Notes under the pieces: model-generated
What the model saw: only the letters and a program-made list of their open reading frames with translations
What the model was told of the DNA's origin: nothing
Database searches by the model: none
Assembly: GCA_024102795.1 (NCBI GenBank)
Contig: JAGFJK010000088.1
Location: forward strand, 1 to 64,000
Direction of reading: 5' to 3'
DNA length: 64,000 bases
From: Pirellulaceae bacterium
GTDB taxonomy: Bacteria; Planctomycetota; Planctomycetia; Pirellulales; Pirellulaceae
In this document: positions 1 to 64,000 of the stretch, piece after piece
How positions within the stretch are numbered: position 1 is the stretch's first letter
How the letters are laid out: every line of letters starts with the position of its first letter
Translations under genes and position numbers: made by a program

Positions 1-177
1 GTCGTGTACTTGCGGTCTACGCGCTTCTCTCACGCCTCACATGTCCACGCGCGGGACTCTGTTTGCGGACGAGTCGAATAGCAGTTGAGGGTGTGTAGTC
101 TTGGGTCCGAGTGGTGTTGGGTGATTCCATCGGGTGCCAGTTGCGGCAAGACAGGGGGCATAAGAGCCCCTCCCCCG

Positions 178-200
178 CCCTCCCCGGAAGCCGGGGAGGG
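178..200. repeat. GC-rich perfect hairpin
   Basis: A 10-bp perfect inverted repeat (CCCTCCCCGG / CCGGGGAGGG) has a 3-nt loop. There is no T tract, so it reads as a repeat-type hairpin and not a clear terminator. The rest of 1-374 shows no convincing gene; the open frames there are GC-rich shadows. Confidence 0.5.
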
Positions 201-374
201 AGCCAGAGGGATATCAAGTGGGAGCGCTCACCGATGTGGAGGCCGTCCCTGTTTCTCTCGTTTGTCGCGATAAATTCCCCCCCACAAAACGACCTATAAA
301 CTGTACGACCTCGAAACCAGCCAAATGCCAAGTAATAGCTCACAGCCTATTCGCGAGACTTGCGGGAACCGGCC

Positions 375-1240
375 GTGAACGACCACTCGTCGGCAGCCAA
401 CCAGCTCGACCCGGACACCGACCTCTCGTATCGGCAGTTGGGCGATTACCACATACTGCGCCGCTTGGGGCGGGGCGGGATGTCGGTGGTATATCTGGCC
501 GAACAGTTGTCGTTGCGGCGGCAGGTGGCGTTCAAGGTGTTGCGGCGGAGTTTGGCCGAGCGGTCGGAAAACGTGGCTCGTTTTCGCCGCGAGGCGCGGG
601 CGGCGGCGGCCCTGGTGCATCCGAACATCGTGCAGGTGGACGAAGTGGGTTGCCTGGATGGGGTTCACTTCATCGCTCAGGAATACGTGGCCGGACAGAA
701 TCTGAGGCAGTGCGTGCGGCGCCGCGGCGCCTTCGCGGCGGAGACCGGGACGAGGTGCTGACGTTGGCCACGCGGCGGGCCGAGGTAACTCAACGTTTGC
801 ATGTGGCGATGCAGTCCCGGCGATCGGTCGAGAGTGGTCGCCATCGGCTGATCGGTTGGCTGCTGCTGGCCATAACGGGTTTCGTGGCCGGCGCGGAGGT
901 TGCCTGGTCGTGGCGTCCCCGCTCGCCGCTCAGCCTGGCGGAGGGCGAAACGCCGCACGTGGAGCGGATGGGGTCGGCACGGGAACAGTTTTGCTTTGCC
1001 GCGTTGGAAGACAGCGAACCTGCCTGGCTGTCGGTAAGTCTCTACTTTCCGGCCAGCGAGTCCACGCGGAACGCCTACTACGCTCGGCGAGCGCGGCAGC
1101 GGCTGGTCGAACTGTATCGGGACGAAGGGCGGGACCAGGAGGCGCTGGAGCTGTACCAGCAACTGGCCGGCCTGGCCCGCCGCCGGGGCGGATTCCCGGC
1201 GGTTTTCGCGGGAATTGATTCGCTGCAACCGGGGAGTTGA
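375..1240 (+). pseudogene. Decayed Ser/Thr protein kinase with transmembrane C-terminal region
   Basis: The first frame (GTG 375 to stop at 761) encodes a PknB-type N-lobe: glycine loop GRGGMSVVYLAE, the ATP lysine in VAFKVL, and helix C region RFRREARAAAALVHPNIVQ. It stops inside the hinge, at about NLRQCVRRRGAF. The reading then continues in another frame from about 740 with residues that resemble the end of a kinase, then one transmembrane helix (LIGWLLLAITGFVAGAEVA) and a tail with tetratricopeptide-like character (RQRLVELYRDEGRDQEALEL), ending at 1240. The whole C-lobe, including the HRD and DFG motifs, is missing. An internal deletion plus frameshift is the simplest explanation, and the remnant cannot be an active kinase. 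An alternative TTG start exists at 360. Confidence 0.75.
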
Positions 1241-1309
1241 CAACCCTTGCCCGGCGGCTCAAGATACACGGCTTGGCTGACGATTTCTTCAAGGCAGCAG
1301 CGATCGTCC

Positions 1310-1382
1310 GCCCCCTTCGTCTAGTGGCCCAGGACGTCGGATTCTCAGTCCGAAAACAGGGGTTCGACTCCCCTAGGGGGTA
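1310..1382 (+). tRNA. tRNA-Glu (anticodon CTC)
   Basis: The cloverleaf can be drawn by hand. The acceptor stem is GCCCCCT/AGGGGGT, with a G-T first pair as is common for tRNA-Glu. The D arm contains TCGTCTAGTGGCCCAGGAC. The anticodon stem TCGGA/TCCGA encloses the loop TTCTCAG, giving anticodon CTC. The T arm is AGGGGTTCGACTCCCCT and the discriminator base is A at 1382. CCA is not encoded. The D-arm wording is typical of bacterial tRNA-Glu. Confidence 0.95.
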
Positions 1383-1649
1383 CTCTGCCTGTGGGCATCG
1401 CGGGACAAAGATCCCGCTGCGGGTGGCCTGCAACAATGTGCCTGGGAAGCCGGGCCGGATTTGTTGCCGGTATCCTTTCTCATCAACGGCCGCCTTCCCT
1501 GCGCGGCTACCGCTTGAATTGGTTGAGCTTGCAGCCCGGGGCGGCAACCCAAATAATGGAAGCTCACTGCTCGCGTTGCCCGCGACTTGTGAAATCCGAC
1601 GCCCGCGTCGGCAGCCCGCCCGCTTCCTTCCGCCGTGAGACCCGTCCCG

Positions 1650-4550
<2,901 letters not shown>

Positions 4551-4558
4551 CCCAGCGG

Positions 4559-6019
4559 ATGAGACGCATCCAGAATGCATCGCCGCGCTGTTTCGGCCGG
4601 CGTCACTTTTTGCAGGCCAGTGCCTTCAGTCTGTCTCCGCTGGCGCTGGCCTGGCTGCTGCAGTCGGACGCGGCGCGGGCCGCGCCGCTCAAGCCGCCGC
4701 TACAACCGCCTTCGGACTCGCTGGTTGCCAAGTCGCCTCCGCGGGCACCAGCGGCCACCGCGATGATTTCGCTGTTCATGCAAGGCGGCCCCAGCCAGGT
4801 CGATTTGCTGGACCCCAAACCGACCCTGACGCGCCTGGATGGCCAGGACTTTCCCAATCAGATCAAATACGACGACGTGGGTGCGGCGAGCCGGAAGATC
4901 CTGGGCAGCCCCTGGAAATTCCGCCCCCACGGCCAGTCGGGCATCGAGGTCTCCGAGCTGTTGCCGAACATCGCGCGAGTGGTCGACGACATCACGGTCA
5001 TTCGCTCGATGCACACGGGCGTTAACAATCACGGCCAGTCAATTCACGCCATGAACTCGGGCCGCATTCAGCGCGGCCGGCCGTCGCTTGGCAGTTGGAT
5101 CACCTACGCCCTGGGTGCCGAGACGGACGAGCTGCCGGCGTACGTGGCCATGACGGACCCCCAGGGCCTGCCGGTGGAAGGCGTGCTGAACTGGTCGAAC
5201 GGCTGGCTCCCGTCGCTGTATCAGGGCACGGTCATCCGGCCTCGCGAACCGCGGATCCTGAACCTGGAGGCTCCGAGCCAGTTGCGTGGCGAGGCGCAGC
5301 GAAACTACCTGGCCTATCTGCAGGATCTGAACCGCGAACATGCCGCTTCGCACGCGGACCGGTCGGAACTGGAGGCCCGCATCGCCAACTACGAGCTGGC
5401 CGCCCGAATGCAGACGGCGGCCAGCGAAGCGCTGGACATCTCCCGCGAGACCGCGGCCACGCACCGCTTGTACGGCATCGATCAACCGGAGACCGAGGAT
5501 TATGGCAAGCGTTGCCTGATCGCCCGCCGGCTTGTCGAGCGGGGAGTTCGGTTCGTGCAACTGTTCACGAAGAACCAGTACTGGGACCATCACGGCGGAA
5601 TCCTGAGCGCGCTGCCCGCGGCCTGCCGCAAGACGGACAAGCCGATCGGGGGCTTGATGGTCGATTTGAAGCAGCGCGGTTTGCTGCCGACAACCATTGT
5701 GCATTGGGGCGGCGAGATGGGACGCCTGCCGGTCATACAGAACGACGCCGGGCGGGACAAGGTCGGACGCGACCACAATACCTATGGCTTCAGCATGTGG
5801 GTGGCCGGCGGTGGATTCCAGGGCGGGCGCACGTACGGCGCCACGGACGAATTCGGCCACCATGCCGTCGAGGACGTCGTGAATCACTACGACTACCATG
5901 CCACGCTGGTGCACCTGCTGGGCCTGAATCCCGATCAGCTCGCCCGGCAGCGCAACGGGCGCGTCGAATCGCTGATCGACGGCCAGCCCGCCCGGGTGGT
6001 CCACGAGATTCTGGCCTGA
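4559..6019 (+). CDS. DUF1501 family protein with Tat-type signal
   Basis: A 486-aa DUF1501 protein, alkaline-phosphatase/sulfatase-fold-like, which typically accompanies DUF1553 genes. The N-terminus carries a twin-arginine-type signal (GRRHFLQASAF followed by a hydrophobic stretch and ARAAP), pointing to folded export. Visible family features include FMQGGPSQVDLLDPKP near the start, the core RSMHTGVNNHGQSIH, YWDHHGG, and a C-terminal block HHAVEDVVNHYDYHATLVHL. The start at 4559 was chosen because it places the RR motif about 12 residues in; the frame is open further upstream to 4505, but that would overlap the preceding gene. It is probably co-transcribed with the DUF1553 gene 8 nt upstream. 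Confidence 0.93.
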   Translation: MRRIQNASPRCFGRRHFLQASAFSLSPLALAWLLQSDAARAAPLKPPLQPPSDSLVAKSPPRAPAATAMISLFMQGGPSQVDLLDPKPTLTRLDGQDFPNQIKYDDVGAASRKILGSPWKFRPHGQSGIEVSELLPNIARVVDDITVIRSMHTGVNNHGQSIHAMNSGRIQRGRPSLGSWITYALGAETDELPAYVAMTDPQGLPVEGVLNWSNGWLPSLYQGTVIRPREPRILNLEAPSQLRGEAQRNYLAYLQDLNREHAASHADRSELEARIANYELAARMQTAASEALDISRETAATHRLYGIDQPETEDYGKRCLIARRLVERGVRFVQLFTKNQYWDHHGGILSALPAACRKTDKPIGGLMVDLKQRGLLPTTIVHWGGEMGRLPVIQNDAGRDKVGRDHNTYGFSMWVAGGGFQGGRTYGATDEFGHHAVEDVVNHYDYHATLVHLLGLNPDQLARQRNGRVESLIDGQPARVVHEILA

Positions 6020-6377
6020 CTCGGTGCCGGTCCGGTCGGAGCGGCGCTGAATCATCACTCGAGCCGCCACGACTCCCGCGCCGCTTGCTGGATGTCGGTC
6101 AGGTGACGAGCGATAGCCTGCTTGAGGAAGAACGAGAGGAGCCATAGAACGGGCCTCGATAGGGCCGACGTCGAGGATTTGCTGGGCTAACTCATCGGGA
6201 CTCAGCGGAAGCGTCTCATGGCATGCGAATTTGATCGGCTTTATTCAGTTCTCACGGTTGCCAATTTAGGCCTAAATCAAGCGAAGGTTTTCCGCCTTCG
6301 TTGGTGTAATTTGCGGGAAAGGATCAGAATAGGTCAGACACCCAGTGAAATGGGTCAAGGTCAAAGAGGTTAAAAAA

Positions 6378-6540
6378 AGGTCAGACAACCAGAATTTGGA
6401 CTGCTGGGCGGCGGGACCAGTGATTAGAGTGGTCGGGCGGAGGGGAAGAGAAAGGGGGCGGCCGGAGGCAAGTCGACTGGAAGCGACGGGGAAAGGGCGC
6501 GAAGGGCCGCGTCAGGCAGCTTCGAGACGCGGCATCCATG
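6378..6540 (+). repeat. Dispersed non-coding repeat, copy 1
   Basis: This copy starts with GGTCAGACAACCAGAATTTG, passes through a GGGCGGAGGGGAAGAGAAAG block and ends with GTCAGGCAGCTTCGAGACGC followed by GGCATCCAT. The same ordered blocks recur at 20029-20247. The remaining gene-free stretch 6020-6377 shows no gene; it contains a partial echo of the repeat start (GGTCAGACACCCAG, about 6334) and an AT-richer patch. Confidence 0.6.
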
Positions 6541-6547
6541 CTCGCTG

Positions 6548-6739
6548 GTGATCCTGGAAATGTATGACCAGATGGCCGAGGCGACCCGCATGGGGCAGCC
6601 CTACCAGACCTGGCTCGACCCGCCTCCCGGCCCGCCGACGGACGCCGAGGGAAACTTCATCTCGCTGAGCGACTGGGACCCCGACAACTGGCCGCCCCAC
6701 ATCCATCCGCCAAAACCCCCGGAACCGAAAGGATCCTGA
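6548..6739 (+). CDS. Small hypothetical protein
   Basis: A possible 63-aa protein starting at GTG 6548 (or ATG 6560). Its codons have the strong G/C third-position preference of real genes nearby, and the product is acidic and tryptophan/proline rich (DWDPDNWPPHIHPP). It begins immediately after the dispersed repeat. No family was recognised and no ribosome-binding site stands out. It may be the tail of a gene whose front was replaced by the repeat. It lies about 320 nt upstream of the DUF6361 cassette and there is no reason to tie it functionally to it. Confidence 0.35.
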   Translation: MILEMYDQMAEATRMGQPYQTWLDPPPGPPTDAEGNFISLSDWDPDNWPPHIHPPKPPEPKGS

Positions 6740-7058
6740 CGATGCCAGGCACGCAACCTCGCAGCCGGGCCAGCGGACACGAACCTGGATGGGTGAATAC
6801 GGGCGTGTCATCCAATCGGCTCGGCAAGGCTTCGCTCCACGGACTGTCATTTCCGCTGCCCAAGCTGGGTGGACCAGTGATGACCATGCTCGCAATGTGG
6901 AAGAACTGGGGCCGTGTGCAGGCTTCGCAATCGACTCCCGGTCAGCGGACAGGCAGGCGGGGCATCATCTCCAGACTCGAGGTCGGGTCGGCGAAGCGTT
7001 GCATCCGGAATCCAGCGGCGTTGACTGTCCCTGAACCAATTGGGTGGCGGTTGAGATC
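6740..7058 (+). other. Intergenic region upstream of the DUF6361 cassette
   Basis: No convincing gene is present; the open frames across it lack coding-like codon use. It must contain the promoter for the three-gene cassette downstream, but I could not single out a -35/-10 pair. Confidence 0.4.
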
Positions 7059-8276
7059 ATGCAATCGATGTTCGGTTGGGCACTACTTTCGAGAGACGCG
7101 CTTCGCCGTGCTGAGACCCAGTTACGCGACGACGTCGAGGGCGTTCGCGACGAGATCGGGTTTCTGGCCCTGCACCAAGCTTTTGCCGACAGGTTCTTCC
7201 CAGGCACGTCCGTCCTTCACACTCGACTTCGCTACGCGCTGTTCGTGCCCTGGATCTATGCCAGGATATCCCGCCTCCCCGCCAGGCAACGCATCGCCCA
7301 ACTCGTCGAGAAGCAGGAGTTGGAGCTGACTCGTCGTTTGAAGCAGGCCGGCGAGTCGAACGTGATCGGGATTCGCAGCTATCCGAATCCCACGGCTCAG
7401 CCGCCGAGCATGACCTATTGGTCGGCCCTGGGGACCTGGCGGATCCTGCGACCGGCCGCGGATGGTACGCTTCCCTCGCGCCAGACGGTTCACCGTCGGA
7501 TCGCCCGCGGTCCATCGCGCACTCAATTACAAGACGACGATCATCAGCCTCTGGTGGAAGACGAACCGATCTTCGTATCCCTTCCCGATCCACCTCCGGC
7601 GTGGACGGACACCACGCTGCGACTCGACTGCCGGCTCACAAAGGGCGAGGCGCAATTCCTGAGAAACTGCCTGCTGGCGGTTGATCGGCCGGGCGAGCCC
7701 GGAACACCATCGCTCTTGTCGCGACTGGTCGAACGGAATGTTCCGATGGGCGGACAGGTGAGGCTGTGGTCGGATAAGGTCCGCTCGGCCGCCGATGCTC
7801 TGGACCGGGACGCTCTCGTCCTGGCCGGCAACTCGGCGTCTCTGGCCGCCATCGGCCGCGCCATCTACGCGGCTCTCGTCGAGGAGATGCGGGATCAGCA
7901 CGACCGAGTTCCAACGGAACACGTCCACCGCGACAATCTTCGCGCCGTGATTTCGGAGCACAAGGCACGCGCCTTGGCGTTGAATGTCGACCAGATTCGC
8001 GTCAGCGCTACGTCTGTGCCCGCCGGACTCTTGGAGTTGCTGAAATCCACTCAGCAATGGCTGCATGGTTCAAGCCGGCCTCTCGCGGATCTGTACGCGC
8101 CCTATGAAGCGGCCGAATCGCGGCGAAAGGGGCGGAGAGCCCGCTTGTCCAGGACCCTGTTTGGCCAGGAGCGAAGATTGGAGTGGGTTGCCCAGAAGCA
8201 TCCGCGCGCGGGGCCACTTCATTATCGGTGGAACAACGTCAGGCGGTTGCTCTTGGATCTGCAGGAGTCATTATGA
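7059..8276 (+). CDS. DUF6361 family protein, first gene of a PLD/helicase cassette
   Basis: The 405-aa product matches the DUF6361 family in its N-terminal wording: FGWALLSRDALRRAE, then DEIGFLALHQAFADRFFPGT and HTRLRYALFVPWIYARI. The rest of the protein is helical without a catalytic motif I can name. Function is unknown; in this setting it is likely a non-enzymatic partner or sensor of the two downstream proteins. ATG 7059 was chosen over GTG 7044 because the conserved FGW segment normally lies very near the start; ATG 7068 is also possible. Its stop overlaps the next start in an ATGA, so it is translationally coupled to the nuclease gene. The cassette is probably a phage-defence system, which is inference from composition and context. 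Confidence 0.85.
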   Translation: MQSMFGWALLSRDALRRAETQLRDDVEGVRDEIGFLALHQAFADRFFPGTSVLHTRLRYALFVPWIYARISRLPARQRIAQLVEKQELELTRRLKQAGESNVIGIRSYPNPTAQPPSMTYWSALGTWRILRPAADGTLPSRQTVHRRIARGPSRTQLQDDDHQPLVEDEPIFVSLPDPPPAWTDTTLRLDCRLTKGEAQFLRNCLLAVDRPGEPGTPSLLSRLVERNVPMGGQVRLWSDKVRSAADALDRDALVLAGNSASLAAIGRAIYAALVEEMRDQHDRVPTEHVHRDNLRAVISEHKARALALNVDQIRVSATSVPAGLLELLKSTQQWLHGSSRPLADLYAPYEAAESRRKGRRARLSRTLFGQERRLEWVAQKHPRAGPLHYRWNNVRRLLLDLQESL

Positions 8277-10093
8277 GCACTCGGAGTTGGTCCAATGTTT
8301 CGTACCTTGACGCGATCCGTCCGGATCCTGGGTGGCGGACCGACATTGCCCTGCTCGCCAGCTATTCCGCAGACTTGGTTGCTCTGGTTGCGGCGTTGCT
8401 GGCTTTGCGTGGCGTCGACGACGATCGAGGGACCGGCAGCAAAGTTGACTTCGTTAACGCCGTCGAGCAACTGGCGAATCGAGTTCGGCTTATCGTCCAA
8501 CGTGGCAGAATAGTTGCACCTGGTAAGTCGCCGAAGATCCTGGCAATCCTCGATCGCTATGTCCGTGAGGTGGCTGTGGACGAGGCGCGGGCATCCTGGC
8601 ATCCGAAGGCGGCTTTAGCGAAACATGTTTGCGATAACACATCAAGCGCCCAGTGGAGGCTGTGGATCGGCAGCCGAAATTTGACTCGCGATCTCTCGTG
8701 GGACGTTGGCCTGTCGCTGCGGGGGCAGGTTGGAGGGCCGGGAACCGTAATCACCGGTATTGAGGAGCTCGGGCACGAACTGGCTTCGCGAGGCCAACTG
8801 CCGCGGACTCCTGCCGCCACCGTTCGATCGGAATTGCGCAACGTTCGGTGGGAACTTCCCTCCGGCTGCCACATCCGATCTTTGCGACTGCTGACCGAAG
8901 GACCCAGTCGCGGCATTCCATCAGAACCGGAGCAAGTGCGGCGGATTACGGTCGTCAGCCCCTTTTTAGACGGCACCGTAGTTGGCCGGCTCGGCAAATG
9001 GGGCAGCGACGAAACCCGTCGGACCTTGCTTTCGACTCGATCCGAGCTGGCAAAGCTGGCGGCACAGGTGGGACATCCCTTGAGTGGCTATCAGGAACTG
9101 CTTTTCCTCGACGCACCGGAGCCTGATGCGTTGGCTGCCGCGAGCGACTCTGACCGCGAGAGTGCAGGCTCGCAGGACGAGGAACCGGAACCGCGCGGGC
9201 TTCACGCCAAACTGATCTATGTCGAGGCGGCTGAAGACCGAGTTGTCTGGACCGGCAGCGCCAACGCGACCCGGCGAGGCTGGGAGGGACCGAACACGGA
9301 AGTCGTCGCGGAGCTTGAGATCAGCCGCGATGTCGCCGCTGGCCTGGACGACTTCATCAAGTCGGCCAGCATGGTACAACTCACTGAACTTGGCGAGCCG
9401 ATCCAAGTGGATCGCATTGAGGAGCGACTTGAAGCGGCACGCAAGATCGTTGCCGGGCAGTGGTCGGTAACGCAGACACTCGACGAAGCTGGACCGTTCC
9501 TGGTCGCCGAGTGTCCCCCAGACACTGGCGATCCGGAAATCCGGCTGCATGTCGGACTCTTGGCGGGGGAGTTGATCGTCTGGCCAGCGGGCACCAGTCA
9601 GATTCGACTGCCCGCGGTGTCCGCCGGCGAGGTGACCGAGCTGGTCTGCTGTCGTCTGACTTTGGGTGCATCATCAATCAGCTGGTTGCAGCGCGCGCCG
9701 CTCGACCCACCACCCAGTGAGGACAGAGACAGGCAGGCAATCGCCCGCTATCTGGATCCCCGTACGTTTCTGTTGTGGATCAGGTCCTTGTTGACCGGCG
9801 ACCTTCACGGCGACGGCGGTGGTGACTGGGACGACGAAAGCCACGGAAAGAGAAGGCGAGCCGCCGCAAAGGCCGCCAGGACCTGGTGGGCTCCAACAGT
9901 CGAGGAAATTCTCAAGTCCTGGTGCCGCGATGAAACGAGCCTGGTCTCGATCGACAGGAGAGTTGGTCACTATTTGACACTCTACAAGGAACAGACAGCC
10001 GCTGACCACTCGGCGCAGGACCGAGCTGTAGTGGACGAGTTTCAGCGGACGTGGCAGGTCCTGCGAAGCGAACTGGTCAGGGGGTTGGCATGA
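8273..10093 (+). CDS. Phospholipase D-like (HKD) nuclease, second gene of the cassette
   Basis: The 606-aa protein has two PLD half-sites. The first is HPK at 110-112 followed by GSRNLT at 133-138; the second is HAK at 311-313 followed by GSANAT at 328-333. Each lacks the downstream Asp of textbook HxKx4D motifs, as in many defence-associated PLD proteins, where a Glu or a nearby Asp may serve. Two half-sites in one chain would form one active site. The likely activity is endonucleolytic cleavage of DNA, coupled to the helicase encoded next. The start overlaps the DUF6361 stop (ATGA) and its own stop overlaps the helicase start (ATGA), indicating a fixed three-gene unit. The C-terminal 250 residues have no recognised domain. 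Confidence 0.88.
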   Translation: MSTRSWSNVSYLDAIRPDPGWRTDIALLASYSADLVALVAALLALRGVDDDRGTGSKVDFVNAVEQLANRVRLIVQRGRIVAPGKSPKILAILDRYVREVAVDEARASWHPKAALAKHVCDNTSSAQWRLWIGSRNLTRDLSWDVGLSLRGQVGGPGTVITGIEELGHELASRGQLPRTPAATVRSELRNVRWELPSGCHIRSLRLLTEGPSRGIPSEPEQVRRITVVSPFLDGTVVGRLGKWGSDETRRTLLSTRSELAKLAAQVGHPLSGYQELLFLDAPEPDALAAASDSDRESAGSQDEEPEPRGLHAKLIYVEAAEDRVVWTGSANATRRGWEGPNTEVVAELEISRDVAAGLDDFIKSASMVQLTELGEPIQVDRIEERLEAARKIVAGQWSVTQTLDEAGPFLVAECPPDTGDPEIRLHVGLLAGELIVWPAGTSQIRLPAVSAGEVTELVCCRLTLGASSISWLQRAPLDPPPSEDRDRQAIARYLDPRTFLLWIRSLLTGDLHGDGGGDWDDESHGKRRRAAAKAARTWWAPTVEEILKSWCRDETSLVSIDRRVGHYLTLYKEQTAADHSAQDRAVVDEFQRTWQVLRSELVRGLA

Positions 10094-13000
10094 CGGTTCT
10101 TAAGCCCTTCCAGGAAGCGACGGTCAACGCGGTGCTGCGCGCTTTCGACAGGCGGCGGCGAGTGCGGCGATTCCTGGTGGCCGACGAGGTCGGATTGGGA
10201 AAGACAGTCGTGGCACAGCATGTGATACGCCGCATGTTCTCCGGCCTCGGAACACCGCTGGTCGTATTCTACATGTGCAGCAACCTGGCAATTGCCCGCC
10301 AGAATCGGCGAAAGCTGCTCGAGATTCTGCCAAGGGAGGAACGCAAGTTCGCGGATTGTCCGGTTGATCGGCTGTCGCTCTTCAATGCGTATCAGCGACC
10401 AACGCACGAGAACCTGCACCTCTATTCGCTTACTCCGGATACATCGATCCCGATACGCAAACGCCAACGACGGGATGGGCGACAGGAGGAACGGGCGCTC
10501 GTCCATGCACTGGTTGAGCGACTCTGGCCGGGATTGCTGCGGGAGTGGGGCAAGCGAGTCTTTCAGCGAGGCGCATCGGTCAACTGGGACCAAGTCTTGA
10601 AGAAGCAGCGTGAAGTCGCCGCCAGGGTGTCTCTGCGCGATGCCTTTCGCCAGTCCGTTAGGAAGGAGTTTCAACTCGCGGGGCGGCAGCACCTGCTTTC
10701 AGAACTTTACTCGCGCTGGGAACACGACGAACTCGATGAATTGGACCTGATCGCGCATCTTCGAAACGCGCTTGCCGCCAGTGCCATCGAGGAGATGCGT
10801 CCCGATCTGGTCATTTTTGACGAGTTTCAACGCTTTCGAGATCTGCTGGAACCATCGCAGGATCAAGCGGCACAGCGTGTCGTGGGTCGGCTTCGTGGTG
10901 ATGGCTCCGCCAATCCGCCAGCACTCCTGCTGCTATCCGCGACTCCCTACCGCCTGTTCACTCGACGCTGGGAGGAGGAGGGCGGCTCAACACATCGGTC
11001 CGAGTTCTTCGAGCTTGTGGAGTTCTTGTATGGAGCGGATTCTTCCGCACGAGCAAAAAGGCAGGAATGCGAATCCGCCTTCGACGCCCTTGAAACGGAG
11101 CTACGCAAGGGTCAGCCAGGGTCCGACGTCGCGCGGGAGTCGCGCGGGAGAGTCGAGGCGCTGCTGTGTCCCGTCATCGCCCGTACGGAGCGAGCCTCGC
11201 ACGACGATGGCTGGGATCACTTTCATACAGCTTGCCGCGCTGCCCCAATCGCACGTGAAGACTTTGTGGTATTTAAACATCTGACTCGCAGCTTCAATGA
11301 AAGCCATCGAACGAGCGCCGTACCTTACTGGACTTCTATTCCACTGCCCATGCAGACCATGGGGAACCAGTACGTTGCGTGGAAGTCGTCGGAGCAAATT
11401 GAAAGCAACGGGACTCCGGCTTTGACCGAATCGATGCGAGACACTTACCAACGCCTGGCATCCTGGCCGCATCCTCGATTACGCGCACTTCGAGAGCTAG
11501 CGCCACCCGAACACCTTGCTGTACCGTGGCTGCCACCGACCGCTCCATGGTGGCCACTGCGCGGGGCCTGGAAGAGCCACCTGGCAGCTCCTCGCAAGCT
11601 GTTAGTATTCAGCCGTTTTCGAGCGGTGCCACAGACCATTGCGGCGGCGATGAGTTTCGACGTCGAGGCCCAGTTCCTCAGACGCGAGAGCTTTTCCTAT
11701 GCGGAGGTGTCGCGACGCCGACTGCTTTCCGCCACAGAATCGCGACAACCGCTGCTCGGCCTGTTCTTGCCTTCTCCATTTCTAGTCAAGGCAACGGATC
11801 CGCTGACGGTCCGAAGTAGCGATCTGTCGGTAATTCGTCGGGCAGTTCGTGAGCAGTTGAAGAATGCATTGAGCGAGGTCGGCGTTTCGATTCGCGACAA
11901 GGGTCCCGCTCTTCCACCCTGGAGGCTGCTCGCAAGACTGGAGGCGGCCGCGGGCAACTGGGCCTGGCTCAGTAAGGCGTGGAGATGGGTGCATGGCCAG
12001 ATCGCGACTGGTGTATCCGAGGATTCGGGCCTTGCGCAACTGATTTCAGAATGGGATCAGGAGGCGTTGAAGCCAATCGACGTTGTGCGGCCCGCGAACT
12101 TCGAGCAACTTGTCAGCTACGCCATGGGATCGCCAGGCGTCGTAGTCGGGAGAGCACTCAAGCGACACTGGCCGAATGCTGTAAGCGATGAACAGGACAG
12201 GCATGGAAACTTGACGTATCGGCACACGCTTGCCGCATCGTGGGTAGGCCTGCGGAACTACTTTGACCAGCGTTGGTTCTACCGAGCGCTGTGTCGCACC
12301 GATGAAAACTACCCCGACGCGCTGCTTCGCGTCGTGATTGACGGAAACCTGGAGAGCGTTCTCGATGAACACCTTTGGATTATCGCCCGCCTCCGGAGCC
12401 TGGCCGGCCACGAATTGGCAGTCGAGCTGAAAGACGGACTTGCGATCAAGAGCGGCATGTTCTTTATGCACCCACTCGGCGCCAATCGCGAGAACACGTT
12501 TTCACTCAGATGCCATGTCGCCATGCCGTTCATCCAGTCGCGACTTCGATCGCTAGAAAATGGAGAAAAGCCGATACGTACAGATGAAATGCGGCGCGCC
12601 TTCAACACGCCGTTTTGGCCCTATATCCTGGCCACGACTTCGGTGGGCCAGGAGGGCCTGGATTTTCACGCCTGGTGCGACACGCTGGTACATTGGGATC
12701 TTTGCCGCAACCCGGTCGATCTGGAACAGCGGGAGGGAAGAATCCAGCGATTCGGCGGTTTGTCCATTCGCAGGGCAATCGCAGCTGAAATGGCGGAGCA
12801 GGCTCTGACGTCCCGGATGGATGATGAGAGTCCATGGTCGCGTATCGAGTCGATGGCTAATGCCACGATGAGTGACACTTCGGGACTGGCGCCATGGTGG
12901 GTCTGCAAGAATGGCACCGTAAATCGCTACGTATTCGACGTGCCAACAAGCGAGCAGAAGCACTGGCTGCATTGGATGAAGGAGCAGCGGCTTCTTTACC

Positions 13001-13134
13001 GTCTGGCACTCGGTCAGCCGAATCAGGAAGACCTGGTTGAGGTATTGTCGAGTAAGGTCGGAATGGATCCGACGGCGATACGCAACGCCGTCGTGAACTT
13101 ATCCCCCTGGTTTCGAACGGCTGAATCGCTTTAG
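10090..13134 (+). CDS. SNF2-like superfamily 2 helicase, third gene of the cassette
   Basis: A 1014-aa SF2 ATPase. Motif I is DEVGLGKT (Walker A at 35-39), motif II is DEFQ at 244-247, motif III is SATPYR from 283, and motifs V-VI are QEGLDFHAWCDTLVHWD and QREGRIQRFGG (from 880), all typical of the SNF2/helicase-C arrangement. A long insertion separates the two RecA folds. It probably translocates on duplex DNA and directs the PLD nuclease; this division of labour is inferred from other helicase-nuclease defence pairs. The ATGA overlap with the preceding gene indicates coupling. Base composition is somewhat less GC-rich than in the flanking housekeeping-type genes, consistent with transfer. 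No C-terminal nuclease motif was seen. Confidence 0.9.
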   Translation: MTVLKPFQEATVNAVLRAFDRRRRVRRFLVADEVGLGKTVVAQHVIRRMFSGLGTPLVVFYMCSNLAIARQNRRKLLEILPREERKFADCPVDRLSLFNAYQRPTHENLHLYSLTPDTSIPIRKRQRRDGRQEERALVHALVERLWPGLLREWGKRVFQRGASVNWDQVLKKQREVAARVSLRDAFRQSVRKEFQLAGRQHLLSELYSRWEHDELDELDLIAHLRNALAASAIEEMRPDLVIFDEFQRFRDLLEPSQDQAAQRVVGRLRGDGSANPPALLLLSATPYRLFTRRWEEEGGSTHRSEFFELVEFLYGADSSARAKRQECESAFDALETELRKGQPGSDVARESRGRVEALLCPVIARTERASHDDGWDHFHTACRAAPIAREDFVVFKHLTRSFNESHRTSAVPYWTSIPLPMQTMGNQYVAWKSSEQIESNGTPALTESMRDTYQRLASWPHPRLRALRELAPPEHLAVPWLPPTAPWWPLRGAWKSHLAAPRKLLVFSRFRAVPQTIAAAMSFDVEAQFLRRESFSYAEVSRRRLLSATESRQPLLGLFLPSPFLVKATDPLTVRSSDLSVIRRAVREQLKNALSEVGVSIRDKGPALPPWRLLARLEAAAGNWAWLSKAWRWVHGQIATGVSEDSGLAQLISEWDQEALKPIDVVRPANFEQLVSYAMGSPGVVVGRALKRHWPNAVSDEQDRHGNLTYRHTLAASWVGLRNYFDQRWFYRALCRTDENYPDALLRVVIDGNLESVLDEHLWIIARLRSLAGHELAVELKDGLAIKSGMFFMHPLGANRENTFSLRCHVAMPFIQSRLRSLENGEKPIRTDEMRRAFNTPFWPYILATTSVGQEGLDFHAWCDTLVHWDLCRNPVDLEQREGRIQRFGGLSIRRAIAAEMAEQALTSRMDDESPWSRIESMANATMSDTSGLAPWWVCKNGTVNRYVFDVPTSEQKHWLHWMKEQRLLYRLALGQPNQEDLVEVLSSKVGMDPTAIRNAVVNLSPWFRTAESL

Positions 13135-13194
13135 TCGCGCGTACATGCGGCGAATCCGCCAAGTTACCGCCGCGCTGCGAGCTCCCATCTGCCC

Positions 13195-13312
13195 GGTGCC
13201 GACCACTTCAGAACGCCCCGCCGCACACCCCTTGCCCACCGCCATCGATAACTCGCGGCCACCGCCGGCCACCCCGCGAAAATGGCCCCGGCCAGAGGCC
13301 GCGAGTGACAGT
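13195..13312 (-). repeat. Dispersed non-coding repeat, copy 2 (inverted, partial)
   Basis: The reverse complement reads CACTCGCGGCCTCTGGCCGG followed by GGCCATTTTCGCG and GGTGGCCGGCGGTGGCCGCG, nearly identical to the centre of the copy at 20029-20247. It fills the gap between the helicase and the lipoprotein gene. Confidence 0.75.
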
Positions 13313-13314
13313 TG

Positions 13315-13701
13315 TTAGCTCTTCTTGAGATTCGCCAAGTATTTATCGGGATCGGCCAGCAGTTCCTCACGGCAGCCATCGCAGCAGATCCACACTTGCT
13401 GACCCTGCACGTCCACCTTCTTTGGCGGCCCCATCGTGCCGAGCATTTCGCCGCTTACCGGGCAGACGTGTTGATTCTCTGCTGATGTTTTGTCTTCGGG
13501 CGAAAGCTTGGCAAGTTCCGCCTTCGCCTTCTCCATGTCGGCCGCGCTATGCTCGTGTCCGGCGCGGTCGTGGTTGTCGTCCGCCGCTTGTCCGACAGGC
13601 GGGGCGGCCGTCTTGTCGGAAACAGAGTTGTTGCAGCCATTCAAGCCAAGGGCCAAGGCGGCTGCTGCTGTTACTACAACGCAACCAATATAACGCTTCA
13701 T
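13315..13701 (-). CDS. YHS-type metal-binding lipoprotein
   Basis: A 128-aa precursor with an N-terminal lipoprotein signal ending in the lipobox LNGC (lipidated C23), so it should be anchored in a membrane facing the periplasm. The C-terminal third has a cysteine pattern CPVSG (C80) and CCDGC (C106, C107, C110) followed by DPDKYL, matching the small YHS/TRASH-like heavy-metal-binding domain. A histidine-containing, charged linker (residues 40-75) separates the two. The likely role is binding copper or a related metal. It is the downstream gene of a minus-strand pair with the sialidase-like gene 44 nt away. Confidence 0.82.
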   Translation of the reverse strand: MKRYIGCVVVTAAAALALGLNGCNNSVSDKTAAPPVGQAADDNHDRAGHEHSAADMEKAKAELAKLSPEDKTSAENQHVCPVSGEMLGTMGPPKKVDVQGQQVWICCDGCREELLADPDKYLANLKKS

Positions 13702-13745
13702 CGATCAATCCTTACGTTCGAGAGTTTGAAAAACGGGACCACTCT

Positions 13746-14882
13746 CTACCTTGCGATTACCTGACACTGAATCACGTTGTTCCTGCCGTCCCGACGTTCC
13801 CAGGCGGCGACTACCGGTCCGCGACCGTTCGGGCCGGCCGCAATAACCGGATCGGCGGCATGGCTGGCCAATTCGATCGGGGATTTGCTTTTGGGCACAA
13901 GCAGATAGGCCACGTCGCCTCTTTTCTTAAGCCAAACGACGTATGGGCCGGCGTCCGTCGTGGCGATCCACGGCTGCTCGCCAACCCCGAGACGCTGTTC
14001 CTCTTGCTCGCCGTGGAGCGACAGGAATACCGTTTTGTCTCGACGCCACGCGGAAGCTACCTTGCCGCCCGCACCAGCGGCAATCGCGCCCCCATCCATC
14101 GGGCAAGCGTCGAGCGGCCATGTTCCAGTCCCAAGTTTGGATGCCTTGCCGAACGATTTGCACCCGTCCGCAGAGGATGCGACGTAGATGTCGCGGGCAC
14201 CATCGACGGAGTTGCGCCATTGCACATGGATGCGGCCACGACCATCGATGGCAACGCTTGGATGACAACACTCGCATACACTTCCATCTGGTGACTTGTA
14301 GACCAGGACGTTCTTGCTCCACGTACCGCCTCCATCAGCGGAAAGCGACGCCATCACTTCTGTTTTGCCGTTGCGAAGATCAAGCCATACGCAGCACATC
14401 TCGTCGTTTGGACCGGCACTCATGGCATGAAGTCCCTCGCGCGCGGAATCGGCGGCGTCGTTGACCCGCACAGGGGCGGCCCAGAACTTGCCGCCATCAA
14501 CCGATCGCATGGCCAGCAGGTCACCATCTCTGCCTTTGCCTTGTTTGCCGCCGATGACCGTGACGCAGATCGCCTTGTCGGAGACGGCAATACGCGGTCC
14601 GCGGCGCATGCCGAGCGACATATTATGAGCAGCCGGCAATTCGACCGCCTTACTGAAACTGTTGCCGCCGTCATCAGACCGCCGATACCGTGCGAGATCG
14701 CCGACGCCATAGATAACATGGATAGACCCTTGAGCGTCCACAGCCACCTGTGGCTGCTGAGGATTTCGGGGAGCGAGCCCGCTCTCCAGCTCGACTGGCT
14801 CTGAAGCCCAGCCGCTCACGGAAGCGATGGCGAACAGGAGCGCAGTTCCGACTAAGCTCCAGCAATGTTGTCGACACTGCAT
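13746..14882 (-). CDS. Exported BNR-repeat (sialidase-like) beta-propeller protein
   Basis: The 378-aa product has a signal peptide (ALLFAIASVSGWA) and at least four Asp-box (BNR) motifs of the S-x-D-x-G-x-x-x-W/F type: SDDGGNSF, SVDGGKFW, SADGGGTW and SADGCKSF. These mark a sialidase-fold beta-propeller. The catalytic residues of true sialidases (Arg triad, Tyr/Glu pair) cannot be confirmed by eye, so the activity may be only carbohydrate or protein binding. It sits upstream of, and in the same direction as, the YHS lipoprotein, suggesting a small operon. The region just upstream contains a transposase remnant, so its original promoter may have been altered. Confidence 0.82.
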   Translation of the reverse strand: MQCRQHCWSLVGTALLFAIASVSGWASEPVELESGLAPRNPQQPQVAVDAQGSIHVIYGVGDLARYRRSDDGGNSFSKAVELPAAHNMSLGMRRGPRIAVSDKAICVTVIGGKQGKGRDGDLLAMRSVDGGKFWAAPVRVNDAADSAREGLHAMSAGPNDEMCCVWLDLRNGKTEVMASLSADGGGTWSKNVLVYKSPDGSVCECCHPSVAIDGRGRIHVQWRNSVDGARDIYVASSADGCKSFGKASKLGTGTWPLDACPMDGGAIAAGAGGKVASAWRRDKTVFLSLHGEQEEQRLGVGEQPWIATTDAGPYVVWLKKRGDVAYLLVPKSKSPIELASHAADPVIAAGPNGRGPVVAAWERRDGRNNVIQCQVIAR

Positions 14883-14889
14883 GGGCGGT

Positions 14890-15018
14890 TTCCTAGGTGC
14901 TGGACGTATTTGTAGTTCAGAAAGGCCCCCGGCTTACGGATCAGCCAGTCGATGACATGCCGGAAGTCGATCGCCATGTCGCCGGTGGGTTGCTCGGCAT
15001 CTACTGGCCATCCTCCTT
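14890..15018 (-). pseudogene. IS21 family IstA transposase remnant
   Basis: Reading the minus strand gives about 43 codons ending in FRHVIDWLIRKPGAFLNYKY. This aligns closely with YRHVIDQLVRKPGAFLNYRY from the intact IstA protein encoded at 39343-40947. No start, no DDE residues and no terminal repeats remain. It is a scar of a different, older IS21 insertion between the sialidase-like gene and the DUF6288 gene. Confidence 0.85.
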
Positions 15019-15021
15019 CCG

Positions 15022-17430
15022 CTACTTGATCCGAATCAGTTCCGGTGACTCGGTCGAGGCCTCGATGTCGCGGATCGCCTGGCGGACGGAGTTTGCCTTT
15101 TGCTTCTTCAGATTCGCTGGGAAGTTCGGCTCGTCCCTTTCAAAGTAATCAGCCAGTCGCGTCAGTTCCGGGATGACGGTCTTGGCGTGCGCGCCGTAGC
15201 TGAGCAGGATCTTCATCAGTTCGGGCGTGCGGTTCTGGCTGCCCCAAGGGTTCTGATCCCGACAATACTTCCCGCATGCGTTGATCCCCTCCTCGATGCG
15301 ATGCTGGGCCAACAGCCTCGCGCCTTCCACGCGGATTTCATCGGCGAACATCTCGCCGCTCGGCGCCGGTTCGAGGATGGCTTGATGAATGGCGGGAAGC
15401 AACGGCCGAATCTCCTCCAGTGAGAGATTTCGATACACCGAGCTGATGCTGCCTCGCGCGCGGCCGTCCTGATTCTTCAGACCGGCTCGAACGGCCTGGT
15501 AGAGCGCTTCACGATCCACTCCGGCCAGCGAGCGGCTGAGCAAACCGCCACGACGCTCGAACAGGGCGAAAGTGACGTAGCGCTGCTGCATGCCGCGCGG
15601 ATCGTTCTCGGCATCGACTTGAGTCAGCAATTCGAGCAGTTCCGGCACGCACTTCATGGCTGGAGCGCCGATGGCCGCCAGCGCCTCAGCGGCTTTGATC
15701 CGCAGCCAAAGGTCCTCCGCTTGCAAGGACGCTCGCAACGGATCAACCGCCGCGGCTCCGCGTCCGCGCAGGACAATCAGGGCCTGGCACGCGCCATAGC
15801 GAGCAGTGAGTTGCGGAGATCCCAGCAGCTCGATCAAGCGCGAGACGGGCGCCTCTTGGCGTCGCCCCAGAGCCAGCGCTGCTCGCTCGCGCACGATCGG
15901 CGACCAACTGCCCAGACGCTCGATGAGCTGATCTTCGCTCAACTGGTCGTAGGCGCTGTGGCGATCCCTGTTGCTCCAACCGCGTCCGTCGGAAACGAGA
16001 GCCCGCGCCGCCGCGGCGTCCAGTTGCGGGACGATGCCGGGCTGCTTGCCGGTCAGCAGAATTTTTCGGAGAGGCAGCGCATACGCCAGCAGATAACATC
16101 CCGTACAGTCCCAGCCGGCGTACCTGTCGTGATCGGGTTCCGGCGGACCTTGATGCGGAAACGTTCCGTCCGCTTGTCTCGCGAGATCAAAATACCACCC
16201 GCCAAACTCCCGCATCCAGGCGCCGGTGGCTTGCGGGCCCGACGGAGCCAGCCCCGGCATCGCCCACAGGATGTTGAAGAAATTTCCCGTGTGTCCGGTG
16301 TCTCGTTCGGAGCCGTGCGACGCGACGCTCATGCGAGAAAAGAACTCCGCTCCCGCGGGCTCGTTGAGCAGGCCGAACAGGACCGCGGCCATGCCGCACT
16401 TGCCGTTGTCCTCGTGGGTCTCGATCCACGGATGATGGTCGCCATAGGGAATTGCTCCCTTGCCGATATAGAACCGCAGCAACCGCGCGCTGCGTTCAAT
16501 CGCGCGATCCACGGCCGCGTCTTTGACGCCGGCCTCGCGCGCCATGACCAGTGAAATCGTCAGCGGCAGGCCAGGGGAGTTCATCATGCCGTAGCCACCA
16601 AGTCGGCCATCGGGCCTGGCGAACCCATGCCCCCACGAGCCAACCGCGCTTTGTCCCTGGGCGGCTTCCAGAGCCAGTCGCTTCAACCCGGGCAGCACGG
16701 AATCGTCGCCCGTCGCCAGCACATACTCGGACAGCAGCATCGTAACGTAGCCGTAACGCCAGGTCTGCATGCTGTTGTCTGAGAAGTTGGCGGCCCACTG
16801 GGCTTCCCGCTTGATCAAAGGGAGGTATGTTGAATCGCCGCTGGCCAACAGCGCGAGGGCATTGAGTGAGCGCGTGATCGGTTCCCTGTTGGGGCCCTTG
16901 GTGTAATTGGGATCGGACATGCGCGCGGCGAGCGCCGCGCAGCCTTGTTCGAGGATCCGTTTCGACTTGGGGCAGTCGAACGGCGCCGTCGCGCTGTAGC
17001 TGCCGAGCACCGGCAGTGTCACGATCACTTCCTCCGTTTTGCCCGCCCGCCAGCGAGTGAGCGTCAGCTTCCCACCGCCGGCCTCGGATTCAGCAACGTT
17101 CAGCGCTTTGCCGATTTCCGTGCGCGGGTCGTATGAGAAAGCCTGGCCGCCAACTCCCAGCAGCACATCGCCCGCCGCGAGCACTCCATCCGCCGAAGAA
17201 CCTGCCTCGACCTGAGTTATCGCAATCTGCCGCGCATCCGTTGTCACGAGACGATCGCAAAAGATCCAACCTCTGGCCCCGCTCGCTCCCAGGTTCCAGT
17301 CGTGCCTGGCCTGCTTGGGAATGGCATCCCCCTGAGTGAAATCCGGGACAGTCACACTCTGGCCGTTGTCCGCGGCCAAAGCGACATTGAGCGTCACAAA
17401 GAAAGCGATCAACAGGCTGGTCAATTTCAT
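15022..17430 (-). CDS. Exported PDZ / DUF6288 / HEAT-repeat protein
   Basis: An 802-aa exported protein. The signal peptide is MKLTSLLIAFFVTLNVALAA; the ATG at 17430 was chosen because it begins this signal, although the frame is open 30 codons further. A PDZ domain follows (about 55-125: ADGVLAAGDVLLGVGGQAF). Next comes a large alpha/alpha-barrel-like region typical of planctomycete DUF6288 proteins (GYGMMNSPGLPLTISLVMAR, NFFNILWAMPGLAPSG, WDCTGCYLLAYALPLRKILL). A C-terminal HEAT-repeat region follows (ERAALALGRRQEAPVSRLIE, LWLRIKAAEALAAIGAPA). The substrate is unknown; PDZ plus a toroid suggests binding of polypeptide or glycan at the cell surface. It stands alone on the minus strand. Confidence 0.83.
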   Translation of the reverse strand: MKLTSLLIAFFVTLNVALAADNGQSVTVPDFTQGDAIPKQARHDWNLGASGARGWIFCDRLVTTDARQIAITQVEAGSSADGVLAAGDVLLGVGGQAFSYDPRTEIGKALNVAESEAGGGKLTLTRWRAGKTEEVIVTLPVLGSYSATAPFDCPKSKRILEQGCAALAARMSDPNYTKGPNREPITRSLNALALLASGDSTYLPLIKREAQWAANFSDNSMQTWRYGYVTMLLSEYVLATGDDSVLPGLKRLALEAAQGQSAVGSWGHGFARPDGRLGGYGMMNSPGLPLTISLVMAREAGVKDAAVDRAIERSARLLRFYIGKGAIPYGDHHPWIETHEDNGKCGMAAVLFGLLNEPAGAEFFSRMSVASHGSERDTGHTGNFFNILWAMPGLAPSGPQATGAWMREFGGWYFDLARQADGTFPHQGPPEPDHDRYAGWDCTGCYLLAYALPLRKILLTGKQPGIVPQLDAAAARALVSDGRGWSNRDRHSAYDQLSEDQLIERLGSWSPIVRERAALALGRRQEAPVSRLIELLGSPQLTARYGACQALIVLRGRGAAAVDPLRASLQAEDLWLRIKAAEALAAIGAPAMKCVPELLELLTQVDAENDPRGMQQRYVTFALFERRGGLLSRSLAGVDREALYQAVRAGLKNQDGRARGSISSVYRNLSLEEIRPLLPAIHQAILEPAPSGEMFADEIRVEGARLLAQHRIEEGINACGKYCRDQNPWGSQNRTPELMKILLSYGAHAKTVIPELTRLADYFERDEPNFPANLKKQKANSVRQAIRDIEASTESPELIRIK

Positions 17431-18126
17431 GGAAGCTTCTTGGCGATGGTGGTGTTGTGGTGTGTGTCGCTTGCCGTTGTGATCGCCCTCGCACGGAGAC
17501 ATCGTGCAGGGATTCAACAAATCGCGGTTGCCAGGTTACTCCTCGACGAGGCGAGTCACTGCGGTGGCCTGTTTTTTGACCAACTGCTCGGCGAACCAAC
17601 AGGACTGTGACCGTCGGCCATGGATTATAGCATCAACGTGGCGCGCTTCTATGGCGTAAACCGACCACCTAAGTCCCGCCAGCCGCGCCGTCACCGAACA
17701 AGGCGAAAGGGTCAGGTCAATTCCGGGGTATGGGAATCCAGCCTGGTGCCCTCAGCGCCGCTCCCCCTGTGCAGCGGCCATCCTCCCCGGAGCGTGACGG
17801 GCAGACCGCCCCATTGTCACGCCCTGCGGGCAAAATCTCATGCACGCTCGCCGAAAGGATACGCCGAATGGGTTCTCAATCGTACTGTGACGATTCAAAC
17901 GGCGGATAAGGCCCAGCGCACCAACTAACCGTGGCCGGTCGACTGGATGGCTTCCTGACGGCCGGCCACGCCGATTGCGATTGCGTGCCGTAATGAAACT
18001 GCCGGGCCGCGCTGCCGAACAGTCCGAAGGTGATTCGGCACCGCCGCGCGGCGTCGTGACCGAGGCGGCCGGCTCAGAGACCCACGCGTCGGGAGCCTCG
18101 CCTTGATCGTAAATAGGGAGAGTGGC
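17431..18126. other. Gene-free stretch
   Basis: No supported gene. Overlapping open frames on both strands lack coding-like codon preference. It contains one inverted repeat (GTGGCCGG / CCGGCCAC, about 17930-17968). It probably holds decayed sequence plus the promoter of the DUF6288 gene. Confidence 0.4.
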
Positions 18127-18246
18127 ATGAGTTCCTCGCCTGGCTTGACCCAATCGCCACTTCGGGCAAGTCGTTGGCTCTGGGCTGCCGGCATTTACAA
18201 CCTGGCGTGGGGAGCACTTGCGATCGCCTGGTCATCGTTACGCTGA
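18127..18246 (+). pseudogene. N-terminal fragment of a small membrane protein
   Basis: A 39-aa frame reads SRWLWAAGIYNLAWGALAIA and then stops at 18246. The wording resembles the first transmembrane helix of small planctomycete membrane proteins that begin with LRAAGLYNLAWG-type sequence. The continuation is not found in any frame, so this is probably a truncated gene. Nothing else convincing occurs up to 18438. Confidence 0.45.
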
Positions 18247-18438
18247 CACAACGGTCTCTGCTTTTCTCCATCCCGACAACTCCCGTGATCGAAGGTGACG
18301 CTCGAATCAATCGGGCGAGTTGCCACACGGCCGCCCACGCCACGTGAGTTTGCCAGAACTGTCACCAGGAGTCTAGCGACAACTGCGGCGCGCGATTGAA
18401 GAACAATGAATGGTACGCGGCATGAACCCTATTCTGCG

Positions 18439-19836
18439 TCAATCTTGCGACGTCGCTTCGTCGGCGGGCGGCTCCACGAGCGAAGACTGCCGATAGAGTT
18501 CGATCACATCGGACGCCGGTAGTTCGCGATTAAAGATCCGCACGTCGTCGATGCAGCCTTCGAAATCTCCGTACCTGGCTTTTGTGTGTTTCCCAATCCG
18601 GAAGCGGCCGTTAGACACAATCGTCTGCGTCAGCTTGTCACGCCGCACGTTCGTCCGGACAACCTGGCCATCCACGTACACTCGAACTCCGGCCGCCCGG
18701 CTTGAACCATCGTAGGTCGCGACCACGAGCCGCCACGTGTCCGGGGGAATGGCCGCGGCGGTCGTTACCTGCAGGCAATTGTCCGGCAAGCTGTGAAGCA
18801 GTTGAAACCAGACCACTCCGCGGATCATTGCCAAATCATAGCCGCGTTCCAACTCGTCCAGGCGACTCACGATCTTCATTCCTTTGTCACTGGTCCTGCG
18901 GACCCAAACACTGATCGAGAAGGGGCTGGTACGCTCGAACGGCGCCATGTTGCGGAAATCGACGTGTGTGCCGCCATCAAACCGCAACGCGCGCCCGACC
19001 GGCCCATCAACCCACCGAGCTGGTCCGACGACCTCGCCCGTCCAGCCGATCAGCCCGGCGTTGCGAATCTCGTTGCCGCCCTCCTCCTCGAACGGAATGT
19101 GCACGAGCAGATGTGGATCTCGACGGGCGGGCCTTTCGGCGACGGGACTCCGGGCTCGTGATTCGGCGGTGTGCTCAACACCACCTTGCCTCGGCAGTGA
19201 CGGGGGCCTGCCGGCCCGAGAGACGCTTTCCGCACCTTCGCGGCGGCCTCTGGCGATCTCCGGCCCCGGAAGCTTCATGTGCAAGATCTCGCTCACGGCA
19301 CGACCATAGGCCGCCTGGTTCAAGCTGATCTCGGTGTCGTACTTGTACTGCTCGGTTGCGTACATTTTCGGTTGAGCGGTGACTCTCCCGAGTTGCCTGC
19401 CGCTGCCGTCGAAGAAGGTGACTTCGACCTCAACTCGGTCGGCGGTCACGGTGGTCGTGCTGGTTTGGTATTGCAGTGTGCCGATCTTTTTGAACTTGAC
19501 GTCGATCCGCAAGGGTCCCACACCCGGCCGATCGAAACCGGCGGCGCGCAGCCGACGGTGCAGAAAGGAGCGGGTGGCGTGATCGATTCTCTTCGCGTCG
19601 ACGGCGTTGCCCGGGTCGACGTTGACCGCAATCCCGGGGATCGGATCGGCCTTGCTGATTTCAGCCACGAACCATCTTCCCAGGATCACCATGCCGCAGA
19701 CCAGCGCCATGACCAGAGTTCCCGCCAGCAGTCCCAGCCCCCAGACCAGACGACGGCCGCGCGAGTGATGGCCGGTCTGTATCAGGTGGCCCGGGGGATC
19801 ATGGAGCTCGGACATGGCTTGCTGTCCAATGGTCAT
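18439..19836 (-). CDS. Membrane-anchored LamG-domain protein
   Basis: The 465-aa product has one N-terminal transmembrane helix (about 30-52) followed by a roughly 150-residue extracytoplasmic region that looks like a lipoprotein-type beta domain (TVTADRVEVEVTFFDGSGRQ). After an arginine/proline linker there is a C-terminal LamG/concanavalin A-like domain (about 245-450) with the usual wording GRALRFDGGTHVDF, FSISVWVRR, VRVYVDGQVVRT and GCIDDVRIFNRELPASDVIE. Such domains bind glycans or proteins on planctomycete surfaces. The first ATG at 19836 is used; MSELHD at 19815 is an alternative. The gene stands alone. Function beyond adhesion or carbohydrate binding is not inferable. Confidence 0.85.
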   Translation of the reverse strand: MTIGQQAMSELHDPPGHLIQTGHHSRGRRLVWGLGLLAGTLVMALVCGMVILGRWFVAEISKADPIPGIAVNVDPGNAVDAKRIDHATRSFLHRRLRAAGFDRPGVGPLRIDVKFKKIGTLQYQTSTTTVTADRVEVEVTFFDGSGRQLGRVTAQPKMYATEQYKYDTEISLNQAAYGRAVSEILHMKLPGPEIARGRREGAESVSRAGRPPSLPRQGGVEHTAESRARSPVAERPARRDPHLLVHIPFEEEGGNEIRNAGLIGWTGEVVGPARWVDGPVGRALRFDGGTHVDFRNMAPFERTSPFSISVWVRRTSDKGMKIVSRLDELERGYDLAMIRGVVWFQLLHSLPDNCLQVTTAAAIPPDTWRLVVATYDGSSRAAGVRVYVDGQVVRTNVRRDKLTQTIVSNGRFRIGKHTKARYGDFEGCIDDVRIFNRELPASDVIELYRQSSLVEPPADEATSQD

Positions 19837-20028
19837 GCGTCGAGGACAACCCGTAGGAAGCCTGGTGCCAGGCTCCCTTGGCCTGGGAGACTTCGCTCAG
19901 TGTCGAACCTACCATCTGAAACGGGTTGTTTGCAATTCAGGAACAAGAATCCGCTGGTTCTGACGGGGCTCGCAGCCAGAGTTCCGCGAACAGGACGATC
20001 AGCAGCAAGGTGACCCACTGGCAACTGG

Positions 20029-20247
20029 TCAGACACCCAGAATTCGAATGGCTGGGTGGCACTCGCGGCCTCTGGCCGGGCCATTTTCGCGTGGTGGCCG
20101 GCGGTGGCCGCGAATTGTCGATGGCGGTGGCCGGGTGGTCCGGCGGAGGGGGAAAGAAAAATGGTGGCCGGGGATCAGCGGGTTGGATACGATGGGCAAC
20201 AGGCGCCAAGCTGTTCGTCAGGCGGCTTCGAGGCGCTGCATCCATAT
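20029..20247 (+). repeat. Dispersed non-coding repeat, copy 3 (longest)
   Basis: It starts with GGTCAGACACCCAGAATTCG, contains the GTGGCACTCGCGGCCTCTGG core shared with 13195-13312, then the GGCGGAGGGGGAAAGAAAA block and the GTCAGGCGGCTTCGAGGCGC end shared with 6378-6540. This copy therefore links the other two as parts of one unit of about 220 bp. Confidence 0.75.
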
Positions 20248-20281
20248 GCGCCGAACGGACCGGTCGCGGGAGACGTTATCA

Positions 20282-20569
20282 ATGGAGTTTGACTCGCTCC
20301 AGCAGCGGGTGTGGCTGGCGACGCGCCGCCAGGTTGACGCCGTGATCCGCCGACTGCGGGCGGAACGCCAGCGCCAGGATTCCAAGAGCCTTCCGCTCTT
20401 TGTGCGATGGCGACCAGATGCTCTGCCGGGGCCGCGAACACCTAGGCGGATGGGCACCTTGGCAAACAGCGCGTGCGGTCGAGTGCGCGTCGGCGACTTG
20501 CGTTTCGCCAACGCAGGTGTGTACTGCAGGGCAAGCACTTGCGACCATTCCTGGCTCGTCGTACTCTGA
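20282..20569 (+). CDS. Possible small protein or gene remnant
   Basis: A 95-aa frame begins with MEFDSLQQRVWLATRRQVDA and a charged helix (RRLRAERQRQDSKS) whose codons look coding-like. The second half loses that character, so the front may be a real remnant and the rest chance. Like the small frame at 6548 it begins just after the dispersed repeat. No family was recognised. Confidence 0.25.
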   Translation: MEFDSLQQRVWLATRRQVDAVIRRLRAERQRQDSKSLPLFVRWRPDALPGPRTPRRMGTLANSACGRVRVGDLRFANAGVYCRASTCDHSWLVVL

Positions 20570-20597
20570 GCGGCCGTTTTGATCGGGAGAACGTCAA

Positions 20598-22175
20598 ATG
20601 GTCCATGTCGCCCCGTGGCTGTGTTGCGAGATCTTGCTTCAACTTGTCGGCAGCGGCGTTACTGCGGAACCTGTTTCGGTTCGCGTGGAACGCGTCGAGT
20701 CAGGGTTACGACCCGCAATTGTGCTTGAAGGGTTTGCCGCGGAGCGGTTGCGCCTGGCCGACCGCATGAAGTTTTACAAGGTGCCCGGCGTCAGCGTGGC
20801 GGTGATCGATCATGGTGCGATCGCATGGGCCCGCGGTTACGGTGTGCGCGAAGTTGGTACGGAGAAGCCTGTCACAACCAACACTCTCTTTCAGGCTGCG
20901 TCCATCAGCAAATCGGTCGCGGCCGTCGTTGCCTTGCGACTCGTCGAGCAGGGATCGCTTGGGCTGGACGACGATGTCAATCGCACACTGCGGTCCTGGA
21001 AGCTGCCGGATAATGAGTTGACAGCGGACAAGAAGGTTTCGTTGCGTTTGCTGCTGAGCCATCACGCCGGCCTCACCGACTATGCGGGTTTTCGTGGCGC
21101 GGCGCCGAATCAGCCATTGCCGACCTTGCGCGAGGTTCTGGAAGCCGGCGAATGGACGCCGGCGCCAATCCGAGTCGGCTTTGAGCCGGGCAGCCGTTTC
21201 GCGTACTCAGGGGGCGGCTATTGCCTCGTGGAGCAACTGCTGGAAGACGTCTCGGGCAAACCGTTCCCAATGCTGGCGGACGAACTCGTCCTCAAACCCC
21301 TGAAGATGGACAGCAGTTCATTCGATCAGGACCTGTCGCCGGAACTCAGGCTCCGGGCGGCCGTCGGACATCAGTTGAACGGAAAGCAACTGCCGCGCAA
21401 CTGGAATCTCTATCCCGCGACCAGCGCTGCGGGGTTGTGGACGACGCCATCCGATCTGGCGCGATTCGCCATCGAACTCCAAAAGGTCAGGAAGAGCCCC
21501 CAGCAGTCAATTCTGCTGCCCGCAACGATGAGCGAGATGTTCTCCATTCAGGGGCCCGAGGATGACCGCGACTCGAAGGTGATTGCGATCAGGGAAGGGA
21601 TTTCCGAGCAGCCGCCGCCCTCATGGGGCCTGGGCGTCGGACTGATTGGAAGGCCGCCGACGCGTTTCTTTCACAGCGGCAGCAATCCTGGCTACCAATG
21701 CGAGATGCAGGCCTATCTGAGTGGCGGTCAAGGGGCCGTGATCATGACCAACGGGGACCAGGGCTGGCGGCTGGCGCGAGAACTGCTCTGGGCCATTGCC
21801 CGCGAATACCAGTGGCCGGAGTATGCTTTCCGCCCTGAAGTCAAGAAAGTTGCGCGTCTCTCCCAGGCCGAACTCGAGCGATTTGTGGGACGATATCGAA
21901 TCTCGTTGTCGCACCCCAGCGAATGGACGCTCAGCATCACGCGGAACGGCGACCGCCTGTCGGCTCAGATTCTGGGTTATGCTCAGAAAGTGAATCTCTA
22001 TCCCAAGTCGGGTGACGCGTGCTTCACCATCGAAGACGCAATGACTCTGAGATTTGTGAAGGACGAGACGGGAAGCTTTATCGAGGTCATCAGCGACCTC
22101 GGTTGGCGCGCGAAGCGAGCGATCGCCGACAATGGAGATTCAAATCCCGCCAGCAGTCACGTTCGCAACCACTGA
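20598..22175 (+). CDS. Serine beta-lactamase-fold hydrolase (class C / esterase-like)
   Basis: The 525-aa protein has the Pfam Beta-lactamase fold. The catalytic SxxK motif is SISK (S102, K105) in TLFQAASISKSVAAVVALRL, the tyrosine motif is YSG at about 203, and a C-terminal HSG replaces the KTG box at about 359 (FFHSGSNPGYQCEMQAY). This set is typical of class C-related peptidases and esterases (EstB/AmpH type), not of resistance beta-lactamases. A C-terminal beta domain of about 100 residues follows. The N-terminus may be a signal peptide (CCEILLQLVGSGVTAEP). Likely substrates are peptidoglycan peptides, D-amino acid peptides or esters. It is monocistronic, and the scar of a mobile element begins directly after it. 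Confidence 0.88.
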   Translation: MVHVAPWLCCEILLQLVGSGVTAEPVSVRVERVESGLRPAIVLEGFAAERLRLADRMKFYKVPGVSVAVIDHGAIAWARGYGVREVGTEKPVTTNTLFQAASISKSVAAVVALRLVEQGSLGLDDDVNRTLRSWKLPDNELTADKKVSLRLLLSHHAGLTDYAGFRGAAPNQPLPTLREVLEAGEWTPAPIRVGFEPGSRFAYSGGGYCLVEQLLEDVSGKPFPMLADELVLKPLKMDSSSFDQDLSPELRLRAAVGHQLNGKQLPRNWNLYPATSAAGLWTTPSDLARFAIELQKVRKSPQQSILLPATMSEMFSIQGPEDDRDSKVIAIREGISEQPPPSWGLGVGLIGRPPTRFFHSGSNPGYQCEMQAYLSGGQGAVIMTNGDQGWRLARELLWAIAREYQWPEYAFRPEVKKVARLSQAELERFVGRYRISLSHPSEWTLSITRNGDRLSAQILGYAQKVNLYPKSGDACFTIEDAMTLRFVKDETGSFIEVISDLGWRAKRAIADNGDSNPASSHVRNH

Positions 22176-22193
22176 CGGAATATGACGATGTAA

Positions 22194-22319
22194 ATCCGTC
22201 GGGGTGACTGCCCGACGGTGGAACATTTGAACGAACTCGTCAACGCGTTTGTCGCGGCTTTGCTTGAACTTCCGCCGGCGCACGTCGATTCGCTCGCCGA
22301 GTTCGTTGCGATAGACGGT
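22194..22319 (+). pseudogene. C-terminal remnant of a large serine recombinase
   Basis: A frame without its own start reads RRGDCPTVEHLNELVNAF and then VAALLELPPAHVDSLAEF. It aligns residue by residue with the last 45 codons of the recombinase at 33197-34840 (SRGDCRTLEPLSELVETF, VAAVLELPPAHADSLAEI). Everything upstream of this point is missing, so this is a deletion scar of the same element family. Confidence 0.85.
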
Positions 22320-22382
22320 GCGTCGAATGCCCACTGTGGGAAGCGTGAAGCGGCATGTCGCCGCCGCCTTTCTTCGAGCCCT

Positions 22383-22625
22383 ATGAGCGTCACATCATTC
22401 TTCGAGAAGTGTGTCGGCGTGCAGCAGCAGCGGACGAAGACGGCCATCGCCAGCTACCAGGAGTTGGTTGCCGGCATTGCCACGGGTGAGGAGCCCAACC
22501 CGGCCGAGGTTGAACGGTTGCTGCCGCCGGGCCGGCAACCCGGCGCCCCGCGGTCGGTTGCTCCCGTTCAGGAAAACCCCCTTCGGCACGCCTTTAGTTC
22601 GTATTTGGCGCAGCCGAACCGATAG
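22383..22625 (+). pseudogene. Truncated copy of the element's coiled-coil gene
   Basis: It starts MSVTSFFEKCVGVQQQRTKT and continues SYQELVAGIATGEEPNPAEV, almost identical to the N-terminus of the gene at 39005 (MSVTAFFEKLVGLQQQKTQT). After EVERLL the similarity ends and unrelated residues run to a stop at 22625. In the fuller element these two genes are more than 4 kb apart, so the middle has been lost here. Confidence 0.8.
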
Positions 22626-22655
22626 GGGATAATGGCCCGGAGGATCTGCTCGCCA

Positions 22656-23246
22656 ATGGACGAAACGTCGCTCAGCCTGCTCGCCCGGGTTCGTCAACCC
22701 ACGGATTCAAGTTCCTGGGAACGACTGGTGAACCTGTATGCGCCTCTGATGCGGGGGTGGCTGCGGCCTTACGGCGTGCAAGATGCAGATGCCGAGGATC
22801 TGATTCAAGACGTGCTGGCCGTCGTCGCTCGGGAGATTTCTCAATTCGACCACAATCAGCGGCCCGGGGCATTTCGACGTTGGCTGCGAACGCTGGTCGT
22901 TCATCGACTGCGGCACTTTTGGCGGTCGAATGGCAATCGGCAGCTCGCCGTGGGAGGCACCAGCGTGCTGGAGCAACTCCACCAGCTTGAGGACGAAACC
23001 AGCCGACTCAGCCGCATCTGGAACCAGCAGCACGACCGCGACGTGATCGCGCGGCTGTTGGAACTAGTGCGACCGACGTTTCTCCCCAAAACCTGGACGG
23101 CATTTCATCGGCAAATGTTTGACGGCCAATCTGCCGAGCAAGTGGCCGCCGAACTCGGAATGGCACTCGGTTCGGTATACATGGCCCGCAACCGGGTGCT
23201 CAGCGCCCTGCGGCGAGAAGCATCGGGGCTGGTGGATTCGCCTTAA
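22656..23246 (+). CDS. ECF-type RNA polymerase sigma factor
   Basis: A 196-aa sigma-70 family protein of the planctomycete ECF type. Region 2 is visible in WERLVNLYAPLMRGWLR and DAEDLIQDVLAVVAREISQF; region 4 helix-turn-helix is in GQSAEQVAAELGMALGSVYM followed by ARNRVLSALRRE. ATG 22656 is preferred over ATG 22632 because GGAGGA lies 11 nt upstream and ECF proteins of this type usually begin MDETSLSLLARVR. Between the two ends there is a basic linker. It is encoded 115 nt upstream of a kinase whose N-terminus has an anti-sigma-type zinc motif, so the two probably form a regulatory pair, as is common in Planctomycetes. Confidence 0.93.
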   Translation: MDETSLSLLARVRQPTDSSSWERLVNLYAPLMRGWLRPYGVQDADAEDLIQDVLAVVAREISQFDHNQRPGAFRRWLRTLVVHRLRHFWRSNGNRQLAVGGTSVLEQLHQLEDETSRLSRIWNQQHDRDVIARLLELVRPTFLPKTWTAFHRQMFDGQSAEQVAAELGMALGSVYMARNRVLSALRREASGLVDSP

Positions 23247-23361
23247 TCTGGCTGCAGACGGATTTTTGCAGAATTTTTTCCCTGGCCGGCGTGAGGAAAC
23301 CGCCGGCTACTGCACTCTACTTGTGCGAAGCCGCTGCCGCCCCCCCCAGCGAGGTTAACTC

Positions 23362-26300
23362 ATGGCCGACAAATCCGCAATCCATCCGAAGAGCGAACAG
23401 CTTGTGGCGTTCGGACTGGGCAAGCTCGATCCGGCGGCGGCCACGGAGATCGCAGAGCACCTGAACGATTGTCGCGAATGTTCGGAAACCATCGTTGGAT
23501 TGCAGGACGATACGTTTGTGGGGTTGGTCCGCCAATCGCCGCCGCCTCTCTCACTTGCCGGACATGACGATTCGCCATCGCCCGCCGTGCAACTCGATTT
23601 GCCCCACGTTACGATGGATGTCGCTTCCGGCACCCAGCAAGCGCGAAGTACGCCGATCGATCTACCGCGTGAGCTGCGTGAGCATCCGCGTTACGAAGTA
23701 GCGGAACTGATCGGGCATGGGGGCATGGGGGATGTTTACCAAGCGCAACACAAGCTGATGCACCGGCCGGTGGCGCTCAAGGTCATCAAGCCGGAGCTGG
23801 TGCAGAACGAAGCCGCCGTACGCCGCTTTCACCGCGAAGTGCAAGCCGCCGCTCGGCTGCATCACGGCAACATCGTCACCGCTTACGACGCCGAACAAGC
23901 AGGCCATCTGCACTTTCTGGTGATGGAGTTTGTCGATGGCGTGAACTTGCACGAGGTGCTCCGCCAGCGCGGCGCCCTACCGGTCAGCGTGGCCTGCGAT
24001 TATATCCGCCAGGCGGCCGCGGGATTGCAGCACGCCCATACGCTGGGGATGGTTCACCGCGACATCAAGCCGCACAACCTGATGGTGACTGCCGCGGGCG
24101 AGGTAAAAATTCTCGACTTCGGGCTGGCGAGTTTCGTAAGCGATTTGGCTGCCGAAGAAGTGATTGAGTCGAACGCGTCATCGGCCCCGATGTCGAGCGT
24201 CCCTGGCCACGCGCTGGAGCAACTGACGCAGATGGGCGCGATGATGGGGACGCCCGACTACATCGCTCCCGAGCAGGCTCGCGATTCCCACGCGGCCGAT
24301 ATTCGTGCCGACATTTACAGTCTGGGCTGCACGTTCTACGCGCTGCTTGCCGGGCAACCGCCGTTCGCAGCCGGAACGGTACTCGACAAGATCAAGGCCC
24401 ATGCGGAGCATGCGCCGCGGTCGCTGGCTGATTCTCGCCACGATGTGCCGCAGGAAGTTGTGCTGATCGTACAAAAGATGCTGGGGAAGGATCCGGCGGA
24501 TCGCTATCAAACGCCGGGCGAAGTTGCGGAGGCGCTTGCCAATTGCACGCCGCTCACGGAGCAGCCGGCGGCGGTATTGGCGACACAGACGGTTCGCGCT
24601 CGCGTTCGCCCGCGCACGTTGGTGGCGACGGCGTTCTTGTTTCTCGCGGCCCTGGTTGCCGCGGTGGTGTATTACATCCAAACAGATCACGGCGTCGTGC
24701 GGGTCGAAGTCGCTGACGAAAGTCTTCAAGTCACGCTGAGCGGGCGAACCATTTCGATGCAGGACGGCGACACGCCGCTGACGATCAGGGCCGGCGCTCC
24801 CAAGCTCGTCGTTCGTCGCGGCGAATTTTCCTTTGAGACCGAAAGCTTTCAGCTCCGTCGCGGCGACGAAATTGCGCTCAAGGTGGAGTTGCTGCCGGGC
24901 GAAGTCGTCGTCAGCAAGGACGGCCAGCGATTAAGCGTGAAACGATTGCCGAACGAAGAACCGCGCGAGACACCGCTGGTCGTTGGCATGGTCGAAGGCG
25001 GCACGTTTCGGTTCGAGAGCAGCGTTGTGACGCCCCAAGATTTTACGGACCGACTCGGCAAAGCCCTCGACGAAAATCCCGAACGCGAAGTTGTCATCGA
25101 CATCGCGAAAGAACCGTGGGTAGTCGTACCGATCATCGATCAAATCGAGCAAATCGCACGAATGGCAGGTGCAAAACGGATCACGCGGCCCGCGTGGTCG
25201 GGGGCATCCAAGACAGGCGAAATTACACTTGTCCACCGCCTCCAAGGTCATGAAGGACGCATCCAGGAACTGGCGACGACGCCGGACGGCCGCCACGTTG
25301 TCTCGGTTAGCCACGACGGTACCGCCCGAGTCTGGGATGTTTCGCATAAGAACGAGGTACTTTGCTTCCGCGAGCATTCAGTACCACTGTACTCCGTAGC
25401 CATTGCTCCTGATGGAAAAACGGTGGCGACCGGCGACGGGAGCGGCGTGGTGATCGTGTGGGACTTGTTGAGCGGACGAACGATTCGGCGTTTTGTTGCA
25501 CAGCCGGAAGTGGGTGAATACGGCAAACGAACGGTTCAATGCCTCGCGTTCTCGCCCGATGGCAAACAGCTTGCCACGGGTTGTAACGAAGCCCACGTGC
25601 GGTTGTGGAACGTGGAAACCGGAGAGCAACAATTTCAACTGGGAGAGGAGACAACCAAAGGACGACTTATCTTTTGCCTTGCGTACTCGCCCGATGGCAG
25701 CCAACTCGCGATTGGCTTATCGACAACGACCGTCACGGTTTGGGATCTGAAGACGAGGGAGAAGATCCACAACAAATCCAGCCGCACGCGTTCGGTGACC
25801 AGCGTGGCGTGGTCGTCCGACGGACAATTTCTGGCGGTCGGCGATCGTACCGGGGTTGTGTTCATTGACAACCTGAAGAATGAAACGAGCGTCGCGTTGC
25901 CGAAACTGGGAGCGATGATCGGGAACCTTCATTTCACCCCTGACAACCGCCACCTGATCATCAGCAGCTTGGATCGCACGCTGCGGATTTGGGACCTGGC
26001 CGGGCGGCGAGAAATCGATCGTCACGAAGCGACGACGCACTACGTCAACCAGTCCATTCTGCTGCCCGACGGACGTCATGTGATCACCGGCGGTGGTGGT
26101 GTGCCCGAAGGGAATAACGTGGACGACCAAGGCGACGGTGATTATGCGATTCGCGTCTGGCGATTGCCGGAGAGCCTGGGACCCACTGAGAGCGATGTCG
26201 CTAGGGATTCAAACTGGACTCCGCTGTTTAACCGGCTTGATTTAACGGGTTGGAAACCGCACCCCGATCGGCCCGGCAACTGGCACGTTGATAATGGTGT

Positions 26301-28860
26301 CCTGATTGGGAACGATGCCAAGCTAGAGATCGACGACAACACGTTTCTGATGACAGATCGAAACGACTACAAAAACTTTCATTTGCGGTTAGAGGCCCGT
26401 GTTCGATCTGCCAGTGCCGATGGCGGAATAATCTTTGACGTTGCGACCCAGTGGGGCAATCAGGCCGAAGTCAACATCACTTTCGATCCCGCAAAAACAG
26501 GACGTCAAACTGGGAGCATTAAAGTTTATGGCAGCGATGAGGATTGGATCCTAACGCCCTCCGGCATGGGTTCCCCGGACGAATGGTTCACTTTGGAAAT
26601 CATCGCTCGTGACCGCCATATCATGAGCAAAGTAAACGGTCGCGTCGCATCAGAAAGCCTCAAGCGCAAGCCGGGTTCGCAAGGGCATATCTTGTTGCAA
26701 CAACGCGGCGGGCAAACGGTCGTCGAGTTCCGCAAGATCGAAATCATCGAGTTGGACGAGCAGGGCAAACCGCTGCACCAACAGACTTCGCCGGAAGCTG
26801 ATCCACTCACGATCGGCATGAACGACGAGTTTGGAATGCTCTTTGAAGGCCGCATCGTGGCGCCGGCCGAGCTGAGCCGCAAGCTGAGAGAAGCCCTCCA
26901 GGAGAATCCCGATCGCGAGGTCATCATCGACTTGCCGAAGAACAAATCCTGGACCATCGTTGGGCACGTCGATCAACTCGAGAATATCGCCCGCATCACG
27001 GGAGCCAGGTGGATCACCCGGCCGGCGTGGTCCCAGATTCGCATCGTTTTCAGTGTCGAAGAATCGGGCCAGCAGACGCTCGACATCAAAGGACCAGGAT
27101 TTGACGCCACCGGGTTTCTGAAAGATCAGCTTCCCAACGTGCGGGAGGCCATTACGAAGAACAAAAACCTACCGGTGCAGATCGAAGTCGCGGAAAACAT
27201 CAGGTTTTCCGCTCCAGGAATCACCGAGGGGATCGATGAAGTCCGCCGCGTCGCCGAGACAGCCGGGGCCAAGGTGCGTGTCCTGCGGACGCGACGGGCA
27301 CTGGATGAGCAGGACAAACGTGCTGACCAGACGATCAAGGAACTTCATCGGCTCCAGGGGCATACGGGCTCGATCGAGCGTCTGGCGTTCATCGACGACT
27401 CGCGGTTCGTTTCGGCCGGGCTCCAGGGGGAAGAGTACGTCTGGGATGCTCGTCAGGGGAAGCGCATTAAGGCCCTCACGGAGCACGATCGGCTCGTAAC
27501 CGTGGTGGCGGCGGCCCCCGCTGCGGGGCTGTTTGCCACGGGCGACTCCTACGGGCAGATCCGGCTCTGGAACAAAGACCTGACAACCACCGACACGATT
27601 AAAGGTCCCGAAGCGATTTTGCAGACGCTCGCGATGTCTGCGGATGGCTCGCTGCTGATGTCGAGCGCCGCAAGCTTCGTCCAGGACCCTGCCCTTTTGG
27701 CCAAAGATCTGATGCCCCGCATCTGGAACACCAAAACGCAGGAACTCGTGCGAACGCTCGATTCCAAGAGTGGACTGATCATGGCCGCGGCCTTCACGCC
27801 CGATGGCAAGCGCCTGGTAACGGGTGGAATGGCGAAGCATCTCAGCGTCTGGAACGTCGAAACCGGCGAGCTCCTCTCGACGATTGAATTGGGTATGGAG
27901 GTCCGCACGTTGTCGCTCTCGCCCGACGGCCGCCTGGCTGCCGTAGCGTCGTCCGATCCGGTGGTGATCGTCGATTTGCAAACGAAAGAGGTCACGCACC
28001 GGCTGAATGGACATACGCTGCGGGTGCAATCGGTGGCCTTCTTGCCGGACGGCCGGCATGTGGTTTCCGGCAGCGTCGATAAGACGTGGCGAGTGTGGTC
28101 GCTGGCCGAATCACGCGAAATCGCTCAGGTGGCAGGTACGACGCCGCACACGCAAACACTCGCCGTCAGCCCCGATGGCAAACTGGCCGCTGGCGGAGGC
28201 GGAGAGCCCTACGATCATGTCACCCAGTCTTTTCCGAAGAACGGTGACTATGACCTCCGCGTTTGGGAGTTGCCCGAGAGCCTGTGGCCGATCGAAGGCG
28301 CGAGTGCCGATCGGATCGTTGTCGAAATCAGCGTCGATGGTCAGTTCCGGCTTGAGGGCCGTGCGCTGAGTTCATTTCAACTGGCCACCCGCTTGAAAGG
28401 CATGCTGGAAGAAGATCCGGAGCGCGAGGTGCATGTGATTCCCGCAGAGCGGTTCCGCGGCCCATCCTTTCAGGCGCTCGTCGGTCTCGTCCGCGCCGCC
28501 GGCGCCAAGAACGTGACCTGGCCGGAGAAGATTGGTCGCGATCGCAATTTCGAGGTGGACGCTCAGAAGCTGATCGGCAAGTGGAAGTCGTCGGATAAGG
28601 AGGCGAAATCCTGGATCGCGTCCGCGGAATTCAAGGCGGATGGGACGTTGAGCGTCACCGGCGAATTCGACGGCAAGACGCATGAGGCCGCCGGCACTTA
28701 CAAGGTCGATGGGTACAAGCTCTTCATGAGTATCGGGGACCAGGCGATGGATGAAGAACTCACGATCTTCATGCTCACCGACGAGGTCTTAGTGGCTACA
28801 GCGAAGAATGGCAAGAAGCTAAACTTCGAACGTGTGGCGGCAAAGAAGGGCGAAATGTGA
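23362..28860 (+). CDS. Giant zinc-motif / Ser-Thr kinase / WD40 / DUF1080 membrane protein
   Basis: The 1832-aa protein has these parts in order. Residues 1-55 hold an anti-sigma-like zinc motif (H-x3-C-x2-C in EHLNDCRECSETI). About 112-385 is a PknB-type kinase with GHGGMGDVYQAQ, ALKVIKPE, HRDIKPHNLM (near 231), DFGLA and APEQARDSH, all catalytic residues present. About 413-436 is a transmembrane helix. A WD40 propeller follows (about 630-945), then a DUF1080/LamG-like domain (about 950-1130: FNRLDLTGWKPHPDRPGNW), a second WD40 set (about 1330-1640) and a small C-terminal domain resembling the Gemmata paralogous family (KLIGKWKSSD ... EAAGTYKVDGYKLFMSI). The kinase should be cytoplasmic and the propellers outside. 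Together with the sigma gene upstream it suggests surface sensing coupled to sigma-factor control. Confidence 0.9.
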   Translation: MADKSAIHPKSEQLVAFGLGKLDPAAATEIAEHLNDCRECSETIVGLQDDTFVGLVRQSPPPLSLAGHDDSPSPAVQLDLPHVTMDVASGTQQARSTPIDLPRELREHPRYEVAELIGHGGMGDVYQAQHKLMHRPVALKVIKPELVQNEAAVRRFHREVQAAARLHHGNIVTAYDAEQAGHLHFLVMEFVDGVNLHEVLRQRGALPVSVACDYIRQAAAGLQHAHTLGMVHRDIKPHNLMVTAAGEVKILDFGLASFVSDLAAEEVIESNASSAPMSSVPGHALEQLTQMGAMMGTPDYIAPEQARDSHAADIRADIYSLGCTFYALLAGQPPFAAGTVLDKIKAHAEHAPRSLADSRHDVPQEVVLIVQKMLGKDPADRYQTPGEVAEALANCTPLTEQPAAVLATQTVRARVRPRTLVATAFLFLAALVAAVVYYIQTDHGVVRVEVADESLQVTLSGRTISMQDGDTPLTIRAGAPKLVVRRGEFSFETESFQLRRGDEIALKVELLPGEVVVSKDGQRLSVKRLPNEEPRETPLVVGMVEGGTFRFESSVVTPQDFTDRLGKALDENPEREVVIDIAKEPWVVVPIIDQIEQIARMAGAKRITRPAWSGASKTGEITLVHRLQGHEGRIQELATTPDGRHVVSVSHDGTARVWDVSHKNEVLCFREHSVPLYSVAIAPDGKTVATGDGSGVVIVWDLLSGRTIRRFVAQPEVGEYGKRTVQCLAFSPDGKQLATGCNEAHVRLWNVETGEQQFQLGEETTKGRLIFCLAYSPDGSQLAIGLSTTTVTVWDLKTREKIHNKSSRTRSVTSVAWSSDGQFLAVGDRTGVVFIDNLKNETSVALPKLGAMIGNLHFTPDNRHLIISSLDRTLRIWDLAGRREIDRHEATTHYVNQSILLPDGRHVITGGGGVPEGNNVDDQGDGDYAIRVWRLPESLGPTESDVARDSNWTPLFNRLDLTGWKPHPDRPGNWHVDNGVLIGNDAKLEIDDNTFLMTDRNDYKNFHLRLEARVRSASADGGIIFDVATQWGNQAEVNITFDPAKTGRQTGSIKVYGSDEDWILTPSGMGSPDEWFTLEIIARDRHIMSKVNGRVASESLKRKPGSQGHILLQQRGGQTVVEFRKIEIIELDEQGKPLHQQTSPEADPLTIGMNDEFGMLFEGRIVAPAELSRKLREALQENPDREVIIDLPKNKSWTIVGHVDQLENIARITGARWITRPAWSQIRIVFSVEESGQQTLDIKGPGFDATGFLKDQLPNVREAITKNKNLPVQIEVAENIRFSAPGITEGIDEVRRVAETAGAKVRVLRTRRALDEQDKRADQTIKELHRLQGHTGSIERLAFIDDSRFVSAGLQGEEYVWDARQGKRIKALTEHDRLVTVVAAAPAAGLFATGDSYGQIRLWNKDLTTTDTIKGPEAILQTLAMSADGSLLMSSAASFVQDPALLAKDLMPRIWNTKTQELVRTLDSKSGLIMAAAFTPDGKRLVTGGMAKHLSVWNVETGELLSTIELGMEVRTLSLSPDGRLAAVASSDPVVIVDLQTKEVTHRLNGHTLRVQSVAFLPDGRHVVSGSVDKTWRVWSLAESREIAQVAGTTPHTQTLAVSPDGKLAAGGGGEPYDHVTQSFPKNGDYDLRVWELPESLWPIEGASADRIVVEISVDGQFRLEGRALSSFQLATRLKGMLEEDPEREVHVIPAERFRGPSFQALVGLVRAAGAKNVTWPEKIGRDRNFEVDAQKLIGKWKSSDKEAKSWIASAEFKADGTLSVTGEFDGKTHEAAGTYKVDGYKLFMSIGDQAMDEELTIFMLTDEVLVATAKNGKKLNFERVAAKKGEM

Positions 28861-28941
28861 GCGGAAGGAGACCTTAGGTCCGGTCGAGGCGAGCGGACGC
28901 GCCTCACCCTTGCGATTTTTCGGTCTTACAGGAGTTCCGCT

Positions 28942-30951
28942 ATGCGATTGAAACTTCACTTCCTGCCTGTCCTGGTTCTTGCCTCCTTGACGAGCCTCGC
29001 CCCAGCGCAAGAGCCCCGACTTGAATTTGTTCTCCAAGCGGGGCACACCGGGAATATCACAAGTGTGGCGCTGAGCGGCGACGGCAAACGCGTCCTCACC
29101 GGTTCGCAGGACTCAACGGCGATCCTGTGGGACGCGGTCGGCGGTCAGCAACTTCAAACCTTCCGGCATGCCCATTGGGTCACGAGCGTGGCGCTGAGCG
29201 GAGACGGCAAGTCCGTCCTCACCGGGTCGTGGGACAAGACCGCGATCCTGTGGGAAGTCGCTAGCGGTAACAAACTCCAGACCTTCGAAGGCCACAAGGA
29301 TGCGCTCACGAGCGTGGCGCTGAGCGACGACGGCAAGCAGGTCGTGACCGGTTCGCAGGACAAAACAGCGATCCTGTGGGACGCGGCCACCGGCAAAAGG
29401 ATACAAACCTTCGAGGGGCTTACCGGCGTGGTCTCGCACGTGGGTCTGAGCGGCGACGGCCAGCGCGTCGTCACCGCGGGGGGCATGCGGGCGATCCTGT
29501 GGGACGCCGCCACCGGCAAGAAACGTCGCACCTTCGAGCTTAACAACTTCGTCAACAGCGTGTCTCTGAGCCGGGACGGCAAGCACGTCCTGACCGGCGT
29601 TAAGGGTGGGACGGCGATTCTGTGGGATGCAGCCGACGGCAATCACCTGCAGACCTTCCAGGGGCCGTACCAATTCCTCACGAGCGTGTCGTTGAGTGCC
29701 GATGGCACGCAGCTTGCCACGGGAGGAATACTGCCCGGACCGGTAATCCTGTGGGAAACCGCCACCGGGAGGAAGGTCCGCACCTTGCAGATGGATGCTC
29801 GCTTTGTGACTTTGAGTGCCGATGGCAAGTCCGTCGCCACGGCATCCACCGACCGCTTTACGGTGTGGGAGACAGCCGGCGGCAAGCATCTCCAGACGTT
29901 TGAAAGCCCCCTCGGCGCCGTTGCGGACGTGGCCGTGAGCGGCGACGGCAAGCTGGTCGTCACCCGGTCGGATGACTACCAGGCAATCGCGTGGGAGGCC
30001 GCCAGCGGCAAAGTCCTCCACACGTTCGATGCCATGGGGATAGCCCTGAGCGGCGATGGCAAACAACTCGCCACCGGTCAGGTGGGCATCACGCCGATCC
30101 TGTTCGAGACGGCCAGCGGCAAGCAGGTCCAGACCTTCCGCAACGTGCACACCTACGTTGTGCCGAACGTGGCCCTGAGCGGCGACGGCAAGTTCCTCGC
30201 CAGCGGAGGGAACGACTTGCGTTTGGTCATGTGGGAAGTGGCCACCGGTAAGAAACTTTGGGATCTTGACCAGTGGGGTGGTACCAGTGACTTGGCCCTC
30301 AGCCACGACGGCAAGCTCTTCTTCGCCGCATCTGGCGACGCTGTGTTCCTATTGGACGCGGCCTCCGGTAAAGAACTCCGAACCTTCAAGCACGCCGATA
30401 GTGTCATGAGTGTAGCCCTCAGCCACGATGGCAAGCACCTGCTCACCGGATCGGCAGACAAGACGGCGATCCTCTGGGAAGTGGCTACCGGCAAAAAACT
30501 CCAGACCTTCTCAGGGCACACCGCCGGGGTGACGGACGTGGTCCTGAGCGCCGACGCGAAACTGGTCGTCACCGGGTCCAAGGACAGGACGGCGATCCTG
30601 TGGGAGGCGGCCACCGGCCAGAAACGTCAGACCTTCCAGGGGCACTCAGGCTGGGTCGCGGGCGTGGCTCTGAGCGCTGACGGCAAACAGTTATGGACCG
30701 CATCGCACGACGGCTCGACCCGGCTGTGGGATCCGGCCACCGGGAAGGAACGTTTTCGGCTCTACCGCTTCGACGGCGACAAGGACTGGCTGGCCGTCAC
30801 GTCCGACGGATTTTTCGACTGCTCCGAAGCCGCTCGCCGGTTCGTCACCTATCGCCAGCCTGGCATGATAAATCGGCACGATGACGACGACACCCGCAAT
30901 CGCTTCCACCGGCCCGGCCTCTTGACTCAGATTTGGGCGGGGGAGAGGTAA
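28942..30951 (+). CDS. Exported WD40-repeat protein
   Basis: The 669-aa product starts with a signal peptide (LKLHFLPVLVLASLTSLAPAQ) and consists of about 14 WD40 blades with the recurring pattern SVALSGDGKxVLTGSxDxTA and ILWDAATGKKLQTF. AGGAG at 28930-28934 lies 7 nt before ATG 28942. Near the end the text KDWLAVTSDGFFDCSEAARR matches the segment that normally links WD40 propellers to a caspase-like domain in related planctomycete proteins, but here the frame runs into a short tail ending GLLTQIWAGER and stops. The C-terminal domain therefore appears to be lost. It lies 81 nt after the giant kinase gene and may be read with it. Role: probably a protein-interaction scaffold. Confidence 0.88.
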   Translation: MRLKLHFLPVLVLASLTSLAPAQEPRLEFVLQAGHTGNITSVALSGDGKRVLTGSQDSTAILWDAVGGQQLQTFRHAHWVTSVALSGDGKSVLTGSWDKTAILWEVASGNKLQTFEGHKDALTSVALSDDGKQVVTGSQDKTAILWDAATGKRIQTFEGLTGVVSHVGLSGDGQRVVTAGGMRAILWDAATGKKRRTFELNNFVNSVSLSRDGKHVLTGVKGGTAILWDAADGNHLQTFQGPYQFLTSVSLSADGTQLATGGILPGPVILWETATGRKVRTLQMDARFVTLSADGKSVATASTDRFTVWETAGGKHLQTFESPLGAVADVAVSGDGKLVVTRSDDYQAIAWEAASGKVLHTFDAMGIALSGDGKQLATGQVGITPILFETASGKQVQTFRNVHTYVVPNVALSGDGKFLASGGNDLRLVMWEVATGKKLWDLDQWGGTSDLALSHDGKLFFAASGDAVFLLDAASGKELRTFKHADSVMSVALSHDGKHLLTGSADKTAILWEVATGKKLQTFSGHTAGVTDVVLSADAKLVVTGSKDRTAILWEAATGQKRQTFQGHSGWVAGVALSADGKQLWTASHDGSTRLWDPATGKERFRLYRFDGDKDWLAVTSDGFFDCSEAARRFVTYRQPGMINRHDDDDTRNRFHRPGLLTQIWAGER

Positions 30952-30980
30952 AACAGCGGAAAAGTAGGTTCCGGGTTGGT

Positions 30981-31295
30981 GTGAAGTCCCAAGCCCCTTA
31001 CAACAAATGGGGGTGGAAGGTGCTGGACCAGCAAGTCCGGCGTGCCAATTTCCTCTGCCTGCCCGACAAACGGGTCATCGCCACGGTTGGGTTGTATGAC
31101 GGCAAAAAGTTCCGCACCTGCCATTGCGAATTCCATCCGGCGACCGGAAAATTCACCGAACTCATTGAACTCTCCACCGCAGAACTCCCCGTCGATACCG
31201 GACTCGCATGGCACGACGGACACGTGTGGGTTAGCTATCCCGCCGAGGAAAACGCTCGGGTCAGTGTTCACTTGGCGGAGGTGAAGCTGCGGTGA
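30981..31295 (+). pseudogene. C-terminal fragment of an exo-sialidase-like protein
   Basis: A frame with no good start reads KWGWKVLDQQVRRANFLCLP, then YDGKKFRTCHCEFHPATGKF and LAWHDGHVWVSYPAEENARV, ending SVHLAEVKLR. The last part resembles the final blade of BNR-type propellers (AWHDGLLWVSYYSSHEG-type wording). It begins where the WD40 gene ends, suggesting that a deletion joined the tails of two genes. Confidence 0.6.
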
Positions 31296-31666
31296 CACTG
31301 GCGTGTCGCTGCGTTTGTAGGATTCGTAGTTCCCATGCTGCGCCGGCAGGTGTGCTGAGTCGTTCAGCGGCGGCAAAGCGCTCGCATTGAGGACAGCTAA
31401 CCGTTTTTTCAGCTCCGTCTTGATCGGATGACCGCATTGCTTGGAAGGGAGCGGTTTACGGTGCAATTGAGGCCGCCGCAATCAGGGATTCGGGATCAAG
31501 CGCGCATCGCGCGGCGGGAGTTTTCGACTGCCACGCCTATGGCGACTGCCGGAGAGCGTTTGGCCTAAATCAGACAGTCGCCAAATCATCGAGCGACGCC
31601 TCTACCGCTCCACAAAGCCAAGCACCTCAGAGTTTCACGAATGCGGTGAGTAGTCCATTGGCATCG
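31296..31666. other. Gene-free stretch at the island's left edge
   Basis: I see no gene, no clear hairpin and no repeat shared with other parts of the window. It separates core-type genes from the mobile-element modules, so it may contain the junction of the accessory island. Confidence 0.35.
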
Positions 31667-31756
31667 ACGCGAGCCAACAACGGCCCGCTGGAATACCTGC
31701 CGACCAAACGCGAAATTGCCGCCAATTGCAAGTTGTTTCGCGCCAACGGCGGTTAA
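31667..31756 (+). pseudogene. Fragment of the 77-aa element gene
   Basis: The frame reads TRANNGPLEYLPTKREIAAN and CKLFRANGG before a stop at 31754-31756. It matches TRAKNGALKYLPTKREIAAK and CKMFRAIGG of the intact gene at 51417-51650. The front is missing. It shows that module 1 once had the same upstream gene as module 2. Confidence 0.8.
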
Positions 31757-31916
31757 CACCACAACGCCCGCCTGTCGCGACCTCTTTTCATGGTTGGACC
31801 GTTCGCGATGTTTTCCGGTCCAGATGGCTTGCTGTGTTCCGCCCCGCATGGCTCATGTGTGACTGTCGCTGGCGGACTTCCCGCCGGCGGGAATCTCCAA
31901 CCGCAAGGAACGAGCG

Positions 31917-32273
31917 ATGAAGACCACGAAGACTGCGACGAAAAAGGTGACCGCCAAGGCCGGCACGGCGAAGGCTGCCAAGGTGACGAAGCCTGCGAAG
32001 GCGACCAAAGCCCCGAAGCCGACCGCCAAAGCGGACGCCAAGAAGCTTAGCCAGATTGAGGCGGCGATTCAGGTTCTGGCCGAGGCTGGCGAACCCATGA
32101 ATTGCAAGGCGATGGTCGAAGCCATGACCGCGCAGGGGCTTTGGTCGAGCCCCGGCGGCGCGACGCCCGACGCGACCTTGTACAGCTCGATCCTGCGGGA
32201 CATTAACACCAAGGGGAAGGACGCCCGTTTCAAGAAGACGGATCGCGGCCATTTCACCCTCAGCGGCAAGTAA
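31917..32273 (+). CDS. HARE-HTH protein with histone H1-like lysine tail
   Basis: A 118-aa protein. The N-terminal 42 residues are a Lys/Ala/Pro/Thr-rich tail (KTTKTATKKVTAKAGTAKAA ...), like the tails of bacterial histone H1-like proteins. Residues 43-118 form a HARE-HTH (HB1/ASXL) winged helix: SQIEAAIQVLAEAGEPMNCK, then MVEAMTAQGLWSSPGGATPD and TLYSSILRDIN. This should bind DNA and possibly compact it or recruit factors to modified DNA. It is followed 10 nt later by an 80-aa gene in the same direction, so the two are probably co-transcribed, ending at the terminator-like hairpin at 32553-32580. Its position between copies of the same element suggests it is cargo of module 1. Confidence 0.85.
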   Translation: MKTTKTATKKVTAKAGTAKAAKVTKPAKATKAPKPTAKADAKKLSQIEAAIQVLAEAGEPMNCKAMVEAMTAQGLWSSPGGATPDATLYSSILRDINTKGKDARFKKTDRGHFTLSGK

Positions 32274-32283
32274 GAGGTGGCCC

Positions 32284-32526
32284 ATGAACGACGAACGACA
32301 AAGCGGCGCGGTCGACCAAGAGGCCTTCGAAGAAGTGATCCGCGACAACCTTTCGCCCGAGGCGGTCGCCACGATCATCGCATTCCTGCAACCGGCGGCG
32401 TTCTACCGACCCGCAAACGAAGACGCGATGCAAGCGCTGCTGCAGGTCGAATGGTTCGCCAACACGCTGACCGACATGCTCGGCGTCGAAGAGCACAACC
32501 GGTTGATGGAAGAGCTGGGTCTGTAG
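32284..32526 (+). CDS. Small acidic hypothetical protein
   Basis: An 80-aa acidic, all-helical protein (EAFEEVIRDNLSPEAVATII, LQVEWFANTLTDMLGVEEHN). AGAGGTGG lies about 5 nt before ATG 32284. No family was recognised. It directly follows the HARE-HTH gene and precedes the shared hairpin of the recombinase module, so it is probably part of the same two-gene cargo unit. The codon use is regular, supporting a real gene. Confidence 0.6.
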   Translation: MNDERQSGAVDQEAFEEVIRDNLSPEAVATIIAFLQPAAFYRPANEDAMQALLQVEWFANTLTDMLGVEEHNRLMEELGL

Positions 32527-32552
32527 CGGCCTAGTTCCCCACCACCATGCCC

Positions 32553-32580
32553 AAGAGGCCGCACACCGCGGCCTCTTCTT
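32553..32580 (+). terminator. Hairpin terminator shared by both recombinase modules (copy 1)
   Basis: A 10-bp stem AAGAGGCCGC / GCGGCCTCTT has the loop ACACC and is followed by a short T-rich run (TCTT). It lies after the HARE/80-aa pair. The same hairpin follows the 77-aa gene at 51679-51704, so it marks the start of the segment common to both modules. Confidence 0.6.
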
Positions 32581-32627
32581 ACGGTTGGACCGTTCGTTCG
32601 ACCGCTCCCGCGAACGCCCTGTGGGCC

Positions 32628-32672
32628 TGTTCGGCGACAATTACTATTCCCCTTTAGCGACAATTAGAATTC
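32628..32672 (+). mobile_element. Solo IS21 terminal inverted repeat
   Basis: The sequence TGTTCGGCGACAATTACTAT followed by TCCCCTTTAGCGACAATTAG matches both ends of the IS21 element at 39178-41731: starting TGT, two copies of CGACAATTA about 22 nt apart. The second module has unrelated sequence in this place. No transposase accompanies it, so it is a one-end remnant. Confidence 0.8.
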
Positions 32673-32701
32673 GCTGGAGGCCTGCGGCAGTCGTGAGGTA
32701 A

Positions 32702-32948
32702 CTTGGCGTTTCGCGCGGTACGTCGCCGCGCGAAAAAGCGAACCGCCAAGGTGTTTGCACCACCGAGGCGGCTCTCACCACAACCACCCTTTGTTAACGA
32801 AAGGGCCTGTCATGGCTAACCGCCATTCTAGCGGCGTCGCGGCGCGCTGGCGCGTCGCGATCATCCCACCCATCCAACCACCGACCGATCGATTGATCGA
32901 CCGAACCCCGTTGTTCCCCTTACCGTGGCGCAATGGAGGGTGGTCATC
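32702..32948 (+). promoter_or_regulatory. Structured, highly conserved leader of the recombinase operon (copy 1)
   Basis: It contains a nested hairpin: outer CTTGGCG / CGCCAAG (32702-32750), inner TTCGCGCGG / CCGCGCGAA. Next is an operator-like inverted repeat CCCTTTGTTAACGAAAGGG (32787-32805), then GATCGATTGATC, and GGAGGG 8 nt before the TTG start at 32949. Over 32812-32948 only five bases differ from copy 2, fewer than in the genes that follow. Confidence 0.6.
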
Positions 32949-32988
32949 TTGGACAACGAATCTCAATCGGCAATTTCTGGTTCGGTAA
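32812..32988 (+). CDS. Possible 58-aa leader peptide
   Basis: ATG 32812 follows AAAGGG and opens a frame (NRHSSGVAARWRVAIIPPIQ ...) that is kept in both modules, with two synonymous and two amino-acid changes before the overlap with the next gene. It may be a regulatory leader peptide; equally, the conservation may be of the nucleic acid alone. Confidence 0.25.
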   Translation: MANRHSSGVAARWRVAIIPPIQPPTDRLIDRTPLFPLPWRNGGWSSWTTNLNRQFLVR

Positions 32989-33200
32989 CAGTTCATTCAC
33001 AAGCAACGCCGGCGGCAGCAAACGACGCCCTGCGTCTCCACCCGTGGATCACGCAGGAACTGTTTGCCGAATCGCAGCGGGTTTGGTCGGCGGCATATGG
33101 GCGCGAGCTTCCCGATGAGGAAGTGATCGAAATCCTGCTCAACATCCGTCGCCTGGCCGAAGCCCTGCAATACGCCAGCAAGAATAGGAGAGAAACATGA
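32949..33200 (+). CDS. 83-aa protein coupled to the recombinase (module 1)
   Basis: I place the start at TTG 32949 because GGAGGG sits 8 nt upstream; the frame extends back to GTG 32925. The product has a variable front (DNESQSAISGSVTVHSQ) and a strongly conserved rear (LHPWITQELFAESQRVWSAA, YGRELPDEEVIEILLNIRRL). Its copy in module 2 (52050-52301) differs mostly at synonymous positions, which shows it is under selection. Its stop overlaps the recombinase start (ATGA), so the two are made together. It may be a recombination directionality factor or an assembly partner of the recombinase; no known family was recognised. Confidence 0.78.
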   Translation: MDNESQSAISGSVTVHSQATPAAANDALRLHPWITQELFAESQRVWSAAYGRELPDEEVIEILLNIRRLAEALQYASKNRRET

Positions 33201-34840
33201 ACGTGGTGATTTGGGCGCGGGTCTCGTCGCGCGAACAACGAGAAGGCTATTCCATCGACGCCCAGTTGCGGGCCAACCGCGAACGGGCGGAACGCGCTGG
33301 CTGGAAAGTGGTCCGCGAGTTCGTCGTGGCCGAGTCGGCCAAGCGCGGCGCTGAGAGGACGGCGTTCAATGAAATGTTCGCCTGGGTCAAGGCGAACGCC
33401 AAGCGCGAGAAGATCAAGGCAATTCTCAGCCACAAGCTCGACCGCGTCTGCCGCAACATGCGGGACGCCGTGCGCTTGCAGGAACTGGAGGACGCCTGCG
33501 GGGTGCAGCTTGCGTTCGTCGAGAACCAATTTGGCCCCGGCGCTGCCGGTGCGCTGTCGTTCAACTTGATGGCTGCGGTGGCTCAGTATTACAGCGACAA
33601 CCTGCGGTCTGACGTGCTTAAGGGCTTGGACGAAAAGGTTCGCCAAGGCTGGCCGACAGGGTTAGCGCCTTTCGGCTACATGAACACCAGCGACCGCGAT
33701 GCGCCCGTGCAGCCTCACCCTGAGAAGGCAAATGCGGTTCGTCGCATCTTCGAGCTCTACTCTACCGGCAGCCACACCTTCAAGAGCCTGGCCGATCAGC
33801 TCGAGCAGGAAGGGCATACGTTCCGCAAAAGCCAGCCGCGATTTCATCGGACGGCACTGTCGTACATTCTGAAGAACCGGTTCTACATCGGTGAGCTGCG
33901 TCGCAACGGGCAGGTCTTCGAGGGGCGATACGAACGCCTGATCGAGCGCGGCACGTTCGACGAGTGCCAGGACGTGCTCTGCGGCCGCAACCGCCGCACG
34001 GGCAAGCCGAGACTCGCGTTCGCCGGCGGTATCTTCAATTGTGCCTATTGCGGCCATGCGATCACGGGTGAAGTCATCCGGCGGAAGCTGCGCGGCGGAG
34101 GCGTGCGCGAGCACGTTTACTACCGCTGCGCCAACAACGACCGCGGTCCGGACCATCCCAAGCTGCGCTGGAAGGCTGCCGATCTCGAACGGCTGGTCAT
34201 GGACGACTTGGTGAAACTGCAGATGCCAAAGGCCGTCGAAATCGAGAACCTCCGCGCCGCCCTGCTGGGCTCGCTCGACGATATGTCGGCCCACCATCGG
34301 CAGCAGAACGCCATTCTGAAGAAACGCAAGTCGGAGCTCGTGGGAATGCAGGACCGATTGCTCAATGCCTATCTGGCGGGCACCGTGGACGAAGCGGCAT
34401 ACCAGTCCAAGTCGAACGAACTCAAAACCGAAGCAGCACGCGTCGAGGAGGCGTTGGGTGGTTCGGGCGAGCTCTCGCCGGCGCGGCGCGAACTGGCCGT
34501 CGCGGTGTTCGACTGGACGCAACGGGCGACGGATTTCTGGCAGGGTTCGACAGATGCGGCCCAGCGGCGAATACTCAACGCGGTCTATTTGAACCGCACC
34601 CTTAGCGACGTAACTCTAGTCACCACAAAGAGAAAGCCGTTCGACGCTATCGCCGAACGGCTTAAATTCGACTTTAGTCGGGGCGACTGCCGCACGTTGG
34701 AACCATTGAGCGAACTGGTCGAAACGTTCGTCGCGGCCGTGCTCGAGCTTCCGCCCGCCCACGCCGATTCGCTGGCCGAGATTTTAGCTGCCGGCCGGGC
34801 GTCGACAACCCAGGGCGCGGGCAACCTCGCGGCTGGATAG
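33197..34840 (+). CDS. Large serine recombinase (module 1)
   Basis: A 547-aa site-specific recombinase. Residues 1-150 are the resolvase catalytic domain with the nucleophile S10 in WARVSSREQ and the arginine region KLDRVCRNMRDA. A Recombinase domain follows (LAPFGYMNTSD, TFKSLADQLEQEGHTFRKS, TALSYILKNRFYIGELR). A zinc ribbon follows (C282-x2-C285 ... C311), then a coiled-coil and C-terminal region. Such enzymes integrate and excise elements between att sites without high-energy cofactors. It is translationally coupled to the 83-aa gene. The C-terminal 45 residues are also found in the scar at 22194-22319. Its paralogue at 52298 shares nearly the whole protein but ends differently. Confidence 0.93.
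   Translation: MNVVIWARVSSREQREGYSIDAQLRANRERAERAGWKVVREFVVAESAKRGAERTAFNEMFAWVKANAKREKIKAILSHKLDRVCRNMRDAVRLQELEDACGVQLAFVENQFGPGAAGALSFNLMAAVAQYYSDNLRSDVLKGLDEKVRQGWPTGLAPFGYMNTSDRDAPVQPHPEKANAVRRIFELYSTGSHTFKSLADQLEQEGHTFRKSQPRFHRTALSYILKNRFYIGELRRNGQVFEGRYERLIERGTFDECQDVLCGRNRRTGKPRLAFAGGIFNCAYCGHAITGEVIRRKLRGGGVREHVYYRCANNDRGPDHPKLRWKAADLERLVMDDLVKLQMPKAVEIENLRAALLGSLDDMSAHHRQQNAILKKRKSELVGMQDRLLNAYLAGTVDEAAYQSKSNELKTEAARVEEALGGSGELSPARRELAVAVFDWTQRATDFWQGSTDAAQRRILNAVYLNRTLSDVTLVTTKRKPFDAIAERLKFDFSRGDCRTLEPLSELVETFVAAVLELPPAHADSLAEILAAGRASTTQGAGNLAAG
34634..34663 (+). repeat. Perfect 10-bp inverted repeat inside the recombinase gene
   Basis: AAGCCGTTCG (34634-34643) and CGAACGGCTT (34654-34663) are separated by 10 nt. 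Copy 2 keeps 9 bp of it (53736-53763). Similarity between the two modules weakens directly after it. Confidence 0.6.
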
Positions 34841-35349
34841 CCGCTTCTTCAACAGCGCCTCGCTGGCATCTGACCTCCCTTGTACGCGAACCGCGAATTT
34901 ATCGGGTCACGGACGGCGTCCAATGCGGATGTTTTCAAATTGAGGAAGACGCGATTGCCGCTTGAACCCCAGGCGTATCGCCAAGCGAGCGCCTTGGTCG
35001 CGGAATTCTTCGCCAATTACGCCGCCAACCGGGTAGGTCTACCAATTGAGGCGCGGTGTCCCGGCGAATCCGGAGATTTTGTGGGGCATACCGCGCGCCG
35101 ATTGCGGATGTTTTCAAGTAGGGGAATTGTTGCGCGGTATTTGAACCGGCGGTGGTGACCGGCATGCGGCAATGCCTTTATGCGACAGTTCGCCGCGCCG
35201 TCCGGTAGGTAATGGGTATCGAAAGCGATTGCCGTGTGGCGGACAGCCGGCTGCTCAATCGCATAAGTAACAGTCACGGCCAGCAAGCGCGGTTCATGTA
35301 CTCACGGCGGTTGCGGTGCGCGCCGGCGCTGAGAACCCAGGGGAAACGC
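34841..35349 (+). other. Intergenic region with 15-bp direct repeats before the primase gene
   Basis: No gene is supported. The 15-mer TGCGGATGTTTTCAA occurs at 34924-34938 and again at 35103-35117, each followed by a purine-rich patch. The location before a primase-helicase gene and after a recombinase gene makes this a candidate replication origin (iteron-like) or attachment region of the element. Confidence 0.45.
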
Positions 35350-37248
35350 ATGTCTGATCTGAAACTGCCCATCGAAAACGTACCGCAGTGCCTGCGCGAC
35401 CGGCCGCAATGGGTTTGCTGGCGATACGTCGAGCGCGACGGCAAGCGGACCAAGGTGCCGATCGATGCTCGCGCGGTTCGAAGCGCCAGCGCCACTGATA
35501 GGGCAACCTGGACTACGTTCGAGGCGGCGAACGAAGCGTACCTGCGTTCGAAAAACCTGGCCGGCGTCGGCTTTGTGTTCACTAAGGATGATCCGTTTGC
35601 CGGCATCGACCTCGACCGCTGCCTCGATGAGCAAGGGGAGTTCATCTGGGGAAAGGACGTCGTTGACGAGTTCTTGACCTATACCGAAGTATCGCCCTCG
35701 GGCAAAGGTGTGAAGCTCTTCCTACAAGGGACGAAGCCGACGTTTGCACGCTGCCGGCGCGACGGGTTCGGGCCGAACGGCGACGGCGAGATCGAGGTGT
35801 ACGACCAGGACCGGTTCTTCGTCGTCACCGGCCGCAGCGTGATTCAATGCGAAATGGACGTCGCCAGGCGGCAGGCGGAACTCGATGCGCTCTGCGCTCG
35901 CCTCTGGTCACAGCCCAATATTCCGGTTGCTTCCTCAGTTCCAAGCCCGGATCGGCAGGCCGAGTCTCTTCGGGCCATGCTGGCCATGAAGGTGATCGAC
36001 CACAACGACGGGTCGCACCGCTTGTACTCGGCCTGCTGCCGGGCGGTGGAACACAATCTCTCCGACGCCGAGGCCATCGCCTGCATTCGCGCCTACGAGC
36101 GGGTGCAGCCGTTTCCGGCGTCCTGGTCGGATGCCGACATTCTGAAGCGGCTTCGTGACGCCGAACACCAGTGCCAACGGGTGCAGCCGGCCGCTACCGA
36201 CGTCATCCTGCCGGCGTGCAAAAGCGTCGGCCAACTACTCCGCGATCATCCTGAACTGCGACGGCCCATGATTCACGGACTCTTGCGGCAAGGCGAAACG
36301 GCGAACCTCATCGCGCCGAGCAAGGTCGGCAAGTCGTGGCTGGTCACCGACCTGGCGCTTTCGCTGGCGACCGGCCGGCCTTGGCTCGGCACGTTCGAGA
36401 CCGAACGAGGCAACGTGTTGATTTTGGACAACGAATTGCATGTTGAGACGTCCACAAACCGCATTCCGAAGGTGGCGCAGGCGCGGAACATTCCATTATC
36501 GGAAATCGCCGCTTGCGTGTTCGTGGACAACCTGCGCGGTCGGTTGAAAGACATTTTCTCCCTGGCGTCCTACTTCCACGCACTGCAGCCGGGATTCTTC
36601 CGGATCATCGTCATGGACGCGCTGTACCGGTTTCTGCCGAAGGACACTGATGAAAACAGCAACGCCAATCTGACCGACGTTTACAACCAGCTCGACTGCT
36701 ACGCCGGTATGCTCGGCTGCGCGTTCGTGCTAGTGCATCACGTTTCCAAAGGCAACCAGGCCGGTAAGTCAGTCACCGACGTAGGTGCCGGTGCAGGGAG
36801 CCAAAGTCGGGCTTGCGATACACACCTCATTTTGCGTCCGCATGAAATCGATGATGCGGTCGTTTTGGATGCGGCCGTAAGATCCTGGCCACCGATTGAG
36901 CCGGTCTGCTTGCGATGGACGTTCCCGGTTTGGACGCCCGACCCGTCGCTTGATCCCACCGCGCTCAAGCCCGAACGCCCGCGACGCCGGCCGAAGACCG
37001 AGCCGGCGGTCGCCAAGCCAGCAGAACCCAAATGGGACGCTGAGCGGTTTGCGGAGGAATTCGTCAGCGAGACGCCGGCAACCATCCTGGCCGTGATTCA
37101 GTCGGCAACGGGTGCCGGCTTGTCCGAACGCAAAGCGAACAAGCTGCTCAAGCTGGCCGAGGCGCAGGGGCTAATCCACCGCTGGCGCTTTGGCGCAACG
37201 CAACCCGTTCAATTGGCGACGACTCCCCAACCCGAGGTAGTCGCATGA
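35350..37248 (+). CDS. Primase-helicase (element replication protein)
   Basis: A 632-aa two-part replication protein. The N-terminus resembles the D5/AEP-type primase domain: CLRDRPQWVCWRYVERDGKR, then FAGIDLDRCLD with the metal-binding D87-x-D89 pair, and SPSGKGVKLFLQG. From about 300 there is a RepA/AAA_25-type ATPase: Walker A APSKVGKSW (about 322-330), NVLILDNELH, Walker B IIVMDALYRF (about 420), and LVHHVSKGNQAGKSVTDVGA as the sensor region. A basic proline linker leads to a C-terminal winged-helix-like tail (ATGAGLSERKANKLLKLAEA). ATG 35350 was chosen; upstream codons lack the family's conserved start. It probably starts replication of the excised element, with the 15-bp direct repeats upstream as a possible target. 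Confidence 0.85.
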   Translation: MSDLKLPIENVPQCLRDRPQWVCWRYVERDGKRTKVPIDARAVRSASATDRATWTTFEAANEAYLRSKNLAGVGFVFTKDDPFAGIDLDRCLDEQGEFIWGKDVVDEFLTYTEVSPSGKGVKLFLQGTKPTFARCRRDGFGPNGDGEIEVYDQDRFFVVTGRSVIQCEMDVARRQAELDALCARLWSQPNIPVASSVPSPDRQAESLRAMLAMKVIDHNDGSHRLYSACCRAVEHNLSDAEAIACIRAYERVQPFPASWSDADILKRLRDAEHQCQRVQPAATDVILPACKSVGQLLRDHPELRRPMIHGLLRQGETANLIAPSKVGKSWLVTDLALSLATGRPWLGTFETERGNVLILDNELHVETSTNRIPKVAQARNIPLSEIAACVFVDNLRGRLKDIFSLASYFHALQPGFFRIIVMDALYRFLPKDTDENSNANLTDVYNQLDCYAGMLGCAFVLVHHVSKGNQAGKSVTDVGAGAGSQSRACDTHLILRPHEIDDAVVLDAAVRSWPPIEPVCLRWTFPVWTPDPSLDPTALKPERPRRRPKTEPAVAKPAEPKWDAERFAEEFVSETPATILAVIQSATGAGLSERKANKLLKLAEAQGLIHRWRFGATQPVQLATTPQPEVVA

Positions 37249-37282
37249 GGTCTGTGTGCTGCGCACGCGCCCCCCTAGTACC

Positions 37283-37315
37283 CCCCAGGTGCGTGCGCAG
37301 ACGCACGCACTGGGG
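37283..37315. terminator. Bidirectional terminator between convergent genes
   Basis: A perfect 9-bp stem GTGCGTGCG / CGCACGCAC with loop CAGA is extended by CCCCA / TGGGG across a one-base bulge. It lies between the primase gene (plus) and the HNH-like gene (minus). Confidence 0.55.
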
Positions 37316-37346
37316 CTTGGTCGTGTGCGGCGTGCGCAAGACGCGA

Positions 37347-37670
37347 TCAGCCACAACCTCCGCAGGTGAAGCGGCCGCTGTTATTGGCGCGCGGGCATAC
37401 CCACCGTACTGGCCCGTCATAACCACGCTCTGGTTCGAGTTCGTCGAGGTGAGCATGTTCCACAGCCAAAGGCAACCCAGATGCCTCACAAACTCCCTGA
37501 AACGGGTGCCGTCGCTTCGCTGCTTCCCGGCCACGATTGCGATATCGCGTTGCCAATGCCGCAATGCGCTTGGCGACCGCCGCGGGAGCATCGGCGCTTG
37601 CGAAGGCATTCTCTATTGCCTGATGAACGTTCTGGACCAGTGCATCGTCGTGATTCGAAATCGAGATCAT
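37347..37670 (-). CDS. Small HNH-like zinc-binding protein
   Basis: A 107-aa protein. The first half is helical and basic (RIAALATRYRNRGREAAKRR). The second half reads GVCEASGLPLAVEHAHLDEL, then a tryptophan (RWVCPRANNSGRFTCGGC). The order Cys-x-x-Ser-Gly, His-x-His, Cys, Cys-x-x-Cys resembles the core of HNH endonucleases, where the second histidine would be catalytic and the cysteines bind zinc. The protein is shorter than most HNH nucleases, so it may instead be a zinc-binding DNA-associated protein. It follows the 124-aa gene on the same strand with an 11-nt gap, so the two form one operon in the mobile element. Confidence 0.6.
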   Translation of the reverse strand: MISISNHDDALVQNVHQAIENAFASADAPAAVAKRIAALATRYRNRGREAAKRRHPFQGVCEASGLPLAVEHAHLDELEPERGYDGPVRWVCPRANNSGRFTCGGCG

Positions 37671-37681
37671 GGGTTTTCCTT

Positions 37682-38056
37682 TCAGGCGGTGGTTTCGGAA
37701 ATCACGCGGGCCACATCCGGACGGATCGAGAGTTCCATTGGTTGGCCACCGTGGCGATCAAAAACCTCAACGTGGCGCTGTGCGCAAGCGCGTCCAAGAT
37801 TTGCTGCCAGCGAGTGCAGCGAGGGAACTTCGCGGCCGGTACGTTCGGCAAGCGTCACAAGCGAGAAGCGGTCCGTGCCGAAGTGCTGGTGTGCGAGCCG
37901 CAGAAGTTCGCCGCTTGCCAACTCCATGATCTCCCGCACGGCGGCACGATTCTCAGGCACGGTACGGTCAACCTGGGCAGCCAGATTCGTCAGATGGTCG
38001 ATTGCCCGTCGAATGTCGAGCAAATCGGCTGGGTCAAACATGATCGCAAGTTGCAT
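37682..38056 (-). CDS. 124-aa hypothetical protein, partner of the HNH-like gene
   Basis: The start at 38056 (MQLAIMFDPADLLD) has GGAGA a few bases upstream; the frame is open to 38104. Predicted helices run through most of the protein (IRRAIDHLTNLAAQVDRTVP, REIMELASGELLRLAHQHFG). The rear (LVTLAERTGREVPSLHSLAA) looks like a helix-turn-helix. No family was recognised. It is the first gene of a two-gene minus-strand unit with the HNH-like gene and is divergent from the zincin-like gene at 38250. Confidence 0.65.
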   Translation of the reverse strand: MQLAIMFDPADLLDIRRAIDHLTNLAAQVDRTVPENRAAVREIMELASGELLRLAHQHFGTDRFSLVTLAERTGREVPSLHSLAANLGRACAQRHVEVFDRHGGQPMELSIRPDVARVISETTA

Positions 38057-38249
38057 TACGGCTGTCTCCAAAAACTGGGGAATTTCGGGTAGCCACGGGG
38101 CCACCCCGTCACCCCAATCATAGACAACGGGATGTCGGGGGACTAGCGGGTCCTTCCAAAAAAATCAGCTTCTTTGCGAGGCACGCGGGAACAGCCGCAA
38201 TACCAAGCACTGTTTGTTTGCTTTGTCCGAATTTTCAGAAACCCAACGC
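38057..38249. promoter_or_regulatory. Divergent promoter region
   Basis: These 193 bp separate the minus-strand 124-aa gene from the plus-strand zincin-like gene and should carry both promoters. It is AT-richer than its surroundings around 38150-38240 (for example AAAAAAATCAGC and TGTTTGTTTGCTTTG), but no unambiguous -35/-10 pair was found. Confidence 0.35.
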
Positions 38250-39002
38250 ATGAGCCAAGTTACGCACCGGAACGCCACAGCGGGCAACACAGGCGACGAC
38301 ATGGCCAAGATTCTGGCCGACGCCGAGGCGCTCTGCCGCGCCGTCGCTGCCCGCGACCTGGAGGGCGTTCCTTTATATCTGCTGCGGCAGTCGATCCTGC
38401 CGGCGGAGTGCGGCTCGGGCGACGGGTGCTACGGCTACACATTGGCGTCGCTTGACCTGTACCTTTGCGACCACATCCCCGGCTATCGCGGCCGCGGGCC
38501 GTGCATCGTCATCAACGACCGGGCGTTGGCGGAAGATTTCAACGGCGAGGATCTGACCTACCGCACCCAAGCAATAGCGCTTCATGAGTTTGGCCATGTT
38601 CTAGACCGGCCGGCGGTCTACGAAGACCGCCCCGGCGTCGATTCGAACAAGCTCAAGTTCGAGGCGCTCATCGTCGCCCATGTGACCGCGAAACCGCCGC
38701 GCGAGGACATCCTGCCTTATCACGGGCACGAAGCGGGCTTCATCCGGGTCTGCCTGCACCTCTGCCATCGCGCCAAGCTGGTCGGTTTCGACATCAGTCC
38801 CGGCGCAATCTGCGCTGGCTACACCTACTGCTTGTCGGTGGCGCAGCGCTATCAGACGGCGTTGGGCGACGAACCGGCCCGCTGCATGGGCATGCTGTTC
38901 CGCGACATCCTGGCGACCAAGCCGCCGGCGGCGTTCACGGAATTGTGGACGAACGATTTTTTCCAGTACCAGCAGTTGTCCCAACCCAGGAAAGGAAAGT
39001 GA
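38250..39002 (+). CDS. Zincin-like protein with HEFGH motif
   Basis: A 250-aa protein with a metalloprotease signature HEFGH (H112-E-x-x-H116) in TQAIALHEFGHVLDRPAVYE, preceded by a mixed region with GPCIVINDRALAE. A later conserved-looking stretch (YHGHEAGFIRVCLHLCHRAK) supplies further histidines that could complete the zinc site. No signal peptide is present, so it should act inside the cell. Mobile elements often carry such zincins, either as ImmA-like repressor-cleaving peptidases or as structural virion proteins; which applies here cannot be told. ATG 38250 is used, ATG 38301 is possible. The next gene starts 3 nt after its stop, so they are co-transcribed. Confidence 0.72.
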   Translation: MSQVTHRNATAGNTGDDMAKILADAEALCRAVAARDLEGVPLYLLRQSILPAECGSGDGCYGYTLASLDLYLCDHIPGYRGRGPCIVINDRALAEDFNGEDLTYRTQAIALHEFGHVLDRPAVYEDRPGVDSNKLKFEALIVAHVTAKPPREDILPYHGHEAGFIRVCLHLCHRAKLVGFDISPGAICAGYTYCLSVAQRYQTALGDEPARCMGMLFRDILATKPPAAFTELWTNDFFQYQQLSQPRKGK

Positions 39003-39004
39003 GC

Positions 39005-39177
39005 ATGAGCGTAACGGCATTCTTCGAGAAGCTAGTCGGCTTGCAGCAGCAGAAAACGCAGACTGCGACCACCAGCTACCGCGAACTGGTCGCGGGCATT
39101 GCGACGGGCGAGGAGCCCAATCCGGCCGAGGTCGAGCGCTTGCTGAGCGAAACCGGCAAGTCGGTCGATGACCTCCG
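39005..39177 (+). pseudogene. Coiled-coil element gene, front half (split by IS21)
   Basis: The frame starts MSVTAFFEKLVGLQQQKTQT and runs SYRELVAGIATGEEPNPAEV, RLLSETGKSVDDLR, at which point the IS21 element begins. Only a short IS-derived tail follows before a stop. The rest of the gene resumes at 41732 in the matching frame (KDVETYQQRMELKAAVAAVP). Before the insertion it would have encoded about 237 aa. A truncated copy at 22383 has the same N-terminus. It starts 3 nt after the zincin-like gene, so both belong to one operon of the element. Confidence 0.82.
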
Positions 39178-39224
39178 TGTATGGCGACAACTACTTTTCC
39201 CGGCGGCGACAATTAGGATTCCCG
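39178..39224 (+). repeat. IS21 left terminal inverted repeat
   Basis: The end begins TGTATGGCGACAACTACTTT and continues to CGGCGACAATTAGGATTCCC. A further CGACAATTAGGATTCCCG copy follows at about 39269-39286. Confidence 0.85.
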
Positions 39225-39342
39225 GGTGGTGTGGATGGGGGGCGTGGGGGTAGGTGTTGCTCGGCGCCGGCGACAATTAGGATTCCCGTATTTCTGATCG
39301 GCCATCGAAGGCGGCAGGTTTTTCCGCGAGGAGAAGCATGCG

Positions 39343-40947
39343 ATGGCGACGGATCGGGAAGTTCGTCAGTTGTGGAAGTTGTTGGCGGAAGGGAAGCCGC
39401 TTTCGCGGGCGGCGCGAGGTTGCGACATGGACGAGAAGACGGCCCGCAAGTACCGCGATCTGCGGCGTTTGCCCAGCGAGTTGGCGGAGTCGCGGACTCA
39501 TCGGACGCGCAATGATCCCTTTGTGGAGGTGTGGGACGAAGTGCGGGAGCAGTTGGAGTTGAATCCGGGGCTGGAGGCCAAGGCGCTGTTTGAGCACCTC
39601 CAGCGGAAGTATCCGGGCCGGTTTCAGGATGGTCAGTTGCGGACCTTTCAGCGCGGCGTGAAGCGTTGGCGGGCGACCGCGGGCCCGGCCCAGGAGGTGT
39701 TCTTCGATCAGGTGCATCACCCGGGAGATTTATGCTCGTCGGACTTCACGCACATGAATTCGTTGCGGGTGACGATCGGCGGCCAGTCGTTCGAGCACCT
39801 GGTCTACCACTTTGTGCTGACGTACTCGAATTGGGAGTCGGTGACGATCTGTTTTTCGGAGAGCCTGGAGAGCTTGAGCGAGGGGCTGCAGAATGCATTG
39901 TGGGAATTGAGCGGCGTTCCTGTGCGTCACCGCAGCGACCGGCTGAGCGCGGCGGTCAACAACCTCTCGGACAGCAAGGAGTTCACGCAGCGGTATGAGG
40001 CGCTGTTGGGGCACTATGACCTGGCGATGGAGAAGATCAATGCGAGGCAGTCGCATGAGAATGGCGACGTAGAGTCGTCTCACGGCCATTTCAAGGCGGC
40101 GGTGGAGCAGGCGCTGCTGCTGCGGGGAAGCCGGGATTTTCCCGACCGCGAGTCGTACGCCGCCTTTCTGCAGACGATCGCTGGGCAGCGGAATGCGGGG
40201 CGCACGCAGCGACTGGCCCAGGAGCGTCGCGTGCTGCGTCCCTTGCCGGCGCGGCGGCGCGAAGCCTGTAAGCGGGTTGACGTGCGGGTCAGCGGCGGCA
40301 GCTTGATCCGCGTGCAGAACAACACGTACTCGGTCCACAGCCGTTTGATCGGGGAACGGGTGGAGGTGCGGATCTACGCCGAACACCTGGAAGTCTGGCT
40401 CGGCGGTCAGCAGGTCGAGCGGTTGCCGCGGTTGCGAGGACGGAGCAAGTGTTGCATCAATTACCGGCACGTAATCGACCAGCTCGTGCGCAAGCCGGGC
40501 GCATTTTTGAACTACCGCTACCGCGAGTCGCTGTTCCCCACGAGCCGTTTTCGGATCGCCTTCGACAGCCTCGGGGGCAGCCGGCCCGGCCGCAGTGTGA
40601 AGGAGTACCTGCGGATTCTGCAGTTGGCGGCGCACGAAAGCGAAACGCGGGTGGACGACGCCTTGCGGATGTTGCTGGATGCCGAGGCGCCGATCACGGC
40701 CGAGGCCGTGGAGGCGTTTGTGCGAAGCGAAGAGAAGGCGGCTTGCCCCACGGCCGGAGGCCGCGTGGCGCCGCCAGATTTGACGTTGTTCGACGTCTTA
40801 CTTACCAACACGGAGGTGTTCGATGAGCGATTGCAAGGATGTGAAATCGATGTTGGTGGAGCGTTTGAAGGAGCTGCACCTGCCCTCGGTGCGGGAGAGC
40901 TTCGAGGAGTTAGCTCGGCGGGCGGAGGCGGAGTCGCTCAGCTATGA
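39343..40947 (+). CDS. istA: IstA-type transposase of the IS21 element
   Basis: A 534-aa DDE transposase. An N-terminal helix-turn-helix (GKPLSRAARGCDMDEKTARK) binds the IS ends. The catalytic core shows D134 (CSSDFTHMNS), D199 (VRHRSDRLSAAVNN) and E244 (NGDVESSHGHFK). The Mu-transposase C-terminal beta barrel follows, with VQNNTYSVHSRLIGERVEVR and YRHVIDQLVRKPGAFLNYRY. The frame continues past the usual end (DLTLFDVLLTN) and overlaps istB by 125 nt, which is longer than normal for IS21; the last 40 or so residues look like read-through of istB sequence in another frame, so the native stop may have been lost. It works with the IstB ATPase. Confidence 0.93.
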   Translation: MATDREVRQLWKLLAEGKPLSRAARGCDMDEKTARKYRDLRRLPSELAESRTHRTRNDPFVEVWDEVREQLELNPGLEAKALFEHLQRKYPGRFQDGQLRTFQRGVKRWRATAGPAQEVFFDQVHHPGDLCSSDFTHMNSLRVTIGGQSFEHLVYHFVLTYSNWESVTICFSESLESLSEGLQNALWELSGVPVRHRSDRLSAAVNNLSDSKEFTQRYEALLGHYDLAMEKINARQSHENGDVESSHGHFKAAVEQALLLRGSRDFPDRESYAAFLQTIAGQRNAGRTQRLAQERRVLRPLPARRREACKRVDVRVSGGSLIRVQNNTYSVHSRLIGERVEVRIYAEHLEVWLGGQQVERLPRLRGRSKCCINYRHVIDQLVRKPGAFLNYRYRESLFPTSRFRIAFDSLGGSRPGRSVKEYLRILQLAAHESETRVDDALRMLLDAEAPITAEAVEAFVRSEEKAACPTAGGRVAPPDLTLFDVLLTNTEVFDERLQGCEIDVGGAFEGAAPALGAGELRGVSSAGGGGVAQL

Positions 40948-41602
40948 GCAGTACCTGTTGGAGTTGGCCGAGCGGGAATGCCAGAGCCGGCGGGAGAACC
41001 GCATCGCCAAGCTCTTACGGCAATCGCGCCTGCCGCTGGAGAAGGATCTGGCGAGCTTCGATCTGAAGCGTCTGCCGACCAAGGCGGCGCGGAGCTTCCG
41101 GACGCTGCTGGACGGCGCCTTTCTGGACCGTTGCGAGAACCTGCTGGTGTTCGGGAAATCGGGGAGCGGCAAGACGCACTTGCTCTGTGCGCTGGGGCAG
41201 GAGTTGGCGCGGCTGGGACGCAGCGTCTGCTTCCGCACGTGCAGCCTGCTGGTGCAGGAGTTGCTGATCGCCAAACGCGACCTGAAGCTGAGCCGCCACT
41301 TGAAGAGCCTGTCGCGGTTCGATGCGCTGATCATCGACGACATCGGCTACGTGCAGCAAAGCCGCGAGGAGATGGAAGTGCTGTTCACGCTTCTGGCGGA
41401 GCGTTACGAGCGGGGAAGCGTGCTGCTCACCAGCAATCTTCCTTTCTCTCAATGGGAAGTCATCTTCAAGGATCCCATGACCACCGCCGCGGCAATCGAC
41501 CGCCTCGTGCATCACAGCGTGATCTTGGAGCTGAACATCTCCAGCTACCGCCTGGAAGCGGCCAAGCGGTCCAAGCAGAAGCAGGACGAGGACGCCGCGT
41601 GA
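40823..41602 (+). CDS. istB: IstB-type AAA+ helper ATPase of the IS21 element
   Basis: A 259-aa DnaC-like AAA+ ATPase. Walker A is GKSGSGKT (111-118), Walker B is IIDDIG (170-175), sensor region LTSNLPFSQWEVIF, and arginine-finger region AAIDRLVHHSVILEL. The N-terminal 70 residues form the helical IstA-contact domain (SLSYEQYLLELAERECQSRR). It selects target DNA and stimulates strand transfer by IstA. GGAGG lies 6 nt upstream of ATG 40823. All ATPase motifs are intact, so the element may be active. Confidence 0.95.
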   Translation: MSDCKDVKSMLVERLKELHLPSVRESFEELARRAEAESLSYEQYLLELAERECQSRRENRIAKLLRQSRLPLEKDLASFDLKRLPTKAARSFRTLLDGAFLDRCENLLVFGKSGSGKTHLLCALGQELARLGRSVCFRTCSLLVQELLIAKRDLKLSRHLKSLSRFDALIIDDIGYVQQSREEMEVLFTLLAERYERGSVLLTSNLPFSQWEVIFKDPMTTAAAIDRLVHHSVILELNISSYRLEAAKRSKQKQDEDAA

Positions 41603-41622
41603 GGTCCCCCGCCGGGGGCAAC

Positions 41623-41669
41623 GGGTGGGTGCGTTTCGCTCCGCTGTGCTGCGCGAAACGCACCCACCC
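41623..41669. repeat. 17-bp perfect hairpin after istB
   Basis: GGGTGGGTGCGTTTCGC (41623-41639) pairs with GCGAAACGCACCCACCC (41653-41669) over a 13-nt loop. No T tract follows. It could end istAB transcripts or be a REP-type hairpin captured inside the IS. Confidence 0.7.
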
Positions 41670-41691
41670 GAGAAGAGTAGAGGCGGGAATT

Positions 41692-41731
41692 CTAATTGTC
41701 GTTAAAGCGGAAAGGTAATTGTCGTCGAACA
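41692..41731 (-). repeat. IS21 right terminal inverted repeat
   Basis: Reverse-complemented it begins TGTTCGACGACAATTACCTT and then CGACAATTAGAATTCCC, matching the left end. Confidence 0.85.
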
Positions 41732-42264
41732 CCCGCAAGGATGTGGAGACCTACCAGCAACGCATGGAACTGAAGGCGGCCGTTGCAGCGGTGCCCAGCC
41801 TGCAAATCGAACGGCAGACACTCGATGAGCAGATTGCGGCCGCCGACGGCACCTTGAAAGCCGCGGAAGACCTGCACAACGAAACAACCCAGCCGCTTTA
41901 TTTCCGTCGCCAGCAGGTAATTGCGGCGATCAATGACGCCGAGCGGGCTCGCCACAAGCTGGTCGCGACGTGCGACGATCCCGACTTGCTTCGCATGAAG
42001 GAGGAACTCGAAGCCGAGATTCTCAAGGTTCACCAGCGCCGCCTTGAGCAACGAGAGCGCGAGAACTTCATGGATACTAACGCCAGCCGCGAGCGACAAA
42101 ACGCCCAATGCGAAAGCTGGCCTGTCGAAGCAGATCGGCGTCTCGAAGTGGCTCAGCAATATCAGGCCGACGCCACGCGCCGCGCTATCAAAGACCTCGA
42201 CAAGGAACTGCGGAAGCTCGAAAAGCGGCGCGAGGAAGTGGAAGAGCGGATGCGGAAGTTCTGA
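41732..42264 (+). pseudogene. Coiled-coil element gene, rear half (split by IS21)
   Basis: About 177 codons continue the frame broken at 39177: RKDVETYQQRMELKAAVAAV, then a long charged coiled coil (DLLRMKEELEAEILKVHQRR) and a C-terminal helix ending KDLDKELRKLEKRREEVEER. A start could be borrowed from within the IS end (TCG TCG AAC ... in frame), but no ribosome-binding site is evident. The intact protein would be a cytoplasmic coiled-coil protein of unknown role, made with the zincin-like protein. Confidence 0.75.
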
Positions 42265-42378
42265 CCCGTGTTGCTCGGTGTGCATTCGGCTTGGCCGGCG
42301 TTTCATCGCCGCGCCGGCCGACCGGACGAGGATGTGCGTCCGCGAATTGATCTTTGACAATTTGGTTGAACCATAGGT

Positions 42379-42407
42379 GAGCCGCCGGGCTGGCAACCCG
42401 GCGGCTC
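42379..42407. terminator. Strong 11-bp hairpin between module 1 and the cas operon
   Basis: GAGCCGCCGGG / CCCGGCGGCTC with loop CTGGCAA is a perfect stem. It lies 18 nt beyond the csb2 stop and 115 nt after the coiled-coil gene, between convergent units. There is no long T run on either side. Confidence 0.5.
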
Positions 42408-42424
42408 GGCAGTGAGAGTGTTCG

Positions 42425-44005
42425 TCATCTGTCCGCACGATCAGCATTGGCAGGCATGAACAGCCCCAATCCAAAATGGCAAGAGTGCCCGACACAAATT
42501 GGACCGGAAACCGGTTCAGGAAATATCAAGCGAAACCGGTAGCCTGGTAAAACGGCGCGTGCTCGCGTTTCGCGGCGGCGCTGTCGTTGTTCAGGTGGCT
42601 CGTGAATCGCAACCCATTCTTCCTCGGTCTCGTCGGATTGTCGTGCTAGTTCGGGGACCGGAAGCCCGGCTCCGAGTAAGAGTTTTTCCAGGAGCCGCTC
42701 CGGTGTTTCCCCAGGCCGAAGTCGACCGTTCTTGCGGAATCGTTTTCGGCCGCCAGGAATCACAAACGGCGTTGCGTTAGTCCAAGTGGTCGCTAGCGGA
42801 ACGTCAAAACTTAGGCCGCGCGGTGCTGGCGTGTCGAATGGCAGGGGAACAAACCGGAGTTGCCATTCGTCGCGGCGTTCATCTGCTGCACGTTGACGTT
42901 CGAAGCGCCACGAGCAAGGGCGCTCGGAAGCGGCCAATAACGCCTCGACTTCTTCCGGCCGAAACGGTTCGCGCCGGAAGCAGACCAACCGTGTTGGCTG
43001 CCCGAACTCATCGGGGATCAGAGCAAAATAGACGTGGGCATGGCTTAAGAGGGGCGATCCGGAACCTGACTTCCCGCTGAACAGCGCGAAATCGTCGCGC
43101 ACATCTGGCGGTAGCAACCAAAACTTGGCCTTGCGGTCACCAGTTAAGAGTCGCGCAAGTTCCTTCAATGCTGTGCCTCGAAACCGTTCTGTAATACGAA
43201 TCCAATCACGCACTCGCGGATAGACCCGACCTCCAACGGCAAACTGGACGCTTTGTAAGATGGAAGTGAAACGTGAGGTCGCAATAGAAACCGGTTGTAT
43301 CGCCGGTCGTTGAGGAAGCGTGGTGAAATGCCATACAGCGCCGGGTGGAACTGGATGACCGCTTACCAATTTGTCGTCGCTGGCTGCCAGCAGGGAATCG
43401 AGGTTCAGCGGCTGGCCGGGCTTCGGAACGAGCACTGGCGATTGGTTCGTCGCCGTCGCACTCAGTCGGCAGTTCATGCCGATTCCTGTCGGCAATTGTT
43501 CGATGCGGCGAATAATGCAGAGCGATTCAGCCCGGCCGAAATACAGCATGCGACGAAGTAATTCATCGAGGAGCCGTTGCAACGATGTCGATAAGGCGAC
43601 GCTCGGCCACGACCAAAACACGGAGTCATTGGAAGAAATCGCTCGGCACACGTCGGGAACCAACGTCGTCATCGATTTCTTGTACGCAGCATCCTTCTTA
43701 CCCTTGGCTGTCCATTCCACCCCCGTTCTGTGGTATTGCCGAACTGAAGGTTCCGCTCGCCAAGTTAACGAAGGAACCGAAAATTCAGGAACTGCGATTG
43801 AGAGTTGACCGAGCAACTCATCTCGCATTGCGGTGTCGTCGTCGCCTGTTTCTCTGCTGTATTGAATCCAGCGAGCGGCAAGCGCACGAAGGAGCCGCCA
43901 CGGGGACGGAGGCCACTCGCCGTGTCGATCTTCAAATGAATTTTGTTTCCACCGCGTGGCGTGAAATCGGCCAAGCGGGAAACGCTGCTGAAGAATGAGA
44001 GGCAT
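42425..44005 (-). CDS. csb2: Type I-G CRISPR protein Csb2 (Cas5/Cas6-like)
   Basis: A 526-aa protein of the Csb2 family from type I-G (formerly I-U) systems. The N-terminus has the hallmark FPLGRFHATRWKQNSFEDRH followed by GEWPPSPWRLLRALAARWIQ. A RAMP-type glycine-rich end is suggested near VLPGYRFRLIFPEPVSGPIC. In this subtype Csb2 fills the Cas5 role and probably processes the crRNA (Cas6 function). It is the last gene of the four-gene effector operon, 11 nt after csb1. The base composition is less GC-rich than the core genes of the window. Confidence 0.9.
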   Translation of the reverse strand: MPLILQQRFPLGRFHATRWKQNSFEDRHGEWPPSPWRLLRALAARWIQYSRETGDDDTAMRDELLGQLSIAVPEFSVPSLTWRAEPSVRQYHRTGVEWTAKGKKDAAYKKSMTTLVPDVCRAISSNDSVFWSWPSVALSTSLQRLLDELLRRMLYFGRAESLCIIRRIEQLPTGIGMNCRLSATATNQSPVLVPKPGQPLNLDSLLAASDDKLVSGHPVPPGAVWHFTTLPQRPAIQPVSIATSRFTSILQSVQFAVGGRVYPRVRDWIRITERFRGTALKELARLLTGDRKAKFWLLPPDVRDDFALFSGKSGSGSPLLSHAHVYFALIPDEFGQPTRLVCFRREPFRPEEVEALLAASERPCSWRFERQRAADERRDEWQLRFVPLPFDTPAPRGLSFDVPLATTWTNATPFVIPGGRKRFRKNGRLRPGETPERLLEKLLLGAGLPVPELARQSDETEEEWVAIHEPPEQRQRRRETRARAVLPGYRFRLIFPEPVSGPICVGHSCHFGLGLFMPANADRADR

Positions 44006-44016
44006 GTATCAGACTC

Positions 44017-45267
44017 CTACCCGTTGTCTTCTTCCTCGTCCTGGTCATCCGAGACAGCTTCCGTTTCCTTGCCCGGCTTGAACAGTTCGTTGGCCGGATA
44101 ATAGACATCGGCTTGAGCAGCAGGGAATTTGCAGCTCTCGATTGACGTCTTGAGGTTGAGGCTTGCGAACAGATTCCGTGCGAGTTGTTGAGACGCCGCG
44201 ACGGCCTTTGCTGCGGCGTCTTTTATCACTGCTTTGTCATCCGGATTCGTATCCGCTGTCTCGGTGTTCGCCGTTGACGAGGCCGGAACCAAGCCATCTT
44301 CCGTTGAGACCGTGACGCTCTCGCACTGTAGAAAACATTGTGTCCGATATCGAAACGGCCGCTTCACCAACTGTTCAATCTTCCAGATAGCAAGTTCCAA
44401 CAGCAGCCGCTTTTGTTCGGAGTTTAAGCCGTCTTTGCCGCGACCGTAGGAACGCAGCAATCCCAGGTCAAGAATGAATGTTGCCCGAATCTCCTCGGCG
44501 GTTTCTTCATCGACAGAGAAAATCGGCTGGCCAGACGTCGTCTTTTGGAGCCGATCGAATTTGACGCCGGTACGCCCGACGCGAGCCGCGCCAAATGCTT
44601 CCAGATGCGCCGTCAACAACCGGCTGATCTTGATTTGTTCCTTGGCGAACATGACGCCATGCACCAAAGAGTTCGGATCGAGATTGAAGATGGTCGTATA
44701 GATGTTCCACCATGTCTCAGGCGGAATGAAGTACGTCTTGTCCTTCTTGACCTCGATAATTTTGAAGTCCTTGCGCAACTGCTCCCGCAACGATTCCGCC
44801 TCAGGTTCCCCGTTCGAGAGTTTGCGGGCATCGAGAAAATAATCGGAAGCGAGGCGGTGCCCCTCGGAAAAAGTGCTGGCCACAACTGAGTCCTTCGTGG
44901 AGTCAGCTTTCGGAACAATTGCGCCGTCCTTCGTTTCGAATTCGCTGTCGGTCACACAGCGCACGAACGGCAACCCGGCCAAGTCGGGATGCAAGTCAAT
45001 CGTCCCTTCACCTGCGAGGCAGACTTTCTCCAAATGATTCGCCATGCTGGCCGGGCTGTCCACGATGCAGACCTTTTCCTTGTACTTGCGGCCATCGGCC
45101 GCGATCCGCGGTGCGTCGTAGATCACATGCCCTACTTCGGGGAAACCTGCCGGCTGGAAGCGGTCGGTGTCACCGACTGGGACGAGACGCGCGGTCACGA
45201 TCAAGCAGACCGGACCATTGGCGTCGAGCAGTTGTTCTTGAAGCGGCTTCGTCAAATCGAGAGCCAT
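44017..45267 (-). CDS. csb1: Type I-G CRISPR protein Csb1 (Cas7)
   Basis: A 416-aa RAMP protein of the Csb1/Cas7 family, which forms the helical backbone of the crRNA complex. Visible family wording: ARLVPVGDTDRFQPAGFPEV, then VCIVDSPASMANHLEKVCLA, SVVASTFSEGHRLASDYFLD, and GAARVGRTGVKFDRLQ. The C-terminus is acidic (SDDQDEEEDNG). It lies 19 nt after csx17 and 11 nt before csb2 in the same operon. Length fits the family. Confidence 0.92.
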   Translation of the reverse strand: MALDLTKPLQEQLLDANGPVCLIVTARLVPVGDTDRFQPAGFPEVGHVIYDAPRIAADGRKYKEKVCIVDSPASMANHLEKVCLAGEGTIDLHPDLAGLPFVRCVTDSEFETKDGAIVPKADSTKDSVVASTFSEGHRLASDYFLDARKLSNGEPEAESLREQLRKDFKIIEVKKDKTYFIPPETWWNIYTTIFNLDPNSLVHGVMFAKEQIKISRLLTAHLEAFGAARVGRTGVKFDRLQKTTSGQPIFSVDEETAEEIRATFILDLGLLRSYGRGKDGLNSEQKRLLLELAIWKIEQLVKRPFRYRTQCFLQCESVTVSTEDGLVPASSTANTETADTNPDDKAVIKDAAAKAVAASQQLARNLFASLNLKTSIESCKFPAAQADVYYPANELFKPGKETEAVSDDQDEEEDNG

Positions 45268-45286
45268 TGGTTTCTCCTGGTAAGGC

Positions 45287-47365
45287 TTAACGATTTCGGG
45301 ATGGTTGGAGCCAGCGTTTCAGGCCGTTGGTTACGTCGCGGTTCGACATGGGCATCAGCAGCGCCGCCGCGACCCGTTCACTATCGGCGACAAGCCCATT
45401 GGGAGGCATTACGATCGCGCGTCCAACAGCGAGGTAACGATCACGCACAATTTGTATTGTCTCGTCAATCGCACCGAAGCGGAGCAATTGAAAAAGACGC
45501 CGCAAAAGATTCGCCTTCGGCAACTGATCGGAGCGAAACAACGGCACACCGTCTTCCACGGACAAATTGAGTTCTTTGTCTGCATGGAAGAGCGGCCGAA
45601 CGACTGTGTGTAACATTGCAGTGCCATCACCCGCGCGGAGCGGTTCATCAGCATGCGCATTTCCGGTGGCTTCTCGCGTCGGTTGCGACCAGTCAATCAG
45701 CGACAATGGTGGAATCCATTTTGTGATTTCCTCAAAGTCGAGGTCGCCATGTTTGCTGAGGAATCGTTGAATCAACGTGGCCGAGACGAAGCGTGTCCCA
45801 GCAAGCGGCGAACGCGGCAATCCCTCTGCATCAATAAGACGCCGTTGCGCTACTTCGAGCAGCATCTGCAACGGGTCGCCTGTTCCCCAGACTGCCTGAG
45901 CCGGTCGCGTTGCCGGCAGCGAAGAACGCCACTTTCCAGCACGCGCAGTGAGCGTTACTCCAAAAATATTCGCCAACATTGGAATGGGGCTGTTACCAAA
46001 TTGCCAACCGACTGACGCGATGGATCTCGCAATTGCAATCTCTGGCGGCAGGGTTGGCCAGGCATGGCCGAACCAAGCGGGAGGAAGTGGAGGAAGGGGT
46101 GTACATCGTTCACGCAAACTTTTGCTGCGATCCATGCGTGCTTGAACGGACGCCAAACGCAACAATAGTTGCTGCCAACGTTCGGCATCCTCGGGGCGTT
46201 CCGCGAGTTGTACAATTGCAGCTTCGACGGGTCCGCGCAAACCGACAAATTTCCCCCGTTGTTTGGAATCGCGTGGTTCAAATGGCAACCGGTCCATCCA
46301 GCCATTTTCGATGAGTTGTACCAACAATGGTGAAGCGGACTGGTGGACAATGCCGAAGGTTGGTGATCCGGCAATGGTAGCGGCTTGGATGCGCTGCCGC
46401 GGAATTGCTTCGTAGACTTGTGACGAGGTTGTTTGTCGAAATTCGAAGCGAACGAACTCGCTGATGCCACTATCAACCCCAGCATCCATTGCCGCGACGG
46501 CAAATTCGTGAGGAGCTTGTGCCGGTCGTCCTCCCAGCTTCGCAAGCCCGCGCTGAAAAAGGCAGCGAACTTCCGTGATCGTTGCCGGGAAAGCCCACAG
46601 CGGTGCCCAAAACTCCGCTCGCGACATGCCGATCTCACCATCTGTTTCCGGCTGACTCGGTTCGGAAACGAATGGAAATGCCGCGTAGGGGCGTGCTCGT
46701 GAACCAAGTCGTCGGTTTACGCCGCCGACAAGCAAGAACGCGCCCTCCGTTGCCAGCAATTGCAGCCACGGCGACATTTGCCCTTCTCGAAACCAACTTT
46801 GTCCGCTGTTAAAGGTTTTGTTCGCGTAGACAAACCAAGTGCCGCCGTTATTGAGATCCGGAAGGCTTGCGTCGAGCGTTCCATTGAGGGCTGCATCGAG
46901 CCATTGTCCACTTTCGGGCTTTTCTAGCAGTTTGGTTGCATCTTTGAATGCCTTGGCGAGGTCACGCTTACCGACATTGCCGCCGGTTCCCAACACTGGG
47001 TTAAATCGGTTTCGTCCGGTTCCAACAACGTGAGCGTCAAGCAACCGCACTTCAGCCACTGATCGCTCGCTTCTTTCTCGCCAAATCCCAGTCGATGATT
47101 TGGCCTTGGTGTCGGCCTTCTGGATATTGCCCCACCAACGTTCGTAAGTAGTCGGCTGCCAACCTTTTTGCAGGAAACTTTTTATGGCGACAAGATCGGC
47201 ACTCGAATCATCTGACAAGATGAGGAATCGTTCGCTACGCCAACAAGCACGCACTTTGTTCCAATGCTGAGAGACGGCCGCTAGAAGCCCCAACGCTGCC
47301 AGGTAGTTTCCCAGGCAGTCGGCGTTCAATCCATTAAATGGAATCACGGATAGACGTCGATTCAT
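45287..47365 (-). CDS. csx17: Type I-G CRISPR protein Csx17 (Cas8-like large subunit)
   Basis: A 692-aa protein of the Csx17 family, the large subunit specific for type I-G. The N-terminus NGLNADCLGNYLAALGLLAA matches the family pattern of a conserved glycine/leucine-rich start, and the mid-protein has SFLLVGGVNRRLGSRARPYA-like text (actual order EGAFLLVGGVNRRLGSRARP). It would recognise the PAM and recruit Cas3. Its start overlaps the cas3 stop by 4 nt (ATGA), so translation is coupled. No frameshift or internal stop was seen. Confidence 0.9.
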   Translation of the reverse strand: MNRRLSVIPFNGLNADCLGNYLAALGLLAAVSQHWNKVRACWRSERFLILSDDSSADLVAIKSFLQKGWQPTTYERWWGNIQKADTKAKSSTGIWRERSERSVAEVRLLDAHVVGTGRNRFNPVLGTGGNVGKRDLAKAFKDATKLLEKPESGQWLDAALNGTLDASLPDLNNGGTWFVYANKTFNSGQSWFREGQMSPWLQLLATEGAFLLVGGVNRRLGSRARPYAAFPFVSEPSQPETDGEIGMSRAEFWAPLWAFPATITEVRCLFQRGLAKLGGRPAQAPHEFAVAAMDAGVDSGISEFVRFEFRQTTSSQVYEAIPRQRIQAATIAGSPTFGIVHQSASPLLVQLIENGWMDRLPFEPRDSKQRGKFVGLRGPVEAAIVQLAERPEDAERWQQLLLRLASVQARMDRSKSLRERCTPLPPLPPAWFGHAWPTLPPEIAIARSIASVGWQFGNSPIPMLANIFGVTLTARAGKWRSSLPATRPAQAVWGTGDPLQMLLEVAQRRLIDAEGLPRSPLAGTRFVSATLIQRFLSKHGDLDFEEITKWIPPLSLIDWSQPTREATGNAHADEPLRAGDGTAMLHTVVRPLFHADKELNLSVEDGVPLFRSDQLPKANLLRRLFQLLRFGAIDETIQIVRDRYLAVGRAIVMPPNGLVADSERVAAALLMPMSNRDVTNGLKRWLQPSRNR

Positions 47366-50148
47366 GGCTGCACCTGCTTCGCCTTCCCTGGCCGCTTGCT
47401 TGCGCGGATGTCGGCGGCAACGAGAATCGCTTCATAAAACGCCAGCGCGAACGGTCCCAGGCTTTGCGGTTCGCCGTCGGGAATCACATCGCTGCTAGAT
47501 TTTGCGTTGGGCATCGCGGTGCCAAGCAGATCGGCGACAACTTCTGTCCAACTCGGGCTCACCATTTCGAAGGCCATGCCATCGTCGTCCCAGACACCGT
47601 GTGCGCCGAGGTGTTTAGGCTCGAAATGCATCGTGGCAGTATTCGAGAAATAGCCGGGAATGGGCGGCAGTGTGTCGTTGGCTTTCAGACCGAAAACCTC
47701 GTCGGATTCCCATGTGCTCCGCAGCACAGTTCGAACTTTGCCGTGGTGCGAAGCAATCAGAAACACTGCGAGTGCGGAAAGTTGTTTATCCCCAGACAGC
47801 CAAGCATCCCAGGCGGCCAGGGCACTGGCCGCTTCATGTCGTACTCGCGGTGTGAATTTCACCCGCAGCAGTCGCCGTAATTGCTTCGCATCTTCCTTTG
47901 CCAACGACCTATTCATCCAGATTTCGCGCACATCCGGGAACTTAGCCCAGACCACACTGGTTCCATCGGCATCCGATGGTGGATTCCATTTTGGCAGCCA
48001 GTCTCCGAGCAACTGGTGAAAAATCGCTGTTTCCGAATTCGAAAGCAATTCCTGAATCCGATCTCGCACTCGCCCTGCGAATGAATGTACGGCTCTTTGC
48101 CAGCGCGGCAGTGCTTTTCCCCAATCGTGCCAATGCGCCGCGATCTGAAGGGCTTGCGCGACTGCGTCAGAGGGTCGAAGCGCGGCCACCAATGTCGCCA
48201 CATCGAGATTCACATCGGCAAGATGATTGGGTAACGGATACCAAAGGTCAGTTTGGCTGTCAGGTTCGTCGGCTAGGCCGACATTTTCTTTCGCATCTAC
48301 AGCTTGCAGTGTTGTTGGTTTGTCATTGCTGACACCAGTCCAGCCCAACTCATCTGAGTATCCGCCGGCGGACAACGGCAACATTAACGTCATCCCAGGC
48401 CAAATGTCCTTTGCGCTACGTCGCTCCCATCGATTGATTTCGGCGTTCCATTCCCACGCACCTCCTTTGGTTCCAAGAAACCGACGCAGTTCGAAAAACG
48501 GGACCGCGCAAAGTTCGTCACGATTGGGCGGTTGTTCGTCCAGACGCCACGCGTGCTTTGGGGAAAAGTCGCGCCAAAATACTTGTGCATCCACATTTCG
48601 ATCCGAGTCGCGCACGAATTGCGAGACATTGGTGAATCCACCGGCCAAATCGTGGTCAGTTCCAAATAGCTCCAGCAAATCGTCTGGGCGAATGACGCAT
48701 TCAGCCGCAACTTGCAAGGCATCGCGGCTTATATCGGACTGGCTCACTTGATCCAACGCGTCGCGATATTCCTCTCCGGCTCCCATCGCCTCCTGAACTT
48801 CAGTTAGCAATCGCTGCCCGATGTCGATAGCGGCCTTGTCATAAGGGCCGATTCGCTTGGCGTTGGGACTATCGGGTTTGTTCTCCCCGTCCCGCTCTTC
48901 TTTCGGCCGCCAAAACGTGGCGAGTGCATTCGGTTGTCGTCCTTCTCGGTTCAGTCGCCCTAATCGTTGCACGACCGAAGACCAAGGTGCGATTTCGCTC
49001 CACAACCGCACTGAGGAAATGTCGAAGCCAGCTTCGACGACCTGGGTCGAGACAATCACCAACCCTGGACTTCCTGGTACTGCTCCGGTTTCTCGATCTA
49101 CCTGAGACGCGAACGCCTCGACCTGTTGAAGTTGACGTTTCCGGTCACCGGAACGAAAGCGACCGTGAATCAGACAAAACGCAGGAACTGGCCCTTTTCG
49201 CCGTCGTGCCGGCTTGCTCGCTTCTGCCTGTAACTCGCCAAACATTTTTTTCGCCGCCGGCACCGTGTTGAATACCAACAAGGAAAGTCGGCCGACGCCA
49301 TGTATCGCGTGTTCATCCAATATCAGCGACGGTTTCGGACGATCTTTAACGACGGCAATTGCCTTGGGAGCTCGCAACCGGGTCAAAATTGCTGGCGACT
49401 GCAGATCGTCCGCCGATAGTTCGAGTTTCGTTCCCGGCAGGACATGCCAGTCTCGTCGGTCGCGTGTATCGAGAAAGGTATCGCCAAGCGTGGCCGACAT
49501 CCACAGAAAACGAGACGGCTTGGCTCGCGACCACAGTTTTTCGCCAAATGCTGCGAGTTGAGCTGTGGTCAGCAAGCCACTCCCCATTAGCTGAGTTTCA
49601 TCCATCACCCAGAGACAATCGTTGTTCAGCAATCCAAAGTGTACGGGCCAGCGATATCTGGACATTCCGTACCCGCGATTGAGCGCTCGTGACAGTAACA
49701 TGTCCTGAGTGCCGATCAGGATGGCGTCCCGTTCTGGCCACAACGCCCAATCGGTTTGTTCCTCGCCGCCAAGCAACAGATAGACCGCGGCGGGGTAGTC
49801 GCCAAGGTCGCCGTCTGGTCGCGACCAATTGGGGTATTGTTCTTTCGCCTCCTCGGCGAGCATCCTAAGTCGATTAAGCCAATCAATAGCGACGCGATGC
49901 GTTTGCTCGACAAGCACTCGCATTGGCAAGCAATACACAAGGCGGCGAGGCGTACTATCACGATGAGTCTTGCAAAAACGCCGTCGCCAAATCCAAGCCA
50001 GGATCGTCGCCGCCGTTTTCCCCAAGCCGGTTGGCACATCCAACAGTGATGGTAACGAATCAGCGAGCGCAAGACGTTCCTGATATGGCAACGGGTCGTT
50101 GCCATTGGTTGCGCGTCTGAACATGGCTTTGAATTGTTCTGCAGACAT
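47362..50148 (-). CDS. cas3: Cas3 helicase-nuclease with C-terminal HD domain (type I-G)
   Basis: A 928-aa Cas3. The SF2 helicase comes first: Walker A VPTGLGKTA (GLGKT 41-45), DETQ in motif II (about 182), MSATLGD for motif III, VEAGFDISSVRLWSEIAPWS for motif V and QRLGRLNREG for motif VI. An HD nuclease domain lies at the C-terminus, with HWHDWGKALPRWQ near 670 and a further SHHGK near 800; this helicase-HD order is characteristic of type I-G. All key residues appear intact, so the interference machinery looks functional. It is the first gene of the effector operon and overlaps csx17 by 4 nt. No cas4, cas1 or cas2 lies near it. Confidence 0.93.
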   Translation of the reverse strand: MSAEQFKAMFRRATNGNDPLPYQERLALADSLPSLLDVPTGLGKTAATILAWIWRRRFCKTHRDSTPRRLVYCLPMRVLVEQTHRVAIDWLNRLRMLAEEAKEQYPNWSRPDGDLGDYPAAVYLLLGGEEQTDWALWPERDAILIGTQDMLLSRALNRGYGMSRYRWPVHFGLLNNDCLWVMDETQLMGSGLLTTAQLAAFGEKLWSRAKPSRFLWMSATLGDTFLDTRDRRDWHVLPGTKLELSADDLQSPAILTRLRAPKAIAVVKDRPKPSLILDEHAIHGVGRLSLLVFNTVPAAKKMFGELQAEASKPARRRKGPVPAFCLIHGRFRSGDRKRQLQQVEAFASQVDRETGAVPGSPGLVIVSTQVVEAGFDISSVRLWSEIAPWSSVVQRLGRLNREGRQPNALATFWRPKEERDGENKPDSPNAKRIGPYDKAAIDIGQRLLTEVQEAMGAGEEYRDALDQVSQSDISRDALQVAAECVIRPDDLLELFGTDHDLAGGFTNVSQFVRDSDRNVDAQVFWRDFSPKHAWRLDEQPPNRDELCAVPFFELRRFLGTKGGAWEWNAEINRWERRSAKDIWPGMTLMLPLSAGGYSDELGWTGVSNDKPTTLQAVDAKENVGLADEPDSQTDLWYPLPNHLADVNLDVATLVAALRPSDAVAQALQIAAHWHDWGKALPRWQRAVHSFAGRVRDRIQELLSNSETAIFHQLLGDWLPKWNPPSDADGTSVVWAKFPDVREIWMNRSLAKEDAKQLRRLLRVKFTPRVRHEAASALAAWDAWLSGDKQLSALAVFLIASHHGKVRTVLRSTWESDEVFGLKANDTLPPIPGYFSNTATMHFEPKHLGAHGVWDDDGMAFEMVSPSWTEVVADLLGTAMPNAKSSSDVIPDGEPQSLGPFALAFYEAILVAADIRASKRPGKAKQVQP

Positions 50149-50303
50149 CGTGCCCTACACTCGTTTGCCTGGGCCAGCTGGCCTTGCTACTCAATGGCGG
50201 CTAATGCCGACCCGTGATTCTCTATGCATCCACCCAATGATGCGACCAGCGTACAAATCAGCTTGGACACCTTTGGTCCAACTCGGCGGAAAAAACAGGG
50301 AAA

Positions 50304-50513
50304 TCACCTGAGTTGCGCGGGCACGACCCTTCGCTTTCGAAGGGAAACCAACCGCCAGAGGATTGTTTGTTCGTCGTCACTGCACTTGTCAGACAACTTC
50401 ACCGCCGAAAGGAACTCCTGCCGCAGTTCGGGGTCGCATAGCATTCGATCAATCGAGCACTTACGTTCGCGCTGAAAGGCGAGCCAGTGGTCGCGTAGGC
50501 TGTCGTCGTTCAT
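50304..50513 (-). CDS. 69-aa partner of the sigma-like gene
   Basis: A 69-aa charged helical protein (LRDHWLAFQRERKCSIDRML, DPELRQEFLSAVKLSDKCSD). Its ATG overlaps the stop of the sigma-like gene (ATGA at 50510-50513), so they are translationally coupled. Size and position are compatible with a small anti-sigma or co-regulator, although no zinc motif is present. It ends 155 nt upstream of cas3 on the same strand, so it may be read into the cas operon. No family was recognised. Confidence 0.65.
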   Translation of the reverse strand: MNDDSLRDHWLAFQRERKCSIDRMLCDPELRQEFLSAVKLSDKCSDDEQTILWRLVSLRKRRVVPAQLR

Positions 50514-51073
50514 GATTTGGGTTCCTTCTTGACGAGGGCAATCAGACGCGGGTCGTGTCGCAGGCGGTTATGGGCACGGCAGCGCCAGCTCTTCGCCGTG
50601 CTGCGGCAGACCCCAAGCTCGCGAGCAGCATCAGCAATCGTCAACCGCTGAAGATCGCATAGCTCGATGATGCGCTGGTGATCGAGCGGAAGTTCGCTCA
50701 GCACCTGTTGAACCGCGTCGAAGGCGGTACAATTGCTGGGTGACAGTTTTTCCCGGGAAGTAATGGCTGACGGCTCGTCCAGGGCCTGCAGCTGCGGGCA
50801 CCGCCGCCTGTAATTTCGTGCGTAGAGCTGCGCTGCTCGCAGCAGCCAAGCTCGCGGGTTCTGGATCTCTTTGCTGTCAGGGCGCTGGGCAAACGCATAG
50901 AGTGCATCGCACAAGATGTCGTCGGCAACATGGGGACGAAGCGTCTGCCAACAAGCGATCTTGGCGCGCACGGCGTCGACGTCGGCCTGACGAATATCTG
51001 CTCTTTGGGGCTCGGTTGGCAATTCTGGCCTCCCTTTTCGTCGAGTGCAGTGGAACACCAGATAGTGGCGCAA
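50510..51073 (-). CDS. Sigma-70-like (ECF) regulator upstream of the cas operon
   Basis: A 187-aa protein. The C-terminal half is a clear sigma region 4: VLSELPLDHQRIIELCDLQR, LTIADAARELGVCRSTAKSW, RCRAHNRLRHDP. The N-terminal half has region-2-like text (ADDILCDALYAFAQRPDSKE, ARNYRRRCPQ) but is shorter and less typical than housekeeping ECFs. It may act as a dedicated sigma factor for the cas operon downstream, or as an element-encoded regulator. It overlaps the 69-aa gene (ATGA). A mini-CRISPR unit lies about 90 nt upstream on the same strand. Confidence 0.82.
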   Translation of the reverse strand: MRHYLVFHCTRRKGRPELPTEPQRADIRQADVDAVRAKIACWQTLRPHVADDILCDALYAFAQRPDSKEIQNPRAWLLRAAQLYARNYRRRCPQLQALDEPSAITSREKLSPSNCTAFDAVQQVLSELPLDHQRIIELCDLQRLTIADAARELGVCRSTAKSWRCRAHNRLRHDPRLIALVKKEPKS

Positions 51074-51125
51074 GCGGCGCAGTTCGATTCAATTAGAGGT
51101 TAGGAATTGACATACGATAGGCCGC

Positions 51126-51153
51126 ATTGTAGCGTAGCTATCAGCAACCACAA
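51126..51153 (-). promoter_or_regulatory. Candidate sigma-70 promoter for the sigma-like gene
   Basis: On the minus strand TTGTGG and TACAAT are 16 bp apart, and the -10 element ends about 50 nt before the start at 51073. It lies just after the degenerate CRISPR-like repeat. This is a consensus-type guess only. Confidence 0.3.
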
Positions 51154-51161
51154 CCTCCCAA

Positions 51162-51270
51162 GCGTTCCGCCATTTCAACAAATTGGCGGCCCAATTGAGG
51201 AGATTCCATTAGTGGTTGCAGACTAGAGACTTACGTCTCAATCCGCAGTCATCCGACTGCGGCCCCATTC
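51162..51270 (-). CRISPR. One-spacer mini-CRISPR: full repeat, 37-nt spacer, degenerate repeat
   Basis: Minus strand. The 36-nt unit at 51270-51235 begins GAATGGGGCCGC, has a central perfect 8-bp hairpin (CCGCAGTC, loop GGAT on this strand, GACTGCGG) and ends ATTGAGAC, like the 8-nt handle of type I repeats. A 37-nt segment follows (51234-51198). Then comes a second unit (51197-51162) starting CAATTGGGCCGC and ending GGCGGAACG-like, which keeps a hairpin (CCGCCAATTT / AAATGGCGG, one bulge) with different stem bases. Spacer length and repeat length are normal for type I-G. Only one spacer is present. It may be a collapsed array or a dedicated guide RNA. Confidence 0.55.
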
Positions 51271-51310
51271 GGCACCTGTCGCAGGCATGGAAACGTCCGC
51301 GACAGGTGCC
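51271..51310. repeat. 12-bp perfect hairpin abutting the mini-CRISPR
   Basis: GGCACCTGTCGC / GCGACAGGTGCC pairs perfectly over a 16-nt loop and touches the first repeat directly. It could terminate transcription coming from the plus strand or be part of a leader. The rest of 51074-51416 holds no gene. Confidence 0.65.
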
Positions 51311-51416
51311 AACTTCTTTATCCCCAACGCCTTGCAATCGTTCCGAACCGCTGGCTAAGTGTCACTCCCCAGGCGGATGGTCCGCCGCGGGAACCACGCA
51401 AAGAGGAGCCAGAACA

Positions 51417-51650
51417 ATGAACGAGCAGAAGATGTTGGATGGATTGGTTCGGGAATGGGAATCCAAGGGCCAGTGGGTGGATCGCGGGCGGTGGACGCGC
51501 GCCAAGAACGGCGCGCTGAAATACCTGCCGACCAAACGCGAGATCGCCGCCAAGTGCAAAATGTTCCGCGCCATCGGCGGTTGGCGCGGCGCGGCCAAGC
51601 GGGCACCGCGCGGGGGCGAGTTCTCCGTGGCGACGACGGCCGGCATCTGA
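51417..51650 (+). CDS. 77-aa basic element protein
   Basis: GAGGAG lies about 8 nt before ATG 51417. The product is basic and helical: NEQKMLDGLVREWESKGQWV, then RTKNG-like text in TRAKNGALKYLPTKREIAAK and CKMFRAIGGWRGAAKR. A decayed piece of the same gene sits at 31667-31756 in front of module 1, so it belongs to the element. It ends before the shared terminator hairpin. Function unknown; basic charge suggests nucleic acid binding. Confidence 0.7.
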   Translation: MNEQKMLDGLVREWESKGQWVDRGRWTRAKNGALKYLPTKREIAAKCKMFRAIGGWRGAAKRAPRGGEFSVATTAGI

Positions 51651-51678
51651 CGCCGTCGGTTGGCCAACACTCGCCCAC

Positions 51679-51704
51679 GAGGCCGCACACCGCGGCCTCT
51701 TCTT
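51679..51704 (+). terminator. Hairpin terminator after the 77-aa gene (copy 2)
   Basis: GAGGCCGC / GCGGCCTC with loop ACACC is followed by TTCTT, identical to the core of the hairpin at 32553-32580. Confidence 0.6.
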
Positions 51705-51799
51705 ACGGTTGGACCGTTCGTTCGACCGCGCCCGCGAACGCCCTGTGGGCCACCCGTTGGCCCACGTTGGTCGGCGCTGGAGGCCTGCGGCGGATGTGA

Positions 51800-52049
51800 G
51801 GTAACTTGGCGTTTCGCGCGGTACGTCGCCGCGCGAAAAGCGAACCGCCAGGACGCGTCAACGTCCAGGCGGCTCTCACCACAACCACCCTTTGTTAACG
51901 AAAGGGCCTGTCATGGCTAACCGCCATTCTAGCGGCGTCGCGGCGCGCTGGCGCGTCGCAATCATCCTACCCATCGAACCACCGACCGATCGATTGATCG
52001 ACCGAACCCCGTTGTTCCCATTACCGTGGCGCAATGGAGGGTGGTCATC
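51800..52049 (+). promoter_or_regulatory. Structured leader of the recombinase operon (copy 2)
   Basis: It has the same nested hairpins and the CCCTTTGTTAACGAAAGGG inverted repeat as the leader at 32702-32948, with very few base changes. The 58-codon frame beginning ATGGCTAACCGCCATTCTAG is also kept. GGAGGG lies 8 nt before TTG 52050. Confidence 0.6.
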
Positions 52050-52301
52050 TTGGACAACGCATCTCAATCGGCAGTTTCGGGTTCTGTAACGGTTCATTCA
52101 CAAGCATCGCCGGCGGCAGCACACGACGCCCTACGCCTCCACCCGTGGATCACGCAGGAGCTGTTTGTCGATTCGCGGCGGGTTTGGTCGGCGGCGTATG
52201 GGCGCGAGCTTTCCGATGAGGAAGTGATCGAAATCCTGCTCAACATCCGTCGCCTGGCCGAAGCCCTGCTGTACGCCAGCAAGAATAGGAGAGAAGCATG
52301 A
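52050..52301 (+). CDS. 83-aa protein coupled to the recombinase (module 2)
   Basis: Counterpart of 32949-33200 with the same TTG start and GGAGGG site. Conserved wording LHPWITQELFVDSRRVWSAA and YGRELSDEEVIEILLNIRRL; most differences are silent or conservative. ATGA overlap with the recombinase start. The same candidate roles apply (directionality factor or partner). Confidence 0.78.
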   Translation: MDNASQSAVSGSVTVHSQASPAAAHDALRLHPWITQELFVDSRRVWSAAYGRELSDEEVIEILLNIRRLAEALLYASKNRREA

Positions 52302-53890
52302 ACGTGGTGATTTGGGCGCGGGTCTCGTCGCGCGAACAACGAGAGGGATATTCCATCGACGCCCAGCTGCGTGCCAACCGCGAACGGGCGGAACGCGCGG
52401 GCTGGAAGGTGGTGCGCGAATTCGTGGTCGCGGAGTCGGCCAAGCGCGGCGCTGAGCGGACGGCGTTCAACGAGATGTTCTCATGGGTCAAGGCGAACGC
52501 CAAGCGCGAGAAGATCAAGGCGATCCTGAGCCACAAGCTCGACCGGGTGTGCCGCAACATGCGGGACGCGGTGCGCTTACAGGAGTTGGAAGATGCCTGC
52601 GGCGTGCAGCTCGCGTTCGTTGAAAACCAGTTCGGTCCCGGCGCGGCCGGCGCGCTCTCGTTCAACGTGATGGCCGCGGTCGCGCAGTATTACAGCGACA
52701 ACCTGCGGTCGGAAGTACTCAAGGGCATGGACGAGAAGGTTCGCCAGGGCTGGCCGACGGGGTTAGCGCCTTTCGGCTACATGAACACCAGCGACCGCGA
52801 AGCTCCGGTGCGGCCTCACCCCGAAAAGGCAAACACGGTTCGCCATATCTTCGACCTCTATTCAACCGGCAGCCACACCTTCAAGAGCCTGGCCGATCAG
52901 CTCCAGCAGGAGGGGCATACGTTCCGCAAAAGTCAGCCGCGATTCCATCGGACGGCGCTGTCGTACATCCTGAAGAACCGCTTCTACATCGGTGAGTTGC
53001 GCCGCAACGGGCAAGTTTTCGAAGGGCGATACGAACGCCTGATCGAGCGCGGCACGTTCGACGAGTGCCAGGACGTGCTCTGCGGCCGCAACCGCCGCAC
53101 CGGCAAGCCGAGACTCGCCTTCGCAGGCGGTATCTTCAAATGTGCCTATTGCGGCCATGCGATCACAGGTGAAGTCATCCGTCGCAAGCTGCGCGGCGGA
53201 GGCGTGCGCGAGCACGTTTACTATCGCTGCGCCAACAATGACCGCGGGCCAGACCATCCCAAGCTTCGTTGGAAAGCAGGTGACCTCGAACGGCTGATCA
53301 TGGACGACCTGTCGAAACTGCAGATTCCGAACGCCGACCATATCGAGTGCCTCCACGCTTCGCTGCTGGGCTCGCTCGACGATGTGTCGGCGCACCAACG
53401 GCACCAGAGCGCCATTCTGAAGAAACGCAGTTCGGAACTCGCTGGAATGCAAGATCGCCTGCTCAATGCGTACCTGGCGGGCACGGTGGATGAAGCGACG
53501 TACCAGACCAAGTCGAATGAGCTCAAAGGCGAAGCCGCACGCGTCGAGGAGGCGATGGGCGGGCTGGGCGACCTCTCGCCGGCGCGGCGCGAACTGGCCG
53601 TCGCCGTATTCGACTGGTCGCAAAGGGCGACGGATTTCTGGCAGGGTTCGACAGATGCGGCCCAACGGCGAATACTCAACGCGGTCTATTTGAACCGCAC
53701 CTTGAGCGACGTAACTCTAGTCACCACAAAGAGAAAGCCGTTCGACGCTCTCGCCGAACGGCTAACTTTGGTGAAAAGTCGGGGTGACTGGCGTTCGTTT
53801 GAACCGTTGGTCGTAGCATACGTCGATACCGTCCTGTCGCCAAGTCCCGAAGTCGTTATGGCGACGCGGGTTGTGCGGCTGTCGGCGTAG
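52298..53890 (+). CDS. Large serine recombinase (module 2)
   Basis: A 530-aa paralogue of the module 1 recombinase. The catalytic domain (S10 in WARVSSREQ), Recombinase domain and zinc ribbon (FKCAYCGHAITG ... YYRCANN) are intact and the first 150 residues are almost identical. After RKPFDALAERL the proteins diverge; here the tail is SFEPLVVAYVDTVLSPSPEV and ends at RVVRLSA, lacking the ELPPAHADSLAE segment. The stop is only 2 nt from the convergent response regulator stop, so the 3' end was probably replaced during integration or a deletion. Activity may still be possible, since the catalytic and DNA-binding cores are present. Confidence 0.92.
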   Translation: MNVVIWARVSSREQREGYSIDAQLRANRERAERAGWKVVREFVVAESAKRGAERTAFNEMFSWVKANAKREKIKAILSHKLDRVCRNMRDAVRLQELEDACGVQLAFVENQFGPGAAGALSFNVMAAVAQYYSDNLRSEVLKGMDEKVRQGWPTGLAPFGYMNTSDREAPVRPHPEKANTVRHIFDLYSTGSHTFKSLADQLQQEGHTFRKSQPRFHRTALSYILKNRFYIGELRRNGQVFEGRYERLIERGTFDECQDVLCGRNRRTGKPRLAFAGGIFKCAYCGHAITGEVIRRKLRGGGVREHVYYRCANNDRGPDHPKLRWKAGDLERLIMDDLSKLQIPNADHIECLHASLLGSLDDVSAHQRHQSAILKKRSSELAGMQDRLLNAYLAGTVDEATYQTKSNELKGEAARVEEAMGGLGDLSPARRELAVAVFDWSQRATDFWQGSTDAAQRRILNAVYLNRTLSDVTLVTTKRKPFDALAERLTLVKSRGDWRSFEPLVVAYVDTVLSPSPEVVMATRVVRLSA

Positions 53891-53892
53891 CC

Positions 53893-55047
53893 CTACCTGG
53901 GCTTCTTGTGCTTCAGGCAATAGCGGCCCGAATTCGTCGGCCCGCTGAACTCCACCTCGTCCGCCAGATCCGTCGCAATGTCACGCTTGATCGTCCGGTC
54001 CGAACAGCCCCACTCGGCCGCTAAGGCGGGGGCTCTCAATTCCGTCCCCTTGGCGAACTGCTCCCGCAGCCATTGCACTCGCGCGGCTTTGCTCTTTTCC
54101 CTCTTTGCAGAACGTCGAGCAGGGACAATACCGTCGGCATCTGTAGGGACACTTGCAGGGACAGAACCAGGGACATTTGCAGGGTCAGGATTGGGCTGAG
54201 GCGTGGCAGTTTTTCCCTGTAGCGACCTGTCCTGCGGCTGGACACTTACTAGTTCCGTGAAATGGTATCCACTGTCGCCGTGGGCGATCACGTCCTCCGG
54301 GCCGCACTCAAAGCCGGCACGAGCTAAGTGTTTTGTGATTCGGCCGCGAAGATTCCGAATGTAACCTGACATCTCGTCTACGTCGCGAGCGAGGATTTTG
54401 GCGAGGGCGCGCCCGGTGAATGACTTGAAGTTTCCGCACCCCAATCGCTCGGCGAAGGCACGAAGTGCCTTTTGATCGTCCTCGCTGGATCGCCCGCTGG
54501 TTATGTTCAAGCCGTGAAATTCGACATGGTCGTCGAAAAAGGCCATAGTGCCTCGCTCCAAATTCTTGAGCGGCGGTCGGGACACTCCACCGTTCGTGGT
54601 CGTTGCCGACCGAGCAGGCGAGCCGACTTGTACACCCAGTTTAGCGAGCAGCTCGAGAATGCACTTGTCGAGAGTCTTTCCAATCGCCTTGAACGGCTTC
54701 GAGACGTGGTCGTCGGCCCCCGATTTCATGACTTCGACGCCCAATTCCGGCCCGTCGTTTCCATGAGCCGTGATCACGATTACCCCCGGTCTTCGGCCCG
54801 CCCCTCGTTGCTTGACGATCTGCTGTAGAAGGTTCAATCCGTTCTGAATTCGGGGAAAGTTGCGACCGGCCCGAACCGGGATTTCGAGGTCGAGGAGGAC
54901 GTAGTCGTATTGGTTCTTGTCGAGCAGTGTTCGGGCAGCTTCGACGCTATCGACGCGGTCGCACCCGTGCTCAAGGGACACGAGAATATCACCTATAGCG
55001 TCAAGGATTTCCGGGTCGTCATCGACTACGAGGGCCTTATAGGTCAT
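53893..55047 (-). CDS. Response regulator with winged-helix and second HTH
   Basis: A 384-aa protein. Residues 1-120 are a receiver domain: acidic pocket D9-D10-D11, phospho-acceptor D53 in YVLLDLEIP, T93 and K117 (SKPF), all intact. The middle (about 165-260) reads like an OmpR/PhoB-type winged helix (GTMAFFDDHVEFHGLNI, DVDEMSGYIRNLRGRITKHL, AHGDSGYHFTE). A low-complexity linker of repeated VPxSVPAxVP follows. A C-terminal region (QWLREQFAKGTELRAPALAA, EWGCSDRTIKRDIA) looks like a second helix-turn-helix. It overlaps the histidine kinase gene by 4 nt. It most likely controls transcription, plausibly of this same operon. Confidence 0.9.
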   Translation of the reverse strand: MTYKALVVDDDPEILDAIGDILVSLEHGCDRVDSVEAARTLLDKNQYDYVLLDLEIPVRAGRNFPRIQNGLNLLQQIVKQRGAGRRPGVIVITAHGNDGPELGVEVMKSGADDHVSKPFKAIGKTLDKCILELLAKLGVQVGSPARSATTTNGGVSRPPLKNLERGTMAFFDDHVEFHGLNITSGRSSEDDQKALRAFAERLGCGNFKSFTGRALAKILARDVDEMSGYIRNLRGRITKHLARAGFECGPEDVIAHGDSGYHFTELVSVQPQDRSLQGKTATPQPNPDPANVPGSVPASVPTDADGIVPARRSAKREKSKAARVQWLREQFAKGTELRAPALAAEWGCSDRTIKRDIATDLADEVEFSGPTNSGRYCLKHKKPR

Positions 55048-56207
55048 TCTTCTGGTTCCTCGGGCGAGTGTGCCGGCAAGACGATAGTGACGGTGGTGCC
55101 GGCGTCTTCGGAACTCTCAATTGAAATCGAACCATCGTGGGCCGCGATATTGCGGCGCGCAATGGGAAGGCCGAAGCCGGTTCCGTAGCCCTTCTTCGTC
55201 GTTCGTCCAGGTACGAAGGCTCGTAACTCCTGGAGGTCAACCGAACTCAGGCCCACGCCGTTGTCCCGAACCGCGATGGCGATCTGACCACTCCCAGTAC
55301 ATGCAGCGTTAAGATGAACAACCCCCTGGCGCGTCGCTTCAGTTCCGATGAGGACCGACTCGTAAGCGTTCTTCAGAACATTAGCGATGGCGACGACGAT
55401 CTGATGCTTGGCGACAACGACGATGGCTCCCTCGTCCAGTGATGTCGTGGCTTTGACTCGCGTAAGGTCGAAACCCGCGGACTGGAGTGCATCACCGGCG
55501 ACGGAAACAGCATCTCGCACTATCGTCGCCAGTTTCTCTGGCGTCCGATCCGCCGCGTCGGTCTGCGCATAATCTCCCATCGCCTCAACGATTTTCTCCA
55601 GATAGGCGAGTCGGTGGGCGACCTTGTCCAACCCGTCGCACATCGTAGTTTCGTCCGGGGTGGGCTTCTTTGCTTCGGCTCGCAGGCGTGTGACGTTCGC
55701 CTTTGCAGACGTAAGCACGCCCCTCAAGTCATGAACCGTCGCCGCAACCGATGCCTCGTATAGGCGGACAGCAAGCGCGCGGGCCTTTTCGCTCACCGCA
55801 CGTCCCTGGGTTGCCCCCAGCAAATCAAATTGAGAAGTGATTTGATCCAGGCCTCGTCGTCGCCCCCCTGATTCCCCTGGGCTTTTTTTTCGCTGGTCTA
55901 CTGCTCGCTGGGCCGCATTGCGAACGTAGCCGTTGGAGTCCTGTGTGAGCCTTGCGGCGAGCGGTATGAAAGGGTCGTCTGGCAGTGCCGAGAGCAGACG
56001 CGCGATTTCTAATCGAACCTCCCACTTTGGATCTGCGCCCAGGAATTCTGCGACGCGAACCGCCAGATCCCGCCGGTGGGCGTCCGCCAAAGCAGTGCCC
56101 AAACCGGCAGCGAGGGCACGGCGCTGCGACCAGGGCATCGAGTCCCTGTCCGCCCTAAGGCCGATCAACGCCTGATCCAGGTCGTCTTGTTCGATTCGTT
56201 CCGGCAT
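55044..56207 (-). CDS. HEAT-repeat sensor histidine kinase (cytoplasmic)
   Basis: A 387-aa soluble kinase with no transmembrane helix. Residues about 30-105 form HEAT-like repeats (LAVRVAEFLGADPKWEVRLE, IARLLSALPDDPFIPLAARL, TQDSNGYVRNAAQRAV). The dimerisation helix has the phospho-acceptor H159 (AATVHDLRGVLTSA). The ATPase domain has N280 (NVLKNAYESV), DNGVG at 315-319 and GTGFGL at 342-347. The input is therefore intracellular, probably a protein or nucleic-acid signal bound by the HEAT part. It shares one base with the stop of the upstream ATPase gene (TGATG) and overlaps the response regulator by ATGA. Confidence 0.92.
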   Translation of the reverse strand: MPERIEQDDLDQALIGLRADRDSMPWSQRRALAAGLGTALADAHRRDLAVRVAEFLGADPKWEVRLEIARLLSALPDDPFIPLAARLTQDSNGYVRNAAQRAVDQRKKSPGESGGRRRGLDQITSQFDLLGATQGRAVSEKARALAVRLYEASVAATVHDLRGVLTSAKANVTRLRAEAKKPTPDETTMCDGLDKVAHRLAYLEKIVEAMGDYAQTDAADRTPEKLATIVRDAVSVAGDALQSAGFDLTRVKATTSLDEGAIVVVAKHQIVVAIANVLKNAYESVLIGTEATRQGVVHLNAACTGSGQIAIAVRDNGVGLSSVDLQELRAFVPGRTTKKGYGTGFGLPIARRNIAAHDGSISIESSEDAGTTVTIVLPAHSPEEPEE

Positions 56208-58114
56208 CAGTACTTGTACCTCTGCTGCCGGAGTTTGAATGCCTCCTCGCCGCCTTCAAGCAACGTAACGATGTGGTTGCGGCACTCATCGACGCTGCCT
56301 TCCTTGTCCACCCAGCCCTTGGAGCCGTTCGACTTAAAGACGAATACTCTGCTGGCATCCCCGAGCACGGGAATGTTCGGGTTGTGCGTTACGAAGATCA
56401 GCTGCCGCTCGCTCTTGACCTCTCGAATCCGGGTTACGACCGTTTCGTAAATGAATCCATTGTCCAAGTTGTCTTCGGGCTGATCGACGAGCAGTGGCCG
56501 GTCACTGTCCATCAGCAGAATTGGCAAGATCGACGTGCATTTCTGACCTTTCGAGATCGACATCGAATCCTTGTAGGTTTCGCCATCCTTCAGTTCAATT
56601 CGGGGCTTGTCGTCCAGGTCCACGGATTCGAGACTTAGCAGGACTTCGCGGTCGCTTAGTGAGTCGATAACCTTGCCAGCCTGGGCAGCGTTGATTCCCG
56701 CGTGGGCCATAAGCCCCTGCGAGTCGCCATTGCTGACAAGTTCTGACAGCGCCCGCGGCGGCACTGACGTTGCGATCTTTTCGGCCACAACATTGTGCTT
56801 TATTTCTGCCCCTCGAAGGGAATTGATCAACAATGATTTGTACGCGCCTATCCCTCCGAACTGTTCGAGGCTCACGCGAACCGTGGGCATTACCTTCGAG
56901 TTAATCTGTTCGACAACCGCTTGGCGAATCGCAAATCGTCGGTCACGTAGGTCGGAGAGCCGTTCCAAGAGGCTGGCGCGGTGACGACGCAGATCGTCGA
57001 GCTGCGCCGTGAGTTCGGTGAGGGTCCGCCGTCTAGCAAGAAGAACGTTACGCTCACGTTCGAGGCGGGCGCGTTCCGTTGCTTGCTCCATCACGGCATC
57101 GTGCTTTTCAACCAGCGTCCGAAATGCCAGTTCCTGTTGGTCATGTGCAGCGGCAAGTTTCGCGTTGACCTGCTCTATGTGCTGGCGAGCTTCTGCCAAT
57201 TGATCCTCAATTCGCCGCAGGGAAATGTCGACAGCGTCCCCGCAGCCACCGAAGCGCCTCGCGAACTCCGAAAGTGCGTTGCCGTTAGGGCCGGAAAGGA
57301 TGTCTTCCGTTAGGTGGGAAGCGGCCTGATCTTGCAGCCACCCACCTTGGGATCGGATGCGTTCTTCGAATTCCGCGAGCGAATCGTCAATGCCGTCGAT
57401 GGCGCGCCGTTCCCTGTCACGCAATGCTTTGGCCGCGTGGGCCTGATCAACCGCTTCCGAGTCTTCACCACCGCTGCCAGTGAACGCCTTGAGCTTTTCC
57501 TCTACGTCTGGCAGCGTGGCGACCTCCTCTCGTATGGTTTCTTGCTTGACCTCGAACGCAAGCAACTGGCTTGCATTTGCGGCGAGCTCGTGCTGCACGT
57601 CCCGCAACTCGTTTTCAATCTCGACGATGGCGTCAGGCTGAAACTTGTCGATCAGCACCAATTGGGACGGTGAACGGTCTGCGATACGTTCCACTTCGTT
57701 TTGACTGAAGATGTCCGCACGAAATACGCTGCCCGACTTCAAAGTGAGCTGCGTAGGCTGCCCATCGGCCGTTAGAACGACCGGCTCCTCGTCCCACGAA
57801 CGAGAGACGATGTACACCAGTCCGTTCTTGGTTTCGATCTCGACTTGAACTCGTCCGCCTGAGAGGTTCTGTTCGACGAGTGAATCAATTCTGCGCCACT
57901 CCTCCGGGTCATCGTCTCGCGACGGCAGGTTGTCGAATGCATATCGAATGAACTCCAGAACCGTCGTCTTGCCTGTTCCACGTCCGCCGATAAAGCAATT
58001 CAACCCGTTGGCAAAGTCCAATCGGAGACCATCGAGGAATCCACCGACAACCGAAACCGACCGGATGCGGTGTGACGTAAGTGGGGATGCAGTAGTTTGG
58101 GATGGCGTTGCCAT
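56207..58114 (-). CDS. SMC/RecF-like AAA ATPase
   Basis: A 635-aa ABC-type ATPase. Walker A GGRGTGKTT lies at 43-51 after GLNCFI; a long coiled coil occupies about 170-400 (VKQETIREEVATLPDVEEKL, RRHRASLLERLSDLRDRRFA). The C-terminal half has the signature SKGQKCTSILPILLM, Walker B with PLLVDQPEDNLDN (near 540) and the switch histidine in FVTHNPNIPVLGD. This is the layout of RecF/TrlF-type ATPases common in defence operons. It probably senses or clamps DNA ends or interacts with the Res/Mod proteins. ATG 58114 is used; the frame extends 8 codons further. It lies 40 nt after res and shares a base with the kinase start. Confidence 0.9.
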   Translation of the reverse strand: MATPSQTTASPLTSHRIRSVSVVGGFLDGLRLDFANGLNCFIGGRGTGKTTVLEFIRYAFDNLPSRDDDPEEWRRIDSLVEQNLSGGRVQVEIETKNGLVYIVSRSWDEEPVVLTADGQPTQLTLKSGSVFRADIFSQNEVERIADRSPSQLVLIDKFQPDAIVEIENELRDVQHELAANASQLLAFEVKQETIREEVATLPDVEEKLKAFTGSGGEDSEAVDQAHAAKALRDRERRAIDGIDDSLAEFEERIRSQGGWLQDQAASHLTEDILSGPNGNALSEFARRFGGCGDAVDISLRRIEDQLAEARQHIEQVNAKLAAAHDQQELAFRTLVEKHDAVMEQATERARLERERNVLLARRRTLTELTAQLDDLRRHRASLLERLSDLRDRRFAIRQAVVEQINSKVMPTVRVSLEQFGGIGAYKSLLINSLRGAEIKHNVVAEKIATSVPPRALSELVSNGDSQGLMAHAGINAAQAGKVIDSLSDREVLLSLESVDLDDKPRIELKDGETYKDSMSISKGQKCTSILPILLMDSDRPLLVDQPEDNLDNGFIYETVVTRIREVKSERQLIFVTHNPNIPVLGDASRVFVFKSNGSKGWVDKEGSVDECRNHIVTLLEGGEEAFKLRQQRYKY

Positions 58115-58154
58115 TAGTCTGGTCCTTGCCCAACGCACAACAGTGCGGCGTGCC

Positions 58155-61100
58155 TCACGTTAGGATTTTCTCCAACATCCACCGAACATAGGTGTCCTTG
58201 TCTTCCTCCTGAAAAACGACGTGTCGGCCCTGCATCGCAGCCTTCTCAATCCCCCAAAGCAACCGCATCGTGTGCGATGGCGTGTTCGACACGAGGAATG
58301 AGTGCAGCTTGACGTTGCCATCCCCCAACCGTTCTTCGATCTTCTTGATCTCAGCGTAGAACTGCACCTTCGGGTCTTCGACCCCTATGTTCCGAATACC
58401 CTTGGGGTCCACAAAGATCACGTGCTGCTTGCCGCCGACGAGGAGCCAAAGGATGAAGTCGGGGTGGAAGTTTCCGGCCTCGAAGAAGCCGACGCCGCGT
58501 CCCTTGCTCAAGTTGCGGAGCAGGTAAAGCTCCTTCCCGCCAAAAAAGCCGCCGTCGTTGTCGTGGAACGCTTTCAGGTCGTCGACGAACTGACGCTCTC
58601 CCTTGTTGAGCGGCACTGGGCTGATCTCGACGATCTTTTCCTGCAAGTACAGCAGAGGCTGGTACAGGTGCCGCCCGAACCAGATCGCCTTGAGCGTGCG
58701 GAATTCCCAAGGCTTGAATTCGCCCCGCTCGATGAGCCCCTTCAGCTCCTCGAGCTTGGCGACGATCTCTTCCTGCGACTGGTCGATGAGGATACGGTAA
58801 TACGGATCGCCCGGCGTCTCGCCCTGGCCCAGCAGGTTCGGATCGGTTTCGGCCAGATCTTGATACTCCAGATGCGGCAACTCCCATTCCCGCTTGCGGA
58901 ACGTGTAGTAGCGTTCCGTGTATTTCTTCAACAGCGCCAGCGCCAACTCTTCCCACAAACCAACTTTCTCGAACGAATCGAATGCTAACTCCTCGGGCGG
59001 AATCAGAATCTGATACCAGCTTTGGTCTGCCAGCAGCTCGCGAATGCCGGCGCACGTGAGGTTCAGGTTGTACCACCCGCGTTCCGCCTTGAACCGTTCA
59101 AGTTCGAAGTAAAGGCGGTCCTGGTTCAGAAACGCGACGTGCCCAGGGCTGAAGTGTGCCTGGTGCCGGTGTTCGTCGTCGTCACCGCCAATCACGCCCG
59201 CCGATTTGATCGCCTTGATCTTGGGATACCAATTCAAGACCACCTTGTTCTTCTGCAAGTATTCCGTTGGCCTATCCTGCGCCGGATTGGGCTTCTGGAC
59301 CGTGGGTATCGGGCCGAGCTTGCGGAAGGCGTCGCCGAACTCGGTGCTGACGCCGTTGATGGTCTTTTTGAGCCGAATCGTCTTCAGCGGCTGCGTGCCC
59401 AGGTTTTTGATAACTGGCAACAGAAACGTGATTCGTTCCTCGTTTGTCGGCAAGCCCTCGTCCTCGAGATGCTTGCGGAACTCCGCCATGTAATCGGCGC
59501 GGATGCCGAAAATGCCCAGGGTCTCCAGCGCGGTAATGTGTCGCGGGCGTTCGACGCCTTCGGGAAGCTGCGTCTTGCCACTCCGCTTAAGGCTCATGTC
59601 GAAGCCCTTTAGCCGCACGCCGCGGCCGAAGAGTTGGATAATCTGCGCACCTTCTCCCCGGCCAACGTTCATCAGCCCCATCGTGCTGACGCGCCAACTG
59701 CTCCAGCCTTCCGTGAACTTTTTAGAGCCGATCAGCATGCTTACCGTGGATTGGGGCAGATTGATCTCGTGGAACAACGAACCGGCAAACACCGGCTCGC
59801 CCGTCGCCAACCCGTGTTCCTCACACAACTTCACCAACTTGGCATCGTCCCCGACGTTGATCACTCCGAAGGGGTCGTTCTCGGCACCGATCCGCAGCGC
59901 CACTTCGCCCGTCGCCCCCTTGAGATTCTCGACGTACAACTGCCCACCGCCAGGCGCATTGAAAACTGTGGTCAGCGTCTCTTCAAAGATCTGCGTTGGA
60001 GTCAGTCCGAGCGTGTTGAGATAGGTGAACCGGCCGGCGAACAGATTTTTGCCGGTCGCCGTCACCAGCCCTTGGTTGAGGACGCGTTCGATCCGACGGA
60101 TGCTGTCCGCGCGGTTCGCAACGTACTGCGACAGAAACTTCAGAATTTCGACGATGTCCGATGCGTCGCGGCTGGCCAGCGTCTTGGTTACGCTGCCGCC
60201 GACGAAAATCCACAGAGGCTTTTCAATATTAAAGGGTCGGAACGCAGCTCCATGCTCGCGGTAAAGTCGCTGCTGCTGGAAAAACGTGAGGAGGCAGGCG
60301 ACTAGGTACGATTCCAAGTGCTGGGCCTGCGTGTCCTCGTCGAGATTCAGAATCTGGTAGTCCTTGCCGAATCCGTCGCCGTAGAAGTAACGGTACGAGT
60401 AGTTGAACAGAATGCTCTTGGCGTACAGATCGGTGAGCTTGGTGTTGCCGGCCACGGCCTGCTGAAATGTGGCCGAGTATTCGAACGAGAAGCCGTTTTC
60501 GCACAGCGCGTTGCGGGCCTTAAGCCAAGCCCCGTCTTCGCCGCCGCTGGCCCCGCGATGCCCTTCGTCTACCAGCACCAGGTTGTTGCCTTCGAACGCC
60601 TCAATGGCGACCGTCTTGTCGCCCATCTCGTCGCGCAGTCGCGTGACCTCGATGATCTCGACGGATCGGCCGGTGAATAGCCCGCGGCCGTCCTTGTTGA
60701 AGATCTCCGCGTCGATCCCCGCCGCTTCAAACTCGCGCAGGTGTTGCTGGCTCAACCCCTCATTCGGTGTGAGCAGCAAGATGCGATTGAGCTGTCGCCC
60801 CCGGTGGCCGTCGTGGTTGTCCGGGCGGGCGAGGTAGTGCTGGTACTGCAAGATGTTAGCGTGCATGAGCAGCGTTTTGCCGCTGCCGGTCGCCATCCAA
60901 AAGGCCAGTTTATTGAGTTGCGACCACGCCTCGCCGGTGGCGTCCAAGGTGGCGATGCGATCTGCCTCCGGCTTATCGGTGTTATAGGCCTCCACTTGCT
61001 CGTTCAGCGCTGCCAGTAGCGCGGCGGGGTCGTGAAAGTACCGATCCAGGTAGATTTCCGTGAAGAGCAGCGCCAGGTACTGAAAATACTTCCAGACGAT

Positions 61101-61463
61101 CGGTTCTTCGCCGCGGGTGATCCGCCGCTCGTTCAGCCGCAACGTATGCCGCACGATGTTCTGGTCGTATTCCAGCAGCAATTCGGTCGGCAACTCGGTC
61201 AGGTTGAAAAGCTGCGACGTGAGGGCATGGTGGAGGCGGTGGACGTTGTTTTCGTCCAGCCCCTCCAGCGCCTCGTTCTTGAGGTGCTCCGCCAACTTCT
61301 CGAGCCGGTCCACGTTGAATAACGATAACATCCACTGGTTGAGCACCAGTTTGTAAGGAAACGGGATCTGCGGCCGGTTGTTGGCGCGGCGGCGGGGTGC
61401 GGCGGCGGACGTGGCTCCGCTCGCCGCTGCGGCCGTCGTGCGACGGATGCCTTTCTTGGCCAT
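58155..61463 (-). CDS. res: Type III restriction enzyme Res-like helicase-nuclease
   Basis: A 1102-aa SF2 restriction subunit. After a basic Ala-rich front, motif I is ATGSGKT (191-197), motif II DEGH (299-302), then [10 protein letters not shown], and the motif V-VI region [20 protein letters not shown] followed by [12 protein letters not shown]. Near the C-terminus [10 protein letters not shown] (about 1000) and [11 protein letters not shown] (about 1016) make a PD-(D/E)xK nuclease site. It would cleave DNA after translocation, together with the methyltransferase encoded upstream. Its ATG shares one base with the mod stop (TAATG), so the two subunits are coupled. All catalytic motifs look intact. 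Confidence 0.92.
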
Positions 61464-64000
61464 TAGACACCCTCCGTGTCGAACATCAGCCGATGAAAGT
61501 CTTCTTCGATCAGTCGAACTTTCCAGGTGTCGTCGGGGGCACGGAGGTTTTCCAGGTTGTTTGTGCCGTTAACGTAGATCAGATCGTACTCGAAGTCCTG
61601 AGTGCTGATCTTCAGCTTGTCTTTCATCCACACGTCGAGCACCAGGTTGTCTTGCTCCACATCGTCGGTGAGCTTGCGCCAGACGATGAGCGTCTTGCGG
61701 CCATCGGGCGTCAAGCCTTCCACGCGGCGGAACCACCAGCGACCCTTGAGGTCAAGCTTGAGGCGTCCCTTGAGTTGCAACCGCTTCTCTGCATCCCGCT
61801 CGAACTCGGCGGTGAACGTCTGCGGCGCGGCGATGTGCTGGACGATGAGGCCGATCAGCCAGTTAAAAGTCTCCAGCAGGTCGACATTCACTTCGCGGCT
61901 CTCGTCGGAACCGGGCCGTTTAACCTTCAGGCGGTAAGCGGTTGGGTCGGCAAAGGCCTGCACGTTAAGTAGCGACTGGCTGCCGCTCGTTTCAACGTTG
62001 AGCATGTAGCGGAGCAGGTACTGTTCTTTGAGGCCGTCGGCTCGTTGCGCCTCGGGTGTATCGAGCAACAACTGTTGCGCTGCCGTGCGGCGTGGCGACA
62101 CAAGATTGTTCAAGGCATCCTCGTATGACTCTAGACGAATCACTTTCATACAGTGGCTCACTCCTTGACGAGAAATCGGCTTGCCAGCCTTCCAGTCAGG
62201 AGAATACACCGCTTTGAGCACTCTTGGCTTTAGAACTCGGTCAAAGTACTCCGCCATTTCGACGAGAATATACTTCCGACTCCCACGGTCACTCCGGTTG
62301 AGTCTAATGATCGCATGTGCGGTGCTTCCCGAACCACCGAAACAATCCACTATCACGCTGTCTTTCTTGGCCGCATGGAGAACAAAGCGGGAAACGAAAT
62401 CCGCGTGCTTGGGAGCGAGAAACAGACCGGATTGGCCGAACATTGCTGATGTTTGTTTTTCGCCATCTGAGTAGTCGCTAAAGACACTTTTACCGACATT
62501 CGTCTCGACTTCATGAAGCATGCGTTTGAGACGTGGAACCTTTGTTTCATCAGGGCCCCATGCAATCCGACCATCGCGCTCCAGGGAAACAAAGCTACGA
62601 CGGTCGGGCGAGTCTTCGTCATCATCGAATGCAAATTTCCAGCCGCTCTTCGGATGTGGGGATTGGCGGTGCGTTACCGGATGAGTTGGCCGGTAGAAGC
62701 GATAGTTCTTGTGATTGGGATCTCTAGTACTTGCTGCCTGCTTTGCTGCGGGCATGGATGCGTCACCCTCTTGCCATATCCAAATCTGTGCCTGCGATTC
62801 CCTCGCTTGCTCTTCAGGAATCAGCCTTCCCTCGGCGCGGTACTCGGCGTGGCAGTAGTTGTACAAACCTTTCCAGGGATCGTTTCCTTTCTCGTCCTCC
62901 CATTCGAGGCCATCAGCCTCCAGCGCCTCGCGAAACTCAACTCGATGTTGCTCATAAAGCTTCCGAAGTTCGTCCTCGACGTGCGATATCGGAGGAAACG
63001 TAGGATTGAGGCGCGCGACCAATTCCATTACCTCTTCGTAACCCGGTTTTGGTTCGCGAAACATATTGCGATCCTGCTCGGCAGTTGGGCGATGCTTTGC
63101 ATAGACCAGCACATATTCGTGATTCGTCGAATAATTGGGCGCTTGACTATTGTTCGTGTTCATGGCCCAGATTAGCTCTTCGATGCGATTGTCAACGCCG
63201 AAGATGTCGTCAAGAATGTGTTCTAGGACCGTCCTTTCCGTCTTGTCGATGCTGACGAAAATAGCGCCGTCCTTGCTGAGTAAGTGCGATAGACCTTTAA
63301 TGCGGTCGAGCATCATCGCTGCGAACGATGAGTGTTTGTAGTCATTCTTGTACGGAATGGCACTGCTAGACGTGTTATACGGCGGATCGATATATACGCA
63401 CTTGACCTGACCTCGCCACCTCGCATGCAGCGCAAGTAGAGCTTGAAAATTGTCGCCATGAATGAGCATGCCGTCGACGTTGGAGTCGCTCACGTTGATC
63501 GTGTCGAGCAATCGTGAAAGGAACCCAAAGTCAAAGAATCGGGTGTCAATCGGTAGGGCGGTATTCGCCTTTAGAAATTCAACCGTGAGCGGAACAGAGT
63601 AAGTGTCGATCTCATTGATTGCGAATAGCCGTGCCCATTCGTCGCGCTGCGCGCCGTTGGCGGCAATTTCCGAATAGAACTCCTCCGGGATTCGGTCGAG
63701 CGTTATACAGTACTGCGTCTCGACGACGAACTTCCGTTTCAGCCAGAGCTTTTTCTGAAAGTTTTCGAGCTGGGCCAGAAAATCGATGAGTTTGCCAGCG
63801 ATGCGGCGGATAACCTTGATCTTCGAGAGGTACTGCTCAACCCGCGGGGCCGTCTCGTTCTCCACGTCGTCGAGGTGCATCACCTCGTTTTTGATGTAGA
63901 AGTCGAGCTCCCGCCGCAAAAACGCCCCGAGATCTTTGTGGATGAAGTAGTCGAACGTGTTGCGGGCGACGTAGCGATTCAAGTGCGCGCGAAGCCGCGA
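61463..64000 (-). CDS. mod: Type III-like DNA adenine methyltransferase Mod (5' end outside window)
   Basis: At least 845 residues are visible; the frame is open to the window edge ([20 protein letters not shown]), so the true start lies beyond 64000. It is a beta-class amino-methyltransferase: motif IV DPPY in [11 protein letters not shown] comes before the SAM-binding motif I FGGSGST in [21 protein letters not shown] long target-recognition insert lies between them. It would methylate adenine at a site also recognised by Res. The C-terminal 200 residues have no recognised motif. The N-terminal 200 residues are helical. It is the first visible gene of the five-gene operon. Confidence 0.92.

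Follow-up and report, generated by a model that had tools for sequence, protein, structure and literature searches.

The experimental cases of CreR, a guide encoded by a mini-CRISPR, reportedly belonged to subtypes I-B, I-E and V-A. In reviews, guides of this kind (Liu et al. 2023, Cell Host Microbe) are described in type I and type V-A systems (PMC12737573, PMC12948488). For the published CreA guides, seed positions 1-5 and 7-11 of the spacer are needed and changes at positions 6 and 12 are tolerated (PMC8501985, PMC9458426); the first of the two repeats, psi-R1, keeps the handle, while the second, psi-R2, is degenerate at those eight bases (PMC9458426). Type I-G is characterised by a TTN PAM, an 8-nt handle, repeat cleavage 4 nt past the hairpin and the flipping-out of every 6th base (PMC9638904). 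In type III-E, the sigma factor CASP-sigma is thought to activate defence genes, and is freed by protease cleavage of Csx30 (PMC10028731).

The element analysed here is located in a window of 64,000 nucleotides, i.e. the whole stretch of DNA examined, from a Pirellulaceae bacterium. An earlier note on this DNA had pointed out a pair of hairpin units near a type I-G effector operon; the pair is found at 51163-51274, with about 37 nt between its members. From its sequence, the element is very probably a creR-type gene of the type I-G system, whose guide would repress its own sigma-cas operon without cutting it.

The guide element and its target

The same genome contains, on contig C158, a normal type I-G array with repeat CTTTCCGCCGTTGATCAACGGCGGCCCCATTGAAGC, along with cas2 and a cas4-cas1 fusion. 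Both units align to this repeat, which is related and not identical to them, on the forward strand of the window: the unit at 51163-51201 scores 42 on the plus strand and 8 on the minus strand, that at 51239-51274 scores 32 and 4, respectively, and the plus-strand scores were reached by none of 1000 shuffles. Since the match is confined to the plus strand, the guide gene is divergent from the sigma-cas operon, and not on the strand of the sigma and cas genes, where it had been placed before.

On this strand, psi-repeat 1 (51163-51201, 29 positions identical to the array repeat) is made up of a hairpin, CCCA and the 8-nt 5' handle ATTGAGGA. The 37-nt spacer GATTCCATTAGTGGTTGCAGACTAGAGACTTACGTCT (51202-51238) begins directly after the handle; the first spacer of the genome's own I-G array, counted manually, is also 37 nt long. 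Psi-repeat 2 (51239-51274, 26 identical positions, plus strand only) keeps a perfect 8-bp hairpin and GCGGCCCCATT, with CCCCATT retained, and has lost the handle, ATTCGGCA being found in its place. This is the arrangement of a CreR guide: one spacer is flanked by degenerate repeats of the cognate I-G type, the first with its 5' handle and the second without. The roles of the two units are therefore the reverse of those initially assigned: the one called intact is psi-repeat 2, the one called degenerate is psi-repeat 1, and the "ATTGAGAC end" ascribed to the repeat is the reverse complement of the junction between spacer and psi-repeat 2, not a repeat end. According to the published I-G rule (PMC9638904), the Csb2 cut in psi-repeat 1 is predicted 4 nt past the hairpin.

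A 12-bp perfect inverted repeat followed by AACTTCTTTAT (51271-51310, plus strand) is located 3' of psi-repeat 2 and may act as a terminator, with a weak T tract; it is absent from the output of the terminator scan. The search of Rfam gave no match above threshold.

The target of the guide is found at 51083-51122 (plus strand), with a TTC PAM at 51083-51085 and the protospacer starting at 51086. The spacer starts with GATTCCATTAGTGGTT, and the operon leader reads TTC-GATTCAATTAGAGGTT at this point: spacer positions 1-5, 7-11 and 13-16 match the target (51086-51101), positions 6 and 12 differ, and hardly any match is found farther on. All 14 pairable positions within the first 16 are thus matched, and the two mismatches coincide with the bases flipped out in a type I-G crRNA. 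A match over seed positions 1-5 and 7-11, next to a PAM and at the head of a cas operon, is what characterises a CreR guide. An exact-pattern search of the 8.56-Mb genome detected the seed pattern GATTCNATTAGNGGTT in the spacer and in the target only. Shuffled spacers reached a best score of 11 on both strands of the 64-kb window (exceeded in 0 of 2000 cases) and of 10 in the intergenic region (exceeded in 0 of 20000), and the runner-up site in the window has 11 of 14 positions matched and no TTN PAM. The earlier note had proposed a CreA/CreR-type repression; with the strand corrected, this is strongly supported by the PAM and seed at the operon head, their uniqueness in the genome and the CreA-like decay of the two repeats.

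Two other explanations of these data have to be considered. One spacer and two imperfect repeats are also what a nonfunctional, decayed stub of an ordinary array would look like, and such a last stub had been suggested earlier; against it, the seed match at the head of the operon is unique, is flanked by a PAM and fails only at flipped bases, and guides of this design are found in distant I-G loci too. We regard a stub as extremely unlikely. Alternatively, the likeness of spacer and leader could derive from an incidental local duplication, with no guide-target pair involved, since the two sites share a strand and are separated by 116 nt. The first matching base, however, is precisely the first base of the predicted spacer, a TTN PAM precedes the match, and positions 6 and 12 are exactly the ones that do not pair. 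Moreover, in six other guide-bearing loci (L092, L108, L112, L116, L152 and L216) guide and target are on different strands, which direct duplication does not account for; for the window too this origin is hardly credible. A guide directed against the operon leader remains by far the preferred reading.

Candidate promoters were read from the sequence on both strands. A possible operon promoter (51126-51153, minus strand, TTGTGG-16-TACAAT) has a weak -35, and the protospacer sits just downstream of its -10. A possible promoter of the guide gene (51107-51135, plus strand, TTGACA-17-TAGCGT) has a weak -10 and overlaps the protospacer, which contains its -35. Both fell under the threshold of the promoter scan; the position of the target in the operon leader is certain, while the promoter there is a weak consensus match only.

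The sigma-cas operon and its genome

The first gene of the operon (50510-51073, minus strand, as all those that follow) encodes an ECF-type sigma factor, matching Sigma70_r4_2 and Sigma70_r4 above the Pfam cut-offs, as well as sigma-family profiles; its start is likely a TTG near 51022, after AGGGAGG. A search with this protein across the phylum gave weak ECF matches only. The second gene (50304-50513), whose start overlaps the sigma stop codon (ATGA), encodes an all-helical protein of 69 aa, 41-54% identical to small proteins located before other cas3g genes. The helicase-nuclease gene cas3g follows (47362-50148; TIGR02621, 618.7 bits), in which Walker A, SAT, motif VI and the HD motifs can all be read, and then csx17/cas8g1 for the large subunit (45287-47365; TIGR04113, 352 bits), csb1/cas7g (44017-45267; PF09617 above cut-off, TIGR02570 just below) and csb2 (42425-44005; TIGR02165, 148 bits), a cas5-cas6 fusion coding for the guide-processing enzyme. 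The type I-G effector set, cas3g, csx17/cas8g, csb1 and csb2, is thus complete in the operon, csb1 being assigned by its Pfam cut-off.

Neither adaptation genes (cas4-cas1, cas2) nor an array are found at the operon, which is not, in itself, a complete type I-G locus. The genome, 8.56 Mb in 519 contigs, contains one I-G effector operon according to searches for csx17 and csb2. The description of the operon as adaptation-less therefore holds for the locus and not for the genome, where C158 supplies the module described above. It had been stated beforehand that a CreR guide would be refuted if cas1 and cas2 were found elsewhere next to a normal array whose repeat differs. Formally, this is what C158 contains, yet the idea stands, because the competitor of a CreR guide is just such a canonical array.

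Two further regions of this genome may be mentioned. Near the guide, at 52298-58138 of the window, genes are found for a large serine recombinase, for a histidine kinase and a response regulator, and for an AAA ATPase of the TrlF/Ppl-like kind, which suggests a mobile or defence-rich region. On contig C133 (L007, 3028-15137), a type III-like locus encodes Csx7/gRAMP-like RAMP proteins and a reverse transcriptase-Cas1 fusion, and contains a long array, the repeat of which is a different one.

Recurrence in other type I-G loci

Type I-G loci were gathered via csx17 searches, and the region before cas3g was scanned in 90 of them for a handle-like octamer, followed 8 nt on by a spacer, and a seed match flanked by TTN. 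In 10 of the 90 loci the number of leading matches was 11 or more, compared to a mean of 0.3 loci when wrong offsets (n=10) were used. One of the ten (L044, on the cas strand) looks spurious. L044 has the small-protein gene and a psi-repeat pair, with no detectable target. The remaining nine are the window, L166, L176, L112, L092, L108, L095 (probable), L116 and L152, and the loci detected by the scan belong to Planctomycetota, Chloroflexota and Alphaproteobacteria. Of the further I-G loci reached via the small protein, three (L216, L219 and L220), tested only afterwards, carry a guide as well; since L216 ends inside cas3g, its subtype rests on the partial cas3g and the small protein. The guide architecture is thus present in 11 I-G loci besides the window, L095 being only probable. 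A further locus, L222, was left out of the count, as it has a guide-like pair with no cas gene confirmed alongside.

The spacers of the other loci are unrelated, and each of them matches its own leader. The guide is opposite to cas3g in every guide locus except L095. In psi-repeat 2, a GGCC(C/T)CATT-like core is kept in nearly all guides, and the handle has drifted in each. The element is patchy in its distribution, because no guide was detected in L084, L085 and L087, the closest Csx17 relatives of the window. In L154 (G034), an element resembling the guides is found before cas3g, its seed match being shorter, at 9 paired positions, and an ORF which appears HNH-like by eye occupies the usual position of the sigma gene near it.

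An ECF-like sigma gene precedes cas3g in seven loci (window, L152, L166, L176, L216, L219 and L220); L217, which begins inside its sigma gene, is outside this tally. A guide is present in 7 of 7 complete sigma loci, with the target roughly 60-110 nt before the sigma start, in a sample that has some bias, as the window was given and it was the guides that drew attention to L152 and L166. For L176, L216, L219 and L220, the small protein was the first lead, and guides were then found in 4 of 4. The usual order after the target is ECF sigma gene, gene for a helical protein of about 66 aa, and cas3g. The small protein is intact in the window, L152, L176 and L216, and also in L044 and L217; it is frame-disrupted in L219 and L220 and absent from L166. 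Among L219, L220, L221 and L222 the small ORF is apparently frameshifted or decayed, the sigma frame being still open in L219 and L220; the disruption may be either an assembly error or real decay.

No sequence match of the small protein was found in Pfam, PHROG or PDB; its predicted model contains four helices (pLDDT 82) and has no fold match with an E value below 0.001. The motif of the small protein also occurs inside longer planctomycete proteins, sometimes twice (e.g. L194, G114, 1009-2007), one of which also has a GIY-YIG domain.

The position of the sigma gene bears on a third alternative, that the element is a guard similar to CreTA or CrePA, in which the guide would silence something harmful, be it a leader-encoded RNA toxin or a response driven by the sigma factor, and loss of Cascade would be punished. 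The anatomy of the guide is the same as that of CreA, and the first gene past the target is a regulator rather than a cas gene. On the other hand, no toxin-like ORF was found under the target, where the sigma gene is located instead, a toxin in the form of RNA being still conceivable; the small ORF and the cas genes directly follow the sigma gene; and in sigma-less relatives the target lies 100-285 nt before cas3g itself, and autorepression of the cas genes therefore fits. A guard of this kind is considered quite improbable, and autorepression of the operon is retained.

A sigma-driven promoter motif that the leader of the sigma gene would have in common with the stretch upstream of cas3g was also searched for, and in 6 of 7 loci the best shared stretch is no better than those of shuffles; in L176, 5 of 150 shuffles were equally good. 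The motif of the window, GCTGATNNNTACGCT, has five copies in the genome, two of them within repetitive coding DNA. Separately, a palindromic element, GGTGTCCAA-N9-TACG, is found at 50262-50295 of the window (minus strand), where it has TTGGAC...GTCCAA arms. Its exact core is present in the window, L039, L149 and L155, 77-123 nt before cas3g, and looser copies occur in L150 and others; it is found both with and without the sigma gene, and is possibly a promoter or operator of cas3g.

Proposed mechanism and relation to known systems

The preferred reading, a guide which represses its own operon, is based on repeat kinship, layout, PAM, seed, uniqueness and recurrence, all of which are features of the sequence; from these we infer transcription, processing, loading, binding without cutting, and repression. 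The patchy distribution of the element, the two promoters below the scan threshold and the missing target in L044 count against this reading. The guide would be transcribed on the plus strand, and Csb2 would cut both psi-repeats, releasing an RNA of about 73 nt made up of the handle ATTGAGGA, the 37-nt spacer and the psi-repeat 2 hairpin. The processed RNA would be loaded onto Cas7g/Cas8g, and its short pairing would suffice for binding, being too short for cutting by Cas3. Sitting just downstream of the likely operon promoter, the complex would block initiation or elongation, and so repress the sigma, small-protein, cas3g, csx17, csb1 and csb2 genes; the guide may repress itself too, as its -35 is inside the protospacer. 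Repression would be lifted when ordinary crRNAs from the C158 array compete for the complex, or when anti-CRISPR proteins disable it, and induction of the cas genes would then include that of the sigma factor, whose gene leads the operon.

A more elaborate version can be put forward, tentatively and with the odds somewhat against it. I-G Cascade loaded with the guide would hold down a dedicated ECF sigma factor, and once phage crRNAs or anti-CRISPRs take Cascade away, the released factor would positively drive the cas operon along with other genes, such as those of the array, the adaptation module or further defences, the protein of about 66 aa being a partner or an inhibitor. If true, this would be an RNA-guided sensor of the state of Cascade wired to a CRISPR-specific sigma factor.

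Neither a CreR of type I-G nor an ECF sigma factor tied to type I-G was found in the literature searched, which lacked most subscription journals. Within these sources, the element appears, by sequence, as a CreR-like guide in subtype I-G with no earlier report, coupled to a sigma/small-protein module of which no description was found. The data would extend guide-based self-repression of CRISPR systems to type I-G, providing testable guide-target pairs in about a dozen genomes, and bring out a recurrent ECF sigma and small-protein module before cas3g that comes with the guide. They also indicate that an effector operon need not be a relic just because adaptation genes and long arrays are missing from it.

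As in CreR, as described in the reviews, a mini-CRISPR guide partially matches the front of a cas operon, and the autorepression, here predicted, would be relieved by crRNAs and anti-CRISPRs; unlike in CreR so described, the effector is of type I-G and the target precedes an ECF sigma gene. With CreA of CreTA the element shares the psi-R1/psi-R2 pattern, the TTC PAM and the seed at positions 1-5 and 7-11 with 6 and 12 free (PMC8501985, PMC9458426), but no toxin gene was found here and the system is I-G, not I-B or I-F. The I-G effector of Thioalkalivibrio sulfidiphilus has the same subunits, the same TTN PAM, a handle of the same length and 5+1 base flipping (PMC9638904); that study is not known to include a regulatory mini-CRISPR or sigma gene. 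Finally, in the CASP-sigma/Csx30 system of type III-E an ECF sigma factor is likewise encoded within the CRISPR-Cas locus (PMC10028731); neither Csx29 nor Csx30 was seen in the present operon. If the sigma factor described here acts on the cas genes, the occupancy of Cascade would be linked to a CRISPR-specific sigma factor, a layout of control so far seen only in the quite different form of type III-E: unlike CASP-sigma, the sigma gene would here be repressed by an RNA-guided DNA-binding complex.
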